Source: Saccharicrinis fermentans DSM 9555 = JCM 21142
GTDB taxonomy: Bacteria > Bacteroidota > Bacteroidia > Bacteroidales > Marinilabiliaceae
Assembly (NCBI RefSeq): GCF_000517085.1
Contig: NZ_KI912107.1
Location: 1,674,398-1,738,397, forward strand
Direction: 5' to 3'
DNA: 64,000 bases
The notes beneath the pieces were generated by a model, which saw only the letters and a list, made by a program, of their open reading frames with translations, did not search any database and was not told the origin of the DNA. A program made the translations under genes and the position numbers. This document shows positions 1 through 64,000 of the stretch, piece after piece; the first letter of the stretch is position 1, and each line of letters starts with the position of its first letter.

Positions 1-2105
1 TTCAGTCCATAAACCAATAGGCTCGCCAGCTCTCCATGATGATTCAGCAGGACTATCGATCGGACTCCATACTGTAATACCGTACCGCTGATTAGCAGGA
101 ATCAATTCAAAGTATTTTTCGACTACAAACTGATACATATCTGCTTGAGACATATAATCTGCTTCAGTGGCAAGGGATGTCTGTTTATGATCACCCAGAC
201 CAACATCTAATTCAGAAACCTTTATTAACTTTCCTGTTTCGGCCAACAATTCAAACATTTGAATTATTTTATCCCTATCTGAATTTACATTAATATGCAT
301 TTGAGTTCCTATTCCATCAATAAAAACTCCCTGTTGTTCAATATAATCCACATATGCAATTAAGCCCTTACACTTATCAATATTATACGCTAGGTTATAA
401 TCATTAATAAACAAAACATCATCTGTATTACCATATTGTCGTGCAAGATTAAATGCCATGACAGCATAATCTTTCCCTAAATAATCCTGCCAATAAAAAT
501 GATCAGAATCCACTTCTTTACCTATACCAGATTTCAATTCATAAGGATTGCCATCATCCATTGGTTCATTAACCACATCCCAAGCTTTCACGTATTTTTT
601 AGTAGCCAACATCATTTCCGAAATCCACTTTTCCAAAGCGTACGAAACGGTATCTCTTTTTTCTTCAGGTGTTTTTTCAATGATTTGTTCGACACTACTA
701 CCTTCACTAAGCTTTGTCAATTGAATATTATCAAAGTAATAATTCGTTGCCATGTTACCAAGGTTAAAAGCAATGGCACCAACACCTGAAACTTCATCTG
801 AAATAGTTATTTCTTTTGTAAAATTACTCCATTCAGTGGTGGCATTGATAGAACCAAAAAAGTTCCAATATTTATAATTTCCCGGTGTAATATGTGCCTG
901 AGTGCTGTAGGAGACATCTTCATCGGCTTTCACATCCATTGAGAGAATATACTTTTCACCGACTTCTGTAGCAGGAGAAAATGAAAGAAAAAACTGAGAT
1001 TCCCAATCGTTATCTCTAACCGTAGGATTCCGTACTATTAATGCACGTCCTTTTCCCTCCGCTCCTTCACCATCATTAGAAAAAGATATTGAACTAGTCA
1101 GATCTATCTGATAATTAGAAGCATCTTCTGTTTCAAAATCGGCACCTGAAACTATATTCCATGATGGTCCTGCATTTGGATTATACTTGGCAATGGTAAT
1201 ATTATCAAAATAATAACTACCTGCATAAAGACCCAAATTTATGGCCAGTGCCCCAGCACCTTCATTATCTTCACTTATCACTATCTCTTTTGTAAATGTG
1301 GTCCAGCTAGTGGTCGCAGAAATAGAACCAAAAAAACTCCAGTGCTTATAATTACCTGGTGTTATGTGTGCCTGAGTACTACATGAGACCTCCATATCAG
1401 CTTTCACATCCATCGTAAGTCTATAGGTCTCACCTAACTCCATTGGTTCATCAAAAACAACAAAAAACTGCGTTTTCCAATCATCCGACTGAACAACAGT
1501 ATTCGTCACCTTAATGGCTCTTCCTTCTCCATTGGCTCCTTCTCCATCCGTTGTCAATGAAACGATAGCATCACTACTACCCTCATAATTTGGAGCCTCA
1601 TCTGTCTCGAAATTCTGGTCGGCTATTGGACTCCATTTCACCCCCCACTTGGAGGAATAATAGTAGGTGCAATAATATTATTCAGGTAAGTTGCATTTTG
1701 ATTAGAATGCCAGCATAAGGTGTGTCCGTAAATAGTTATACCTGCCTGTTCTGCTGTTTCTACAAATTGCACAACACCCGCTAACTGTAAATCACCATTA
1801 TTTGTTACAATTGCACCATGCTTCATGTTGTAACCAGCGGTTATCTCGTTAAAATTTGAAACAATATGGGCATACTGATATCCTTTCTTGTTAAAATCAG
1901 GCAAAGAAACACCAGCTCCCAAAATAAAGTCAGGGTGGCTTTCACGGCTGACGTACTCTTTTAATACATCATACTCTTTGAGATAATCATAATTCTGAAT
2001 TTGTTCAGGCTTTTTGACATCATAGTCCAACAAACTTTCGTCTGCACAGGAAGATATTAGCACAATAGCCAATACTCCTAAACATATATTATTAAAATAA
2101 TTCAT
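1..2105 (-). pseudogene. xyn10C: GH10 endo-xylanase with two internal CBM modules (Xyn10C-like), frameshifted, 3' end cut by window edge
   Basis: Secreted endo-beta-1,4-xylanase that would cut xylan at the cell surface. The N-terminal frame (1638-2105) has a lipoprotein signal (LISSCADE) and the GH10 motif GHTLCWHSN. The frame then shifts at a C6 run (1641-1646; G6 on the coding strand), where a seventh G would restore it, and stays open to position 1. The shifted frame holds two near-duplicate CBM4/22-like modules (about 1200-1610 and 730-1160, both with STQAHITPGNYKxW). After them GH10 resumes with the acid/base motif WDVVNEP (about 568-590) and the nucleophile motif SELDVG (about 200-218). 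CBMs inserted inside the GH10 barrel are known from Prevotella Xyn10C and its Bacteroides homologues. It is the last visible gene of the xus operon. The frameshift may be real or a sequencing error. Confidence 0.85.
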
Positions 2106-2131
2106 GTGTCTAATTTTTATATTTCAACAGT

Positions 2132-2197
2132 CACATGGAACTTACCACAATAGCTATTAACGATGTAAAAAGACTATATGATGGCTTGTTTTATGTG
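2132..2197 (-). promoter_or_regulatory. Recurrent 5' leader element, copy A (before xyn10C)
   Basis: The arms at 2188-2197 (CACAUAAAAC) and 2132-2141 (GUUCCAUGUG) can pair at 8 of 10 positions. The third pair is C-G where copies C and H have U-A, a compensatory change. The inner GCC can pair with GGU. The 3' arm ends 26 nt before the ATG at 2105. A conserved family within this window; function unknown. Confidence 0.6.
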
Positions 2198-2232
2198 TTA
2201 ACTTTTTAATTCACGATATAATATGTATATAT

Positions 2233-3261
2233 TTATTCTTTCATATATGAAGGACTGAAGTTTTCTGCAGCTACTCCTCTATCTCGCACCACAAGAGTAT
2301 CTAGGGTAGCATATGTTTTACCTGCCACCTCAATAGTATAATCAAGATAAATAGCATTTCTATCTTTATCACCCCAGCTATTCTTCTCACCATTATTCAC
2401 AAACTTACCGTTACCCGTAATAGTAAAACCACTGGTAGAAGTTGAAACAACACAATTATTTTCGTCATCAAAAGTAAGTAGCAAAGAACAGTTCTGATTT
2501 TCATCATTCACATTGCTTATGGAAATGGGAAATTCAACAGAATTCAGCGAAACTGTTGTTAGCTCACATAATTCATCATTCTCCACATAATCAGCTCGGC
2601 GCTCTAAAGTAGTACTTGCCCCATCTTGCAAAATCACATCCACTCCTCTTCTAAGATAAATCGCATGATATGGATTAATATATTTAACACAATAAAGAAC
2701 ATAATCTTTAGGAGCCACTTCCCAATCGCTGATATTACATTTAGAAGCATCATTTATTTTTGCTTCTCCCGAGAGAATAGAATCAGCATTTACAACCTTT
2801 GTCATTTCCAATGGTATTACATAAGTATTTCGAATAGCATCGGCATCCGCAAAAAAAGCATCGTTCAATTCTACCTCTACCCCCCCTTGAAAACTATGAG
2901 CCAGAGAAATTACATTACTGGCTAAAGAATAGTACTCTGCAGGCATAGCTTGTACTGAAGTTCCATCCTTAAAGTAAAGGTGGTCACATAATGCTTCATT
3001 AACCTCAATATCAATATCAATTTTCTTAGGGTTTGCATAAACCCCTCCCATCGTTGCATAAATCTTACATTTATGTGCATTATCCATACTATTATCCACT
3101 ATATCATCTCCTAAAACAATTGTTCTTACCGGATATTGATAGGCAAAATACACGGTACTGTAGTCGTAGTTTTTAAAATCAACTTCTTGATTACTACAAG
3201 AAGTAATCAGTAAAGAGAATAGTATACCTGCCGTCGTTAAAAAAATATTATATCGTTTCAT
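2233..3261 (-). CDS. xusE: Surface glycan-binding lipoprotein (XusE-like, DUF1735-type)
   Basis: A 342-aa lipoprotein (signal ending SLLITSCSN) in the position of XusE / the BACOVA_04391-type surface glycan-binding protein of xylan loci, between the second SusD and the CBM-bearing GH10. The N-terminal half looks like the DUF1735 (BT_3987-type) beta-sandwich seen in Bacteroidota surface glycan-binding proteins. No catalytic motif is visible. Likely role: outer-membrane lipoprotein that holds xylan chains for the neighbouring xylanase and SusC/D transporters. An IS110-type element lies only about 23 nt upstream of its ATG, so it may have lost operon transcription or its native leader. The family is assigned mainly from lipoprotein signal, size and synteny; I could not run a profile search. 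Confidence 0.7.
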   Translation of the reverse strand: MKRYNIFLTTAGILFSLLITSCSNQEVDFKNYDYSTVYFAYQYPVRTIVLGDDIVDNSMDNAHKCKIYATMGGVYANPKKIDIDIEVNEALCDHLYFKDGTSVQAMPAEYYSLASNVISLAHSFQGGVEVELNDAFFADADAIRNTYVIPLEMTKVVNADSILSGEAKINDASKCNISDWEVAPKDYVLYCVKYINPYHAIYLRRGVDVILQDGASTTLERRADYVENDELCELTTVSLNSVEFPISISNVNDENQNCSLLLTFDDENNCVVSTSTSGFTITGNGKFVNNGEKNSWGDKDRNAIYLDYTIEVAGKTYATLDTLVVRDRGVAAENFSPSYMKE

Positions 3262-3284
3262 ATACTCTAATTAATTACAAATTT

Positions 3285-4298
3285 TTAAGCCACTATTTCA
3301 GTGGAGCTATTAATATTTTTCTCTCTCGGGTCAAGACATATGTAATCTTGACTGTAAGGCGTTTTATTTTTTACAACGCTATAAATTGTTCTCAACATTT
3401 TATTTGACACATTATTCATAATTAAATAATGAGGTTTGCCCTCTAACTTTTTCTTTTCGTAATACAGCCTATATTCTTTATTGTGCTTGACAGCAGACTT
3501 AGCACCCATATAAAGGAGAGCCTTTAGTTTTCGATCTCCAAACGGGCTTATTTTTGCTTTGCCGACCATCTTTCCTGACGCATTGGGGAAAGGGCAAATC
3601 CCCACATATGAAGATGCCTTTCGAGCGGTGTCAATCACAAGAAAGTTCCCTGTTTTAATAATCAAATCCGTGGCTATAACAGGCCCTATTCCTTTTACGC
3701 TGACAACTAGTTCATAATTGTCGTTCAGTTCATTGTTTGCCGTTATTATAGCTTCTATTTCACTTTCTACTTCTTCTATCTCTTTGTTTAAATTGAATAT
3801 AGCTTTATCTGCATATTTATGTGCACTTACGCTTTGTATGGGCACATTGGAACGACCGTGCTCTCCTGTTCTTAAAACCTTTCTTGCCTTCACTAATTGA
3901 GAACGCAGTGTATACAAACTTTTCAATTCAACTATCTCTTCTGAATCGTACTGCTTGTATTTTAACTTATCAAAGAATCGCTCTCCATATTCTCGTATTC
4001 TAGCGGCATCTATATCATCAGACTTTCCCTTTATCATACCTAGGCTATGCTTTATGGTATAACCCGGTATCAAGGCTATATCTATTCCTAACTGGTTGCA
4101 TAAATAAACCAATAAGTCTCCATAGGAACCTGTATGCTCAACACACAATACGGCATCTTCTGATACGTTCTCTAAGAACTTTGATATGGCACTTAGTCTG
4201 TTCTTCACTTGTTTCTTCTTTTCTTTTCCATTCTTGTCAATAAAGTTTACATCAAACTTTTCCATTGATAAATCAATTCCATATACTTGCATAAACAT
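3285..4298 (-). CDS. IS110-family DEDD transposase
   Basis: A 337-aa RuvC-like DEDD recombinase with a C-terminal Transposase_20 domain. Visible catalytic acidic residues are D in YGIDLS (about residue 9), E in CVEHTGSYG (about 59) and the D pair in KSDDIDAAR (about 97-100). The C-terminal half has the helix-hairpin-helix-like segment VVSVKGIGPVIAT and the serine-containing stretch PFPNASGKMVG expected of the family. Length is typical and the frame is intact, so the element may be active. IS110 enzymes are now known to work with a bridge RNA encoded in the non-coding end of the element, and a candidate lies directly upstream. Confidence 0.93.
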   Translation of the reverse strand: MFMQVYGIDLSMEKFDVNFIDKNGKEKKKQVKNRLSAISKFLENVSEDAVLCVEHTGSYGDLLVYLCNQLGIDIALIPGYTIKHSLGMIKGKSDDIDAARIREYGERFFDKLKYKQYDSEEIVELKSLYTLRSQLVKARKVLRTGEHGRSNVPIQSVSAHKYADKAIFNLNKEIEEVESEIEAIITANNELNDNYELVVSVKGIGPVIATDLIIKTGNFLVIDTARKASSYVGICPFPNASGKMVGKAKISPFGDRKLKALLYMGAKSAVKHNKEYRLYYEKKKLEGKPHYLIMNNVSNKMLRTIYSVVKNKTPYSQDYICLDPREKNINSSTEIVA

Positions 4299-4314
4299 TT
4301 TGTTTTATGCTCCG

Positions 4315-4443
4315 TATTGAGTGGCTAACATCGTGATAGTGGGTTCTGCCCTAAATACTCTCTGGCTTTTACTCAATAATCTGCTGTTCTTAATATGAAA
4401 CTTAGATTCAATCTATCTGTTTAATAAAGTTAACGCAGCAGAT
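4315..4443 (-). ncRNA. Candidate IS110 bridge RNA region
   Basis: Two perfect 8-bp stems lie end to end upstream of the transposase. ATCTGCTG/CAGCAGAT pairs 4436-4443 with 4379-4386, and TATTGAGT/ACTCAATA pairs 4371-4378 with 4315-4322. Each encloses a loop of about 48 nt. Two successive large-loop stems 5' of the transposase match the general plan of IS110 bridge RNAs (target-binding and donor-binding loops). I did not identify guide segments. Confidence 0.5.
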
Positions 4444-4548
4444 GGAGCTTTTTAACCAATATAAGGGTATTATTTCTTATTCATTTCTAATAATATTTTA
4501 CGTACCACAAACTAACGATCTGTTTAAAATTTATATGAAGGTTCAAAA

Positions 4549-6315
4549 TCACCAACCTGCATTTTGTTCCAATGCACTCCATTTTTGTATCTCACCATAC
4601 GGGATGGGGCCATGATACATATAAGGTTTATAATTTCTGGTTTCTACATCTATGGGTGTAAAAATTAATTTACCATCTACCTTATCAATCTGCATACCTC
4701 TGGCTGTTTCATTTAAATCAGCCACTTTCCAACGCCGCAGATCCCAAAAGCGATGATTCTCGAAACATAACTCTATACGTCTTTCATTTCTAATGAGTTC
4801 CCTCATCATATCCTGATCACTTTTAATAGATTCCAGATACAAATCATCACTATCAATTCCAGCCCTTTGGCGTATGGCCTTTACCACATCATAAGCAGAA
4901 TACGAACTAGCACCTCCTGTGCCTGTAGGTCCCCATGCTTCGTTGGCGGCTTCAGCGTAAGCCAAAAATATTTCGGTATATCGAATACGGGCGGTATAGT
5001 GCTTTTGCTCCGTATTAAATTCCGGGTCTGGATTACAATCTGATCGTAACAGTTTTCGAAGATAATAACCAGTACGCGTCGAGTATCCATTATCCTTATT
5101 AAGTCCATTGGAATTGTTGCTATATGTGCCCGTTACGATAACTTCATCACCCGAACCCTGCTCACTTTCATTAAGCACAATATATTTTTCCAAGCGAGGA
5201 TCTCTGTTGAAATAAGGATTTTCAGGATCGTAACTCACGTCTGAGATAGGATAGCCATTACGCATAGGAAAAGCATCCACCAAATTTTGTGTAGGATTAA
5301 TCCTTCCATTACCAAATAAAGATGGTGGAAAGTTCTCTTTCTCCAATTCATTACTTGACTCCATGGTACTTCTCCAAATAATCTCAGATGGCGCAACCCC
5401 AGCATCCAAATTATCTATATCATCATTGGAATACCATGTATTACCATTCATATCTAACCCCGCCACACCATTGATTCGGTTTAAGACTAGAGCTGCATAT
5501 CCGGCAGCATCTTCATAACCAATATCTGTTCCGGCCTGATATGCAGGACTTGCAGCCAACAAAGCTATTTGCGCTTTCACAGCTTCTATAATACGACCAC
5601 TTATTCTACCCCTTATATGATTACCATTCGCTCTGTTATAGTCACCTGCATTGGTAACTCCCAGACTCTTATATTTTTCAGGTATCTCACTATCGCCAAT
5701 ATCTCCATAATCCAAAGGCAGTAAATCAATAGCCATATCAATATCTGCAAACATTTGATTCACACACTCTTGAAAAGTATTACGAGGAACATTAAAGTTA
5801 GAGACTGCAGTTTCCGGCTCTGTTCGAATTGTTGTTCCCAATAGGCGACCATCATCTGACCATCCACCATGCGCCAATAAAAGATAATACATATGCAAAG
5901 CGCGAAGTGCATAAGCCTCTCCTTTGAGACGATCATTAAACATGGTATTAATCGCCTCATTTTGACTATACAAAACCTCATCGGTTCTTTCTAAAAACAA
6001 ATTGATATATTGAATAGCATTTTGCCTTCCTTCCCATTGTGACAATGGATTGCTCTGCGAGCTCCATGATCCAGTAGCCATTGCCAAATAATAATTATTG
6101 ATATCATTTGATACAGCATTATCCGTAGCCACGTCACTACCCGGATTGGATGAATATGGAAGCAAGATATAAGCATTTGCCAATATTCCCTGTGCATAGG
6201 CAGGTTCTTTATCCATGGCATCCAAATCCCTAATATTCTCTATAGCAGGCTCAAACACATCATCACAAGATGTTATCACCAACATAAGAACTAAAAATTT
6301 AAATATATTTTTCAT
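4549..6315 (-). CDS. xusD: SusD/RagB-like xylan-binding lipoprotein (XusD)
   Basis: Outer-membrane lipoprotein of the SusD family, partner of the SusC-like transporter just upstream (6432-9302). The reading frame opens at a TTG at 6336, but I choose the ATG at 6315 (MKNIFKFLVLMLVITSCDD). It gives a clean lipoprotein signal and lies 25 nt after a conserved leader element, the same spacing as at other genes here. TPR-like helices carry RLKGEAYALRALHMYYLL (about residues 130-150), the C-terminal part has LIRNERRIELCFENHRFWDLRRW, and the protein ends in QNAGW, all typical of the family. It is the second SusD of the xus-type operon, and the operon is interrupted right after it by the IS110 element. 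Confidence 0.93.
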   Translation of the reverse strand: MKNIFKFLVLMLVITSCDDVFEPAIENIRDLDAMDKEPAYAQGILANAYILLPYSSNPGSDVATDNAVSNDINNYYLAMATGSWSSQSNPLSQWEGRQNAIQYINLFLERTDEVLYSQNEAINTMFNDRLKGEAYALRALHMYYLLLAHGGWSDDGRLLGTTIRTEPETAVSNFNVPRNTFQECVNQMFADIDMAIDLLPLDYGDIGDSEIPEKYKSLGVTNAGDYNRANGNHIRGRISGRIIEAVKAQIALLAASPAYQAGTDIGYEDAAGYAALVLNRINGVAGLDMNGNTWYSNDDIDNLDAGVAPSEIIWRSTMESSNELEKENFPPSLFGNGRINPTQNLVDAFPMRNGYPISDVSYDPENPYFNRDPRLEKYIVLNESEQGSGDEVIVTGTYSNNSNGLNKDNGYSTRTGYYLRKLLRSDCNPDPEFNTEQKHYTARIRYTEIFLAYAEAANEAWGPTGTGGASSYSAYDVVKAIRQRAGIDSDDLYLESIKSDQDMMRELIRNERRIELCFENHRFWDLRRWKVADLNETARGMQIDKVDGKLIFTPIDVETRNYKPYMYHGPIPYGEIQKWSALEQNAGW

Positions 6316-6340
6316 ATGATTAAATTTAATTTTCAATGAT

Positions 6341-6409
6341 CATATAAAACTCACCAAAATCCATCAAATCTCTGTGCAAGAGATACTTAATTACGGTTCG
6401 TTTCATAAC
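6341..6409 (-). promoter_or_regulatory. Recurrent 5' leader element, copy B (before xusD)
   Basis: The arms UAUGAAAC (minus strand, from 6407) and GUUUUAUA (6343-6350) pair over 8 bp. The inner stem is ACC:GGU where most copies have GCC:GGC, a compensated change. An extra hairpin AUCUCU/AGAGAU lies inside. The element ends 25 nt before the ATG at 6315. Confidence 0.6.
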
Positions 6410-6431
6410 TATTTTTTAATTTATCAATTCT

Positions 6432-9302
6432 TTAAAAGACAGCTTTGATACCAAAGTTATAGAAACGTGTTTGGGGCGCACGACCAACACTCATCTCCAG
6501 AACTTCGCGTTCATTGGAAATTGTTAACAAGTTTGAACCACTTACATAAGTTGATATTTGCTGAAAAACAATTTGATTTAAAATGCTTTTGGGAATATTA
6601 TATGTAATTTGCACCTTGGCTAAATTAAAATAATCGCTTTTATATAACCAGTAATCTGAATTACGGAAGTTATTATCACCTGATTCCGTTGTTAACCTGG
6701 GAAAAGTAGCGTTTTCCTTGTTATCTTCAGACCAACGTCCACGTACCACCTCTGAATACTTATCATTTCCTGAAATCCAGTAGTACGCACTATTCTTCAT
6801 TCCATATGCCCCAAAACTCCCAGTTCCCAAGGCAAATAGACTTACGTTTTTCCACTTTGTTGTTAAATGAATACCAGTGGTGAGAGGTGCACCATACCAT
6901 CCCCCTTTCCCAAGAAATACCTGATCCTGATTATCAATTATTCCGTCCTTATTTTGATCAGCATATTTTATATCACCGGGTTGTAAAGATCCTCCGAACT
7001 TTTGTTCAGGAGCATTTTCAATCTCTTGCTGGCTTTGAAATAAACCCAAACTCTCTAGCCCCCATATACCATCAATAGCTTTTCCTTTTCTATTTTGGTA
7101 TTTCCACTGATTCATCTCATCTCTTTGTTTTGCTTCTGATGAATAATAGGAGGCTGCAATGCCCAATGATAAGTCGAACTCCCCAATTTGTTTGTTATAA
7201 TTAACACCAACATCAAATCCAATACGTTTATCCTGGTTATAATTTATAATAGCACTATTAAAGGATGCTTGCGGATAACTGGTAGAAAAATAACTAGGAT
7301 ATACAGTTGAAGGCTCAATAATACCTCCATCTGTCGAAATAACAAAAAATGAAGTATTTATATCTACTTTTTTGTTCCATAATGAAGCTGCTAAGTGGGC
7401 TGATAATTCTTTTCTTTTCACGTAGGTAAGCTCATCGTTGGCACCTCTTTTAGAGTTCGTTGATCTCTCTGCAATTCCGTCTAACCAACCCCAGTAAGCA
7501 CCCTCTGCTTGATCAAAGCTAACAGTATAAAGATAATAATCTTCGATATCCAAATCGGAATGCAAAATACTTCCTGACATACTCAACACCATATTGTCCA
7601 CCACAGAAGAATGGGCCATAAAGCTCTCTTCACTTATTCGCCAACCAATAGTGGCAGAAGGAGATAACGCATCTCTATTCCCCACTGGTAACTTGGCCGA
7701 ATGCACCACTGCAGCACTAAAGTCTGCATAATATTTTTCTCGATAATTATATTCCAATTGTAACCCTAAATTCGCATTCCCAATAGCATGATATTCTTCA
7801 GATTCCTTCTGCTGCCATCCCGAAGCCAAAAGCCTAGCATCAAAGCTATGCCTCTCATTTATTTTGGTTTGATAGTTCAAGCATCCGGACAGCAGCATCG
7901 TTTGCATACTGTAACTATTAGAAATGTTTTGATTACCCGATTTCTTATCCGTATTCACCTTCTGAGACAATTCCACGTAATCTCTTCCATTATAATCTCT
8001 CCAGCTGGGCAAATAAACCGCATAAGTATTGTCATAAGAAGTAACGTACGACGTAGAATAATCAACCGCAAATTGAGTTTGAAATGACAAACCTCTCAAT
8101 AAGTTCTTAAGATCAAAATCCAAGCCCGTATCAAATTGAAACTTACGACTGGTCCACTTCTTATGGCCTGCGGCATACGAATCAGCAAAAACATTGGTCA
8201 TATCACTTTGTGTGCCAGCCAAAAAGTATTTATCACCGATGATATTATCGCTATTATTTACGAAATTCCAGGACACTTTATCATTGGTATCTATGTAACT
8301 TGTAGGAATCAATGGAGCAATACGATTTGGTCTCAATCGGGTTGCATACGTCCAATAATCATCCGTAACATTATCACCATCATTACCATCTGTCACATTT
8401 GCACTTCGTGCATTATAAAAAGTAGCATTGGTATTGATATAGGCTTTTATGTTTTCATTAAGTTTCAGATCAATATTACCTCGAACATTTAAGCGATTTA
8501 TATTATTATTTTTGGCTTCACCAAAATTTACAAGATCACCCATTGAATAAAAACCAATGTTAGAATAAAATTTTGCACGCTCATTACCTCCTGTTATCTC
8601 AGTATTAACATCAGTTCTATTATATGCATCTCTAATATAATCTGAAGAATAAAAATCTACATTAGGATAACGGTAAGGATTAATTCCTGAACCATAATGA
8701 TAGATATCTTCCTGGCTGTACTGGGCATTTAATCCATCATTTTCAAGAGCTTCATTATAAAGTGTCATATACTCAGCAGAACCAAGGTACTTAGGATAGC
8801 TCTTTGCAACATGCCAACCTGTATTGGCACGCACTGAAATATGAAGTCCCTCCTTCCTTCCTCTTTTTGTGGATATATAAACAACACCTTTAGCTGCTCT
8901 ACTACCATATAAAATCACTGCTGAAGCACTCTTTAGAAAAGAAATATTTTCAATTTCGGAGGGTTGAACATCACTAGCATCGCGTGGCACACCATCAATC
9001 ATTACTAAGTAACCATCCATACCCCACAGAGAATTACCCGTAAATCCCGCAACATATCCCTGCATGTTATCTAAACTATAAGTATTATAATTTACTTTTG
9101 TTAACTCTTCCATATTAATAAAGGAAACACCTCCAAGCAAGTCATTTTGCGACACTTTTTCGTAAGCAACTTGCACCAGAGGGTTTTTATTTATATTTAA
9201 CGAATCAGCTTCATTTTCTACAATTACCTGGGCATCAACCATCAATAAAGGAACCCAAACAACCAATGTTAGTAAAATGAATCTTATTTGTATATATTTC
9301 AT
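6432..9302 (-). CDS. xusC: SusC/RagA-like TonB-dependent transporter, short N terminus (XusC)
   Basis: A 956-aa outer-membrane TonB-dependent transporter for xylo-oligosaccharides, paired with XusD. The signal peptide (to about residue 24, LMVDAQ) is followed by a short linker and then the plug domain, including MIDGVPRDASDVQPSEIENISFLKSASAVILYGSRAAKGVV (positions only partly conserved), and the barrel ends in GIKAVF. Unlike the other SusC proteins in the window it lacks the N-terminal carboxypeptidase-like beta-sandwich and has no VVVGYG-type TonB box. This matches the shorter second SusC of xus-type operons by position, but how it is energised is unclear. It starts 43 nt after the xusB stop with no leader element, so it is probably cotranscribed. 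Confidence 0.92.
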   Translation of the reverse strand: MKYIQIRFILLTLVVWVPLLMVDAQVIVENEADSLNINKNPLVQVAYEKVSQNDLLGGVSFINMEELTKVNYNTYSLDNMQGYVAGFTGNSLWGMDGYLVMIDGVPRDASDVQPSEIENISFLKSASAVILYGSRAAKGVVYISTKRGRKEGLHISVRANTGWHVAKSYPKYLGSAEYMTLYNEALENDGLNAQYSQEDIYHYGSGINPYRYPNVDFYSSDYIRDAYNRTDVNTEITGGNERAKFYSNIGFYSMGDLVNFGEAKNNNINRLNVRGNIDLKLNENIKAYINTNATFYNARSANVTDGNDGDNVTDDYWTYATRLRPNRIAPLIPTSYIDTNDKVSWNFVNNSDNIIGDKYFLAGTQSDMTNVFADSYAAGHKKWTSRKFQFDTGLDFDLKNLLRGLSFQTQFAVDYSTSYVTSYDNTYAVYLPSWRDYNGRDYVELSQKVNTDKKSGNQNISNSYSMQTMLLSGCLNYQTKINERHSFDARLLASGWQQKESEEYHAIGNANLGLQLEYNYREKYYADFSAAVVHSAKLPVGNRDALSPSATIGWRISEESFMAHSSVVDNMVLSMSGSILHSDLDIEDYYLYTVSFDQAEGAYWGWLDGIAERSTNSKRGANDELTYVKRKELSAHLAASLWNKKVDINTSFFVISTDGGIIEPSTVYPSYFSTSYPQASFNSAIINYNQDKRIGFDVGVNYNKQIGEFDLSLGIAASYYSSEAKQRDEMNQWKYQNRKGKAIDGIWGLESLGLFQSQQEIENAPEQKFGGSLQPGDIKYADQNKDGIIDNQDQVFLGKGGWYGAPLTTGIHLTTKWKNVSLFALGTGSFGAYGMKNSAYYWISGNDKYSEVVRGRWSEDNKENATFPRLTTESGDNNFRNSDYWLYKSDYFNLAKVQITYNIPKSILNQIVFQQISTYVSGSNLLTISNEREVLEMSVGRAPQTRFYNFGIKAVF

Positions 9303-9345
9303 TTTTTATTCGTTTAAAATTTCACATTATCATATTTAGATTAAA

Positions 9346-11280
9346 TTACCACCCTGGATTCTGCTTAAATTCCGGATATAAAGAAACATCGGATACTTTA
9401 AAAGGAAACCAATAATGTTTAACTCCAAACTGACGTGTCAAAATAGTTTCTTCTCTAAAATTTGCTACTTGGGCATCTTTACAATCATTTGTTTTATACC
9501 AATCATCTGATTCAACACGATCGAATTCCTGAGAAGTTTTAATATTATAAGGATACTCAGTCAATAATAACCAACGTTGCAAATCATGAAAACGAAAACC
9601 TTCACCTGCCAATTCAACTGCTCTTTCTCTTCTTATTTCATCCATAAACTTATTATTATCACCCAGATAGCTCTGATTCACATGTCCTGCTCCAACACGA
9701 TCACGTAGGGTATTGACTGCATCTTCAGCTGTTTTATCAAACGTTGAAGAAGAGGCACTGGCTCCTCCCGTTGCAGCACAAGCTTCGGCATACATTAAAT
9801 ACACATCGCCCAATCGCATATATGGTAAATACGTCTGTATACCATTTCCCCAACTATAAGCATTGTCATATTTGTTACATTCGTGCGGTGCAAATTTTTG
9901 CATAAAATATCCGGTACGACTCCCATTACTTACCCCTCTCATGGTACCACCGGTATGCAACCCGGCATATCGTAAGTGTTCATCCTCTGGTTTTATGGAT
10001 GCATTCACATACTTGAATCCATCAACTATGATATCATGATAAAAACGAGGATCTCTATCTTTAAAAGGGTAGTTAGGATCATAACCAGATTCCGGATCAT
10101 CCAAAGGCAAACCGTTGGCCATACCGTAATTATGTACATAATTGGCTGTGGGATGATGAATAATATTATCATGTTCAACCAAACCATTTACTTTAGGCCC
10201 CCATGTTTTCAAAAAGTTCCATGCCGAACCATTACTAGACCATACAGGGCCACGAAAAATAGCTTCTGCTGCTCCGGGCATGAGGAAACTTTGGCCTCTG
10301 GTATAAAATATATCAGAATAAGAATAACCATCACCAGCTTTTTTATGATTATAGATATCTTCATAATCAAAACCAGCCAGTTCATATTGACTTTGCGCAC
10401 TCTCCACTAAATTCAGCAATTGTCCCAAAGCATCTGCCGCTTTGCTACAATAATCCACATCATAATTATAAGTGTTAGCACCTCCCACTTGGGCACCATT
10501 TTTCACCAATGGACTCCCTACCCACAAATAATTCTTTCCCAAATAGCCCAGGGCCATTATCTTATTAATTCGCAATTGATTTTTGCCAGTAGAATTAGCT
10601 CCTGCCGAAGTTTTATCCCAATCGATGGGTAATAAATCAGCTGCTTTTTTAAAGTCGGCACCCGCTTTATCTGCACACTCTTGGAAACTTAATCTTGGTA
10701 ATTCTAAGCTTGCTGTAGATGATAATACCTCATCAACATATGGCAGACCTCCAAAAAATTGCATTAATTCAAAATGCCACCAAGCTCTAAAAAAGTACAA
10801 TTGTCCTTCAATCAGCTTCTTCTCTTCATCAGTAGCTTCTGTTAATCGATCCAGATTTTCTAAACCCATATTGGCTTTTCGAATACAATACCATGCATGT
10901 GACCATAGACGATGATCAAACTTATCATTTGAAGTTGGGTCTGCTCTTGAAGCATCCAACCAACTATGTTCTGAATTTTGCCATGCCCAAAAATTACCTT
11001 GATCGATTTGATTACACATCATACTATTGGCATCCGAAGTAACATTAAATATTTCATCATCACCCCAATTATACGACGTTACCCAATAGTACTTTTGCTT
11101 AGAAGGTATGCAATTATATATTTCTTCTATAAATCCCTGAAAATTTGTAAAATTTTTAAAAGCTACTTCTTCCGATATAATTGATTCAGGATCTCTATCC
11201 AGATAATCTTCACAGCTATACAATACAGCCATTAAAGCTAGTATGCCGCAAAACAGAAAAGTTTTATATATATTTTTCAT
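9346..11280 (-). CDS. xusB: SusD/RagB-like xylan-binding lipoprotein (XusB)
   Basis: A 644-aa SusD-family surface lipoprotein that pairs with XusA and gates its extracellular face. It begins MKNIYKTFLFCGILALMAVLYSCED with a lipobox at VLYSCE. The N-terminal TPR region includes IEGQLYFFRAWWHFELMQFFGG, the C-terminal block has EIRRERAVELAGEGFRFHDLQRW, and the protein ends QNPGW, all family hallmarks. The ATG sits in an AATCATATG context 26 nt after leader copy C. First SusD of the xus-type operon, between xusA and xusC. Confidence 0.94.
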   Translation of the reverse strand: MKNIYKTFLFCGILALMAVLYSCEDYLDRDPESIISEEVAFKNFTNFQGFIEEIYNCIPSKQKYYWVTSYNWGDDEIFNVTSDANSMMCNQIDQGNFWAWQNSEHSWLDASRADPTSNDKFDHRLWSHAWYCIRKANMGLENLDRLTEATDEEKKLIEGQLYFFRAWWHFELMQFFGGLPYVDEVLSSTASLELPRLSFQECADKAGADFKKAADLLPIDWDKTSAGANSTGKNQLRINKIMALGYLGKNYLWVGSPLVKNGAQVGGANTYNYDVDYCSKAADALGQLLNLVESAQSQYELAGFDYEDIYNHKKAGDGYSYSDIFYTRGQSFLMPGAAEAIFRGPVWSSNGSAWNFLKTWGPKVNGLVEHDNIIHHPTANYVHNYGMANGLPLDDPESGYDPNYPFKDRDPRFYHDIIVDGFKYVNASIKPEDEHLRYAGLHTGGTMRGVSNGSRTGYFMQKFAPHECNKYDNAYSWGNGIQTYLPYMRLGDVYLMYAEACAATGGASASSSTFDKTAEDAVNTLRDRVGAGHVNQSYLGDNNKFMDEIRRERAVELAGEGFRFHDLQRWLLLTEYPYNIKTSQEFDRVESDDWYKTNDCKDAQVANFREETILTRQFGVKHYWFPFKVSDVSLYPEFKQNPGW

Positions 11281-11306
11281 ATGATTATAATTAAATTTTC
11301 AAAGGT

Positions 11307-11373
11307 CATATGGAACACGCCAAAAATCACTATCTCCATGTGTGTGAAATATTTACATGGCTCGTTTCATATG
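11307..11373 (-). promoter_or_regulatory. Recurrent 5' leader element, copy C (before xusB)
   Basis: One of the two best copies. CAUAUGAAAC (11373-11364) pairs with GUUCCAUAUG (11316-11307) at 9 of 10 positions. The inner GCC:GGC stem and the conserved CACACACAUGG segment lie between them. The element ends 26 nt before the xusB ATG at 11280. Confidence 0.7.
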
Positions 11374-11381
11374 ATTAAAAA

Positions 11382-14300
11382 TTATAAAGTAAACCTAACG
11401 CCTAAACAATAACGTTTCATGGTTGGATATGCTCCCTGCTCACCACTACCAGCAAAATTAGATTCTCGGTCATCGGGCATTTTTGAGCTTACCCATAGAT
11501 TATTTCCATTGACGTAAATTTTCATATTGCTTAAACCTACCTTACTTAACTTAAGACGACTGAAAGTATAGGCTATTTCTGCATTTTTAAGACGTATATA
11601 TGAACCATCATATAAGTATTGAGTACCTTGATTATAAGCAGAATTAGGCTTAGAATAATAGCGAGGAACCGTAATATCGGCCGCTGTATGGTCTTGAGAC
11701 CACCATGTACCCAAATCGTAGACAGTATTCATTCCACTACCGAAACTAGTCAATGGAATTGACCGAGAAACATTATTAACCCCATAAAATTGAACGAAAG
11801 CACTAAAACCCTTCCACTCTAGCCCCAATGTTCCATTGTAGGTATTTTGAGGAACATTTGAATAACCATAAGGAATCTGATCGTTTATATCAATTACACC
11901 GTCACCATTAAAGTCTATAATATAATAATCTCCCGGAAGTCGTTGATCATCACTGACACTATGCTGCGGACTACCATAAAGCTGGTCATAATTATTCAAA
12001 AAGCCATCATCCACATATAGCCTAGATTGATCTATACTAAAACCAGCTTGTTTTTGATAGTCTGGTAATAAATAAGCATCATCTCTTTCAACAATCTTAT
12101 TCTTAGCCTGTGTCATATTCATATCAGCCCACACACGCAAACCATTGACAAACTTTTTATTTATCCTAAGTTCGAGTTCAAATCCATGTGTATGTACCTC
12201 ACCCATATTTGCTGTTGGTGGTTCGTTACCGAAATATGAAGGAACAGCACGGTCCTTCCCATCAATTAAAATATCCACCCGTTTGTCCTCAAAATATTCA
12301 AAGTTACCTGCAACCAGCCCTCCTAAAAATGCATAGTCGACTCCAACATTCAATTTTCTCACTGTTTCCCAGGAAACATCCGGATTCCCAATACCAGTTT
12401 CTCTATACCAGGTATACGAACTCTGACTACGATCAAGTCCCATTGGAGTATGCCCAAGGTCTCCGCCTCCTAATGCCCATTGAGTCATATACATAAATCG
12501 AGGGCCATAGTCATCTCCAATTTCACCATATGAAGCTCTTACTTTAAGCATATCCAAAAAACTGAGATCTTGCATAAACGATTCCTCAGAAACCATCCAA
12601 CCGATGGCTCCAGAATTAAAAAATCCAAATCGATATTCCTTCCCAAACTTTTCTGAGCCATTATATGCACCATTATATTCCAAGAAATATTTAGATGCCC
12701 AATTATAAGTGGTACGGAAAGCCCAATCTTCTCTATAAATAGGAACAATACTACCTACTGCATTTTTTTTACGACTAAAAAGCCCCATTGCTGTAACGCT
12801 ATGCTGCCCAAAAGTTCGATTCCAGTCCAGCTGAAGCTGATAAGCCATATTTCGTAAAGTATTTGAATTTCTCACTTCTCCGCCTTCTGTTTTCCATAAA
12901 ACAGGTTGTGCAAAATCAAAAAAGTTATTTGGGTCATACGCTTGTTTATAAGTAACAAGACCCGTTTGAGGATCAATATATTTTGACTGAGAATCATTGT
13001 ACAAATCATTCACTCCTCTTTTGTATTCCACAAAATTATTATCCCAAGAGATAGTACCTTTTGCACCCAAACCATGGGTTATAAAATCCAAATCCTGTTT
13101 TAATACAAAATCAGTATTAATTCGAGTGGTTGTAGTTAGCATAGCTCCAGATATGGACAAAGTTTGCGCTGAATTACTTACATTCGATATATCTGGATAA
13201 AAGCCCCACGAACCATCGGCATACTTTGGTAGAAATACATCAGGTGCAATACGATAAGCACCAGCCCATTGCTGAGCTACCCCCCAGTCTTCGGATGAAG
13301 TTTGATCCCATGGTGTTTTTTTGTACCCTGTAGAACCTGCCAGATTCATACTAAAAAAAGTATGCTCAGCTAATTGAAAGTCCAGATTACTTCGCACATT
13401 TAAACGGTTATAACCATAACCTCCATCATAACCTCTACCATTATCGTATACCTTAAACAAGTCACCTTCATGGGTAAAATCGACCGAAGTAAAATACTTA
13501 ACAGATTCTGACCCCCCGGAAACATTCACATTGGCATTATAAGCCATTGCATAATCCTTAAAAAGCGCATCTTGCCAATCCACATTGGGATAACGTTCCT
13601 TTTGTTCCAGTGTGGTCTGATTCCGATAGTTATCAATAAAATCTTGTGATCTAATATAATTCCAGGAATCAGGACTAATCCCAAGTTCATGTTCAATAGC
13701 AATATTTCTAGCTATTAGAGCATCATATGCGTCTAGTTTGTTTGGTAATTTTGAGGGGACTTTCATTGTTGAATTGACTGAAACATCTATTCTAGCAGAT
13801 CCTTCATTCCCTCGTTTGGTAGTAATCAAAATAACGCCATTAGCCCCTTGTACACCATAAACAGCTGTAGCGGAAGCATCTTTTAACACAGAAATAGATT
13901 GTACAGACCCCACATCCACAGTACTCATAGGCCGTTGAACACCATCAACCAATATCAATGGTTCGCTGTTATTCCACGAGCTTGCAGAACGAATAATGAT
14001 CATGGGATCCTCCTCGCCAGGCATACCTGAACTGGCCATAGTAGTAACACCTGGTAGATTTCCTGTTAAAGCTGAACCAACATTGCTTACACCAGCAGAC
14101 CGTTCTAAAACTTTTCCTGTTGTTTGCGTAATTGCACCTACCACACTTTCTTTCTTCTGCTGACCATAACCTACAACAATGGTTTCACCCAACAGTGTTG
14201 CTTGATCAACCAGCAAGACTTTAAGTGTTGACATATTGGTAACATCAATCTCTTGCGTCTCCATTCCTATAAAAGATACAACAATAGATTGTTCCCCAGA

Positions 14301-14642
14301 AGGTATTATTAAGGAAAATTTACCATCATAATCCGTAATAACACCAACCGTTGTTGATCCTTTTAACATCACGGTTGCTCCAACAACTGGAGTCCCATCA
14401 CTATCCACTACCTCACCGCCTAAAGTTCTGGATGCTTGTCCAAAAGCAAATGCAGAATAAACAACAAACATCACAAGAAATATGGTTCTTGAAATTTTAT
14501 TTATATGATTATTGTTATCTTTCAAAGGCCATATATATGCCACAGGAATCACTCTCTCGAATGAAATAAGCATTCTCATAGCTCGTTTCAGACTATTGTG
14601 TAAGGATTTCTTTTTGCTGAATAAATTATTTGTTTTTCTCAT
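11382..14642 (-). CDS. xusA: SusC/RagA-like TonB-dependent xylan-oligosaccharide transporter (XusA)
   Basis: Large outer-membrane TonB-dependent transporter, first gene of the xus-type operon. After a signal peptide ending VYSAFAFGQ come a carboxypeptidase-like domain (LGGEVVDSDGTPVVGATVML), the TonB-box region ETIVVGYGQQKKESV, the plug (LILVDGVQRPM, SVLKDASATAVYGVQGANGV) and a barrel ending CLGVRFTL. The start is problematic. The only upstream ATG in frame (14642) gives 46 extra residues that run through a degenerate copy of the recurrent leader. At the spot where other leader-bearing genes have their ATG, this gene has ATA (14502-14504, in frame) directly before the natural signal peptide. 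Either initiation is unusual or the leader is translated here. Confidence 0.92.
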   Translation of the reverse strand: MRKTNNLFSKKKSLHNSLKRAMRMLISFERVIPVAYIWPLKDNNNHINKISRTIFLVMFVVYSAFAFGQASRTLGGEVVDSDGTPVVGATVMLKGSTTVGVITDYDGKFSLIIPSGEQSIVVSFIGMETQEIDVTNMSTLKVLLVDQATLLGETIVVGYGQQKKESVVGAITQTTGKVLERSAGVSNVGSALTGNLPGVTTMASSGMPGEEDPMIIIRSASSWNNSEPLILVDGVQRPMSTVDVGSVQSISVLKDASATAVYGVQGANGVILITTKRGNEGSARIDVSVNSTMKVPSKLPNKLDAYDALIARNIAIEHELGISPDSWNYIRSQDFIDNYRNQTTLEQKERYPNVDWQDALFKDYAMAYNANVNVSGGSESVKYFTSVDFTHEGDLFKVYDNGRGYDGGYGYNRLNVRSNLDFQLAEHTFFSMNLAGSTGYKKTPWDQTSSEDWGVAQQWAGAYRIAPDVFLPKYADGSWGFYPDISNVSNSAQTLSISGAMLTTTTRINTDFVLKQDLDFITHGLGAKGTISWDNNFVEYKRGVNDLYNDSQSKYIDPQTGLVTYKQAYDPNNFFDFAQPVLWKTEGGEVRNSNTLRNMAYQLQLDWNRTFGQHSVTAMGLFSRKKNAVGSIVPIYREDWAFRTTYNWASKYFLEYNGAYNGSEKFGKEYRFGFFNSGAIGWMVSEESFMQDLSFLDMLKVRASYGEIGDDYGPRFMYMTQWALGGGDLGHTPMGLDRSQSSYTWYRETGIGNPDVSWETVRKLNVGVDYAFLGGLVAGNFEYFEDKRVDILIDGKDRAVPSYFGNEPPTANMGEVHTHGFELELRINKKFVNGLRVWADMNMTQAKNKIVERDDAYLLPDYQKQAGFSIDQSRLYVDDGFLNNYDQLYGSPQHSVSDDQRLPGDYYIIDFNGDGVIDINDQIPYGYSNVPQNTYNGTLGLEWKGFSAFVQFYGVNNVSRSIPLTSFGSGMNTVYDLGTWWSQDHTAADITVPRYYSKPNSAYNQGTQYLYDGSYIRLKNAEIAYTFSRLKLSKVGLSNMKIYVNGNNLWVSSKMPDDRESNFAGSGEQGAYPTMKRYCLGVRFTL
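14530..14592 (-). promoter_or_regulatory. Recurrent 5' leader element, degenerate copy D (overlaps xusA reading frame)
   Basis: It keeps CUGAAACGAGCUAUGAGA and the GAGUGAUU and UGGC...GGCCUUUGAAA landmarks, but the closing stem is weakened. Its end lies 25 nt before an in-frame ATA where the start ATG would be expected. Confidence 0.5.
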
Positions 14643-14881
14643 TTTTTCTCAAAATTTAATTAGCACGCGAGTTTGCATTTCACTTTATATGAAATACTTT
14701 TCCTCAGTAAAACCCTTAAACCTTTTGTAATAGATTCTTTTGAGAATTTGAAAAAGAAGGTCAGAACTTTGCAAATACTCATTTTTTTTGATTTTTAACA
14801 TAGATTTACGTTTTTGATTATTTTTTAACCCTTTCCGTTTTAAACTGACAATCCCTCACAACAGTTAATTGTCTCAAATTA

Positions 14882-16630
14882 TTAATATCCTTTTTTTGAA
14901 GCGTATAAACCTACTGTGGTTCCCGTAAAGCCATAAGACTGAGCTGTTGACAAATAGTAAGCGTCAATTTCGGAAGCCATTGTAATCCATTGACTAGAGG
15001 ACGATAGCTTATAAAGAAAACTGAAACCCAATCCATCAGAAACAATTTTCAAGTCGATTGCATCATTCATATTTAATAATTTCCTTTCCGCAAGAATATC
15101 CACACCATCTTCCTTCACTTTTATCAATTGAATAACAGGAGTGTTATTTTTTAAAGTAACGGCACATAAATATTGATGCGTTTCGTCCTTATACAATAAC
15201 AAACCAGCACATTCGGATTCTGATTTTGGGGTAAAATACATTTGAGTAGCACATTCAAACTTATGATGCTGTAACCTACGAGCTATAAAAGCAGGTTTTT
15301 GAAGTTCTTTAGACGAAACATTCGCACACTTTAATGTTAAGAATCCGGGGTTCTCAACCAAAGAGTATAAATGAGAGATATCTCCTCTTAATGACATCCA
15401 TTCCATACCCAAATGAAGGTCATCAAATTCGTCCACTTTATTAACATTTCCGAATGTAACCACCGAATCTCTTGGAATATTTTCCATTTGAACAATTCGT
15501 GGGATTAATTCATTTTCTTTGGTAATAAAAGGAAAGCCATCTTTCCCCCATCTCACCGGCATCAAAAAACTTTCTCTACCGAGATTTTCAAACCTATTAA
15601 AAAGGGGGCGACACGCTAAAAAAACCGCCCACCACTCACCATTTACTTTCTGAATTAAATCTGCATGACCAGCACAGGTAATAGGATACTCACGATCTTT
15701 ATCCAGGTGCCTTTGGGTTAAGATCGGTTCTTTTTTAGGCATAAAATTTCCCCACGGAGAATCTGACTTAAAGATTACTTCCCGATGATCTACCGAAGTA
15801 CCTCCCTCTGCGCACATTAAAAAATATTTACCATGAATTTTATACATATGAGGTCCTTCAATCCATATCGGTTTTTCTGCTATGTTAACTCCGCCATTTA
15901 CCAGCATTAAGCTAGTACCCAAAGTGACATCCTTATCCGCATCAAACTGCGTAATTCTAATAGCTCTATGTCCCTGATACAAGGAGCCGCCATCAGGAAC
16001 ATCATTATTCACTATATAGGCCTTTCCATCATCATCAAAAAAGAAAGAAGGATCAATTCCATGCACATCAGGTAGCCATATTGGATTAGACCATGCTCCA
16101 AAAGGATCTTTCGTTTTAACAAAGAAATTTCCTTTTTTAATATTAGTGGTAATCATATACCACGTTTTATTATGTGGATTATAAGAAATCGCAGGTGCAA
16201 AAATACCTTCACTGGTTCGTTGTCCTTCTAAAGGTAATTGTTCATGCCGGTCTAACACATGCCCTATTTGTTTCCAATTCATTAAGTCAGTACTATGAAA
16301 AATAGGAACTCCCGGAAAATAGGAAAAAGTAGAATTTACCATAAAAAAGTTTTTTCCATCAGAACCAACACTTGGGTCAGAATACCATCCCGGTAAAATT
16401 GGATTATAGTAATAATCACTATCAGGAAGAGCATGATGAATATAAAAATCGTCATTACCACTATAACTGAAGTAATCAAAATGAGCCACTAAATGATCTG
16501 CGACAAACTTTGGTTTCTCTTCAGAAACCAGGGTACAAGACATTATTAAAAGCAAAATTGATATTGCTATAGATACTTTCTTTAATAATAAATGGTGACT
16601 ACTAATATTTTCAATTACCTGATTCATCAT
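14882..16630 (-). CDS. GH43 beta-xylosidase / alpha-L-arabinofuranosidase, lipoprotein
   Basis: A 582-aa GH43 enzyme acting on xylan side groups or xylo-oligosaccharides. The lipoprotein signal is ILLLIMSCTLVSEE. The five-bladed propeller shows the three catalytic acids: D in GWYSDPSVGSDG (base), D in HGIDPSFFFDDDG (pKa modulator), and E in IEGPHMYKIHGKYF (acid). A C-terminal beta-sandwich of about 200 residues (from about residue 370) fits the two-domain GH43 type often found beside xus operons. It lies between the HTCS regulator and xusA, 240 nt upstream of the latter, so it may have its own transcript. A small inverted repeat (AAGGCC/GGCCTT, about 16660-16680) lies in its 5' region. Xylosidase versus arabinofuranosidase cannot be told from sequence alone. 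Confidence 0.88.
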   Translation of the reverse strand: MMNQVIENISSHHLLLKKVSIAISILLLIMSCTLVSEEKPKFVADHLVAHFDYFSYSGNDDFYIHHALPDSDYYYNPILPGWYSDPSVGSDGKNFFMVNSTFSYFPGVPIFHSTDLMNWKQIGHVLDRHEQLPLEGQRTSEGIFAPAISYNPHNKTWYMITTNIKKGNFFVKTKDPFGAWSNPIWLPDVHGIDPSFFFDDDGKAYIVNNDVPDGGSLYQGHRAIRITQFDADKDVTLGTSLMLVNGGVNIAEKPIWIEGPHMYKIHGKYFLMCAEGGTSVDHREVIFKSDSPWGNFMPKKEPILTQRHLDKDREYPITCAGHADLIQKVNGEWWAVFLACRPLFNRFENLGRESFLMPVRWGKDGFPFITKENELIPRIVQMENIPRDSVVTFGNVNKVDEFDDLHLGMEWMSLRGDISHLYSLVENPGFLTLKCANVSSKELQKPAFIARRLQHHKFECATQMYFTPKSESECAGLLLYKDETHQYLCAVTLKNNTPVIQLIKVKEDGVDILAERKLLNMNDAIDLKIVSDGLGFSFLYKLSSSSQWITMASEIDAYYLSTAQSYGFTGTTVGLYASKKGY

Positions 16631-16760
16631 TTGACTATATTTTATATAGATTCATTCTTAAGGCCTATTTATTTGGCCTTTCAAATATAAGTTAGAAGGC
16701 ACTTGTAGGCTTTTGATTCTGGATATATGATTTATAAATTGAGATATTCGGGATAGAAAA

Positions 16761-16787
16761 AAGGTCATCTCATTTGAGACAACCTTC
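16761..16787 (-). terminator. Rho-independent terminator after the HTCS gene
   Basis: On the minus strand AAGGT..TCTC loop GAGA..ACCTT forms a stem with a small internal mismatch, followed by a run of U. It lies about 75 nt after the regulator's stop codon. Confidence 0.8.
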
Positions 16788-16861
16788 TTTTGTATAACAC
16801 ATTACAACATGGGTTCATATAAAATGAACTATTCAATCATTATCTATTATGATAATTCATG

Positions 16862-19800
16862 TTAAAAAATTTGGGTAGGAGACTTTCCGTAATGTTTTCT
16901 AAACACAGTACTAAAATATGCAACACTTGAAAAGCCGCTTAATTCACTCACTTCGGTAACACTATACTTTTGCATTTGAATTAACTCCAAAGAAAAATCT
17001 AAGCGAATACTTTTGATAAACTCACTGGGCGAAAGGTTAGTTAATGATTTCACCTTTTTGTATAACAAAGAAGAGCTCACGTTCATAGCAGCTGCAAAAT
17101 CATCCTTTGAAAAGGAAGAATTATTAATATTCTCTTTTACCACTTCCACCATTTTTTTTAAAAAAACATCATTTAGCTCATTATCAAACAAACGTTCTTT
17201 ATTTTCATCATGCTTTATAATCTTTAATGCTTTGTCTCTAATTATTTCTCGATTATGTATAATAGAATTAATACGTTGCTTCAATATTTTTATATTGAAT
17301 GGTTTTGTTAAATAATCATCTGCGCCCAAATCAAATCCTTTAATTTGCTTGTCCTGATCTGCTAACGCTGTTAGCAGTATAACGGCGATATGAGATGTTT
17401 CATAGGTAGATTTTATTTTATGACAAAGTTCAAACCCATCCATACCTGGCATCATGATATCAGAAACGACTAAATCAGGAGACTTTTCAGCAATAATTTT
17501 CCATCCTTCACTTCCATCTTTTGCAACAAAAACTTCATAATAATCATGTAAGGCCGATGACAGAAAATCTTGCAAATATTCATTGTCTTCCACAATAACA
17601 ACTCGCATTCTGCACCGCTCATCCTTCGGTTCATGAGTGCCCACATCTATATTACAATTATTTATTTGAGAATTATTATTCGTCCTTTCTGCATTGGTAA
17701 AAGTTTTAATTTTACTATCCTTTTTTATGGGAATGGTAACAAAAAAACGGGCACCTTGATTCGTTTGACTTTCCCATTTTATGGAACCACCATGTAAGAG
17801 AACATAATTCTTAACCAATAACAATCCGATCCCCGATCCTACAATCTTTGCGTTAATCGCATTTTTACCGCGATAATATTCTTTAAATAAATGTTTTTGA
17901 GCTGCTTTAGAAATACCAATTCCCTGATCAGTAACTTCCAAAACCCATTTCTTTTCAAAGCACTGAAGATTTACCGTTACCGGCGTATTTTCAAATGCAT
18001 ATTTTATTGCATTAGAAAGTAAATTATCCAAAACTTTTTCGATAATAATTTCATCAATAAAAGCGTTACACGTTTCTAAATTTGAATGATAAATAAGCTG
18101 TAGGTTTCTTCTTTTTGCAGCGGCTTCAAACATTCTTATTCGTGCCTCTACAAACTGAACGATATCCACCGACTTTAAATATAAATTTTCCTTGCCCACA
18201 TCTACTTTCTGGAAATCCATTAGTCGTGTTACCACATTAGAAAGACGGCGAGATTGCTCTATGGCTAAATGTAGGTATTTTAGACCTTGCGAACTTAAAC
18301 CTGCTTCACTATTCAGCTCCTCAATCGGCCCATTTATCAAGGTCAATGAGGTTCTTATATCATGGGCAGTATTAGCAAAAAATCTGATTTTTTCTTTTGA
18401 ATGTTTTTCTTTTAAACGATGTATCTGAAAAAGAAATAGAACAATACCGATACCAAAAATAATCAATAACAATATTAATTTAAACCACCACCTTTGCCAA
18501 TAGGGAGGTGTAACATCTAATAAAAGTTCTCTTTCTCCTATGATTTCTGAAATAGAAGAATCATACATTCTAATTTTAAGGGTATAAGTACCACTGGGAA
18601 TGTTGGAATATGATAATACTCTGCTGTTAATGGGTTTACTCCACTCAGTATCCAAACCCTCCAGTTTCCATGAAAATTTCACTTCTCGAACTGATGTTCG
18701 AATAGGAATTAATTCCAGACTAATATTATTCTGATAATAGCTTAATGATAAAGAAGTTAAGCTATCCAAAGGAGTATTAATCTCCAGATTATCCATTTCT
18801 CTAATGGAATGACCATTAATGTTAATCTCCTGCAAAAACATTTGACCCGTATGTTTCTTTGACTCCAGATTAAGAGGATTAAACATAACCGCACCATTAT
18901 TGGTTCCCCAGAGTAGACTTCCATCTTTCATCAAGCAATGCGCTTTACGGTTAAAGGATATGTTACTCAATCCTCTAATATCATTAAATGTTTTAACCTT
19001 ATAATTTCTTTCATTTAATTTACAGACTCCATTTTCGGTTCCAATCCAAAAATAGCCATCAATATATATAATCCCATTGGTAAAGTTTGAGGGAAGTCCT
19101 TCGTCTTCTGTAATATGCAAAACACTATTGTTTGCATAGTTATATTTAATGACTCCATTCCCCGTAGTACAAATCCATATATTATCATCCACCAAGCACA
19201 TATCAACAATTAAGTAACCTTCCAATAATTTTTTTATTATACCTGTTTGTTTATTCAATACAGATAAACCATGAACTGCTCCAATTAGTATATTTTCGGC
19301 ATCATAATTTAACATTACACTTACAACAATATCTTCATAAGATGATAATTTTCCACTTGCATTGGAATGGTGAATTAAATTACCTCTAATACCACCAATC
19401 CACACATCCCCGTCTAAATCCTTATGGATATCAAATACAAAATCAGAAATAAAATCTTTCCCTTTTTCTTTTTCTGAGAAATGTGCGATTTCTTTGTCTG
19501 TAACAGCATCTATCACATATACACCCGAAGAATAGGTTCCAGCCCATATCCTACCTTTTTCATCTTCACACAATGACAAAAACACCTGTGCATCATTGGC
19601 ATTATCGTAATAAAAAGATTTCCACTTATTCTTTTTCGGCATAAACTTACTAATTCCATTATTGGTTGCAAACCAAAGGTTTCCATTGCAATCTTCCAAG
19701 GTTGAATTAACATGATCATTAATTAATGAATTGGTATTTTTAGTAATATGACTAATTTTCGTAACCTCAGATTGATTAACATCCATGTAAGACGCTCCAC

Positions 19801-20788
19801 CCGTATAAGTACATACCCAAACCTGGTTATTTGAATCACAAAAAATATCATATACCCCATTACCTTTTAGGGAATTAGGATTATCTGTTTTTTCCTTTAA
19901 AACAGTAAAAAGTTCAAGCGTGTTTTTATCAATTCCCCAAACACCCTGACCATCAATACCAATTAACAATTGGGAGTGTTTAAAATTTTCAATAGCTAAA
20001 ATGGGCTGTTTGGGAATACCCTTCACATTCTTTAATACTTTTTTTGCTCCATCTATTTCTAACACAAACAAACCATCCTCCATAGTACCAATCCATACAG
20101 CATTCTTCTTTTCATTAATTTTAATATATGAAACAGAGTTTATGGTACCTTCTGGAAAAACAAAAAACACCTCATTTGTGTGCGTATTTATATTTAAAAG
20201 ATATAAGCTATTGTCTACAGAAATTAATAAATGATCCTCCCCATACTTCTGCATATAATTTATATACTCTTTGGGAGCGAATAACTTTAACCCATTTTTT
20301 GAGTCGTAACGAAACAAACCAGAAGAAGAAGAAATCCATAAACGCCCTCCATTATCAACAAGTAATTTAGAAACAAACAGGTAAGGATTTCTTACTGATT
20401 TTGCAATATCAACGAGCAATAAAAACTGATCTTTTATCGGATCATAATCAAATATTTGTCCGTTGTTGGTATAGGCATATAGCTTTCCCTTAAAAAAGGA
20501 AAGCCGTGTTGTAATAACATTGACATTTTCATAGGGTAGCTTGTAAGTACGTATATCATTCTTAGAATACCTAACAATTCCCATCTTTGAGGAAATCCAT
20601 ATAAATCCATTTAAATCACTACATACACTATTGGTTTCTCTAATAGAAATTCCAAATTTATCATTTAAATTAAAAAACTTGACATTGGGATTTTCAATCG
20701 AAAAAATACTATTGCAATTAATGAATAATATAAGACCAATTATCCACCCTTTCAAAATCACACTCCTTATAGTTAGAAAACAATGCAT
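16862..20788 (-). CDS. Hybrid two-component system (HTCS) sensor/regulator of the xylan locus
   Basis: A 1308-aa one-protein two-component system that senses a glycan fragment in the periplasm and activates the locus. Order: N-terminal signal/TM segment; a long Reg_prop beta-propeller sensor with repeated GxIWIGTxxNGV-like strands (about 35-690); a Y_Y_Y domain; a TM helix (about 775-797, FKLILLLIIFGIGIVLFLF); HisKA with H at about 810 in FANTAHDIRTSLTLI; HATPase (KVLDNLLSNAIKYAF, DQGIGI, GSGIGLLLVKNY); a receiver with phosphoacceptor D at about 1108 (VVSDIMMPGMDG); and a C-terminal AraC-type HTH (last ~100 residues, SEFIKSIRLDFSLELI). The H box has S where related kinases usually have P. It sits between the two halves of the xylan locus, so it probably controls both. 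Confidence 0.95.
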   Translation of the reverse strand: MHCFLTIRSVILKGWIIGLILFINCNSIFSIENPNVKFFNLNDKFGISIRETNSVCSDLNGFIWISSKMGIVRYSKNDIRTYKLPYENVNVITTRLSFFKGKLYAYTNNGQIFDYDPIKDQFLLLVDIAKSVRNPYLFVSKLLVDNGGRLWISSSSGLFRYDSKNGLKLFAPKEYINYMQKYGEDHLLISVDNSLYLLNINTHTNEVFFVFPEGTINSVSYIKINEKKNAVWIGTMEDGLFVLEIDGAKKVLKNVKGIPKQPILAIENFKHSQLLIGIDGQGVWGIDKNTLELFTVLKEKTDNPNSLKGNGVYDIFCDSNNQVWVCTYTGGASYMDVNQSEVTKISHITKNTNSLINDHVNSTLEDCNGNLWFATNNGISKFMPKKNKWKSFYYDNANDAQVFLSLCEDEKGRIWAGTYSSGVYVIDAVTDKEIAHFSEKEKGKDFISDFVFDIHKDLDGDVWIGGIRGNLIHHSNASGKLSSYEDIVVSVMLNYDAENILIGAVHGLSVLNKQTGIIKKLLEGYLIVDMCLVDDNIWICTTGNGVIKYNYANNSVLHITEDEGLPSNFTNGIIYIDGYFWIGTENGVCKLNERNYKVKTFNDIRGLSNISFNRKAHCLMKDGSLLWGTNNGAVMFNPLNLESKKHTGQMFLQEININGHSIREMDNLEINTPLDSLTSLSLSYYQNNISLELIPIRTSVREVKFSWKLEGLDTEWSKPINSRVLSYSNIPSGTYTLKIRMYDSSISEIIGERELLLDVTPPYWQRWWFKLILLLIIFGIGIVLFLFQIHRLKEKHSKEKIRFFANTAHDIRTSLTLINGPIEELNSEAGLSSQGLKYLHLAIEQSRRLSNVVTRLMDFQKVDVGKENLYLKSVDIVQFVEARIRMFEAAAKRRNLQLIYHSNLETCNAFIDEIIIEKVLDNLLSNAIKYAFENTPVTVNLQCFEKKWVLEVTDQGIGISKAAQKHLFKEYYRGKNAINAKIVGSGIGLLLVKNYVLLHGGSIKWESQTNQGARFFVTIPIKKDSKIKTFTNAERTNNNSQINNCNIDVGTHEPKDERCRMRVVIVEDNEYLQDFLSSALHDYYEVFVAKDGSEGWKIIAEKSPDLVVSDIMMPGMDGFELCHKIKSTYETSHIAVILLTALADQDKQIKGFDLGADDYLTKPFNIKILKQRINSIIHNREIIRDKALKIIKHDENKERLFDNELNDVFLKKMVEVVKENINNSSFSKDDFAAAMNVSSSLLYKKVKSLTNLSPSEFIKSIRLDFSLELIQMQKYSVTEVSELSGFSSVAYFSTVFRKHYGKSPTQIF

Positions 20789-20933
20789 TGTTCATTACTT
20801 TTTAAAACATCCCCCAGTCTGATCATAACGCATTACGGACATCAGCACAAATACAGTACGGAATCGTTATGAATTTCTACAATAATAATTTGTTTAAAAA
20901 ACAAAAGATGGACGTTATCTTTAAAACACGAAG

Positions 20934-20958
20934 ACAGCAAAGTTTATAGCTTTGCTGT
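20934..20958 (-). terminator. Terminator after the symporter gene
   Basis: ACAGCAAAG, a 7-nt loop, then CTTTGCTGT is a perfect 9-bp stem about 125 nt after the transporter stop. Flanking A/T tracts make it potentially bidirectional. Confidence 0.6.
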
Positions 20959-21082
20959 TTGAAAAAATTGCTTATTGCTTAGAAAAATAAGTAAATTATC
21001 CCAAAAAAGATATGACTAAATCATACCGACTCTAAGATGTTTTTTTATTATAAAAATTCTAAAATAAACAAAATATTTTACA

Positions 21083-22537
21083 TTATATTCTTCGTTGCTC
21101 TAATTCCTTTTCTATTTTAATTTCCATTTTTTTATTGATTGAATAAAAGAAAAGCAAGCTGGTTGCTATTAAAAAAGGAATGGCCGCAAATATACTCACT
21201 AACATCTTGGCACCAGTACTAACTGATTCTGGCTGCATAATAACCTGTCCCTCAGCCACCACTCCCATATTCACATAACCATACAAACCTAAAATCCAGG
21301 CAACCAAAGCTCCACCAATAGAGAGGCCAGCTTTTAAACCAACCATCATAGCCGAAAAAATGATAGCAGTAGCCCTTCGGTTGTTCTTCCATTCAGAATA
21401 ATCTGCAACATCTGCAATCATAGCCCAAAGTAAGGGAGTGGTTATACCATAGAAAAATCCGTGAAATATTTGTGATCCAAAAATAAAGGCAATATGCTTA
21501 GGTGATAAAAAGAAAAAAACCAATATAAACAATGTTGAAATAAGCAAGGTTACACCAAAGACATCCCTTTTACCATACTTATCCGCTAGCTTTTTCGAGA
21601 AGCCAATGCCAACTAACATAAAAATTATACCTCCGGCATTAAACAACCCAAAACCTGCTGATACTGGATCTGATCCAAAAAAATTTAATCCTATACCTGA
21701 CAACAAAGTAAGTATCGGCTCAATAAAAGCTGTTAAAGCTGTTTCATCTATATAATAGTTGAAATAATAAACATAGGAACCTCCTTTCAAAGCCAGGGTT
21801 ACAAATACTAAAATAGTTAACACCAACATAATCATCCATGGTCTATTTTTCGCTAAGTCTCCCAGATCTTTTTTTAGTGAAGATGTCTGGTTGGCTGCTG
21901 GAACTACCCTTTCTTTTGTTGTAACAAAGGTTATTAATAACATAATGGTACCCATCACTGCCATCCATGTAAGCACCTGTTCTATACCTGCTGCTTTATT
22001 TCCTTTACCCAGATATTCTATAATGGGCAACATAAACACCTGCACAAAAAACTGAGCAAACAACACCGCAACAAACCGTATTGAAGAAATACTATTTCGC
22101 TCCGCCATATCGCCAGTAAGCACACCACTAAGTGCCGAATATGGTAAATTACTGCAAGCATACAAAAGTAATAAAAGTGTATATGTTACTGATGCATAAA
22201 TAAGCTTTCCTTTATAAGAGAAATCTGGTGTAGAAAAGGCCAAAAGAGCCATAACCCCCAATGGTATAGCTGTAAATAAAATCCATGGTCTAAATTTCCC
22301 CCACCTCGACTTTGTTCTATCTGCCAAAATTCCTATTATTGGATTAAATGAAAAGGCAGCTACCAAGCCAACAATCAGCATAATAAGAGAAGCATGGTTA
22401 TTCTTTAGTCCGTATATATCTGTATAGAAATAGGCTAAATAGGTTATGAGAGTTTGAAACACCAGATTGGCCGCTAGATCGCCCAAACTATAACCAACTT
22501 TCTCTAATAAAGAGATTTTTTTTGTATTTAAATTCAT
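21083..22537 (-). CDS. GPH-family (MFS) cation:xylo-oligosaccharide/xyloside symporter
   Basis: A 484-aa inner-membrane protein with about 12 hydrophobic helices. It has the glycoside-pentoside-hexuronide signature region TKSRWGKFRPWILF after the second helix and a second conserved stretch DVADYSEWKNNRRATAIIFS in the C-terminal half, both usual in XynP/MelB-type symporters. It is expected to carry xylo-oligosaccharides or aldouronic acids from periplasm to cytoplasm, where the adjacent GH43 without a signal peptide could cleave them. The ATG at 22537 has the ACATATG context and lies 25 nt after leader copy E. It is the last gene of the GH10-GH43-symporter group and is followed by a terminator. 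Confidence 0.88.
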   Translation of the reverse strand: MNLNTKKISLLEKVGYSLGDLAANLVFQTLITYLAYFYTDIYGLKNNHASLIMLIVGLVAAFSFNPIIGILADRTKSRWGKFRPWILFTAIPLGVMALLAFSTPDFSYKGKLIYASVTYTLLLLLYACSNLPYSALSGVLTGDMAERNSISSIRFVAVLFAQFFVQVFMLPIIEYLGKGNKAAGIEQVLTWMAVMGTIMLLITFVTTKERVVPAANQTSSLKKDLGDLAKNRPWMIMLVLTILVFVTLALKGGSYVYYFNYYIDETALTAFIEPILTLLSGIGLNFFGSDPVSAGFGLFNAGGIIFMLVGIGFSKKLADKYGKRDVFGVTLLISTLFILVFFFLSPKHIAFIFGSQIFHGFFYGITTPLLWAMIADVADYSEWKNNRRATAIIFSAMMVGLKAGLSIGGALVAWILGLYGYVNMGVVAEGQVIMQPESVSTGAKMLVSIFAAIPFLIATSLLFFYSINKKMEIKIEKELEQRRI

Positions 22538-22562
22538 ATGTCAAATTATATTATTCAAGTTT

Positions 22563-22630
22563 CATATGAAACTTGCCGAGACTAATCATCTTCCTGTGTG
22601 TATGAAACAAATTCTCATGGCTCGTTTTCT
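22563..22630 (-). promoter_or_regulatory. Recurrent 5' leader element, copy E (before the symporter)
   Basis: It contains AAAACGAGCCAUGAGA, CAUACACACAGG, GAUGAUUAGUC and GGCAAGUUUCAUAUG. The closing stem is short (AAAC:GUUU) but the internal sequence is the most typical. It ends 25 nt before the ATG at 22537. Confidence 0.65.
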
Positions 22631-22747
22631 GTTTAAAAATTAGCAAAACTTCACTAAGTTGTATAAGTTTCAAACATTCACCTGTGTGTTCAATTATGTG
22701 CGCTGTACATACTAGGTTCATGCATTTAAAATTTTGCATTTTTTTCT

Positions 22748-23722
22748 TTAAATATTTACACTCCCCTCCAATGTTTTTATTGTACCATCATTTTTATATT
22801 CCAGCTCCACAACCTTTATACTTCTGAGCCACGTTTTGCCTCCTGAGGGAACACAATCGTGATAAAACAAGTACCATTTACCTCTAAATTCAACAATAGA
22901 ATGATGTGTAGTCCATCCAACTACAGGCGTAAGAATGACTCCTGCATAGGTAAAAGGGCCGTAAGGACTATCACCCATGGCATAACACAGCAAATGCGTA
23001 TTACCTGTGGAGTAAGAAAAATAGTATTTGCCATTATAAGTATGCATCCAAGATGCCTCAAAAAATCTACGATCATGATCTCCCGCTTTTAGAGGCTCTC
23101 CATTGTCATCCACAATGAGAACATTTTTAGGATCCTCTGCAAAAGCCAACATATCATCCGACAGTCTTGCTACTTTAGGACATAAGCAGGGTTCATGATC
23201 AGCAGGTTCCTTACCACATTCTTGTGCTTTATTGTTTCTATATCTTTGCAGTTGACCTCCCCACAGTCCACCAAAATACATATAGTGGTCACCATTTCCA
23301 TTATCAAATATACAGGGATCAATGCTATAACTGCCTACCATTGGATATTTTTCAGGAATAAAAGGTCCTTCAGGCTTATCACTCAAAGCCACACCAATAC
23401 GAAAAATATCATTTTTGTCTTTCACCGGAAAATACATATAATATTTACCATTTTTTTCGGCCACATCAGTATCCCACATCTGGCGTCCTGCCCAATGCAC
23501 ATCATCAATATCCAAAGCAACACCGTGGTCTGTCACACTTCCATTAATATCCTCCATAGAAAACACATGATAATCCCGCATATCAAAATGATCACCATTA
23601 TCATTTTCCGGAATACCTGATTCTATATCATGTGATGGATAGATATATAATTTATCATTAAAGACATGAACTGCCGGATCTGCAGTATACATATTATCAA
23701 TAAGATATCTCGCTTTCTTCAT
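22748..23722 (-). CDS. GH43 beta-xylosidase/arabinofuranosidase, probably cytoplasmic (subfamily-1-like)
   Basis: A 324-aa single-domain GH43 with no signal peptide, starting MKKARYLIDNMYTADPAVHVF. The catalytic residues are visible as D in TADPAVH (base), D in YSIDPCIFDNGNGDHYMYFGG (pKa modulator; quoted only in part by others) and E in FFEASWMHTYNGKYYF (acid). Size and the absence of extra modules fit the short GH43 subfamily that removes xylose from imported oligosaccharides. It is 11 nt downstream of the GH10 stop, so the two are cotranscribed, and it precedes the symporter, which supports a cytoplasmic job. Exact specificity is not readable. Confidence 0.88.
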   Translation of the reverse strand: MKKARYLIDNMYTADPAVHVFNDKLYIYPSHDIESGIPENDNGDHFDMRDYHVFSMEDINGSVTDHGVALDIDDVHWAGRQMWDTDVAEKNGKYYMYFPVKDKNDIFRIGVALSDKPEGPFIPEKYPMVGSYSIDPCIFDNGNGDHYMYFGGLWGGQLQRYRNNKAQECGKEPADHEPCLCPKVARLSDDMLAFAEDPKNVLIVDDNGEPLKAGDHDRRFFEASWMHTYNGKYYFSYSTGNTHLLCYAMGDSPYGPFTYAGVILTPVVGWTTHHSIVEFRGKWYLFYHDCVPSGGKTWLRSIKVVELEYKNDGTIKTLEGSVNI

Positions 23723-23733
23723 TACCTTTCAAT

Positions 23734-24882
23734 TTAATTTTGTAACCTCATATTTCCAGCAGCCTCAATAATTGCTTCCACCACCGGTTTAGCTTTGTTT
23801 TTTCGATCAAACAACAAAGGATAATCTGTTCTTCCGTGAATAGGCCAATTATTCCGCCACGACTGAGCATCATTGAGTCCCCATAATGTAACTCTCGAAA
23901 TTTTATCCTGATGTTTTAAAAAGACCATAAATAAATCGAGGTATTTTTTTTGGAGCGCAGAATCAACTTGTTCAGGAAGACCCTCTTTATATGGATCCAT
24001 CTCTTTTGAATATTCAAATCTATTTGCCACATCAGCACCATGCATATCAAAAGGGTTAGGTATGGTAGTCACATCCAATTCTGTAATCATTACTTTTACA
24101 CCTGCTGCCGAATATATTTTTATGCTTTCCTCAAAGTCATCCACAGTAGGCTTATTCAACGAACAGTGTCCTTGCATCCCGATCGCATCAATTCTAAGTC
24201 CTTCCTCTTTTAAATCTTTAACTAATTTAACAACTGCATCTCTTTTTGCAGGACTGGTCATTGAATAATCATTGTAGTACAACTCAGCTTCCGGATCAGC
24301 TTCATGCGCAAATTGAAAAGCTAACTTGATATACTCTTCACCTATAATGGAATAAAACTTTGTTTTTCGCCAGGAACCATCACCTTCAATTGCTTCATTG
24401 ACCACATCCCACCCACGTATATGGCCTTTATATCGGCCAACAATGGTTTGAATATGCTTTCTCATACGTTCAACAAGCACTCCTCTAGAAACATCTGCAC
24501 CATCCTCATCAACAAAAAACCACGGTGCTAATTGTGAATGCCAAATAAGGGTATGCCCTGTTATAAACATATTATTCGCTTCTCCAAAAGCAACAAACTT
24601 ATCTGCAATATCAAAGTTAAAAACATCTTCTTGCGGATGTATTTCTTCACACTTCATACTATTTTCTGTCACCACAGAATTAAAATGCTTTTTTATAAGT
24701 TTAACAGAACTGGAGTCTTCACCTAAAATTTGTGCTTCATCCATCGCTGTTCCAATTAAAAACTGGCCATCAAATGCCTGTTTTAAAGACGGTTCACTTT
24801 TTACTCCTTGCTCTTGACATGCTATTGTTAATAATCCAACAATAGCCGTGACAAGCATTATGTTATTTAATAAATATTTCAT
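23734..24882 (-). CDS. GH10 endo-beta-1,4-xylanase, lipoprotein
   Basis: Single-domain GH10 xylanase that would shorten imported or surface xylo-oligosaccharides. The frame opens at a TTG (24903), but the ATG at 24882 (MKYLLNNIMLV) follows leader copy F by 25 nt and starts a proper lipoprotein signal (LLTIACQEQG), so I use it. Family motifs are GHTLIWHSQLAPWF, the acid/base WDVVNEAIEG, MQGHCSL, the nucleophile MITELDVTT and the late WGLNDAQSW. All catalytic residues are present and the length (382 aa) is normal. Unlike the GH10 at the left edge there is no CBM insertion. It is first in the GH10-GH43-symporter group. Confidence 0.95.
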   Translation of the reverse strand: MKYLLNNIMLVTAIVGLLTIACQEQGVKSEPSLKQAFDGQFLIGTAMDEAQILGEDSSSVKLIKKHFNSVVTENSMKCEEIHPQEDVFNFDIADKFVAFGEANNMFITGHTLIWHSQLAPWFFVDEDGADVSRGVLVERMRKHIQTIVGRYKGHIRGWDVVNEAIEGDGSWRKTKFYSIIGEEYIKLAFQFAHEADPEAELYYNDYSMTSPAKRDAVVKLVKDLKEEGLRIDAIGMQGHCSLNKPTVDDFEESIKIYSAAGVKVMITELDVTTIPNPFDMHGADVANRFEYSKEMDPYKEGLPEQVDSALQKKYLDLFMVFLKHQDKISRVTLWGLNDAQSWRNNWPIHGRTDYPLLFDRKNKAKPVVEAIIEAAGNMRLQN

Positions 24883-24907
24883 ATGTATATATTTTTCTTT
24901 CAAAGGT

Positions 24908-24970
24908 CATATGGAACTTGCCAAAATCAATCATCCCTCAGTGTGTGAAACAATTCCCATGGTTCATTTC
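24908..24970 (-). promoter_or_regulatory. Recurrent 5' leader element, copy F (before GH10)
   Basis: GAAAUGAACCAUG starts the element and GGCAAGUUCCAUAUGACC ends it, with UUUCACACACUGAGGGAUGAUU between. GAAAU can pair with GUUCC. It ends 25 nt before the ATG at 24882. Confidence 0.65.
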
Positions 24971-25085
24971 CAATAACAACTCTGATCACATGTGCACAAT
25001 AATTTGTTTCAACAGAACTGGTTTCAAAGACTTATAATTCATTTTAAATGGAAAAGAGATCATTAATAATGCCATCACTATCACA

Positions 25086-25114
25086 AAGAAGGAGTTAAAT
25101 ATTAACTCCTTCTT
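25086..25114 (-). terminator. Terminator after the SusC/SusD pair
   Basis: AAGAAGGAGTTAA, a 3-nt loop, then its perfect 13-bp complement, 12 nt after the SusD stop. It closes the GH67-SusC-SusD transcript. Confidence 0.85.
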
Positions 25115-25125
25115 GATAGGCTATA

Positions 25126-27075
25126 TTAATTATATCCAGGGTTCTGATAAGCAGCCTTCTCTTCTTCAGTCATATCCATGGAATCAAACTGACTTAAAGG
25201 AATAGGACGCAAATAAGCTGATTTTGGAATAGTACGCATTACAGTAACCGGCGTATGATCACCTTTTTCTGTTCCACAAATTGTATAAGATCCAGCTCTT
25301 GATTCCCATGTTTGTGTTCGTGCCAAATCGAACCAACGCTGTCCCTCTCCAAAGAATTCACGCGAACGTTCATCCAGGATGTAATCGATGGTAATATTCA
25401 ATGGAGTAGCGGCCATCATAGCGGCACTTTTGTCCTCTACCTTTTCTACTCTGTTATTATTATCCCATCTCCATTTTCCGGCACGAGCACGAATAACATT
25501 GATTAATTCATACGCACTGCTAGAGCCCGAAGCCCCTTTAACTGCGGCTTCTGCGGCTACAAAATACAATTCAGAAAATTTAGCAATAGGAAAAGGACGT
25601 GTATAGGCCACATTGGCTTGCCCCATCGTGTTTCCATTATCGGTACGATAAGGACCCAGTTTCCATAGCCCAGGATACATTAGTCTACTGATTCCCTCTG
25701 GAGTTACCACCCAATCAGCTCTTCCGGGCATCACACCGGCTCCTACACCACTATCTCCTGCATCCGTAGGATAAACCACATTGCCCGGATCAGAATCCAA
25801 AAAAGTTAAAATTGGATCTTCCATCACAACAGGTAAGCTATTGGCATTATACAACACCTCCGCTGAATTATTATTACGTTGCCAATTACCTCTGTAAACT
25901 GTTGTAAAGGTGCCATCATAGCGTGAGTCATTTGTTTTATCGGCAAAAGTGTTAATAATAGCTTCTTGTATAGGTGCCACTCCAGCCCAAGGGCGACCAT
26001 GAGCCTGTACTGCTTCACGTCCAATAGAAACAACAGGATCCCATGTTGAGCTTGATTTAGAACTTCTTAATTCGGTGTAGTTCCAAGTTGGAAACCAAGG
26101 AGCAAAATTTCCGGGAGAACTTCCAGACCCCCATCCATTCACTGTTACTCCATTATAAAGACTACTTTCTTCAGTATGATCCGCATAAAGTAACATTTCT
26201 TTGTGCCGATCATTAGAACCTTCGTTTACATCATAAAAATAGTCCAGTAAACCATAAGTATCACCTGCATTATCAATTCCCTCAATAGCAAAATCATAGG
26301 CTTGTTGATAATACCAGTTGGCATCATGACCATCCGGATCTACACGGCTTGTTTCTGGATACGTAGGAATATTATTCGGATTTTCGAGCCACCATGCATA
26401 AGTCAAATAAGCTTTGGCTAGGTATAAACGAGCTACTGTTTTACTGACCGCTCCTGTTAAACGAGGTACATCATTTAAATCATTTACAGCCCTTAATAAA
26501 TCCGGAAAAATAGACTTAGTATACACTTCAGGTACTGTATTACGAACAGAAGTTCTAACGGTTGAAGTATTGAATTTCAATTCACCTGCACCCAAATCCA
26601 AAGGAACTCCGCCAAATGTTTGCACCAGTAAAAAGTAATCAAATGCGCGAAAGAATCGTGCTTCTGCTATATAAGCTTCAGATATAGTGCCCACTGCCTC
26701 AGCATTTTCGATGATACCATTGGCTGTATTGATATTAGAAAACACGCCCCATATTCCTCCATAGGGGTTATTTTCAGCAGATATCTCACCTTGGCCCGAA
26801 AAGTCAGCTCTCTTTGAATCATTGTTCACATTCTGCCCCCAGGTTTGTTCATCCGTACCTGACTGCATACCAGCATAATAATATCCACTTCCAAAAAAAT
26901 AACGGGTATGGGCATATAATGCCGTTAATCCTCCCATCACACCATTTTCTGTTTTAAAATAATCTGGTGTATAAATACTCCTGGGCTGCTCTTCTAATAT
27001 ATCTGAGCAAGCTCCCATCAACAGCGTTCCAACTAACGCAATTACACTTAAAGATTTAATATATAGTCTATTCAT
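25126..27075 (-). CDS. SusD/RagB-like glycan-binding lipoprotein
   Basis: A 649-aa SusD-family lipoprotein (signal to LLMGACSDILEEQP) and partner of the SusC-like transporter that ends 12 nt upstream. Typical blocks are YIAEARFFRAFDYFLLVQTFGG in the N-terminal TPR part, IDYILDERSREFFGEGQRWFDLARTQTW near the C terminus, and a final NPGYN. Expected role: surface binding of a xylan fragment, perhaps glucurono-xylan since GH67 lies in the same group. It is a different lineage from XusB and XusD by sequence. There is no leader element; translation probably follows from the SusC gene. Confidence 0.94.
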   Translation of the reverse strand: MNRLYIKSLSVIALVGTLLMGACSDILEEQPRSIYTPDYFKTENGVMGGLTALYAHTRYFFGSGYYYAGMQSGTDEQTWGQNVNNDSKRADFSGQGEISAENNPYGGIWGVFSNINTANGIIENAEAVGTISEAYIAEARFFRAFDYFLLVQTFGGVPLDLGAGELKFNTSTVRTSVRNTVPEVYTKSIFPDLLRAVNDLNDVPRLTGAVSKTVARLYLAKAYLTYAWWLENPNNIPTYPETSRVDPDGHDANWYYQQAYDFAIEGIDNAGDTYGLLDYFYDVNEGSNDRHKEMLLYADHTEESSLYNGVTVNGWGSGSSPGNFAPWFPTWNYTELRSSKSSSTWDPVVSIGREAVQAHGRPWAGVAPIQEAIINTFADKTNDSRYDGTFTTVYRGNWQRNNNSAEVLYNANSLPVVMEDPILTFLDSDPGNVVYPTDAGDSGVGAGVMPGRADWVVTPEGISRLMYPGLWKLGPYRTDNGNTMGQANVAYTRPFPIAKFSELYFVAAEAAVKGASGSSSAYELINVIRARAGKWRWDNNNRVEKVEDKSAAMMAATPLNITIDYILDERSREFFGEGQRWFDLARTQTWESRAGSYTICGTEKGDHTPVTVMRTIPKSAYLRPIPLSQFDSMDMTEEEKAAYQNPGYN

Positions 27076-27086
27076 TGTTTAAGCCA

Positions 27087-30000
27087 TTAAAATGTTACAT
27101 TAATACCGAACAAGTAATTTCTAGTTGTGGGTGTATTAGTACCAATCGTTAGTAGTCGTTTTTGCTTATCATCAAAAGCCACCGCTGCATTCTCATTTGC
27201 ATATGAATTGGTTTCAGGATCCATACCTGACTCATCATTAAATGGAGAAAATAACACAAACGGATTTTGTGCAGTAGCATACAAGCGCAATTTATTGATA
27301 CCTATCTTTTTAATAAAATCCTGCTGAAAAGTATAACCAAGAGTAATCGTACGAACTTTCAAATATGAAGCATCAAAATAAGAAAGAGAGTTTAAATACC
27401 TTGGTGAATCACCTCCAATACCACCCGGTTTAGGAAACGTAGCGTTTTTATTGTCTTCAGTCCAATAATCCACATCAATATTACCTCTGCGTCCGGTTAA
27501 TATATTCAAGTACCCTCTCGAGCCATAAGGTGTTGCGATCAGCAGGCCTCCTTTTTGAAAAGCTCCCACCATACTTAAATCAAAACCCTTATAACTTACA
27601 TTTGTATTAAACCCTCCCATAAAGTCAGGTTCCATACTCATTACCTGACGATCTTCTGGCCCAATGGCACGCACGGGAGAACCGTCAGAATTATATTCAC
27701 CAGTATATTTTACTTTAATCATTCCTTCATTTCCACCTGGTTCATATTGCTCTAAATACTGATAATCCGGATCTGTTGTATTCCAAAGACCCACGGCTTC
27801 ATAATCGTAGATCACATCAATTGGTTTTCCCACAAACCACCAATTATCCCGGTCTTCGGTTTGTCCTGAGGCAAGCTTGGTAAGTTTGTTTCTATTGGCA
27901 TATAAATTGACCCCTACACTCCATGTCCAACCATTATAATTGTCAAGTATTACGCCATCCAACGATAATTCAAAACCTTTATTTTCAGACTCTCCTATGT
28001 TCGCCATATAGTTATCAGAACCTGATGTTTGGGGTAATCCCACTCTAAAAAGCAGGTCGCTTGTTTTCGCAACATAGTATTCAATGGTACCAGACAAACG
28101 AGCATTCAACATTGTAAAGTCGACTCCATAGTTCATAGTAGACGTATATTCCCATCCCAACTCAGGATTTGGCAACTCATTAACATATAAACCTGTTCTG
28201 AAATCAGATCCAAAATTATACGGCCTGGAATCCAACAACCCCAATGTAGAATATGGATCTACGGATTGGTTAGACGCCACACCATAACCAACTCTTAACT
28301 TTAAAGAGTTTACAATATCTAACTGATCCATAAATGACTCGTTTGCCATATTCCACCCTACCGATACAGCAGGATATGACACCCATTTATGTCCTTCAGC
28401 TAATCTTGATGATCCATCAGTACGATAGCTAAGCGATACCATATAACGATTATCGTAACCATACATCACACGTGCCATATATGATTTTAATCCACTCTTA
28501 TAATAGCCTTGTTTAGATGGATCTACTATTGGTTGATCGTTGGCACGTCCTAGGTTATAAAATTGAAAAGCATCAGACGGAATATCTGTGGCTGAAACAT
28601 GCGATTTAGAATACAATTCTTCTTCTGCCGAATACAAACCAACAACATTCAACGAATGGCTTCCAAAATGCTTATCGTATGATATGACGTTTTCAACGGC
28701 CCAGCTTGTGGTATTTGAATGGCTTACCGAAGCCGAAGATTTTGTATCTTCGTTTACCTGAAATACACCCTTACCATTATAATCACCACTATTACTCTGA
28801 CGATAATTTAAACCAACATTCATACGATACTTAAGTCCCTCTACTCCAGGTATTTTAACTTCTGCAAAAATAGAATTATATGAACTTGTTGCCTTTGTTT
28901 GATCAATCCAGCTATCCCCCAAGGCATTCACTGTTTTACGAGTATAAGTCCATTGGTCATCTAAAGGCATACTAAACACTCGTTTTATAGAACCATCCTG
29001 GTTATATGGATTCACAAGAGGTGAAGAATTTAGTGTTCCATATACACCTAAATTACTTCCATTATTAATGGCATGGTTACTATTGGTTGTCATTCCAACC
29101 TTTATAAATTCACCAATTTCTTGGTCTATTGAGCCTCTTATTGAAATGCGGTTGTAATCCTGACCGGGAAGAACAGCTTCTTCTTTATAATAACCAACAC
29201 CAAAGCTATAACTTGATTTTTCAGTTCCTCCATTAATACCTACATCATGACTGGTAACCATACCATTGGCATACAATAAGTCCTGCCAATCGGTATTCAC
29301 ATCATCAGACTCATCTAGCGTATTATCATAAATACCTGCGGCCTCACGAAGTTTAGCAAAATCAGCTCCATTCATCATTGGATATTCACCAAAAACTGTT
29401 TTCACACCATAATATCCATTGTATGAGATTTGGGCCTCCTGCCCTTTGGTTCCTTTATTTGTTGTTATCATAATAACACCATTGGCTCCACGCGATCCGT
29501 AAATAGCCGTTGCAGAGGCATCCTTTAATATATCCATACTTTTTATATTAGAAGGACTGATATCACCGATAGATCCAGCAAAAGGAATCCCGTCTAATAC
29601 CACCAAAGGGTCATTACTTGCATTCAAGGAACGCACTCCACGAATACGAATTTGCATATCGGCACCTGGTTTGGTAGATGTTTGGGCCAACTGAACACCT
29701 GCCACACGTCCTTGTAACGCCTGCGACACATTCGCTGAAGGCATTTCTCGAACAATATCTCCACGCACAGAAGACACAGAACCAGTTACAGCTTCTTTTC
29801 GTTGGGTACCATAACCAACAACAACGATCTCCTCCAGATTTTCAGTGTCTTCAATCAATACAACATTCACCACATTTTTTCCATCAATCGGAATTGCTTG
29901 ATTTTTGAAACCAATAAAACTAAACAACAGTCTTCCGGTCTCAGGAACTTCCAAACTATAGGCTCCATCCGTATTAGATATTGTTCCAATGGTTGTTCCT

Positions 30001-30155
30001 TCCAAAACAATGCTTACGCCAGGAACAGGCTCTCCACTACTGTCTGACACAATACCAGTTATACTAATATTTTGTGCCCACATGAAAGCAGGCAAAAAAA
30101 ATATTATCAAACCCAGCACAATGAGTTTTCTACTTTTTTCATCGTTTTTTTTCAT
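27087..30155 (-). CDS. SusC/RagA-like TonB-dependent transporter
   Basis: A 1022-aa outer-membrane importer. The signal peptide (to about residue 27, FMWAQ) is followed by a carboxypeptidase-like domain (ITGIVSDSSGEPVPGVSIVL), the TonB-box region EEIVVVGYGTQRKEAV, the plug (LVVLDGIPFAG, MDILKDASATAIYGSRGANG) and a beta-barrel ending LFGINVTF. Complete and of normal length. It lies 43 nt after the GH67 stop and 12 nt before its SusD, so the three genes form one unit that ends at a strong terminator. This is a second xylan-oligosaccharide uptake system besides XusA-D. Confidence 0.95.
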   Translation of the reverse strand: MKKNDEKSRKLIVLGLIIFFLPAFMWAQNISITGIVSDSSGEPVPGVSIVLEGTTIGTISNTDGAYSLEVPETGRLLFSFIGFKNQAIPIDGKNVVNVVLIEDTENLEEIVVVGYGTQRKEAVTGSVSSVRGDIVREMPSANVSQALQGRVAGVQLAQTSTKPGADMQIRIRGVRSLNASNDPLVVLDGIPFAGSIGDISPSNIKSMDILKDASATAIYGSRGANGVIMITTNKGTKGQEAQISYNGYYGVKTVFGEYPMMNGADFAKLREAAGIYDNTLDESDDVNTDWQDLLYANGMVTSHDVGINGGTEKSSYSFGVGYYKEEAVLPGQDYNRISIRGSIDQEIGEFIKVGMTTNSNHAINNGSNLGVYGTLNSSPLVNPYNQDGSIKRVFSMPLDDQWTYTRKTVNALGDSWIDQTKATSSYNSIFAEVKIPGVEGLKYRMNVGLNYRQSNSGDYNGKGVFQVNEDTKSSASVSHSNTTSWAVENVISYDKHFGSHSLNVVGLYSAEEELYSKSHVSATDIPSDAFQFYNLGRANDQPIVDPSKQGYYKSGLKSYMARVMYGYDNRYMVSLSYRTDGSSRLAEGHKWVSYPAVSVGWNMANESFMDQLDIVNSLKLRVGYGVASNQSVDPYSTLGLLDSRPYNFGSDFRTGLYVNELPNPELGWEYTSTMNYGVDFTMLNARLSGTIEYYVAKTSDLLFRVGLPQTSGSDNYMANIGESENKGFELSLDGVILDNYNGWTWSVGVNLYANRNKLTKLASGQTEDRDNWWFVGKPIDVIYDYEAVGLWNTTDPDYQYLEQYEPGGNEGMIKVKYTGEYNSDGSPVRAIGPEDRQVMSMEPDFMGGFNTNVSYKGFDLSMVGAFQKGGLLIATPYGSRGYLNILTGRRGNIDVDYWTEDNKNATFPKPGGIGGDSPRYLNSLSYFDASYLKVRTITLGYTFQQDFIKKIGINKLRLYATAQNPFVLFSPFNDESGMDPETNSYANENAAVAFDDKQKRLLTIGTNTPTTRNYLFGINVTF

Positions 30156-30198
30156 AAAAAATTTAGTTTAATAAGATGAATTAATTATAAAGCATATG

Positions 30199-32331
30199 TT
30201 AGTTGTGATGCTGTAAATCAAACTTTTGTTTTTTCAGTTCTTCCAACTTATAAATAGGATTGTCAACCCCATAAGGAAGGGCTTGTTTAGAAAAACTTTG
30301 AAAATAAAGCAAGCATGCATCACGCCACCAAATAGCTTCTTTCTCTTGAATTTTCAATTTCTCATTCACTTCAATAAATTGCTGTGTAGCGATATTAGCT
30401 TCTAAGGATTTCCATATTTTTCGGAAACTTCGTACTTGATTAACTCCATCCTGGTAGTGATAACACAACTCTTCCCATAAGGAGTTACCATTCTTTAGTT
30501 CATAATTCCACGATAAATGATGAAACCAAAGTAAATATTCTAGAGGGCATGACGCTTCATTATCAAAAAGCTCTCTTAGTGGTTCTGCATATTGTTCAGT
30601 CGCATTGGTTCCTGATGAAGAACGATTAAAACCAATACCTAAACTATCCGCCTTATGATAATAAGAAGGGAGCCAATCCGCACGCGCATTGGGGATCACA
30701 CACCAAGGTTCCGGCCCATAATGATGATCCCAACCCATCAGATGATGCAAGCCCAGCGGTGTCATATAATTAACCACTGCTTCGCGCGACTTCATCATCA
30801 TGGATGCAATCTCTTTAACCGCATGCTCATCCTGTGTTAATGTAAGACGAATCCACTCCTTGGCTATGTGTCTTACATTTAATGATGGATTCCAGGCCAA
30901 ACGACCAAATACATACCAATTGCTTTGTGCAAAATGGTGACCGCACCAATTATTGTCGGATCCGATATTAGCAACTCCTGCAATACCACTAATTCGTTTA
31001 CTATTTTTATTACTGCTTACCTGAGCAACAGTAGATCCTCTTCCATTAGAATAAGTATCACTCCACAAAAACTCTTTATATAAGGTACCCAAATAAACTA
31101 AATGGCTTGAGAATCCCAGATACTCCTGCGTAATCTGCAGTTCAGGCATTAGAGAAGTTCCCTTCATTGCGCCAAACAAAGGGCTGAAAGGCTCTCTTGG
31201 CTGAAAATCTATGGGGCCATTTTTAACCTGAACAAGTACATTTTTTCGGAATTTATTATCTAATGGCATAAACTCCTCATATGCTTGCTTAGCTCTATCA
31301 TTACCATTGGCATTATATACAAATGCACGCCACATAACAACTCCTTCATAAGGCGCTAATATATCCGCTAACATATTCGCCCCCTCGGCGTGGGTACAAC
31401 CAAAATCCATAGGCCCGGGCTGCCCTTCGGAATTGGCTTTTACTAAAAAACCACCAAAGTCAGGTATCAACTGATAAATCTCCTCCACTTTGTTTTTCCA
31501 CCATAGAACTACGTGTTTGTCTTTGGGATTAGCTGTTGCTAAACCATCTAAAATTGCCGGTGAAGAAAAATTCACAGACAAATAAACCTGTATTCCAAAA
31601 GGACGCAATACCGAAGCAATGGCTTTTACTTTTAACAAATACTCCGGTAATAAAATATCAGGACTCGCATTTACATTATTCAACACAGTACCATTAATAC
31701 CGATAGATGCATTGGCCTTCGCATAACTTATATATCTCTTACTCAATACATTAGGCAAGTCATCCCATTTCCATATCGATCGTCCTGCATATCCTCGTTC
31801 AACAGACCCATCTAGATTATCCCAATGGTTTAAAACCCTTTTTTGATAGCTAGGAACTTCAATAATATTTAATGATGATAAGTTTATTTTGCTGGTTTGA
31901 AGTAAGCGTAAATAATGATAGACCGCGTACAAAACAGAAACCTCTGTATTGCCTGTTAAAAGAATAAGCTTCTTAGAGGCAATATATTTAATAATAAATC
32001 CCTCCTCTCCTAAAGAAGTCATTTCGGTATTGCTTATTGCCGCATCTACAAAACCACTATTCTTTAAGGCAATTACAATATTACCAGGTTGAACCTCATT
32101 TTGATAATTTATAGTACAATCAAACAAGCCTTCCAGTCCACTAACCAATTCTTTTTTGGCCAAATCAAAAGTTGTACCCTCCCCTATTGCATTTACAAAA
32201 TTTGGCTTTAAATGAACATTTGCTTTCAGAATTTTATTTTGAGCAAACCATAGCTCCCTACCGTCATACTGCGATTCGGCAATAAGCGGGATAAATAATA
32301 AATAAATAAATATAAGCGATGTGATTTTCAT
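30199..32331 (-). CDS. GH67 alpha-glucuronidase
   Basis: A 710-aa enzyme that removes (methyl-)glucuronic acid from the non-reducing end of xylo-oligosaccharides. The signal peptide MKITSLIFIYLLFIPLIAES points to the periplasm. After an N-terminal alpha/beta domain the catalytic barrel shows RVLNHWDNLDGSVERGYAG (about 166-184), GGFLVKANSEGQPGP (about 296-310, with the likely general acid E), THAEGANMLADILAPYEG, and VQVKNGPIDFQPREPFSP with the D/E pair expected to act as base. The C-terminal part has LGLHHLMGWDHHYGPEPWC. Length matches the family. First gene of the GH67-SusC-SusD unit; it has an intergenic region of 390 nt upstream, the likely promoter site. Confidence 0.95.
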   Translation of the reverse strand: MKITSLIFIYLLFIPLIAESQYDGRELWFAQNKILKANVHLKPNFVNAIGEGTTFDLAKKELVSGLEGLFDCTINYQNEVQPGNIVIALKNSGFVDAAISNTEMTSLGEEGFIIKYIASKKLILLTGNTEVSVLYAVYHYLRLLQTSKINLSSLNIIEVPSYQKRVLNHWDNLDGSVERGYAGRSIWKWDDLPNVLSKRYISYAKANASIGINGTVLNNVNASPDILLPEYLLKVKAIASVLRPFGIQVYLSVNFSSPAILDGLATANPKDKHVVLWWKNKVEEIYQLIPDFGGFLVKANSEGQPGPMDFGCTHAEGANMLADILAPYEGVVMWRAFVYNANGNDRAKQAYEEFMPLDNKFRKNVLVQVKNGPIDFQPREPFSPLFGAMKGTSLMPELQITQEYLGFSSHLVYLGTLYKEFLWSDTYSNGRGSTVAQVSSNKNSKRISGIAGVANIGSDNNWCGHHFAQSNWYVFGRLAWNPSLNVRHIAKEWIRLTLTQDEHAVKEIASMMMKSREAVVNYMTPLGLHHLMGWDHHYGPEPWCVIPNARADWLPSYYHKADSLGIGFNRSSSGTNATEQYAEPLRELFDNEASCPLEYLLWFHHLSWNYELKNGNSLWEELCYHYQDGVNQVRSFRKIWKSLEANIATQQFIEVNEKLKIQEKEAIWWRDACLLYFQSFSKQALPYGVDNPIYKLEELKKQKFDLQHHN

Positions 32332-32648
32332 GAATGTTTATTCTAAGTCAATAATTTTTCATTCTCAAAAATCAAATTTAACTAGGACCGTATATAATAA
32401 CTTTTGATTTGGGACATATGATTTTAAATTTTAGATACAAAATTTTAGAATTTGTTACATTACTTTATACTTCAACTATATATGGTCTTATTTTTAAAAA
32501 AAAGCACTTCTTTGTTATGAATAAAAGGGTTCTTCAAAGGCATTTCCTCAAAGTATCATTAGAATATCTATTATGAGAGAATCATATAAGATCCATCATG
32601 CATATATCCTCGTAGAACAGTGATTCTCTAACATATTCCACATGGCCA

Positions 32649-32698
32649 TTAACCAGAAAAGCCTGCGCTCCTAATGGAACGCAGGCTTTTCTGGTTAA
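32649..32698 (-). terminator. Long terminator hairpin after the conserved 604-aa gene
   Basis: A perfect 19-bp stem (32649-32667 with 32680-32698; core AAAAGCCTGCG/CGCAGGCTTTT), 24 nt after the stop codon at 32723. The rest of the 32332-32722 gap holds a possible decayed copy of the recurrent leader (about 32583-32644, plus orientation) and the GH67 promoter region. Confidence 0.85.
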
Positions 32699-32722
32699 GT
32701 CAGCTATATCAGCAAAAAATAT

Positions 32723-34537
32723 TTATACCTTCTCTACAGCTTGTGGTACAAACATTAATTCCAATTCCTGTTTATAAGCTGCCAAATCAGTCAACACTTT
32801 TTCTTTCATATTTTTCAAACAACTATCACCCATTGAGAACATCTCTTTATAATAAGAGATACCATCCTGTAAGTTATTTTTAAACAGGTTAAAATACTTT
32901 ACCTGAGGAGGTGTAAAATCATCCTTACATTCCTCAATTTTATTTTTAAGATAATCCATATAAATTTTTAATTCTTTGATAAACACATTGGGTCTATCTT
33001 CATTAAAAAGACTACTGGTTTTACCATATATATGCCCTATCATTTCTTTTAGGGAGCTTATCTTATTAAAATATGCTAAGTTAGGTCCCGGACAAACCAC
33101 AACACCATGATTACCCTTAGAGAGGGGCACCTTATGAAAATCCAGTACAGTATTACCAAGGCCGACACACAAACAAGCTTTTTCTACCAATTTTTCCACT
33201 TTTGCTTTTAATTCTACCGGGTTGGAAATCGTTTTCTTCAGCTCTTCAATTTTGGTTCTCTGATACTGCACTGAAGCAGTGCAAATAGGATTTTTGGTAA
33301 ATTCGGTATTAAACTGTAAAAATTGTTTTAGACATGCCGCACCAGGTTTTCCGGCATCGATACGTTTTTGCTTTTCAATATCGGCCCAATTTCCTCTAAT
33401 GGAATTGAACGGAACGCCCAATGGAGATATATCACTCAAATAAAAGTCCTCTTCTGTTCCCTCTTGCAAAACTTTCTGAGTAAATTCATCAACCGTAGTT
33501 GCCTCAGGCACCAATAAAAAAGGAGAACCCCAACCAACTGATTCTATTCCATAATAATCGATAAACATTTGGTGCTCTTGGGCATCACCAACACCTCCTT
33601 GTACTGTATAAGCAATAGGTAAAGCTTGTTGTAATTCTATTCCCTTTTCCTTCTTTAGCACATCAGAATATCCGGCATATAACATATCTACCAGCTTTTC
33701 CCTATTGTCTTTAAACTCCTTTAAAATAGGGCCTAATAAATAACCGTCTGAAGCGAATGCATGACCTCCACAATTTAATCCAGACTCTATACGAAACTCA
33801 GAAACCCAAAGCCCTTTTTTCGCGAGGAATCTTCCTTGAATCATGGCCGAACGATAGTCACTCACTTTTAGAACAATCTTTTTTCTCAACCACCCCTCTT
33901 CATTGGGATAAAAATCATCGAAGGTAGCCATATAACCATATAAACGTGGATTCATCCCAGCCGAAAGAATAAGCGAAGCCTCTAATTTACTATCTGCAAA
34001 ACCTTTTAGTGCTGAATGTGCATCATTATACTCCGATGAATATGCCTCCCCTTCTTTATTAAAGTTAACACCATCTAATTTAGTCATAATATTAACATCT
34101 ATACTACCGGGTAACATTAGACTGCGTAATTCTTCCTGAAGCTTTGTTTTTTGATCACCTTCTGCCTCTATCATTTGGTCGTACCGAATTTTGAGAGATG
34201 AATTTTGTGGCAATAAACTAAAGTACTTGCTTATTTCGCTTCCTTCTTCAAAAGGAGATTTTTTAAGGTTTTCAAACTGTTCCTGAACCAAGTCTTGCAC
34301 TAAGTTTAGATATTGACACACAATAGATGCTCTATTCTTCGGATCTGAAGCATCTAACAATTGGAAAGACAGACCATTTTCTTTACTATGAATCTCTATT
34401 AATTGATTCATTATATGATGATCGCTCAATGGAATAACCGAATGGATTCCATATTTTGCCACTTTCAAAGGAGATTCGATCGTGTATCCTGTTCCCATTA
34501 CAGGAATGTGAAAAGTATGCAGTGGTTTATTTGTCAT
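32723..34537 (-). CDS. Conserved Bacteroidota protein of unknown function, possible FMN/TIM-barrel oxidoreductase
   Basis: A 604-aa protein without signal peptide or membrane segments. The N terminus (PVMGTGYTIESPLKVAKYG) resembles the first strand of nitronate-monooxygenase-like TIM barrels, and GLNCGGHAFASDG and VQGGVGDAQEH are glycine-rich turns that could bind a phosphate or flavin. The C-terminal ~150 residues look helical. I do not recognise a characterised family, so the oxidoreductase idea is only a guess from these motifs. It stands alone between two intergenic regions and ends at a strong hairpin terminator. Not part of the xylan locus by strand layout or by content, although it has the same orientation. 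Confidence 0.6.
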   Translation of the reverse strand: MTNKPLHTFHIPVMGTGYTIESPLKVAKYGIHSVIPLSDHHIMNQLIEIHSKENGLSFQLLDASDPKNRASIVCQYLNLVQDLVQEQFENLKKSPFEEGSEISKYFSLLPQNSSLKIRYDQMIEAEGDQKTKLQEELRSLMLPGSIDVNIMTKLDGVNFNKEGEAYSSEYNDAHSALKGFADSKLEASLILSAGMNPRLYGYMATFDDFYPNEEGWLRKKIVLKVSDYRSAMIQGRFLAKKGLWVSEFRIESGLNCGGHAFASDGYLLGPILKEFKDNREKLVDMLYAGYSDVLKKEKGIELQQALPIAYTVQGGVGDAQEHQMFIDYYGIESVGWGSPFLLVPEATTVDEFTQKVLQEGTEEDFYLSDISPLGVPFNSIRGNWADIEKQKRIDAGKPGAACLKQFLQFNTEFTKNPICTASVQYQRTKIEELKKTISNPVELKAKVEKLVEKACLCVGLGNTVLDFHKVPLSKGNHGVVVCPGPNLAYFNKISSLKEMIGHIYGKTSSLFNEDRPNVFIKELKIYMDYLKNKIEECKDDFTPPQVKYFNLFKNNLQDGISYYKEMFSMGDSCLKNMKEKVLTDLAAYKQELELMFVPQAVEKV

Positions 34538-34921
34538 AAGTAATAAATTATTTTTAAAGCCGCCAAGTTAATAATTGCAAACGGCTTAGTAATCTCTGTA
34601 AATGTAATTAGATAATAAAATCGGAAAAATTACTAATTCGTACAAATTGTACAAATAGTCTATTTTTTTTGGAATATCTTTTTCGATCGTGCGAGTAAAC
34701 TATTTTTGCTAAAAGCGTTCATAAGCATAACGCTTCCTCAACAAATATAGACAAATTATTTAGACAGAATGTCTTTAGGGATGATTATTCTTAAACAAAA
34801 TCATATTTAAAGAAAATAACTACAATAAACCCTGGTTCAACAATCCTATACACAACAGTTCATTTAGTGAAAATTTCAACAAAACAAATTAAAAAAAGTG
34901 TACAAAATTTCCATTGGAAAA
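34538..34921. other. Intergenic region with a possible promoter
   Basis: No gene seen. On the minus strand TATATTTG (34742-34749) fits the Bacteroidota -7 box and could drive the 604-aa gene with a ~200-nt leader. Near 34559-34609 there is a short AAGCCG/CGGCTT inverted repeat in that leader. Confidence 0.35.
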
Positions 34922-35215
34922 TCAACGAATTACGATGGCAGTAACGATTTGATGTCCCACCTCTTCGTTAAGGGCTTGCATAATTTTATCTTTAAGCATC
35001 AACAACTCATTTCGCATGACACTGGAATTAATACTTAAATAAAGTGTACCCTGATACACATAAATATTGGTTGTTGCCCGAGCCACTGTTTTTCCTATTA
35101 CTTTTTCCCAGGATCTAACAACACGATTTTCGAGCATTTTATGATCCAAATCTCTATTCTGACTGAGGTATTCTTTAATGATTGATTTAATATGCTGTGC
35201 ATCTTTCCTTTCCAT
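34922..35215 (-). CDS. DUF721 / DciA-like protein
   Basis: A 97-aa small protein with the DUF721 pattern (NRVVRSWEKVIGKTVARATT, YLSINSSVMRNELLMLKDKI). DUF721 proteins related to DciA are replicative-helicase loaders or accessory factors in bacteria without DnaC. It starts 10 nt after recF, and recF-DUF721 is a usual neighbourhood in Bacteroidota, which supports a role in replication. Short but full length for the Bacteroidota version. Confidence 0.82.
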   Translation of the reverse strand: MERKDAQHIKSIIKEYLSQNRDLDHKMLENRVVRSWEKVIGKTVARATTNIYVYQGTLYLSINSSVMRNELLMLKDKIMQALNEEVGHQIVTAIVIR

Positions 35216-35225
35216 ACTTTAAAGC

Positions 35226-36326
35226 TTAATTGTTAAACTTACCATTATCTACCATAAAAATACTGCTTTCTTTCTGAATTTTATTCAACACCGGCTCGAT
35301 TCTATTTAACTGGGTATCGGTAATGAATATTTGACTAAAAAAATCGCTCCCCACTAATTCAATCAAGCGATCTCCACGTTCATTATCCAATTTATCAAAA
35401 ATATCATCGAGCAACAAAAGCGGCTTTCGCTTTTTATGTTCCGATAAGAATTTGAATTGCCCCAGTTTTAAGGCGATTAAAAAGGTCTTTTTTTGTCCTT
35501 GCGAACCCATTTTTTTTATGGGATACCCTCCTATTTGAAATTCAACATCATCCTTATGTACACCTTTGGTCGTATAACCTAATATCATATCCTTCTCTCT
35601 ACTCTCCTTTAGGCTACCCTCAAAGTCTGGCTGATTAAGATTCGACTTGTAATCAAATTCAACCACTTCTTTTTGGGCAGCTATAAAATTATACATCTCC
35701 AAAAAAACAGGTTTTAACTCTTCAAGAAATTGCATTCGCGAATGCGAAATTTTTCTTCCCAGTTCAATGATTTGAAAGTCCCATATGTCCAACATCTCAT
35801 GTGCTTGGGCATTTAAGTTTTTTAATTTTTTTAAATATATATTACGCTGAGATATAACCTTGTTATAATTAATCAGATGCTCCAGGTAAGTTTTGTCATA
35901 TTGAGAAATAACACTATCAATATATTTTCTTCGCTGTTCGCTCCCTTCTACAATTAAACGTTCGTCCTGAGGTGAAATCATCACCAAAGGAAGTAGTCCT
36001 ATGTGATTTGATAGTTTATCATACTCTTTTTTATTGCGCTTAAATTGTTTTTTCTGTCCTTTTTTAAGCCCACAATAAATATGTTCTTCTTCATTGTTTA
36101 CATCGTATTTTCCTTGGATCACAAAAAAATCGTGCTTATGTTGAATATTCTGACTATCCACAGGATTAAAAAAACTTTTACAAAACGACATGTAATAAAT
36201 CGCATCTAACAAATTGGTTTTTCCGGCTCCATTGGGGCCTATAAAACAATTAATGCCCTTGTTCAATTGCAATTGTGCAAGCTCAATATTTTTGAAATTA
36301 ATCAGATGTAATTGTTTTAAATACAT
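35226..36326 (-). CDS. recF: DNA replication/repair protein RecF
   Basis: A 366-aa SMC-like ATPase that helps load RecA at gaps and stalled forks. Walker A is FIGPNGAGKTNLLDAIYYMS (about 28-47), the ABC-type signature is MGSQGQKKTFLIALKLGQF (about 271-289) and Walker B is LLLLDDIFDKLD (about 303-314). The start MYLKQLHLINFKNIE is the usual RecF beginning. Operon with the DUF721 gene downstream. Complete. Confidence 0.97.
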   Translation of the reverse strand: MYLKQLHLINFKNIELAQLQLNKGINCFIGPNGAGKTNLLDAIYYMSFCKSFFNPVDSQNIQHKHDFFVIQGKYDVNNEEEHIYCGLKKGQKKQFKRNKKEYDKLSNHIGLLPLVMISPQDERLIVEGSEQRRKYIDSVISQYDKTYLEHLINYNKVISQRNIYLKKLKNLNAQAHEMLDIWDFQIIELGRKISHSRMQFLEELKPVFLEMYNFIAAQKEVVEFDYKSNLNQPDFEGSLKESREKDMILGYTTKGVHKDDVEFQIGGYPIKKMGSQGQKKTFLIALKLGQFKFLSEHKKRKPLLLLDDIFDKLDNERGDRLIELVGSDFFSQIFITDTQLNRIEPVLNKIQKESSIFMVDNGKFNN

Positions 36327-36479
36327 ACAAGGCTTTATTTATGGCCACAAATGTAATTATTCTATAAGAAATAAAGCATTGACAAGTATTTTGAATCACT
36401 AAAAACACAATAGAAATCTATGAATCATCCTTCAACTGATTTTTTTTTAACAAAACAACTAAAGAAATACGACTTCATA

Positions 36480-36510
36480 TTTTGATTTTTTCACAAAACA
36501 ACTACATTTG
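36480..36510 (+). promoter_or_regulatory. Bacteroidota-type promoter (-33/-7) for the TPR gene
   Basis: TACATTTG at 36503-36510 is an exact TAnnTTTG box, with TTTTG about 19 nt upstream. It lies 26 nt before the ATG at 36537. Confidence 0.7.
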
Positions 36511-36536
36511 CGTAGCAATAAAAAAAGAAATAATTC

Positions 36537-37229
36537 ATGTCGAATAAAGAAAAAGAATATGCTACTGAAACTAGCATGGAAAACGTTGAGCATGCTTTAA
36601 GTAAAACGGAACAATTTATAGAGGACAATCAAAAGGTTCTTACCATTATTATGTTTGCCGTTATTATTGTTATCGGTGGATATTGGGGCGCAAAAAAACT
36701 ATATTTTGCACCACAAGAACAACAAGCTCAAACAGAAATGTTTCAAGCTCAAAACTACTTTGAAAAAGATAGTTTTAACCTAGCTTTAAATGGTGACGGA
36801 ATGAATCTTGGTTTTTTGGAAATTGCCGATGACTATGGTATGACCAAGCCAGGAAACTTGGCTAAGTATTATGCCGGTGTATCCTATTTACATTTGGGTC
36901 AGTTTGATGACGCCATTGAATATTTAAGCAGCTTTTCATGCGACGACGAATTGCTAGATGCCACAGCCAAAGGAGCTCTTGCAGATGCTTACTTGGAGAA
37001 AGGGAATATTGATGAGGCTATTTCTAATTATAAAAAAGCCACAGAAGTTGACAATAGCATTGTAGCTCCTGCTTATCTTTTAAAGTTAGGATTGATTTAC
37101 GAAGAGCAAAAAGAATACAATAAAGCAATAGAGGTTTATCAACGAATCAAGGACGATTTTAAATCATCTCTAGAAGCCCGAAGTATTGATAAGTATATTA
37201 CTCGGGCTCAAATTTCAGCGAGCAAATAA
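36537..37229 (+). CDS. TPR-repeat membrane protein (YfgM-like)
   Basis: A 230-aa protein with one TM helix (about residues 38-56, VLTIIMFAVIIVIGGYWGAK) near the N terminus and TPR repeats in the periplasmic-type C-terminal part (YYAGVSYLHLGQFDDAIEYL, ALADAYLEKGNIDEAISNYK, LKLGLIYEEQKEYNKAIEVY). The layout (short cytoplasmic N-tail, one helix, TPR domain) is that of YfgM-like ancillary proteins of secretion. Function is not proven. Complete, single gene, own promoter and terminator, upstream of ribH. Confidence 0.8.
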   Translation: MSNKEKEYATETSMENVEHALSKTEQFIEDNQKVLTIIMFAVIIVIGGYWGAKKLYFAPQEQQAQTEMFQAQNYFEKDSFNLALNGDGMNLGFLEIADDYGMTKPGNLAKYYAGVSYLHLGQFDDAIEYLSSFSCDDELLDATAKGALADAYLEKGNIDEAISNYKKATEVDNSIVAPAYLLKLGLIYEEQKEYNKAIEVYQRIKDDFKSSLEARSIDKYITRAQISASK

Positions 37230-37254
37230 TTCAACATTTCAAAAAATAATTGAT

Positions 37255-37293
37255 AAAAGAGGTTGCCTGTGTGGGTAACCTCTTTTATTTTTG
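37255..37293 (+). terminator. Terminator of the TPR gene overlapping the ribH promoter
   Basis: AAAAGAGGTT and AACCTCTTTT (37255-37264, 37277-37286) form a 10-bp stem followed by a T tract. The same T tract contains TATTTTTG (37286-37293), a TAnnTTTG box for ribH, whose ATG is 18 nt further on. Confidence 0.75.
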
Positions 37294-37311
37294 TACTCTA
37301 AAATTGATTTT

Positions 37312-37806
37312 ATGGCAACAAGTTTAAAAAATCTGTCGGATTACGATAAAAGCAAAATGCCTTCTGCAGCCAAAATGAAATTTGGCATTGTGGTAGCCGA
37401 ATGGAACAAGGAAATTACCGAAGCTTTATACCAAGGTGCATACGATACTTTGATTGAAAATGGAGCACATCCCGATAATATTATAAAAAAATATGTCCCC
37501 GGCAGCTTTGAACTAACCAAAGGAGCCAAGTATATGGCCGATTATACCGACGTCGATGCAGTTATTTGCTTAGGTTGTGTTATACAGGGAGACACCCCTC
37601 ATTTTGATTTTGTGTGTGATGGCGTAAGACAAGGTATCACCCAACTAAATTTAAGTTATCCAATCCCATTTATTTTTGGACTAATTACCACACTTAACTT
37701 ACAGCAAGCCAAAGACAGAGCGGGTGGCAAGCATGGAAATAAAGGAGATGAGGGTGCAATTACTGCCATAAAAATGGTAGATATGGGTTGGAGTTTAAAA
37801 AAATAA
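37312..37806 (+). CDS. ribH: 6,7-dimethyl-8-ribityllumazine synthase
   Basis: Riboflavin pathway enzyme that condenses the aminouracil with dihydroxybutanone phosphate. The frame opens at a TTG (37291) inside the promoter; I take the ATG at 37312 ([17 protein letters not shown]). Family motifs are [39 protein letters not shown] (with the catalytic His) and [12 protein letters not shown] (phosphate-binding Arg). Length 164 aa is normal. It stands alone here, with no other rib gene nearby. Confidence 0.95.
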
Positions 37807-37829
37807 ATTTTACATTTGCAGCCGCATTA

Positions 37830-37912
37830 GGGGAGATACCAAAGCGGCCAACTGGGACGGACTGTAACTCCGTTGTCTTACGACTTCGCAGGTTCGAATC
37901 CTGCTCTCCCCA
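37830..37912 (+). tRNA. tRNA-Tyr (anticodon GTA)
   Basis: Acceptor arms GGGGAGA/TCTCCCC, a long variable arm as in class II tRNAs, GGTTCGAATCC T-arm, and anticodon GTA at 37864-37866. No encoded CCA. A TACATTTG box at 37811-37818 is a likely promoter. Confidence 0.95.
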
Positions 37913-37996
37913 CTAAAAATAGATTAAAGATCTATTTTTAATGAAATGCTTTGAGTAATTTAATAGTTATTGAATTACATATAGAAAAAATAATAG

Positions 37997-38069
37997 GCGA
38001 AAGTAGCTCAGCTGATAGAGCATCAGCCTTCCAAGCTGAGGGTCGCGGGTTTGATCCCCGTCTTTCGCT
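37997..38069 (+). tRNA. tRNA-Gly (anticodon TCC)
   Basis: Acceptor arms GCGAAAG/CTTTCGC, anticodon stem TCAGC/GCTGA with loop CTTCCAA (anticodon TCC), T-arm GCGGGTTTGATCCCCGT. No CCA. Probably cotranscribed with tRNA-Tyr and ends at the terminator directly downstream. Confidence 0.95.
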
Positions 38070-38075
38070 CTAATA

Positions 38076-38110
38076 AAGCCATCTAATATAAATCGGATGG
38101 CTTTTTTTTT
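38076..38110 (+). terminator. Terminator of the tRNA unit
   Basis: AAGCCATC (38076-38083) pairs with GATGGCTT (38096-38103) and is followed by a run of T. Confidence 0.9.
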
Positions 38111-38216
38111 AGAATTTGTTCGTCATTTCTACACAAAGAGGATCACGCACAAAAGTTGGGTCTGTTGAAAAATAAGTATTTGTTTATCTGTTAAATAGAA
38201 ACGGATAAAATAAATT

Positions 38217-38947
38217 GTGAAAGAAGAACTATCATTGGAGCTATCGGTGGCTCTATTTTTACCAGCAGGAATATTAGATTATTTCCAGATCGTATCCTAT
38301 CGGAAATCTTCAAGCGGAAAGCATATTTTAAACTAAGGATTTGAAGTTAAGGGTGTTGATATTCTATTTTAATAATAATTTCAAGTATAACGAAAGTCTT
38401 TACAATTTATCCATAACCATATTCAAGAACTCTCATCTAAAGGATATCTTCTATTAATGTACAAAGCTATCAATTAATGAACCGCAGGGTTGGCCAGAAC
38501 AATAGCCCCGGGGCCGACGTTGCCGAAAAGCTTCCCTGGGCGCACTTGAGGTGGTAGTGCTGTTGACCTAGCGCGAAGGAAGTGTGCGCCGGACGGAAAG
38601 GGAAGTTGATGCAGGGCAGATAGTGATCTATTGTTCTAGACCTTTTTGGTCCTTTTATGGCAATGATAATAACGAAGTTATCATGAGGACCTTTGAAAAC
38701 AAGCCTTTCCGAGTAAATTAGCGAAGCTTATTCATGAGGACCTTTGAAATAAACCTTTCCGAGTAAAAAGGACATTAACGCAAGTTTCAAAAGCAAAGAA
38801 AATTATCATATAAGTTAGAAACATTGCTCTCGATTAGATAACGGAAGTACCAATGCTGCAGCAGAATCTTTCAATGCAAAAGTAAAGGATTTCAGAAGGC
38901 AATTCAGAGGTGTTGTTGATGTAAATGAGGAGCAAATCTCCTTATAG
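38217..38947 (+). pseudogene. Decayed ISAon1-type transposase, two fragments
   Basis: The first fragment (38217-38336, GTG start) encodes about 39 residues, KEELSLELSVALFLPAGILD and on, like the ISAon1 N-region protein, and then stops. The second (38834-38947) encodes NGSTNAAAESFNAKVKDFRR and on, the conserved end of the ISAon1 transposase. The catalytic middle is missing and replaced by about 500 nt that include a GC-rich structured segment. The element is dead. Family assigned from memory of the NAAAESFNAK ending. Confidence 0.65.
38482..38765 (+). ncRNA. Candidate structured non-coding RNA
   Basis: A GC-rich block in an AT-rich gap with strong nested and crossing complementarity. GTTGGCC (38489-38495) pairs with GGCCGAC (38512-38518), CTTCCCT (38531-38537) with AGGGAAG (38599-38605), and GGCGCACTT (38539-38547) with 38580-38590. 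A perfect 10-nt match, AGAACAATAG (38496-38505) to CTATTGTTCT (38628-38637), would make a pseudoknot. Two direct repeats follow (about 38673-38715 and 38722-38765), each starting with a CGAAG hairpin and sharing ATGAGGACCTTTGAAA and CCTTTCCGAGTA. I do not recognise the class. Confidence 0.5.
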
Positions 38948-39053
38948 CACATAGGCCAGATGGCTCAATAAGTAGAGATTTTTACACCCTCAATAATCTT
39001 TTTCTCTATTTCTGCGTTAAAGGAATACAACATACACGATAAACGACCTAGTT

Positions 39054-39518
39054 ATGTCCTTTGATAAAGAAGAAAGATTAAACGAACTATATACTGAATT
39101 TAATCGCACTGATGAATTTTATGCACAATTCAGAAAACAATTCAATACTGTCATCATAGATGTGGTTTTAGATTATTACCCAGGATTTAAACAAAAAGAT
39201 GTTCTAAATGATATGATAGATCAATATGCCAGTGAAATATTAAGTGCTACAGAATCGGTCTTATACAAAGACAAAAATTACCCCAAATACAGAAAGCTAG
39301 AAGAAATAGAATATATGGATCGTTTTTTAAATAAAGAAGAAGTCATCGCTAACCCTGATGAATTTTCGGAGACGACACATAAAATAGTAAAAGCCTTCAT
39401 TGTTTCTCAATATCAGAACATCATTCATTTGTCTGCCCAGGGCTTTAGATTACTCGAAAGATATATGAAGATGCATTTGATGGCTTTTATTTCTCAATTT
39501 TTGTCTTTTGTAAAATAA
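39054..39518 (+). CDS. Hypothetical protein, helical
   Basis: A 154-aa soluble protein, rich in charged and aromatic residues, predicted by eye to be mostly helical (NELYTEFNRTDEFYAQFRKQ, EILSATESVLYKDKNYPKYR). No signal peptide, membrane segment or motif that I recognise. Start ATG in a GTT-ATG context after the transposase relic; it ends about 50 nt before the helicase-like gene. Codon use looks normal for the genome. Function unknown. Confidence 0.6.
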   Translation: MSFDKEERLNELYTEFNRTDEFYAQFRKQFNTVIIDVVLDYYPGFKQKDVLNDMIDQYASEILSATESVLYKDKNYPKYRKLEEIEYMDRFLNKEEVIANPDEFSETTHKIVKAFIVSQYQNIIHLSAQGFRLLERYMKMHLMAFISQFLSFVK

Positions 39519-39571
39519 TAGTCTAATTTTATTACTTTTGCGCTTTCTTCCATTCAAATAGCAAGAAGCAA

Positions 39572-40192
39572 ATGAAATTAAAAAAGTTACTACCCGAGCT
39601 GGTATCGGGAATAATAAATGCAGGCTACGACAAAACGCCCAAACAAATTCAAACAAACGCCATCCCTAAAATAAAATCCGGCGTTGACGTAATCATGATT
39701 TCGCCCAAAGACTCGGGCAAAACAACAGCTCTTGTTATTGGAACCATCCAACAATTAAAACGACCTTTTGAAGAAGCTCCACGCGCCATCATCATCACCT
39801 CAACCAAAGAAAAAGCTTTTGAAATAGAGGAACAGATAGCACTCCTTGGTAAGGCATGTAAACTAAGAACTTTTGTTGCTTTTGACAAAGGTATCATCCA
39901 ATATCAAAAAGATGAAATTTATGATGGGTTGGATGTGCTAATTTGTACACCCAAACGCCTCACGGAGTTGGTTAATATAAATGGTGTTCCCATGACCAAA
40001 ATAAGTCTGATTATAATGGACGATGCCGACACCCTTATTACCAACCGGTACCACTCTATTATATATCGCATTGGTGATGGCGTTAAAAAGGCACAAATGA
40101 TTATTGCTGCTGACAAATGGCACAACAAATTTGACGATTTATCTGAAAGGATATTAAAAAATCCTTTTCTTATCCAAGAGGAAGAAATGTAA
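39572..40192 (+). CDS. DEAD-box helicase N-terminal RecA-like domain only
   Basis: A 206-aa protein with the first RecA-like domain of a DEAD-box RNA helicase and nothing after it. It has a Q-motif-like region (YDKTPKQIQTNAIPKI), Walker A ISPKDSGKTTALVIG, the motif Ib region CTPKRL, and a degenerate motif II MDDADTL where DEAD is expected. The SAT motif and the whole second domain (motifs IV-VI) are absent, so classical unwinding is unlikely. It could be an RNA-binding or regulatory half, or a truncated gene. The promoter box TACTTTTG lies at 39533-39540. The protein ends cleanly in a stop with no downstream helicase frame that I can see. Confidence 0.75.
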   Translation: MKLKKLLPELVSGIINAGYDKTPKQIQTNAIPKIKSGVDVIMISPKDSGKTTALVIGTIQQLKRPFEEAPRAIIITSTKEKAFEIEEQIALLGKACKLRTFVAFDKGIIQYQKDEIYDGLDVLICTPKRLTELVNINGVPMTKISLIIMDDADTLITNRYHSIIYRIGDGVKKAQMIIAADKWHNKFDDLSERILKNPFLIQEEEM

Positions 40193-40361
40193 ACATCAAA
40201 AAAATCTGATTCCAACTCCCATTGATCATTATAACCTAATCCTCACATCTCTTTCCCCCACCCCCAAAAAAAATAACAAAAATGCGTTACCAATTGGCAG
40301 GTGGTGGTCTAAACTACCAGATAGTATATATTCGTATGATTAAGATTAAATTTTCAAAGGC

Positions 40362-40431
40362 CGTATAGAGATGGCCAAAATAAATCACCTACCTATGTAG
40401 GCATAATGTGGTCATGGCATGTTTTATCTGG
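40362..40431 (-). promoter_or_regulatory. Orphan, decayed copy G of the recurrent leader element
   Basis: It keeps AAAACAUGCCAUGA, GUAGGUGAUUUA, UUUUGGC and GGCCUUUGAAAAUUUAAU. At the usual 26-nt distance there is ACG (40333-40335) in an AATCATACG context instead of ATG, and the frame stops after 8 codons. No gene follows on that strand. The rest of the gap 40193-40729 shows nothing else. Confidence 0.5.
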
Positions 40432-40729
40432 TAACAACGTCTTAACCCATCCCAAACACCCATCTACCAACAACATATTGTTTTATGCTATCCTATTTAA
40501 ATATAGCAGTTATCAATAACTATTGGATATCACTAAATTTTGAAATGCCAGAATTTTAGACGAACTTAATGATGGATAGCAGCTATAATGATATATGGTA
40601 CAATTTACGATCACCATATATCTTCTTTTTAAGTCTTTGACTCATAAATATAAAAGATTAATATACATAAACGCTGTTCATAAGTGTACAACAATGGTAA
40701 ACAGCCATATAAAATGCGAAGCATAAACA

Positions 40730-41596
40730 ATGGAAAAAATGAAATCGTTTTTAGAATTTAGCCTCATTAACATTGGTGATACTCATTTAAAAGTATATAC
40801 CATATTTATTATAATTTCCATCTTTTTTATTACCAAACTACTATTGACCATCATTAAAAATGCTTTGGGTCAAAAACGTTTATTTAGTCGACTCGACGAA
40901 GGAACAGCATATGCTATTTTCAAGATCATTAAATATATTGTTTGGTTAATTGCTATTGGTTTCTTTTTAGAATCCATCGGTGTAAAAATCACCTTACTAA
41001 TAGCTGGATCAGCTGCACTTCTGGTAGGTGTAGGTCTAGGGTTACAACAGACCTTTAATGACATTATCTCTGGCATTATACTACTTTCTGAACGATCCAT
41101 AAAATTAGGAGACATTCTTGAGATAGATGGTGATGTAATAAAAGTTCAAGTAATTGGTTTAAGGACATCAAAAGGCTTAAACCGCGATGAGATAACTGTC
41201 ATTATACCTAACTCTCTAATTACAACCAATAAGGTAATTAACTGGAGTCACCAGTCAAAGAAAACACGCTTTAGAATAAATATTGGTGTTAGTTACGAGA
41301 GTGATATTGAACAAGTCATTCAAGTTCTGGAATCAAGTATCCACGAGCATTCTGCCATCAACAACAAAAACCTGATTGAAGCACGACTCGTAGACTTTGG
41401 TTCTTCCTCTATAAACTTTCAGGTACTTTTTTTCACTGAAAACATATTTGAAATAGAACGGATAAAGAGTGATATCAGACGTATTATTCATGCCAAGCTT
41501 AAGAAAAATAATATCACAATACCATTCCCTCAAATGGATATTCATATTGACAAGCAGGACAAAGAATTCAAACATACGAAAATCATAAACGCATGA
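40730..41596 (+). CDS. MscS-family mechanosensitive channel
   Basis: A 288-aa inner-membrane channel that would open under membrane tension to release solutes. Three hydrophobic helices span about residues 20-115. The pore-lining helix is followed by the MscS beta-domain signature: LLVGVGLGLQQTFNDIISGI, then LSERSIKLGDILEIDGD and VIIPNSLITTNKVINWS. The C-terminal alpha/beta part ends PFPQMDIHI. Small MscS type. The next reading frame overlaps its stop by 4 nt, suggesting former coupling. Confidence 0.92.
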   Translation: MEKMKSFLEFSLINIGDTHLKVYTIFIIISIFFITKLLLTIIKNALGQKRLFSRLDEGTAYAIFKIIKYIVWLIAIGFFLESIGVKITLLIAGSAALLVGVGLGLQQTFNDIISGIILLSERSIKLGDILEIDGDVIKVQVIGLRTSKGLNRDEITVIIPNSLITTNKVINWSHQSKKTRFRINIGVSYESDIEQVIQVLESSIHEHSAINNKNLIEARLVDFGSSSINFQVLFFTENIFEIERIKSDIRRIIHAKLKKNNITIPFPQMDIHIDKQDKEFKHTKIINA

Positions 41597-43013
41597 AAAT
41601 TGCCATTATTTATAACAAAGACGTAACGGGAGTCTTCAATACCTTAGGTATGCAGAATAAAGAATTTTATTCTGAACAAAATGTAAAGCGAGTAGCAGAA
41701 AGCTTGGAAAAGGCGGGACATAATGTACACATATTAGATGGAAATATGTACATCATTGAGCGTTTACAACATTTTACGCCCCTTTACCGAAAATACAGCA
41801 TCTCCTAAACTCCCTTTACACAGTCGTCTCCGCACTTTTATTAGAAGTAGAAATGATCAGGCAGAAACATTGTTAGCAAAACTGGTTAACATCAATACAT
41901 ATGTTCGCAATGTTAGTGGCATTCACCAAGCAATTCACTTTGTCAAGTCTGAATTATCACCTATGGGTTTTACCCAAGAAGTATTTCCAAATCTGGAGGT
42001 TGGTAATGTGGTATATTTCTCCAATACCTATGATGAAGAGGTCGACTGGCTTTTAATATTGTCGGTGGACGATCAGCAAAAGTTAGAAAACCAGGAGTTT
42101 TTTTATGCAACAGAGCACAAATTATACGGTACCGGAATATGGGAAAACAAAGGGGGCATAGTAACTACCATACTTGCCTTGCAGGCATTAAAGTTCAGCC
42201 GTCAGTTAAAAAAAATAAAAATGGCAATAATGCTTATTCCTGACACTAGCATTGGAGGCAAATTCTCAAAGCAAATATTAAATACAAAAGCTGCAAAAGC
42301 CAAACATATTATTGCCTTACATGGAGGAAACGACGAAGGTAGTGTTATTACCAGTCGCTCAGGAAGTGCCAATTACACCTACGACATAAAATTAATGGAT
42401 CACACAGCTGAAAATGTGGCCAAAGTATCTGCTCATTTTTATAAAACATTGGCCTCTATTGTTGATATCTCAAAAAATAACCCCGAAGTAGTGCTGGCTC
42501 CTTATCATACAAGTTTTAATTCAAATATATTCAAAGGTTTTGCCAATGGCTCTTCTAAAATAAGTGTTCGTTTTAACCATAAAGAAGAATATGAGGCCAT
42601 GGACAAAAAAATTCATAAATTGGTTGGCAATACCAAAAAGAATTTAAGATTGTATAATAGCCAGATACAAGGAGGTGTATCAAGACTTCCCATGCCCGAA
42701 TCGGAAGAAAGTAAGCGTATTTTTAATATACTGAAACAGTTATCGAAACTTAGTGATGTTAATATTCAAAAAGAACACAGGTGGAGCTCTTCTGATATTT
42801 GTAATGTGACTAAAAGTTGTGCTAAAATTGATGGGCTTGGTCCTACAGGGTGGTTATGATAATAAATGGGCTGAATATATTTTCAGAAGTAGCATCACAG
42901 ATAAAGCGTTACTTCTGGCTCTGTTACTAAATGAGAAACCAATTTCTCATGAGATTGATCCGTTTACGCAAAAAAATAATGAAGCTTCACCTCACCCATC
43001 AGTGCCCTGCTAA
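41593..43013 (+). pseudogene. Fused, frameshifted relic: D-Ala-D-Ala ligase-like N terminus joined to M20 peptidase
   Basis: The first frame (41593-41808) starts like the ATP-grasp D-Ala-D-Ala ligase-like proteins of Bacteroidota (MKIAIIYNKDVTGVFNTLGM) and breaks after about 60 residues. A second frame (coding from about 41765 to 42859) is an M20-type metallopeptidase body with GTGIWENKGGIV, TSIGGKF and KISVRFNHK. One extra T near 42852 shifts it again; the third frame to 43013 carries the normal C terminus YDNKWAEYIFRSS. The simplest reading is an internal deletion that joined two neighbouring genes, followed by a point frameshift. Canonical M20 metal ligands are partly altered (DTSIGG rather than DEEIGG). 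Not expected to give an active enzyme. Confidence 0.7.
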
Positions 43014-43054
43014 TTATTACTTTTATAGCGAAAAAGACAACACGGGAAACGAAC

Positions 43055-43109
43055 CACTGGAATGAATTCTCACATAGAAGAATAACTCATTCTGACAAAT
43101 TCCATATGG
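43055..43109 (+). promoter_or_regulatory. Probable decayed copy I of the recurrent leader element
   Basis: The 3' part AATTCCATATGG and the following CATTTAAAAC resemble copy H. CCA..GGAAT (from 43055) can pair with ATTCC..TGG. No ATG at the usual distance and no gene follows on this strand. Low certainty. Confidence 0.3.
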
Positions 43110-43145
43110 ACATTTAAAACTTAACTTAATTATAGAATTTAAAAA

Positions 43146-43162
43146 GGGGGACTTAGTCCCCC
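43146..43162 (-). terminator. Terminator after the peroxiredoxin-like gene
   Basis: GGGGGACT T AGTCCCCC is a near-perfect palindrome with a run of U on the minus strand, about 160 nt after the stop codon. Confidence 0.65.
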
Positions 43163-43320
43163 CCTCTACAGCAATCAAGCAACATCCTTCCCCTCTAACC
43201 CTAGAATATATGCCTGAAGCTAAAAAATTACACACCTTGCTCAAAATAATTAAGTAAGGTGTATGACTTAAGATATTCTAATACAAATATTTAATAATAG
43301 ACATTACAAAATATAACAAA

Positions 43321-44088
43321 TTATTTGTTCATTGTCTTTAAAAAATTTGTTATATCAGCAGGCTCTGCTCTCTTTCTATAGTCTGCGTCTAAAAAGGCAT
43401 AAACAATGGTACCATCTGTATCAATCACATAAGTCGCTGCTAAAGGTAGCTCGTTGGAGTCGTCTCCATTGTGTTCGTTTAGTCCAAATTTTTCATTGTA
43501 AATATCTGCCACTTCTTGGGTTAGTTTAAACACCACTCCATATTGTTGGCCCACCACATTTCCCACATCACTCAAAACCTCAAAGTCTAAATGAAGTTTC
43601 TCACTGGTACTAATAGACTGATCCGGTAATTCAGGTGTCAGAGCCACCAAATTAGCACCTTGTGCTTTAAAATTAGGTAGTTCATCTTGTAAAAATTTTA
43701 GATTAATATTACAATACGGACACCAACCTCCTCGATACCAAACCAATACAACTGGACCTTTTTTTAAATACTCTTGTAAGGACACTTCTGTTCCCATTGC
43801 ATTTTTTAAAGTAAAATTTGGTGCCATATCACCAATGTTTTTGGCCAATTTTAACACGCCACTCTCTCTTACGGCATCCAGACCATCTTGGTATATCTTT
43901 TTTATATGCTGATCGGCCTTTTTACCAAAATTTACTTTTCGCTCTTCTAAAGCCTCACTTTGCAACATACTGTTTGATTCTTCCATAGAATTCTCTTTTA
44001 TGGTGGTTGATCGATTACTCTTCTTATTATCACAAGCCCATACAGCCGTTAATAACAAACAAAAGCTTACAATTTTCATGATTTTCAT
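43321..44088 (-). CDS. Peroxiredoxin-like (AhpC/TSA) lipoprotein
   Basis: A 255-aa thioredoxin-fold protein likely to reduce peroxides or thiols outside the cytoplasm. The signal MKIMKIVSFCLLLTAVWACDNKK has a lipobox. The AhpC/TSA-like domain starts at about residue 87 (GDMAPNFTLKNAMGTEV), and the active site is VLVWYRGGWCPYCNINLKFL with a C-x-x-C pair, unlike the single peroxidatic Cys of classical AhpC. This resembles the peroxiredoxin-like family next to DoxX-type proteins. It overlaps operon-wise with the membrane gene just upstream (14 nt gap), which may supply electrons or sit in the same redox route. Function inferred. Confidence 0.82.
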   Translation of the reverse strand: MKIMKIVSFCLLLTAVWACDNKKSNRSTTIKENSMEESNSMLQSEALEERKVNFGKKADQHIKKIYQDGLDAVRESGVLKLAKNIGDMAPNFTLKNAMGTEVSLQEYLKKGPVVLVWYRGGWCPYCNINLKFLQDELPNFKAQGANLVALTPELPDQSISTSEKLHLDFEVLSDVGNVVGQQYGVVFKLTQEVADIYNEKFGLNEHNGDDSNELPLAATYVIDTDGTIVYAFLDADYRKRAEPADITNFLKTMNK

Positions 44089-44101
44089 AATGAATAAAAT
44101 T

Positions 44102-44557
44102 TTAATGAGTAGGTAACACTTGTTGATTCTCTTTTCTAATTATAATAAGTATATTTATCATTGAAAAAACAATAATACCAACGGCAATATATACCAGTGG
44201 CCATTTAGGTTGAACGCGTAAGAAAAATTCAGCCAGTAAAGCACCAACCATAGTTAGCAATCCGAAGCTATTGGCAAAAAGACTAAATCTATAATAGTTT
44301 AATTTACGAATAAAAAACACTTTATGCTGAAATAAAGTATAAATGGCATTAGAAAAATATGCCAATAACACTGCTGAAATCAAAAAACCTGTAGAAACCC
44401 TAAAAAAAGTAGGATCTATACCTAACGGTTGGGCCATTTCAATAAAAGCATTGACAGAAATTTCCCATCCTGCTAACTTTGAAATTGCAAATCTCACCAA
44501 GACTAATCCCATAAGTATGCTGGTGATAAATACTACTGTTTTTCCTATTCTACTCAT
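44102..44557 (-). CDS. DoxX-like four-helix membrane protein
   Basis: A 151-aa inner-membrane protein with four hydrophobic helices (about 8-28, 52-70, 92-112, 120-140). GLVLVRFAISKLAGWEIS at the start is typical of DoxX/MauE-like small membrane proteins. It precedes the peroxiredoxin-like lipoprotein in the same transcript, so a redox partner role is plausible but not shown. No catalytic motif is visible. The upstream gap (44558-45055) is shared with the divergent hsp20 promoter region. Confidence 0.7.
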   Translation of the reverse strand: MSRIGKTVVFITSILMGLVLVRFAISKLAGWEISVNAFIEMAQPLGIDPTFFRVSTGFLISAVLLAYFSNAIYTLFQHKVFFIRKLNYYRFSLFANSFGLLTMVGALLAEFFLRVQPKWPLVYIAVGIIVFSMINILIIIRKENQQVLPTH

Positions 44558-44828
44558 TATACAAATTTTTACTTTCTATTAAAAAACCGTTCTAAATTTC
44601 CACTTTCTATACAAGTCAACAACCATTTACTTTTTACGCTAAATCTGACGTAATTCGAAACTACCAAAGTATCAACTTTACAAAACTAAACAATCGCTTT
44701 GATATAAAGTTCAAACAGATGATAATTTTAACACTATTTATTATTTCATCCTACACACCGTATACTCAACCACATTTAATTTATATGTAAATACAAGAAA
44801 CTTTCTCATACTTACAGACATCAACAAA

Positions 44829-44997
44829 TGACAAAAATGTCACATAATATGGTCATTATGACATACTTAAGACAACAAACACTGCCAAAATTACAATCAA
44901 ATTATTTTAAATTTACGGTTCAAAATACTAAACAATTGACATTCAAGCGTAAAACTTTAATACATAAAATTAGATGTGAGAATGGCATTCAATTTGA
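44829..44997 (+). promoter_or_regulatory. Possible sigma-54-type promoter with upstream palindromes for hsp20
   Basis: TGGCATTCAATTTGA (44983-44997) has GG and GA separated by 10 nt, close to the -24/-12 pattern (GC expected at -12). About 140 nt upstream are two palindromes, TGACAAAAATGTCA (44829-44842) and GTCATTATGAC (44852-44862), sharing the TGTCA/TGACA half-site, which could bind an activator. Pattern-based only. Confidence 0.35.
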
Positions 44998-45055
44998 AAA
45001 TATCTGACCGAGTTAATAATTAATTTGTTGAATTAAAATTTTGGAGGATTAAGTT

Positions 45056-45508
45056 ATGACACTTACAAAATTATCAAACAACTGGTTTCCATCAGTTCCA
45101 TCAGTCTTTGATCGGTTCTTTGATGGTGAGTTAATGGATTGGAACAGATCTAATTTCTCCAGCACAAATTCTACATTACCCGCAGTAAATGTAAAAGAAA
45201 ACGACAATGATTTTTTAATTGACGTTGCTGCTCCGGGGTTAAAAAAAGATGATTTCAAAGTGAACTTCGACAACGGATCTTTGATTATATCATCTGAAAA
45301 GAAAAGTGAAGTTGAAGAAAAAGATGGCGAGAAAGTAACCAGACGTGAATTCAACTATCAATCATTCCAACGGTCCTTCAGTGTTCCTGAAAACATTGTT
45401 GATCCTGAAAAGATTAGGGCTAGCTATGAAAATGGCATTCTTCACATAACACTTCCTAAACGAGAAGAAGTAAAGCCAAAACCAGCGAAGCAAATTGAGA
45501 TTCAGTAA
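45056..45508 (+). CDS. Hsp20 / alpha-crystallin small heat-shock protein
   Basis: A 150-aa chaperone that holds unfolding proteins. The alpha-crystallin domain spans about residues 40-140: LPAVNVKENDNDFLIDVAAP, GLKKDDFKVNFDNGSLIISS, the family's A-x-x-x-G-x-L pattern as ASYENGILHITLP, and a C-terminal IEIQ tail. The start ATG has a good GGAGGA ribosome-binding sequence 8 nt upstream, unusual for this phylum and a sign of strong expression. Followed by a second, diverged Hsp20. Upstream elements suggest stress or sigma-54 control. Confidence 0.95.
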   Translation: MTLTKLSNNWFPSVPSVFDRFFDGELMDWNRSNFSSTNSTLPAVNVKENDNDFLIDVAAPGLKKDDFKVNFDNGSLIISSEKKSEVEEKDGEKVTRREFNYQSFQRSFSVPENIVDPEKIRASYENGILHITLPKREEVKPKPAKQIEIQ

Positions 45509-45553
45509 CTGATGCGGGGCAGACAGTACTGCCCCCTTTTTACTCGAAAAACA

Positions 45554-45620
45554 CATATGAAACGAGCCATGAGAGTGATCTCTCACACAGGTGAATGATT
45601 ATCACGGCGAGTTCCATATG
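45554..45620 (+). promoter_or_regulatory. Recurrent 5' leader element, copy H (before second hsp20)
   Basis: Best-paired copy: CAUAUGAAAC (45554-45563) with GUUCCAUAUG (45611-45620) at 9 of 10 positions. Next come tandem G.A-like mismatches, GCC:GGC, an inner hairpin GAGAG/CUCUC, and GUGA/UCAC around AUGAUUA. It ends 26 nt before the ATG at 45647. Confidence 0.7.
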
Positions 45621-45646
45621 ACCATTAAGAAACAAATTATAAACAT

Positions 45647-46156
45647 ATGAAAACAATAATATATAACAACACATTGGCATGGTATAAACCATTTGAATAT
45701 AAGCTATTGAATCCCATTATTCAATGTAAGAATGAACTAAGTGAAGATATCTATCAAACACCTATAGCTTATACTTTTAATTATTCTGTCCCTGGATTTA
45801 GAAAGAAAGATTTAAAAATGAAAGTCCAAGATGACCTTCTTACCATTGAGGGATCATATAAAAACAGAAGGTTACGATGGTGGAGCAAAGAAAGTGAAAT
45901 AAGAGAAAAACACTTTGTAAAAAACATTCGACTATACAGGGATATGGACAGCAATAAAATACAAGCCCAATTTAAAGATGGTATTTTAAGCATTCATATT
46001 CCTAAAAAAGAAGAATATGTAAGTTATCGCGAAATTCCTATTAGCGGCCAATCAACTGTAGTTGAGATGGTGGACAACGAAAAAAGCAAAGTCAACAAAC
46101 TATTAAAAAAAATAAAACATAAATTAAGTAGTTATGTTGTTAAATATACAAAGTAA
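45647..46156 (+). CDS. Diverged Hsp20-like protein
   Basis: A 169-aa protein with a recognisable but diverged alpha-crystallin domain: YTFNYSVPGFRKKDLKMKVQ, DDLLTIEGSYKNRR, and AQFKDGILSIHIPKKEEY as the A-x-x-x-G-I-L-type motif. The N-terminal arm is short and there is a basic C-terminal tail (KSKVNKLLKKIKHKLSSYVV). Directly downstream of hsp20 but separated by leader copy H, so it may be expressed independently. Start ATG sits in AAACATATGAAAAC, the same context as other leader-bearing genes. Confidence 0.85.
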   Translation: MKTIIYNNTLAWYKPFEYKLLNPIIQCKNELSEDIYQTPIAYTFNYSVPGFRKKDLKMKVQDDLLTIEGSYKNRRLRWWSKESEIREKHFVKNIRLYRDMDSNKIQAQFKDGILSIHIPKKEEYVSYREIPISGQSTVVEMVDNEKSKVNKLLKKIKHKLSSYVVKYTK

Positions 46157-46273
46157 CTCAGCCTAAAACAAAAATGTATTAGCACACGATGCGGTATGAA
46201 AAACGACCGATATTTTTCATAAATTAGTCTATATAACCTTTGTGTAACAAGCAGATTTAAAAAATTAAGTATT

Positions 46274-46477
46274 ATGATGTTGGAATACTGTAAAATTGTT
46301 TTAAACGGAGTACATGAGGATAAAAAACTATTTCGTAAAGAACTGATCAAATCAATAGCTTGGCTCAAAGCCGAAGAACAAAATGAATTTATTTCGTGGG
46401 TCAAAAATAATTTTCAAGATCAACATGCCGATGTCATCGACGAAATACTGAACACCAAATATAATTTTGCATCTTAA
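46274..46477 (+). CDS. Small hypothetical protein
   Basis: A 67-aa acidic, helical protein (MMLEYCKIVLNGVHEDKKLF at the start, KSIAWLKAEEQNEFISWVKN in the middle). No known motif. It follows the two Hsp20 genes by about 120 nt and could belong to the same stress group. Real gene judged from ATG context and helical amphipathic pattern; function unknown. Confidence 0.5.
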   Translation: MMLEYCKIVLNGVHEDKKLFRKELIKSIAWLKAEEQNEFISWVKNNFQDQHADVIDEILNTKYNFAS

Positions 46478-46518
46478 CCCACTTCAAATTCAGCTTATAT
46501 TAATTTTGTTGTAAAATC

Positions 46519-46727
46519 ACTATGTTCGGCACTAAAATCTTTCATTAAGATTACCTAAAACAGGCTTATGTATCAGAACTCTGTATGCAACTCTATAGTA
46601 GCAACCAAGGCCATAAGGAGGCATTTAAAGCAAATTAAAACAAAGCAACTAAATATCTTGTTTAAAGCCATTTTTGGTCGACTTGTTTTCTCATGCATAA
46701 AAACGGGGCAACGATGCCGAACATAGT
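46519..46727. repeat. 209-bp segment bounded by perfect 13-bp inverted repeats
   Basis: ACTATGTTCGGCA (46519-46531) and TGCCGAACATAGT (46715-46727) are exact inverted repeats around about 183 nt. MITE-like ends, or the arms of a long terminator. A 65-codon open frame on the minus strand runs across it but I do not trust it as a gene. Confidence 0.5.
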
Positions 46728-46781
46728 AAAAATAACAAGCATATATAGCTCCACGCTCGTAAAAAGACATTTTATCGTTTA

Positions 46782-47756
46782 TTACAAATAGTCCTCACGA
46801 ATAACTTTTTCTTTAACCAATTCCCTCAAGGTTATCTCCGTCATATCACTTTTGAAAATAAACTCATTTTGTAAATCGGAAACATAGGCCTTTAGCCTCA
46901 TTTTAATGATACTACGTTTATCTTTCATCTCATTAAAAAACAAAACGGTAACTGGTTTATTTAAATAAATATATTTAGACACCATGGCTGACTCCACTGC
47001 AATTTGACGTACCTTTTGCGTATCAATATCCAAAGGTAAATAAAACTCGGCCACCACCTGACAATTTGTTTCTCCATTATTGGAATTGGAAATAGAATGA
47101 TTCATCATCTCTGCATTAGGAATGGTGACCACAGAATCATCAGCGGTTACAATACGTGTTGAGCGCAATCCTATTTTAACCACTTCTCCGTACTCCTCCC
47201 CTGCCTCTATTTTATCTCCAATTTGAAAAGGGCGGTCAAACAGAATCATCAAACCACCAAATATATTCTTCAGCAAATCCTGAGCTGCAAAACCAATAGC
47301 AACGCCCACTGAAGTAAAAAACGCTATAACGGTTGCCAAAGGCGGTCTGATGACACCTTGAACAATAATATAAACGACTACTGCCCAACCTATAATTTTC
47401 ACAATGGGAATAATTCTTTTTGTTAAGATACGATATTGGGCACTTTTTCTGCCTATCTTATTCAGCAGTATATCAATGATTTTTAACAGAATAAAGCCTA
47501 TGAGAATAATAATCAAAGACCACACAATTTTTCCGGAAGTAATAATTTTATTGACAGGTGGTGCGCCCAACTGATTCATTCGATCCTACAGTGAATTGAT
47601 TCTAATGGTGTCTTTAGATTCAACGCTCATTTTTTCTTGTATTGGCACAGAATCTTCTCCCACCGACAAATCCACAACAGGAGGTATCGAATCATTTCCT
47701 GAAGCAATTGCAGATGCAAAGGCAAAAAACAGTAAAATATTTATGATATTTCTCAT
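46782..47756 (-). pseudogene. MscS-family channel with an in-frame TAG near the N terminus
   Basis: The main frame (46782-47579, 265 aa) is a complete MscS core: helices up to about residue 90, VGVAIGFAAQDLLKNIFGGL, LFDRPFQIGDKIEAGEEYG, VVTIPNAEMMNHSI. Upstream in the same frame, from the ATG at 47756, is a 56-residue signal-peptide-bearing N terminus (MRNIINILLFFAFASAIASG) that ends at TAG (47586-47588), exactly 2 codons before the internal ATG at 47579. Reading the TAG as CAG (Gln) gives one 324-aa protein with a periplasmic N-terminal extension. So either the gene has a nonsense mutation or translation restarts at 47579 and makes a channel without its signal peptide. It lies downstream of the ATPase-like gene. 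Confidence 0.75.
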
Positions 47757-47768
47757 TAACAATGATGT

Positions 47769-48044
47769 TTAATGTAATAAATTCCTTGCTTTTAATGCTT
47801 CAATAGTTGGACGATAAAGCAATAGATTGATTACATATCTATTTTTCACTTCCAATAAAAGTCCATCATCCACCATCTGAAAAAGCTTCATTCGACCTTG
47901 TTCTGGAGAATATCTCATCACTTTACAAAAACCATCCTGATCTAAACCATCATGCAACAATATGGCGTACAAACAAAAAAGCTTCTCCTGACTTAACTCT
48001 TTAATAAAAGTGATATTAAAATCATTCATAGAGCTAATAAACAA
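47769..48044 (-). CDS. Winged-helix-like fragment, probably the C terminus of the upstream ATPase-like protein
   Basis: A 91-residue frame opening at a TTG (48044) or ATG (48029): FIKELSQEKLFCLYAILLHD, SPEQGRMKLFQMVDDGLLLE. It has a winged-helix pattern like the C-terminal lid domains of Orc/STAND-type ATPases. One extra A in the A6 run at 48049-48054 would join it in frame to the 48026-50794 protein (SIKRIEKNTLFISSMNDF), so I regard it as the detached end of that gene. Confidence 0.55.
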   Translation of the reverse strand: MFISSMNDFNITFIKELSQEKLFCLYAILLHDGLDQDGFCKVMRYSPEQGRMKLFQMVDDGLLLEVKNRYVINLLLYRPTIEALKARNLLH

Positions 48045-50794
48045 GGTGTTTTTTCTATACGTTTAATCGAGCGCAACCAAAAAATCAATGCCACACTCAA
48101 GTTTCCTTTTGCCAGAGAATTGAGCACATCAAAGTATTGTTTTTCCAGGGCCAGCTGCACTTCACTGGTACTTAGTTTTGACATTTTTTTATTCTGGACA
48201 TCTGCTTTGCTCTTTAAAAACACCAAATCATATCCACTCACCTGATGCCTTTTCTTTACGATGTCCACCATGTCATCATTTGAAAAATCTCCTAACGTAA
48301 TAACATGTCCAAAATATTCTTCAATAGAAATGGCCTTATTCAGGTAATTCCAGGCATGTATGGTACACGTACAAACCCAGAATATGGACTTATTTGTTTT
48401 CGACATGATTTCAAAAAGTAGTTTTAAAGTCTCAAATCCATCCACTTTCTTGAGATAAGCAAACTGCAGTCCCTCTAGTACAATTATTCCTTTTTTACTA
48501 TTTAACTCTTCAATAAATAAGTCAACTTCATTCAATGGGGTTAAATCCAATATTTCAGAAAGAGTAAAGATAAACTCATCCTGTCGGTATATTTTATTGA
48601 AATCCTGAAAGTTAATGATAGTTGCGGGTATATCTCTTCCCTTAAGAACAAAATTGAGCACCGAGGTTATGCCTGCACCCTTTTCGGCCGTAATGGCTAA
48701 AGTTGCAAAACGACCCTTGAGCCAATTCAGATACACATATTCAAAATCACCAATTTCTGCCGACCGTTTAAAATACAAATATCCTCCATCAATAGGATCT
48801 AGCTTAAAAAGCCTCTGATACAAAAAAGGTAACTTTTCTGTAGAATTGGCTATTTCACTCAAAAACACAGATATCTCATTATTAATCTGGGCCTGTACTT
48901 CTTCTTGCGAATAAATTTTAGTGAGCTGTTTGGTAATTTTAAATCCTTTTGATATTAATACGGACCATTTTGCAAGGCCGGTGACGCTAAGCTGTTGAAA
49001 CTTACCAACAATTAGATCTTTAAAATGGGTGGTTTTACGAATTGCTTTTGCCTTGAGCAGTCTCACATTCAACTCCCCAACCTTTTCATTTTCTGTTAAT
49101 TCAGACAATGCCTCCCCAAAGAAACCAACTACCTGAAGGAGCTCTTCCTCTACCATTTCCTTCAAGCTCGCCAGCTGTTTGATTATTTCATCAAGCTTGT
49201 TTAATACTTTTGTTTCTCCATCTTTAAGCAGCGAAGCCACATCTTCCCCTCCTCTGCCTTTTTCCGGATTCTCCAGTAATGAAGAAACTGTTTCAAAATT
49301 ATATGCAGAAATATGGATCAGGTTGAGAATCTCATTTTCATAACTGGCTATCTTCAAAAGAATTATTTGCTTGAATGCATCCATTTGGGTAGAAAATGAG
49401 GGAAGAATTTCAAATTGTATTAACTCACGCAAATACACATCCGTTAAATGAGAAAGTTGCATCTGATCCCATTCTTTTTCGCCACTAAATATCATTCGTT
49501 TATCTTTGGTACGATCCACCTCCGAAATAACCAACTGTTGTATTTCACTAAGCACATATAAAAGTCTTTGTGTGTGATTAACTTTTGATAAATAATGTTT
49601 TTGCATCGATAATATATCCGAGACTTGTTGGCTCTGATGCAATAAAAAATTCTTATTCTTCGATTGTGTCTGTAATTGACTGCCTGTAAAATGATAAATG
49701 CTATGTACCTTTTCTTTTACTTCTTGCAATTGTTCACTAACCTTGCCAATACTATCTGTACTTACGGTTATACTTTTTGACCTACATGCAGCAAGCGTTT
49801 TGTTGATGATATGATAAAGATCTCCATCAAAACACCAATCCTCCGAAATACCAAACAATGAAATTTCCCATGCCAACAATTGTCTTTTTTGCAGAGTTGA
49901 TCTTTTTTTCAGATTACGGTCTGTGAACCAGCGCATATATTTCAAATGTCGACCTTCATATGTGCCCAACTTATGGTATTCATCTTCAATAGACTTAATG
50001 GTTAGAGCACATATCTTCGCAATGGTATTACTTTTTTCCGCTTTAAAACGCTGAACATCCAATTTTGCCTCCGAACATTTATCAACTACTTCCTTGATAA
50101 TTAGCTTACAGGCTTGCAAATCAAAGTTTTGATTTAATCCGATATTATTATTAAGCTGCGAAAAAGATTGCTTAAAATAAATTAACCACTCAATTTCAAT
50201 TAAAATGATTTGCTTATATAACAGCCAAATATCTGGAAAAACATTCAAATACAACTCATTAACCAGATAATATCTCAATGGAATCCGTTTCTTAATACTA
50301 ACTGGTGCGTTTTTTTTGGCCAAGCGCATCTGGATCTTAAACCGAAGCTGCTTGAAACTTTTTATGATTTTAGTAAATGTAGCTTCATTTTTATGAGCTC
50401 GCCTGTTTTCCTCCTTTTCGTCATCCCAAATATTCTTCGATAGTGATAAAAACAAAGCATCACGATCGTCATAAAACTGATTTAAACGTTTTTGAGCATC
50501 AAATTCTTCGACCAACAGAAAAGATTTTTTGTTGTACTCTTGTATCTTGTTCAAGAACTGCCCATGAATATCCAACAATGCATAAACATCTACATTTTCA
50601 GCGTCGATATGTTCCATTTGGCGTAGATAATCATCATAGATAAAGCCAATTTGCTCCAACAATTGGCCCACATCAGCTATCTTTTGATCTACTACCATAC
50701 CAAAACTGTGATGGTAAAGCTGTACAATAGATGCCATTGCTCCTTGTAAATAGAAACTTTGTACCATCAAATTTTCGCAATTGAAAATCATCAT
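48026..50794 (-). CDS. Large coiled-coil protein with degenerate AAA/STAND-type ATPase domain
   Basis: About 920 residues with no signal peptide. Residues about 1-650 are helical and charged (long coiled-coil stretches). From about residue 690 a P-loop-like domain appears: ITAEKGAGITSVLNF has G-x-G-x-T-S but lacks the Walker A lysine, IIVLEGLQFAYLKK resembles Walker B with E, FWVCTCTIHAW resembles sensor 1, and DFSNDDMVDIVKKRHQVSGY a lid helix. The frame opens at a TTG (50806), but the first ATGs are 50794/50791, right at the presumed end of the IS21, so the native promoter and perhaps some N-terminal codons may be lost. Family not recognised; probably an operon with the winged-helix piece and the MscS channel. 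Confidence 0.6.
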   Translation of the reverse strand: MMIFNCENLMVQSFYLQGAMASIVQLYHHSFGMVVDQKIADVGQLLEQIGFIYDDYLRQMEHIDAENVDVYALLDIHGQFLNKIQEYNKKSFLLVEEFDAQKRLNQFYDDRDALFLSLSKNIWDDEKEENRRAHKNEATFTKIIKSFKQLRFKIQMRLAKKNAPVSIKKRIPLRYYLVNELYLNVFPDIWLLYKQIILIEIEWLIYFKQSFSQLNNNIGLNQNFDLQACKLIIKEVVDKCSEAKLDVQRFKAEKSNTIAKICALTIKSIEDEYHKLGTYEGRHLKYMRWFTDRNLKKRSTLQKRQLLAWEISLFGISEDWCFDGDLYHIINKTLAACRSKSITVSTDSIGKVSEQLQEVKEKVHSIYHFTGSQLQTQSKNKNFLLHQSQQVSDILSMQKHYLSKVNHTQRLLYVLSEIQQLVISEVDRTKDKRMIFSGEKEWDQMQLSHLTDVYLRELIQFEILPSFSTQMDAFKQIILLKIASYENEILNLIHISAYNFETVSSLLENPEKGRGGEDVASLLKDGETKVLNKLDEIIKQLASLKEMVEEELLQVVGFFGEALSELTENEKVGELNVRLLKAKAIRKTTHFKDLIVGKFQQLSVTGLAKWSVLISKGFKITKQLTKIYSQEEVQAQINNEISVFLSEIANSTEKLPFLYQRLFKLDPIDGGYLYFKRSAEIGDFEYVYLNWLKGRFATLAITAEKGAGITSVLNFVLKGRDIPATIINFQDFNKIYRQDEFIFTLSEILDLTPLNEVDLFIEELNSKKGIIVLEGLQFAYLKKVDGFETLKLLFEIMSKTNKSIFWVCTCTIHAWNYLNKAISIEEYFGHVITLGDFSNDDMVDIVKKRHQVSGYDLVFLKSKADVQNKKMSKLSTSEVQLALEKQYFDVLNSLAKGNLSVALIFWLRSIKRIEKTPCLLAL

Positions 50795-50851
50795 TTGTAA
50801 AGACAAAAATAGCCTTCATCTTTAAGTTGCAAAACAGAAACGAAGAAGGCT

Positions 50852-52412
50852 ATGAATAAAAACAAAAAATTTTTTATGTGGTACAAAGTTAAAGAATTTT
50901 CATCACAAGGACTAAACCAAAGTCAAATCAAATTAGAGTTAGGTATCGACAGGGGAACTGTACGTAAATACCTTTCCATGAGCGAAGCACAATTTCTAGC
51001 ATGGATTAGTACTCCACGGCGAATGCCAAAAAAACTAAATGAGTATTATAATTTTGTCAAAGAATTACTGGAGAGAGGCCCCTATTTATCAGCAGCTCAG
51101 ATTGAAGATAGATTAAAAGAACATTATTCTGATCTGCCGAATGTAAGTAGTAAAACAGTCTATAATTTTGTTCAAACAGTAAGAAAGGAACAAAATATAC
51201 CCAAACATAAAGAGAAACTTCCACGCCAATACGAGAAGCTTCCCGAAACAGAATATGGAGAAGAGGCACAAGTAGATTTTGGATCATACCGAATGCTTAG
51301 TAGTGGAAGTGGCAGAATTAAGATTTACTTTTTTACAATGGTACTTTCCCGTTCCCGACAAAAGTTTGTTTACTGTCAACGAATACCATTTACTACAGAG
51401 ACAGCAAATTATGCACATGAACTGGCATTCGAATATTTTGAGGGAATCCCCCGTCGAATAATCTACGATCAGGATCGTGTTTTTGTAAAAAGATGAAAAT
51501 CTTGGCGATGTTCTTCTTACTGATGGATTTATGCAGTTTACAAATGCACATCCCTTTAAGGTAATATTTTGCAGAAAAGCTGACCCTGAAAGCAAAGGAA
51601 AAGTTGAAAATGTAGTAAAATACGTAAAACACAATTATCTGAAAGGAAGAGTATTCCAAGATATTGACAGGTTGCAAAAAGAAGTTTTACAATGGCTTGA
51701 TCGCACTGGAAATGCGAAGATACATGGTACAACCAGGCGTATTCCAAAGCAAGAGTGGGAAAAAGAAAAGCAATACCTGCTGACTTATAGTGGAAAACCG
51801 GAAAAACCATTTTTAAACTTGCCGATATATCCTGTGAGAAAAGATAACACGGTACTTTATCGAAGTAATTACTACAGCTTGCCTTTGGGTACATATCAAG
51901 ACAGGGGTGCCAATGTTTTACTGGAAGAAAAAGAAATGAAGCTTTTCTTTTATACGATTGATAACCAGTTGCTGGCCACACATGAGCTGTCTTTAGATAC
52001 AGGTCGGATTATTAAAAATAATGACCATGCAAGGGAAAAGTCAAAGACTCTGCAAAAAACCTATGAGCTGGTTTTTGAAAGCTTAAGATATATTCCTCAA
52101 GCCGAACAATATTTGGCAGCAATAGAGAAAGATAAACCCCGGTATTTTCATGATAATCTCCGAGTTATACAAAAGAACATTGAAAGTTCATCTCAGGAAA
52201 TAATCAACTTAGCCCTGCTTTACTGTTATGAAAATCAGATACTAAATGCCAATCGTTTCGCCGAAGTTCTGAATTATTTTGAAAATGAGCAAGCTCTAAA
52301 GAATGTAAAACACAATGTTTGTATAGAAACCGGCAATCTGAATAAGCAACAAAATGCTGATATGCAACCTCAGAAAAGTGATATCAATGAATATGAATCA
52401 ATAATGAATTAG
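50852..52412 (+). pseudogene. istA: IstA transposase of IS21, frameshifted
   Basis: IS21 transposase with an HTH (GLNQSQIKLELGIDRGTVRKYL region, residues about 18-40) and DDE acids: D in EEAQVDFGSYRM, D in YDQDRVFVK, E in DPESKGKVENVV. The frame stops at 51496 and resumes at about 51490-52412. One extra A in the run at 51487-51491 is enough to explain it (VKDENLGDVLLTDGF is restored). Either decay, sequencing error, or a programmed slip; the last is not usual for IS21. Confidence 0.88.
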
Positions 52413-53132
52413 AAAATGAAGCTATTAGATCAAATTAAAAACTATGCCGATATTTTACGGCTAACAAGGATGAAAAACGAACCAGAAGCAGTGCTTCATC
52501 AGGCACAGATAGATAAACCATCTTATCAGGAATTTGCATTACAGCTCTTGCAAAGAGAGGTGCAGCACAGAAAGAAAACAGATCTTGACAGGAGAATGAA
52601 ATTAGCCCGATTACCCAAAGATCACAACCTGGACAAGTATGACTTTAACATGGCAAATGGTATGACTGTGCCTCAACTGAAACAATTACGGGAATTATTA
52701 TGCATGGAACAAAATTATAACCTGATACTAATGGGCCCCTCAGGAACAGGAAAAACGTATGTGGCGGCAGGACTGATTAACGATGCTGTAAAATCTGGTC
52801 ATAAAGCTTACTTTATCACAATGGAGGAACTAATAACGGTGTTAAAAATGAAAGAAATGATATCTGGTGCGCTTAAACACTTATAATCGTCTTTTAAAGG
52901 CTCATTTAGTGGCTATAGACGATATAATGCTTTTCCTATTAAGAAACATGAAGCAGTTGCATTTTTCAACCTGATAAATCATCTGCACGAACAAACGTCT
53001 GTAATAATCACAACAAACAAATCCCCTCAGCAATGGGCAGAAATGCTCGATGATGAAGTCTTGGCAACTGCTTTGTTAGATGTATCCACCCCACCAACCC
53101 CATGTTTCCTGCCATTCCAATGACTGTTATTT

Positions 53133-53492
53133 TTGCCTCAAAAAATCATGAAACGCAGAAAATCCTTAAACCGAAGCATGTTTGAGCATGTGGTTCTACA
53201 GCAGGAAAGCGGCCAAACTATAGGAAGTTACGCCAAACAAATTGGAGTAACACGCTCGAAAATGCAATACTGGGTAGGTAAATACAAAGCCCTTGAAAAG
53301 ACTCAAAAAACAGAAAGCGACACCAGCCTGAAATTTATTGACCTTAACTCATTCGGTCTTCAGAATGCACAGGTTGATTCTTTCGCCTCAACAGAATCTT
53401 CGGCAACAACGGCAGTTTCATCGCTACAGGATGAGCGATTGCCGCAAATGAGCCTTACTTTTCCGAACGGCATGAGCCTGAAAATTTACTAG
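53133..53492 (+). CDS. IS66 TnpA-like accessory protein
   Basis: A 119-aa protein with an N-terminal HTH (TIGSYAKQIGVTRSKMQYWV). First gene of the IS66, 3 nt before tnpB. Frame choice among nearby ATGs is open (53133 or 53148). Confidence 0.8.
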   Translation: MPQKIMKRRKSLNRSMFEHVVLQQESGQTIGSYAKQIGVTRSKMQYWVGKYKALEKTQKTESDTSLKFIDLNSFGLQNAQVDSFASTESSATTAVSSLQDERLPQMSLTFPNGMSLKIY

Positions 53493-53495
53493 CTC

Positions 53496-53837
53496 ATGAT
53501 TGGGCTGAGTGCAAACTTGCAGTACTATTTGTGCTGCAAGCCTGTTGATATGCGTAATGGCTTTGATGGACTGGCCGGAATCGTGCGCAATATATTGAAG
53601 CAGGATCCTGTCAGTGGTTCCGTTTTCATTTTTATAAATCGCACCGGAACACATATAAAGCTGTTATTTTGGGACGGAGATGGTTTTGCCTTGTTTTACA
53701 AACGTCTGGAGCGAGGTAGATATTTTCTAGAAGACCAGGATAAAACAACACCATCACGACTCATTACCCGGGAAGAGTTGATGATGATTTTGGAAGGTCT
53801 TTCCTTTAAAAAATTTGAAACGAAAAAAGCGATTTAA
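53496..53837 (+). CDS. IS66 TnpB (Orf2)
   Basis: A 113-aa protein with the family core YLCCKPVDMRNGFDGLAGIV, GSVFIFINRTGTHIKLLFWD and FALFYKRLERGRY. Required for IS66 transposition though its activity is unclear. Intact, follows tnpA directly. Confidence 0.93.
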   Translation: MIGLSANLQYYLCCKPVDMRNGFDGLAGIVRNILKQDPVSGSVFIFINRTGTHIKLLFWDGDGFALFYKRLERGRYFLEDQDKTTPSRLITREELMMILEGLSFKKFETKKAI

Positions 53838-53920
53838 AATCAGCTGATTTTTGTTATTAAATAACTGTAAAATATAGGTTTAAATATTTGTCAGTCAAAT
53901 ATTTAATATTATATTTGTGT

Positions 53921-55495
53921 ATGAAAAAACAGCACATTTCACATAGCCAAAATACTGCTCAACTGGAGGCCAAAATATCGGCTCTGAAAGCGGATCTTTT
54001 GAAGAAAGAAGCTGTTATTTCAGAAAAAGACTCTTCCATACAAAAGCTTACGCAGGATGTAGAACATCTTGCTTTTCAGAATGATCAGATGCGTCGTTTA
54101 ATATTCGGTTCCAAACGAGAACGCTTCATTCCTCAGGTTCATCCCGATCAACTTACATTGTCTTTCGAAGAGGAGGTTGCTGCTGTTTCCAAAGCTGTTA
54201 AAGAAGAGCAGGAAAAGATCCGTGTTGAGTATGAACGCAGGAAAGTCAGAAAAGAACATCCTGGCCGTATGCAACTGCCTGATCAATTGCTTGTTAATGA
54301 GATTGTTTTAGAGCCGGAGCAAGACACTACAGGTATGATATGTATTGGTCAGGAAGTCACTGAGGAGCTGGATTATACACCTGCAAAATTGTTTAAGAAC
54401 CATTACATCCGTTACAAGTTTATTACCAAAGAGGACGAGAAAGCCGATCAAAAGCAAGTAATTGCTCCTTTAAACAGACCTCTTCATAAATGCATCGCTA
54501 GTGCCAATCTACTGGGAATGATCTTTACCAATAAATACCTCTACCACTTACCGATTTACCGCACCCGCCAGATGCTCATCCAAATGGGAGTTACCATTCC
54601 GGAGTCCACGCTGGAATCATGGATAAAACTTGGAGCCAATTTATTGCGACCTTTATACGTGGTACATCGATTACATGTTTTCAGGGAAATTTATCAGATG
54701 ATCGATGAATCACCAATAAAAGTGCAGGATCGCAACAAAAAAGGAACGTGTCATCAGGGGTACATGTGGGTTCGGTATGCCCCATTGTCAAAAAGCGTGC
54801 TGTTTGAGTACTACAAGAGCCGATCGGCCAATGGCCCCATCGACGACTTGAGTTCGTTCCGTGGATTTGTTCAAACCGACGGTTATAGTGGCTATACCTT
54901 TTTGGCAAAAAAAGCAGGACTGACTCATTTATCATGCTGGGCACATGCCAGACGGTATTTTGATGCCGCACTGAAGAACGATCAGGAACGGGCCTCGCAC
55001 GTGCTAAGCCTCATTCAGCTTCTCTATGCCATTGAGGCCATTGCACGGGAACAAAATCTATCCCATGAGCAACGGCATGCTCTGCGGCTGGAAAAAGCTC
55101 TGCCTGTAATTAACGAAATTGGAGCATATATTAACAAGCACAAAGGATCTGTAATACCAAGAAGTCCTCTGGGCAAAGCTTTTGAATATTGCAAAAATCG
55201 CTGGACAAGCCTGCAAAACTATCTTACCAACGGAATACTGGAGATAGACAGCAATCTGGTTGAGAACTCTATTCGCCCTCTGGCTCTGGGACGTAAGAAC
55301 TATTTGTTTGCCGGTTCACATGATGCTGCCAAAAATATCGCAATGTTCTACAGCTTCTTTGGAACTTGCAAGAAACTTGACATTGATCCGCAAAAATGGC
55401 TAAAGTACGTCATGGAAAACATCCACATTACACCCGCCGAAAATTTCAAAGAACTTTTGCCGCAATTTATTGATAAAAGTTTGCTTCAGGAATAA
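53921..55495 (+). CDS. IS66 TnpC transposase
   Basis: DDE transposase of 524 aa from the ATG at 53921 (MKKQHISHSQNTAQ); a longer frame from 53888 is unlikely. A TATATTTG promoter box lies just upstream (53910-53917). The leucine-zipper/Zn-like N-terminal part includes QMRRLIFGSKRERF, the DDE domain has D in GFVQTDGYSGY and CWAHARRYFDAAL, and the C terminus IRPLALGRKNYLFAGS. Intact, so the IS66 is potentially mobile. Confidence 0.95.
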   Translation: MKKQHISHSQNTAQLEAKISALKADLLKKEAVISEKDSSIQKLTQDVEHLAFQNDQMRRLIFGSKRERFIPQVHPDQLTLSFEEEVAAVSKAVKEEQEKIRVEYERRKVRKEHPGRMQLPDQLLVNEIVLEPEQDTTGMICIGQEVTEELDYTPAKLFKNHYIRYKFITKEDEKADQKQVIAPLNRPLHKCIASANLLGMIFTNKYLYHLPIYRTRQMLIQMGVTIPESTLESWIKLGANLLRPLYVVHRLHVFREIYQMIDESPIKVQDRNKKGTCHQGYMWVRYAPLSKSVLFEYYKSRSANGPIDDLSSFRGFVQTDGYSGYTFLAKKAGLTHLSCWAHARRYFDAALKNDQERASHVLSLIQLLYAIEAIAREQNLSHEQRHALRLEKALPVINEIGAYINKHKGSVIPRSPLGKAFEYCKNRWTSLQNYLTNGILEIDSNLVENSIRPLALGRKNYLFAGSHDAAKNIAMFYSFFGTCKKLDIDPQKWLKYVMENIHITPAENFKELLPQFIDKSLLQE

Positions 55496-55605
55496 GTATT
55501 TGCTCGGGCGGATACTGTTAGATAGATTATTGTTTAAATGTGAAGTTGTAAAACTCGAAGGTAAAAGTTACAGAATGGAAAACAGAAAAACAATCTTCGA
55601 GCAGC

Positions 55606-55662
55606 AATCAACCCTCTGATTGCCTCGGTCGCTAAGCTCCCTCAACAATCAGAGGGTTGATT
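55606..55662 (+). terminator. Hairpin at the 3' end of istB
   Basis: A perfect 17-bp stem (core CAACCCTCTGATTG/CAATCAGAGGGTTG), 55606-55622 with 55646-55662, overlapping the istB stop and followed by an AT-rich tract. The gap from here to 56047 shows only the presumed IS21 right end and no gene. Confidence 0.8.
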
Positions 55663-56047
55663 AATATATTTTTTATTGTAGAATGATGGTTTACTGTTAC
55701 GAAAAATTGATGGTTTTAAATTTGCTATTTTCAACTTGGGTATTTTAGTATCTTGGTAGCTCGTTTTACATTATGACTGAATGCCTTGAAATAATTACAA
55801 TCTATTTCTCAAGCTGAACAAATGGGGTTAATCTGTCAACTTACAAAGTTATTTTTCGAGCAAAAAGAGGTATGGCTGTACCAAAGATAATTCGTTGACA
55901 ATAGGGCGCTGGAAAGCTACCTAGCCACACCCCGATTACAAATTCTAAGTTTTTCGTCATAAACCTTCATGCCCCACTCTCCATTATCATTCTTTTCCTT
56001 TCCATTAAACCCAAACAGCTATGCGGCCGAGTAACCACGAATATAAC

Positions 56048-56971
56048 TTATTGTTGATTTTCTTTATCCATCTGAAGATGAAGTGGTGCAATTTTTTCTC
56101 CCCAATAAACAGTGGTATGTGGAAATGGAATTTCGATATTATTTTTATCAAAAGCAACTTTTAAGCGCTTTCGATATTCTCTACCTACCGCCCATTGCAT
56201 AATAGGCTTTGTTTTGAATCTTGCTTTAATAACCAGAGCACTATCCGCAAAGTTATCCAGCCCCATGATTTCAATAGGTTCTATAATCTTATCTTTAAAT
56301 TCCGGGTCGTTCTGTAATTCCAATCCCGTTTGTCGCATGATATCAATAACCTGGTTCACATCTTCTTTATAGGCGACTCCAATATCAAATACCATGGCCG
56401 ACCATTCCTTGGTCATATTAGATAAGGTATTGATTTTACCATTCTGAAAAACATGAACTACACCTGCAAAGTCGCGTAAAGTCAGCGTTCGTAATTCTAT
56501 CTTCTCCACCAATCCACCAGTTCCATTGATAATACCCACATCTCCCGTTCTAATTTGGTTTTCAAGCAGTAAAAAAAATCCGGATATCACATCACGCACC
56601 AACTCCTGTGCGCCAAAGCCAACAGCCAGTCCAATAATTCCAGCACTGGCCAATATGGGGGCAATATTCACTCCAATCTTTTGAAGAATTATCATTACCA
56701 CAATCATGATCAACACAACTTTTATGATACCATAAATAATCCCAATCAAGGTATTAATTCGTTTTTCAGTTTCCTGCGTATCCACATGTATATTTTTCTC
56801 TGCTCGCCTTATCATGGTCTTTTTAAGCTTATTAATAGCCAGACGTATCAATTTAATAGTCACTATCACAGCAATCAAAAGAATCAATATAACAGGTAAT
56901 TCAAAAATGAGCCATTTTTGTATTTTGATGGCTTGTTCCGCCAACAAATCTTTATCAAAAAAATCTAACAT
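56048..56971 (-). CDS. MscS-family mechanosensitive channel
   Basis: A 307-aa channel with helices near residues 22-45, 80-105 and the pore helix about 110-130, then AVGFGAQELVRDVISGFFLL, LENQIRTGDVGIINGTGG and KINTLSNMTKEWSAM. It belongs to the larger bacterial MscS group with a C-terminal beta-alpha domain ending IEIPFPHTTVYWG. Complete and separate from the IS21 to its left. It is the third MscS gene in 16 kb and is only distantly similar to the other two. Confidence 0.92.
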   Translation of the reverse strand: MLDFFDKDLLAEQAIKIQKWLIFELPVILILLIAVIVTIKLIRLAINKLKKTMIRRAEKNIHVDTQETEKRINTLIGIIYGIIKVVLIMIVVMIILQKIGVNIAPILASAGIIGLAVGFGAQELVRDVISGFFLLLENQIRTGDVGIINGTGGLVEKIELRTLTLRDFAGVVHVFQNGKINTLSNMTKEWSAMVFDIGVAYKEDVNQVIDIMRQTGLELQNDPEFKDKIIEPIEIMGLDNFADSALVIKARFKTKPIMQWAVGREYRKRLKVAFDKNNIEIPFPHTTVYWGEKIAPLHLQMDKENQQ

Positions 56972-57044
56972 ATCATTGTTTTTAATTTGCTATCGTATTA
57001 AGAAAAAACCAAATGTAATACAGCACCAATAAAAAATAAGCTAT

Positions 57045-60000
57045 CTATTTCCATTTTTGTTTAAAAATCAAGTCAAAGCCCGAATTACTATTTTGGTTGG
57101 TAGCTTTTAACACTATGTTTCTTATAAATTCATATTCGAGCATCATTTTTTCTGTATTAACAGCTTTTGTCTTTTTATCCAATATAAAAGCCTGTTCATA
57201 ACTTAAATAAAGCTTATTGGTTATATACTTACCCAAGGTCACGTTACTTGTTTTCCAGTTATCTTCGCCGCTTATTTCAATTACATCCAGTCCAGTTGTT
57301 TGCTTCAACGACTCCTTCACCACAAAAGATAATTGATCCAGGACAATCCCCATGGCCCATTCTTCACCCCCAAACACCGTTTTCTTTTGACCGGCACTTA
57401 AGTGATCTGCACTCTTTTTAAATACAATATATGCAATGGCATCTTTTTCATCAATTGCTTCATCATCCAATACAAATTCCATCTCTGGTTGCAACATTCT
57501 ACCGGTAATATGAATCTGTAAAGTACGTAGTTCTTTTTCGACATCTCTAAATTTATGCAACACAATAAAATCCACATAAGGGTTTAGTTCTTTTCCTCCT
57601 GTAAAAATCAATTCGCCTTCTTTGATATTAAAATTCCGGCCATACATTTTATAGGATCCTTTTTTCACTTTTATATTCCCTACAATATCAACATCTTCAC
57701 TCGATTTAATGAATTGCAATGAGCCATTCAATTCAAAATTCATCGTTTTTCCACGCACCCAGGTGTTAGAGGGAATCTTAAATTCAACCTTTCCTCTAAG
57801 GTTTTTAAACATAAGCGAAGAAGAAACAAGAGGATCTACCAAAATGCTATCAGATAAGTCCAGTGAATCTTCGACACCCTCCATCGCTGTCATAAGCAGT
57901 GGAGGATTAGGATCATCGCTTTTTTGGCTAAAAAAATGATTAAAATAGTCAGCATTGATTCGCGAGCGGTTCACAGTAATTAGCCCAGTTAACAAAGGAT
58001 ACACAGTAGACCCCGACATCTTCATATTTCCATTTATATTCATATCCACCCTATCCGACTTTAAGGCCTGAAAATTATTGGCCATCAATTCAATATGGAC
58101 ACTACTCGAATCCTCATAAAGTTTTTTGCCAAGCTTAATAAAACCATTCATATCCAGCGTACCTTTTTTATTCGTTCTCACAGCCATACTATTTAGGGTA
58201 ATCAGGTTTTGATTGATAGTGGCATCCATTCCTATATCCTTATAATAAACGCCAAAAACATCATTCTCAAGCAAACCATTTGAAAGCAGCAGATGACCAT
58301 TAATTAGTGGATCATTGATGGTGTTCGAAGCATTAATACGTGTACTTAAATAGCCTTGCATCTCTATCTCTTCCAATGGATATATTTGATGCAGCGCATT
58401 CAGATCCAGACTATCAAGCACCAGAGATGCCAAAAACAAAGGAGAATCTTTTAATAAATAGATACTATCGTTAAAAGATAAATGCATTGGTATATTAAGT
58501 GAAAAATGCATAGGTGATCCAGTTTTGTTACTAACCACCCCTTGATGAGTCAACAGTTCATCTTCATAAATTAGATGACTTGTCATATGATCCACAGCAT
58601 AGTGATTAATATAAAATTCTTCCAATGAAAGATGATTTTTAATGATTGGTTTAAGGGCTGTTCCTATCAGAAATGTCAATGAAGACATGCGACCACTTAT
58701 CTGCTGGGATAAAAAATCCTGTAATGGAATTTGGCGCAAATCAATATCCTTCATATTTATCGTCAGATCGTTGGTTCCTTCAAATGAAAAAACTCCATCT
58801 ACACCAATGCTTTGTGTTCCCGACATTAAATTAAACTGATGAACCTCTATATCTTTAGGATCAAAAACAATGTAAGTAGAATCCTGCTTGCTATTCCACT
58901 TACTTCCCTTATAGTCAAAACTCAATTGTTTTATCCAGAGCAAAGGATTCTCATAATTCTCCAATAAACCTTGAAATGAAGCCGTTAACGAATCATTCAC
59001 ACTGAGATTCAGTTGGGTATTTATTTGTTCATCACTAAAGTCCGCTTTTAAATCTATGGTATCTAGCTTATACTGAAGATAATTCAGGTTTGTTGATTTC
59101 AATGTCAGTTCTCCCTGATATTCCTTGCCATCCCTATTGACCCTCAAATGTCCATTGCTTGCACCTACTTGCAAAGTGTCATATTTTGCATGATGCAATA
59201 CCATGCTTACTTGTGCCTTTAAATCATCTATTTTGCCTTCCACCAGCCCCTCCATTGCCCCCTTAAAGTCAATACCTGGAAGTTTAAATTCAGTCAACAA
59301 CGGACTGATATCTCGGGCTTCGAAACCAAAATTAATATGATTGTTTTTACTCCAATGACCATTTCCTTGCGCCGACAAACTAAAGTACGGTGTTTCAAAA
59401 TTCAAACCTGTAAAACGATAATACCCTCTCCTATATTCTGCTTGAATTTTAAAATCATCAATGGGATAATCCAGAAACTTTGAATTATTGGAATGAACGA
59501 TCACATCAGCCATCAAGCTATCCAAAGCCAAACCACTCCCCGAAACAGATATATCGCCATTCAATGAAGTATAGATAGCATCAATACCAGGTATATGCTG
59601 AAGGTTTAGATGATGATATTGAGCTTTGACATAATATTTAGGCTGACCAAAAACATCACCCAAACGATAATTCAAATCAACATTGCCAAAGGAAGCAAGC
59701 ATCATTAATTGTCCCTTTAAATCCCCCTTGTATTTAGTACTTTTAATATTTAACTGTTGAAAATTATAATTACCATACACCAACTCTTCAAAACGTCCTT
59801 CCAACTCCATTTCGTTCTGGCGTACATCCAAGCCCACTCCCTTCAGTTGCAAATAACCAGACACATGTGAGTTCAAACTAGAATCACGAGTCCAATAACC
59901 TACATCCAAGCCATCCACTACAAGTTGGCTGGTGTATTTAGGCACAGCATATATACCGGTCAGTTCACCTTTTACCTGTATTGACTGTTTTGCATGCCTC

Positions 60001-60875
60001 ATATTTGCTTTCATTTTATATTTGCTTGAATCACCCCAGAAAGCAAAAGAAATCCTTGGTTGACCATATAATTTTAGATCAGGCATCAAACCAGTGATAT
60101 CAGAAAAATCCAGCGGATCCATACGAATCCCGGCCTCCATCGTGCCCTTACTATTTAATTCCAGACTTCCTTGGGTCGTAGCCAAGGAATTATCCAGTTG
60201 AAGCCTCACTCCCTCCCAACTTATCTTATTCAACGAACTACGAACCCTACCAGAAAGGTCATACACATGAAGCGAAGGCTCTTGGGTAGTCATGTTAAAT
60301 GATTGCAGCACAGCATCCACCTGGTCACCAGAAAGCCATAGCGCAGCCTGCATGCTCGATTCAATATAGCTGGGAACCAAATGATTCTTTTCAAACATAT
60401 AAATACTAGACGAGAATTGATCCAGACATAAACTCCTAATCTCCAAATCCATAGCAGGCTTCTCCATTGAAGAATCCTCTTCTGATGGTACAGACATGAG
60501 CTGCACCAGGTTGAGCCCTGCCTCTTGATCCTGTTTCAGGTTCATATGCAACCTGTCTATTTTCAGTTCATTCACTTCTATTTTGTTATTCAGTAAGCTC
60601 CATATTCGATAATGAACATAAACCTCACGACAAGTTATCAAGGTATCCTCGCCTTGAACTATCTTTATATGATGAAGCACAAAATCTGAAAATATATTTC
60701 CTTGCAATGATTCAATATGTAATTCACCTTGCATATACTTACCTGCCTCATACGAAAGTAAACGAACCAACATACTATTTACATACCCCAACCGGATCAA
60801 CAAAATCAACAAAAGAAGCAGGCCGATTATACTTCCCAACACAAATGATGATATTTGAACTACTCTCTTCATCAT
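57045..60875 (-). CDS. tamB: TamB-like translocation and assembly protein (DUF490)
   Basis: About 1276 residues: one N-terminal TM helix (ISSFVLGSIIGLLLLLILLI), then a very long beta-helical region and the C-terminal DUF490 domain (GRNFNIKEGELIFTGGKELN, EKDAIAYIVFKK). AsmA/TamB-type proteins bridge the periplasm and help move lipids or insert outer-membrane proteins. A GTG at 60884 directly abuts the tamA stop, but ATG at 60875 (MMKRVVQIS) is more plausible. Cotranscribed with the Omp85 gene before it, the usual TamA-TamB arrangement. Confidence 0.9.
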   Translation of the reverse strand: MMKRVVQISSFVLGSIIGLLLLLILLIRLGYVNSMLVRLLSYEAGKYMQGELHIESLQGNIFSDFVLHHIKIVQGEDTLITCREVYVHYRIWSLLNNKIEVNELKIDRLHMNLKQDQEAGLNLVQLMSVPSEEDSSMEKPAMDLEIRSLCLDQFSSSIYMFEKNHLVPSYIESSMQAALWLSGDQVDAVLQSFNMTTQEPSLHVYDLSGRVRSSLNKISWEGVRLQLDNSLATTQGSLELNSKGTMEAGIRMDPLDFSDITGLMPDLKLYGQPRISFAFWGDSSKYKMKANMRHAKQSIQVKGELTGIYAVPKYTSQLVVDGLDVGYWTRDSSLNSHVSGYLQLKGVGLDVRQNEMELEGRFEELVYGNYNFQQLNIKSTKYKGDLKGQLMMLASFGNVDLNYRLGDVFGQPKYYVKAQYHHLNLQHIPGIDAIYTSLNGDISVSGSGLALDSLMADVIVHSNNSKFLDYPIDDFKIQAEYRRGYYRFTGLNFETPYFSLSAQGNGHWSKNNHINFGFEARDISPLLTEFKLPGIDFKGAMEGLVEGKIDDLKAQVSMVLHHAKYDTLQVGASNGHLRVNRDGKEYQGELTLKSTNLNYLQYKLDTIDLKADFSDEQINTQLNLSVNDSLTASFQGLLENYENPLLWIKQLSFDYKGSKWNSKQDSTYIVFDPKDIEVHQFNLMSGTQSIGVDGVFSFEGTNDLTINMKDIDLRQIPLQDFLSQQISGRMSSLTFLIGTALKPIIKNHLSLEEFYINHYAVDHMTSHLIYEDELLTHQGVVSNKTGSPMHFSLNIPMHLSFNDSIYLLKDSPLFLASLVLDSLDLNALHQIYPLEEIEMQGYLSTRINASNTINDPLINGHLLLSNGLLENDVFGVYYKDIGMDATINQNLITLNSMAVRTNKKGTLDMNGFIKLGKKLYEDSSSVHIELMANNFQALKSDRVDMNINGNMKMSGSTVYPLLTGLITVNRSRINADYFNHFFSQKSDDPNPPLLMTAMEGVEDSLDLSDSILVDPLVSSSLMFKNLRGKVEFKIPSNTWVRGKTMNFELNGSLQFIKSSEDVDIVGNIKVKKGSYKMYGRNFNIKEGELIFTGGKELNPYVDFIVLHKFRDVEKELRTLQIHITGRMLQPEMEFVLDDEAIDEKDAIAYIVFKKSADHLSAGQKKTVFGGEEWAMGIVLDQLSFVVKESLKQTTGLDVIEISGEDNWKTSNVTLGKYITNKLYLSYEQAFILDKKTKAVNTEKMMLEYEFIRNIVLKATNQNSNSGFDLIFKQKWK

Positions 60876-60884
60876 AACAGGCAC

Positions 60885-62708
60885 CTAAAATGTTTGTCCA
60901 ATAGAAATAAAAAACTGAAAATCAAACGAATTACCCAGAACTGGCGAGGCCATATCCAAGCGAATAGGACCAATGGGCGATTTAACCCGAAAACCAACAC
61001 CTGCGTTATAATGCAATGACTTTAAAGAATATGCATACGAATCAGAGCAAACATTACCGGCATCCATAAAAACAACGCCTCCAAAGATATCGTAGATAGG
61101 AAATCGTAATTCTGCACTTGCTTCCATTAAAGTATTACCTCCAATGGCAAAACCTTCTTGATTAAGCGGAGAAACACCATGTCTGATCCACCCTCTCAAT
61201 GAAGAAGCCCCTCCCGCATAAAACCTTTCTTCGATGGGTGTTTGGGCAGAGAGTTGCGTATTTTGGATAATACCTGTCTTGAATCGTAATGCCATGATCA
61301 AATTTTTCATTAACAAAGAGTAATTGCGTAGCGACAATTGGAACTGATAATATTGAATATCATTACTAAAGCCCAAGCCAGCATAAGATATTGAACCATC
61401 CAACCTATATCCTTTGGTGGGATAAAATCTATTATTAGTAGCATTGTGCACACTCCCAAAGCTAACAATTGACTTATCATGCTCCAATTCATCTTTATCC
61501 AACTGCAAGTCGTCCAATTCAGTCAGGTCATCACGTTCTATGGCATAACTCAAATTAATACTAGTTTTCTTATTTACCTGATACAGAAAATTTATACCAG
61601 CACCAATACGATCTATTTGATAACTCTCTTCTCTTTCTCTCACAAAAAACGGGTTAAAAGAAAAATCAAGATGATCGATAAATAAATCAGGCTGAATAAA
61701 ATTAACATCCAAGCTTAGCGGCACAAAATAAGATGTTTTACCCTTTAATATCAATCTCCTAGCTCCACCCAAAAAGCTGATGCGTGTCATCTGCCCCGAT
61801 AATCTCAACCTATCCTCAGTACCATACCCCACTCCTCCCTCAAAAGTATAACGCGGAAGCTCTTTAACGAAGACATCTATGGGAATTCTATTATCTACTA
61901 TACTATCTTTTAGGGCATTGATTATCACATACTGAAAAAGTTGGGTTTCAAATATATTTTGCTGCGTCGCACTAATTCTTTGTTGGCTATATAAGTCGGA
62001 TTTCGATAACAAAACACGCTTTTCAATAAATGACTCCGATATTAAACTGTCACCTCTAATGGTAATAGCTCCAAAAAAACTTCTCTTACCCGGATCTACC
62101 TTAAAGTTTATACTAGCATTCTTTTTCTGTCTATCGATAGATAGCAGGTAATTAGACTGTACAAAAGGATAACCGGCATCGGTAAAATACTGTAGCAATA
62201 TATTTTCACTTTTAAAAACATCCTCATCCCTAAAACGTTGTTTGGGTTTTAATGGGATGTCATTTTGCACAGAATCAATCATTGCATATGACAGACTATC
62301 CAGAGAACCATAAAATTTAACAGAATCGACCATTACAAACTCCTTTTCGTCGATAAACACATGAATATTGATTTGATCTTTTGACTTAAGTGTATCTAGA
62401 ACATAGTTTATATGAGCGTTCAAAAATCCATTTCGGATATAATAACTTTTTAAGCGTTGTATATCATTTTTAAAGACATCCTGCAAAAATGGAGGATTTT
62501 TTTTCCAAAATAACAAGCGGTTCAATTTATCGCGTGGTATGGTATTAAACTGTTCCAACAGTTCCTCATTTTGCAGTGTATTATTCCCCGAAAAATTAAG
62601 ATCATGAATGCGATAAGCCTTTTGGGCAAACACAGGTAATTCTAGGATCATTAATATAATATAAAGAATAAATTGCAACTTTCTGTGCATCACTCTCTCT
62701 CTATTCAT
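60885..62708 (-). CDS. tamA: BamA/TamA-type Omp85 outer-membrane protein
   Basis: A 607-aa protein with a signal peptide (to about residue 28, LPVFAQ), about three POTRA repeats (about 30-270; KAYRIHDLNFSGNNTL, YIRNGFLNAHINY, KRSFFGAITIRGDSLI) and an Omp85 beta-barrel with AGGASSLRGWIRHG (RGF-like motif) and a terminal aromatic (FFISIGQTF). The start could be 62708 or the internal MHRKLQF (62690). Partner of TamB encoded directly downstream. Confidence 0.9.
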   Translation of the reverse strand: MNRERVMHRKLQFILYIILMILELPVFAQKAYRIHDLNFSGNNTLQNEELLEQFNTIPRDKLNRLLFWKKNPPFLQDVFKNDIQRLKSYYIRNGFLNAHINYVLDTLKSKDQINIHVFIDEKEFVMVDSVKFYGSLDSLSYAMIDSVQNDIPLKPKQRFRDEDVFKSENILLQYFTDAGYPFVQSNYLLSIDRQKKNASINFKVDPGKRSFFGAITIRGDSLISESFIEKRVLLSKSDLYSQQRISATQQNIFETQLFQYVIINALKDSIVDNRIPIDVFVKELPRYTFEGGVGYGTEDRLRLSGQMTRISFLGGARRLILKGKTSYFVPLSLDVNFIQPDLFIDHLDFSFNPFFVREREESYQIDRIGAGINFLYQVNKKTSINLSYAIERDDLTELDDLQLDKDELEHDKSIVSFGSVHNATNNRFYPTKGYRLDGSISYAGLGFSNDIQYYQFQLSLRNYSLLMKNLIMALRFKTGIIQNTQLSAQTPIEERFYAGGASSLRGWIRHGVSPLNQEGFAIGGNTLMEASAELRFPIYDIFGGVVFMDAGNVCSDSYAYSLKSLHYNAGVGFRVKSPIGPIRLDMASPVLGNSFDFQFFISIGQTF

Positions 62709-62877
62709 GTATGTTATAAGCCGTACAAAACCTCTTCTTTTAATAGTGTTAAACAGTACACAATATACTCATTTATGTAATATGGAATAGAAAACACAAT
62801 GCAATATAAAATAAAGTGTTACCCAAATTATTTTTTTAGTCTAAAAAGAGAAACATAATACGCTTGGAATATACAAA

Positions 62878-64000
62878 ATGAAGAAAAAAATAAACGATGT
62901 TCAACTTAGTTACCTAAATATTAATGACTATTCTGAACTAAAACAGGTAATGATTAGCTCTTACCATGCACTGGACGACGCCTATTGGGCATCAGAAAAA
63001 ATTGAAAAGCTCATTCATATTTTCCCCGAGGGTCAGGTTGTCATCAAAGTCAATAATGACATTGCAGGGTGTGCACTCACTATCGTTGTTAATTCATCAG
63101 AATTGGATTCACATCATACGTATAGTGAAATAACTAGTAACTATACCTTTGATACCCACACAAATGAAGGCGATCTTTTGTATGGCATTGACGTATTTGT
63201 AAAACCAGAATTCAGAGGTCTTAGGTTAGGTAGAAGATTATATGATTATAGAAAGGAACTTTGCGAAAGACTTAATTTAAAAGGTATTTTATTTGGTGGT
63301 AGAATTCCCAATTATCACAAATACTCCAACAGCATATCCCCCCGTCAATATATAGAAAAAGTAAAAGCAAAAAAGATAAACGACCCAGTATTAAACTTTC
63401 AGCTTTCCAATGATTTTCACCCCGTAAGGATATTAAAAAACTACTTAAAAGGCGATGTGGAATCAGAAGAATATGCAGTTTTATTAAGGTGGGACAATGT
63501 ATTTTATGAAAAACCGAAAACCAAGGCTTCTTCCATTAAGAAAATCGTACGAATAGGTGTAGTACAATGGCAAATGCGGTCCTATAAATCATCACAGGAG
63601 CTATTGCAACAAGTAGAATATTTTGTAGATGCACTGAGTGGTTACAAAAGTGACTTTGCCTTATTCCCTGAGTTTTTCAACGCCCCATTGATGGCAGCTT
63701 ACAACCATCTGAGCGAATCAGATGCTATCAGAGAGCTGGCCAAATACACCGAAGAAATTAAGCAAGCCATGGCTAACCTAGCTATTAGCTATAATATTAA
63801 TATTATCACCGGAAGCATGCCGGAATTGGTTGACAATACCCTATTTAATGTGGGCTATCTTTGCAAAAGAGATGGAAGCATTGAACGGTTTGAAAAACTA
63901 CATGTAACTCCTGACGAAAGAAAAGTATGGGCATTACAAGGTGGTAGTGAAGTAAAAACTTTTAATACCGATTGCAGCCAAATTGGCATTCTAATTTGTT
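62878..64000 (+). CDS. GNAT acetyltransferase-nitrilase fusion, 3' end beyond the window
   Basis: N-terminal ~215 residues form a GNAT domain with the acetyl-CoA loop FRGLRLGRRLYDYR (about residues 117-130). Then KIVRIGVVQWQMRS starts a carbon-nitrogen hydrolase domain with all three catalytic residues visible: E in ALFPEFFNA, K in FEKLHVTPDE and C in IGILIC at the edge. Such bifunctional GNAT/amidohydrolase proteins are known in bacteria; substrate unknown. ATG 62878; open to the end of the sequence. Confidence 0.9.
   Translation, partial: MKKKINDVQLSYLNINDYSELKQVMISSYHALDDAYWASEKIEKLIHIFPEGQVVIKVNNDIAGCALTIVVNSSELDSHHTYSEITSNYTFDTHTNEGDLLYGIDVFVKPEFRGLRLGRRLYDYRKELCERLNLKGILFGGRIPNYHKYSNSISPRQYIEKVKAKKINDPVLNFQLSNDFHPVRILKNYLKGDVESEEYAVLLRWDNVFYEKPKTKASSIKKIVRIGVVQWQMRSYKSSQELLQQVEYFVDALSGYKSDFALFPEFFNAPLMAAYNHLSESDAIRELAKYTEEIKQAMANLAISYNINIITGSMPELVDNTLFNVGYLCKRDGSIERFEKLHVTPDERKVWALQGGSEVKTFNTDCSQIGILIC

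Follow-up and report, generated by a model that had tools for sequence, protein, structure and literature searches.

The locus

The window analysed here is a stretch of 64,000 nucleotides from Saccharicrinis fermentans DSM 9555 = JCM 21142 (contig NZ_KI912107.1, positions 1,674,398 to 1,738,397). It includes remnants of an ISAon1 insertion sequence enclosing a GC-rich block, which is one copy of a structured repeat unit. The features of this copy are given below in window coordinates, with G, C and L numbers designating genomes, contigs and loci (G000 is the host genome); model R1 and alignment A3 are described in the following sections.

38140..38168, +, ISAon1 left end (terminal inverted repeat) of a non-autonomous carrier, identical to the left ends of L035, L037, L038 and L040
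38217..38333, +, fragment of the ISAon1 upstream ORF (NCBIfam NF049916, E 0.0015, 19 bits)
38340..38480, +, AT-rich leader of the repeat unit, left limit approximate, with similar or variant leaders among the 5′ flanks listed from the 102 copies whose flanks were extracted
38481..38773, +, structured RNA core (candidate ncRNA) with an insert in its last hairpin loop (match to model R1; alignments A1 and A3)
38492..38515, +, helix P0, GGCC 38492-38495 with GGCC 38512-38515 (93.9% of cells paired, zero double changes)
38496..38505, +, 5′ strand of helix P1, pseudoknot partner at 38628-38637 (perfect 10-nt inverted match; covariation)
38628..38637, +, 3′ strand of P1 (inverted match; covariation)
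38530..38606, +, helix P3, 38530-38537 with 38599-38606 (8/8 pairs covary, 95.2% paired)
38539..38590, +, helix P4, 38539-38545 with 38584-38590 (six pairs intact in 30/30 own-genome rows)
38636..38641, +, CTAGAC box, opening a pattern found again in named Bacteroidota genomes
38643..38647, +, U-tract 1, candidate third strand of a U.A-U triple helix (four of five positions invariant and the fifth nearly so in A3)
38649..38773, +, terminal hairpin P5 (96.3% paired), with 5′ arm 38649-38656, loop motif GGCAATG 38659-38665 and 3′ arm 38765-38773
38670..38763, +, two direct repeats of ~50 nt with CGAAG hairpins within the P5 loop, missing in L040 and differing in copy number in L042 and L022
38774..38833, +, repeat-unit trailer, common to L035, L037 and L040
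38834..38926, +, 3′ fragment of the ISAon1 transposase gene (NF049917, G000:C3:1713231-1713323, E 4.2e-9, under the cut-off)

A preliminary sequence-only reading had described the block as GC-rich and pseudoknotted within a dead ISAon1 element. Its GC content is indeed 54% at 38450-38599, compared with 28-40% in the neighbouring 150-base windows on each side (chosen clear of the block and of the upstream tRNA genes). The perfect 10-nt long-range match (38496-38505 with 38628-38637) and its crossing with another stem, the GGCC/GGCC helix whose loop contains the P1 5′ strand, were both recovered, as were two further complementarities corresponding to P3 and P4, and the direct repeats at 38681 and 38732, 51 nt from start to start. 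The ISAon1 setting was also correctly recognized: the ORF fragment upstream matches the ISAon1 N-terminal region (NF049916), weakly and below the cut-off of 55 bits, and the stretch downstream matches the transposase (NF049917).

The same reading had argued that the block holds more structure than decayed DNA should keep. Taken as an amount of folding this argument fails, because the block, folded by itself, is no more stable than its shuffled versions (z -1.21 for 301 nt and z -0.91 for 176 nt). That the block is not decayed is nevertheless borne out by the covariation of 49 aligned sequences presented below: it is a real structured element and not decay noise.

In an Rfam 15 scan of the window, two tRNAs and nothing else scored above the gathering threshold. 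No RNA class was matched on the element either at that threshold or with E values up to 10, the best match touching the core having an E value of 2 and the best within 38100-39060 one of 0.46. Neither group I nor group II intron models matched the element in these scans, which leaves the suggestion of an intron-like nature unsupported, and a scan of the loci of 18 relatives likewise returned two tRNAs only and no RNA family on the element. Two tRNA genes lie directly upstream of the element in the window (37830-37912 and 37997-38069). In the same-genus genomes G002 and G006, the ribH and helicase matches are almost adjacent and leave no space for those two genes.

A dispersed repeat family in the host genome

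A BLAST search of the host genome (5.98 Mb, 4 contigs) with a 301-base query returned 114 pieces, many of them clustered, and the 3′ motif has 81 exact matches, split 41 to 40 between the two strands. The element is thus a dispersed, partly tandem repeat family with ~80 copies in this genome. Some pieces make up a complete unit (model positions 1-199) and others are partial modules that break off near model positions 54 and 120-127; additional sequence occurs in the terminal hairpin loop. Tandem arrays include four whole units spaced 384 bp (L026) and three units spaced 624 bp which, by eye, adjoin the end of an IS66-like transposase (L027).

Inspection by eye also revealed further repeats within the units. 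The window's ~50-bp CGAAG repeat is present at about seven copies in the P5 loop of L042 (3620-3985). A second repeat, CCCGG..ATGCATTAGAA..TTCTAATACATC..CCGGG, substitutes either strand of P3 in some copies (L037 3280-3340, L039 3383-3555 and L043) and is itself swollen by another palindromic repeat.

No partner gene common to the different lineages was found among the ORFs near copies. Those which recur, again by eye, are the element's own translations, IS66 and IS21, a tyrosine recombinase, and members of large paralogous families, e.g. a sensor-kinase-like protein (6 loci) and UvrA/ABC-ATPase-like proteins (7 loci). This bears on the idea that the unit is an omega RNA guiding a TnpB-type nuclease, an idea which its size, pseudoknot and link to IS elements would suit. 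Such a guide is extremely improbable given that the TnpB domain PF07282 occurs in 0/9 genomes, six of them with copies, that copies have no lineage-wide partner gene beside them, and that the flanks, among those listed, are variants of leader and trailer and not guide-like. The domain count largely refutes a TnpB omega RNA.

Copies flanked by ORFs on both sides in named genomes (n=73, from loci L115-L231; related copies are not independent) were codirectional with both neighbours in 32 cases, against both in 7 and mixed in 34.

Covariation supports a pseudoknotted fold

The covariance model R1 was constructed from 30 of 41 distinct full-length copies obtained from fetched stretches of the host genome, the window copy itself (match at G000:C3:1712878-1713081) being among the 30 rows. 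The 49 rows of alignment A3 are 13 copies from the host genome together with 36 relatives selected among 102 R1 hits, from which we omitted those that were near-identical, partial or weak. It was made with mafft and no structure fitting, and the helices were picked with these sequences in view. In the window row, A3 aligns the 3′ arm of P5 to the start of the loop insert; the true 3′ arm is that given above (38765-38773).

Over the five helices the covariation score is 0.429 compared with 0.153 ± 0.008 in shuffled alignments (0/500 shuffles reached it) and at most 0.112 in slid controls. Paired cells amount to 91.1% versus 74.0 in shuffles and doubly changed cells to 285 versus 104.6; the number of pairs with a double change is a weak measure in this control (23 versus 19.4, reached by 2/500 shuffles). 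The pseudoknot helix P1 is 98.8% paired with double changes in 7/9 pairs, and P3 shows them in all eight. As P0 has none, the evidence for the crossing is sequence conservation for one of the two helices and covariation for the other. P4 is 67.1% paired over A3; it is therefore not shared by the Marinilabilia type, and was rejected as a general helix on this figure. In the own-genome alignment, 8/46 predicted pairs carry double changes. Among 23 listed sequences, two flavobacterial subgroups with 12 and 7 members have long rods with the same 3′ module and doubly changed predicted pairs in 26/50 and 16/57 cases, their homology to the window's family resting on this shared module and its position and not on a full alignment.

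Covariation beyond both the shuffled and the slid controls shows, on comparative grounds, that selection preserves this fold on one strand. That strand is most likely RNA, to judge from the pair types: G-U pairs outnumber A-C pairs by 91 to 28 over the five helices and by 37 to 11 without P4, an excess which favours an RNA from the window's + strand. By helix, G-U and A-C pairs number 5:1 in P1, 28:3 in P3, 54:17 in P4, 2:5 in P0 and 2:2 in P5.

A dispersed repeat rich in stem-loops could equally be read as a single-stranded DNA structure recognized by a REP/HUH (Y1) transposase, with no RNA involved. We consider this very unlikely, since the G-U excess argues against it (the order being reversed in P0 and even in P5) and since Y1_Tnp is found in 53/71 genomes of the family and does not track the repeats. 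The host genome, which has most copies, has four Y1_Tnp matches, and the two listed are one of E 1.5e-8 with internal stops and a partial one of E 4.1e-8. REP/RAYT membership was rejected for the same lack of correspondence between Y1 transposase and repeats.

The best explanation of the body is that it specifies a structured candidate RNA of ~170-205 nt with a GGCC hairpin whose loop would engage in the long-range pseudoknot P1, followed by an inner rod (P3, plus P4 in the window's type), the CTAGAC box, the U-tract and a U-A hairpin with a GGCRATG loop.

The 3′ module

U-tract 1, the P5 U strand and the P5 A strand together contain 12/27 of the invariant columns of A3. Covariation in P5 is seen in some outer and the loop-closing pairs and does not extend to the five inner U-A pairs. 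With its nearly invariant U-tract adjoining nearly invariant U-A pairs, the 3′ end may form a triple helix.

The lengths of the two elements are related (Spearman 0.55 for the 182 hits whose lower stem has no more than one mismatch). Among 198 hits, none of the 56 with a stem of 6 or more has a tract shorter than 6, and none of the 77 with a 5-nt tract has a stem longer than 5. Against a length match, a 6-nt tract accompanies a 5-bp stem in 53/198 hits; a few of the listed hits are spurious. This relation fits a U.A-U triple helix. It could also reflect lineage effects, the search pattern used for the named loci, which required at least 5 T in both tracts, or a protein needing both tracts.

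A patchy distribution in the Bacteroidota

R1 matches 22/71 genomes of the family, the host included; as at most 34 candidates were scored per genome, copy numbers for each are lower bounds. At the level of the order it matches 21/393 genomes, again including the host, the others more weakly (E 3.7e-12 to 9.9e-4). The exact motif occurs in 4/395 genomes sampled across the phylum (host included), a lower bound because the exact pattern detects fewer genomes than the model does (15/71 compared with 22/71 in the family). Among eight genomes of the same genus, two have both the exact motif and an R1 match (G003, G007), two have R1 matches alone (at least 1 in G002 and at least 7 in G008) and four (G001, G004, G005, G006) have neither. 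One of these, G004, retains the genes flanking the window's site, yet has no R1 match anywhere.

A search of named genomes for the motif returned at least 117 stretches. The 80 listed are mostly from Flavobacteriales, with others from Cytophagales, Saprospiraceae, a Chitinophagaceae MAG and Marinilabiliaceae, and a few from SR1/Patescibacteria MAGs that may be misassigned contigs. Four Patescibacteria/SR1 or unassigned MAG contigs (L120, L126, L171, L186) carry the 3′ motif with a different upstream part, by contamination or transfer. There was no match in phages and plasmids, and the exact motif had 0 matches in viral contigs. To judge from these matches, the RNA-shaped family is patchily spread over several Bacteroidota orders.

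These counts are relevant to the proposal that the unit is a regulatory or scaffold RNA useful to the host and amplified in some lineages. The strong constraint on the fold speaks for such a role, as does the bias of copies towards the direction of neighbouring genes, which a pure passenger reading leaves unexplained. We nonetheless hold it to be unlikely, since the distribution is patchy at family, order and phylum level, since half of the same-genus genomes have neither motif nor model match, and since the units form tandem arrays and are carried by transposons.

ISAon1 derivatives as carriers

The host genome contains 47 NF049917 stretches, including that at window 38834-38926. One is full-length, with one TGA reported in it, and one more passes the cut-off only if joined with its neighbours; the downstream fragment of the paralogous locus L039 scores E 1.1e-37 and 130 bits against a cut-off of 250. 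A scan of 39 own-genome sequences located ISAon1-type elements with both ends at six separate sites. All four RNA carriers among them (L035, L037, L038, which is the same as L251, and L040) have terminal inverted repeats and perfect 8-bp target duplications (ACTATGTA, GAGAATTT, TGGATTAG and TAATTCCA, respectively), as MITE-like ISAon1 derivatives do. The RNA-less L252, with only an inner-type right end, and L253 show no target duplication. Five RNA-tagged loci (the window copy, L029, L249, L250 and L255) have a left end and no located right end, and the end scan found no ISAon1 ends in arrays such as L026.

L038 starts with the left end and the transposase region; a first right end comes next, then leader-RNA-trailer, a 3′ fragment of the transposase and a second right end. 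The shorter carriers look like internal deletions of an L038-like composite. As their 8-bp duplications show, RNA-carrying ISAon1 derivatives have, on this comparison of ends, transposed in the host genome. The suggestion that the element had landed in this one dead IS is thus unsupported; the RNA unit appears to have been captured within ISAon1, whose derivatives then transposed. The window copy, with no ISAon1 right end within 2.6 kb, is an ISAon1-borne derivative that lacks a recognisable right end and is probably now immobile.

Other vehicles in relatives

In the Marinilabilia group (G029, G038, G011 and G048, together with G020 from a neighbouring genus) the core lies in a unit of ~392 bp with ends GGGYTTGCTG..CAGCANCCC. 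The hexamers flanking six such units, compared by eye, are identical in 1 case and show 5/6 identity in 5, a likeness to which a target preference may contribute, as most are TANNTA-like; the automatic scan for these ends gave 3 rows, one of them spurious, and the remaining units were identified by eye. One copy in G029 (Marinilabilia salmonicolor MSL42) is absent from the collinear site of G038, which is not a clean empty site because the gap (about 570 bp) exceeds the unit. In Labilibacter sediminis, a core lies between perfect 15-nt inverted repeats TGTCATTAAGTTAAG..CTTAACTTAATGACA at one locus (L107) only, with no target duplication established and with partial forms elsewhere. Related cores are thus shown by their flanking sequences to lie between different terminal repeats, in the Marinilabilia group and at one clean L. 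sediminis locus. This combination of a conserved body with changing ends is the main reason for regarding the RNA unit as probably the cargo of non-autonomous transposons.

The transposon ends might instead be incidental, if the RNA, like a SINE, were reverse transcribed and inserted by a reverse transcriptase acting in trans, for example that of group II introns. The conserved 3′ hairpin would suit such a process, group II introns occur near some arrays, and the host genome has 29 RVT_1 matches compared with 1, 0 and 2 in the copy-free G001, G004 and G006. G029, however, with at least 31 model matches, has 2 RVT_1 matches, the same number as the copy-free G006, and the RNA carriers are flanked by target duplications of DNA-transposon type. 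We therefore judge this route decidedly unlikely. Group II introns at L030, L036 and L039 are near the repeat and outside it. At L025 (12887-17070, contig C4 of G000) a reverse-transcriptase-like gene with its RVT_1 match at C4:16237-16674 appears by eye to be interrupted by an IS66-type transposase gene of opposite orientation.

A structured RNA as probable transposon cargo

Our preferred reading, to which we assign a probability of about 0.62, is that the family consists of non-autonomous repeats with a structured RNA body carried as transposon cargo. The RNA unit would be a selfish passenger captured repeatedly by DNA transposons and moved in trans by the transposases of these host transposons, while recombination between copies would generate the tandem arrays and mosaic units. 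The RNA would be transcribed, and its conserved 3′ module (U-tract, U-A helix and GGCRATG loop) may form a protective triple helix that stabilizes the transcript. The data describe a unit that is structured and carried; that it is carried because it is structured is a further step, which we infer.

A more specific and tentative version, which we place on the unlikely side, is that of a selfish Bacteroidota RNA module that switches between DNA-transposon vehicles, with selection keeping the pseudoknot and the 3′ U.A-U clamp because a stable transcript promotes the spread of its carrier. We know of no earlier bacterial transposon RNA with an ENE-like stabiliser, and if this version is true, the vehicle-switching RNA would be the first.

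Comparison with known systems

The bodies of MITEs are normally regarded as inert filler separating the two ends. In the present family it is the body that is conserved, with base pairs covarying in several lineages, and the ends that vary, which raises the question of what role a structured RNA has for the transposon or the host. Modular repeats are also known from Streptococcus, where BOX elements include a variable number of ~50-bp middle units. They differ from the present element in sequence, and the ~50-bp units here are located in one hairpin loop of a covarying RNA. A Porphyromonas gingivalis MITE that contains a minisatellite provides a Bacteroidota example of a MITE with internal repeats, and the accessible part of its description (PMC4596501) includes no structured RNA core.

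The mobile/repeat sequence candidates, MRSC (Nucleic Acids Res 2024 52:5152, PMC11109978), are similar in that, in the part of that study available, they are structured covarying motifs with many copies per genome, sometimes near transposases. The example described there, MRSC-65-2, is a single long stem, in contrast to the pseudoknot, inner rod and U / U-A terminal module found here; this contrast concerns that example and not the other 249 MRSC motifs. The ENE of a plant retrotransposon RNA, according to the available part of PMC12501189, forms a triple helix which clamps the poly(A) tail. The likeness is that of a triple helix in a transposon RNA, a candidate triplex in our case, and the difference is that the A-tract is here inside a hairpin and not in a poly(A) tail.

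Among RNAs of the Bacteroidota, Flavo-1 (RF01705), as presented in the accessible parts of PMC9723704 and PMC2864571, is also a repeated structured RNA; it stayed below the Rfam threshold in the loci of 18 relatives. The Bacteroidota small RNAs Rfp18 (PMC9723704) and FopS (PMC11697453) were considered at the level of their descriptions. The motif strings were found in one unrelated paper only, and no description of the element was found in the literature searched, to which subscription journals and preprints did not belong, or in the accessible part of PMC8040213.

The sequence-only reading's proposal of a self-contained, pseudoknotted structured element is thus upheld by the many genomic copies, the covariation of homologues and the absence of an Rfam match. 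By these comparisons we regard the transposon-borne structured candidate RNA family as real and as absent from Rfam 15, the comparison extending to Rfam and not to the non-Rfam motifs of Weinberg 2010 (e.g. GUCCY-hairpin). It adds to the RNA repertoire a probable family that is spread patchily across several Bacteroidota orders and unseen by Rfam 15 annotation.
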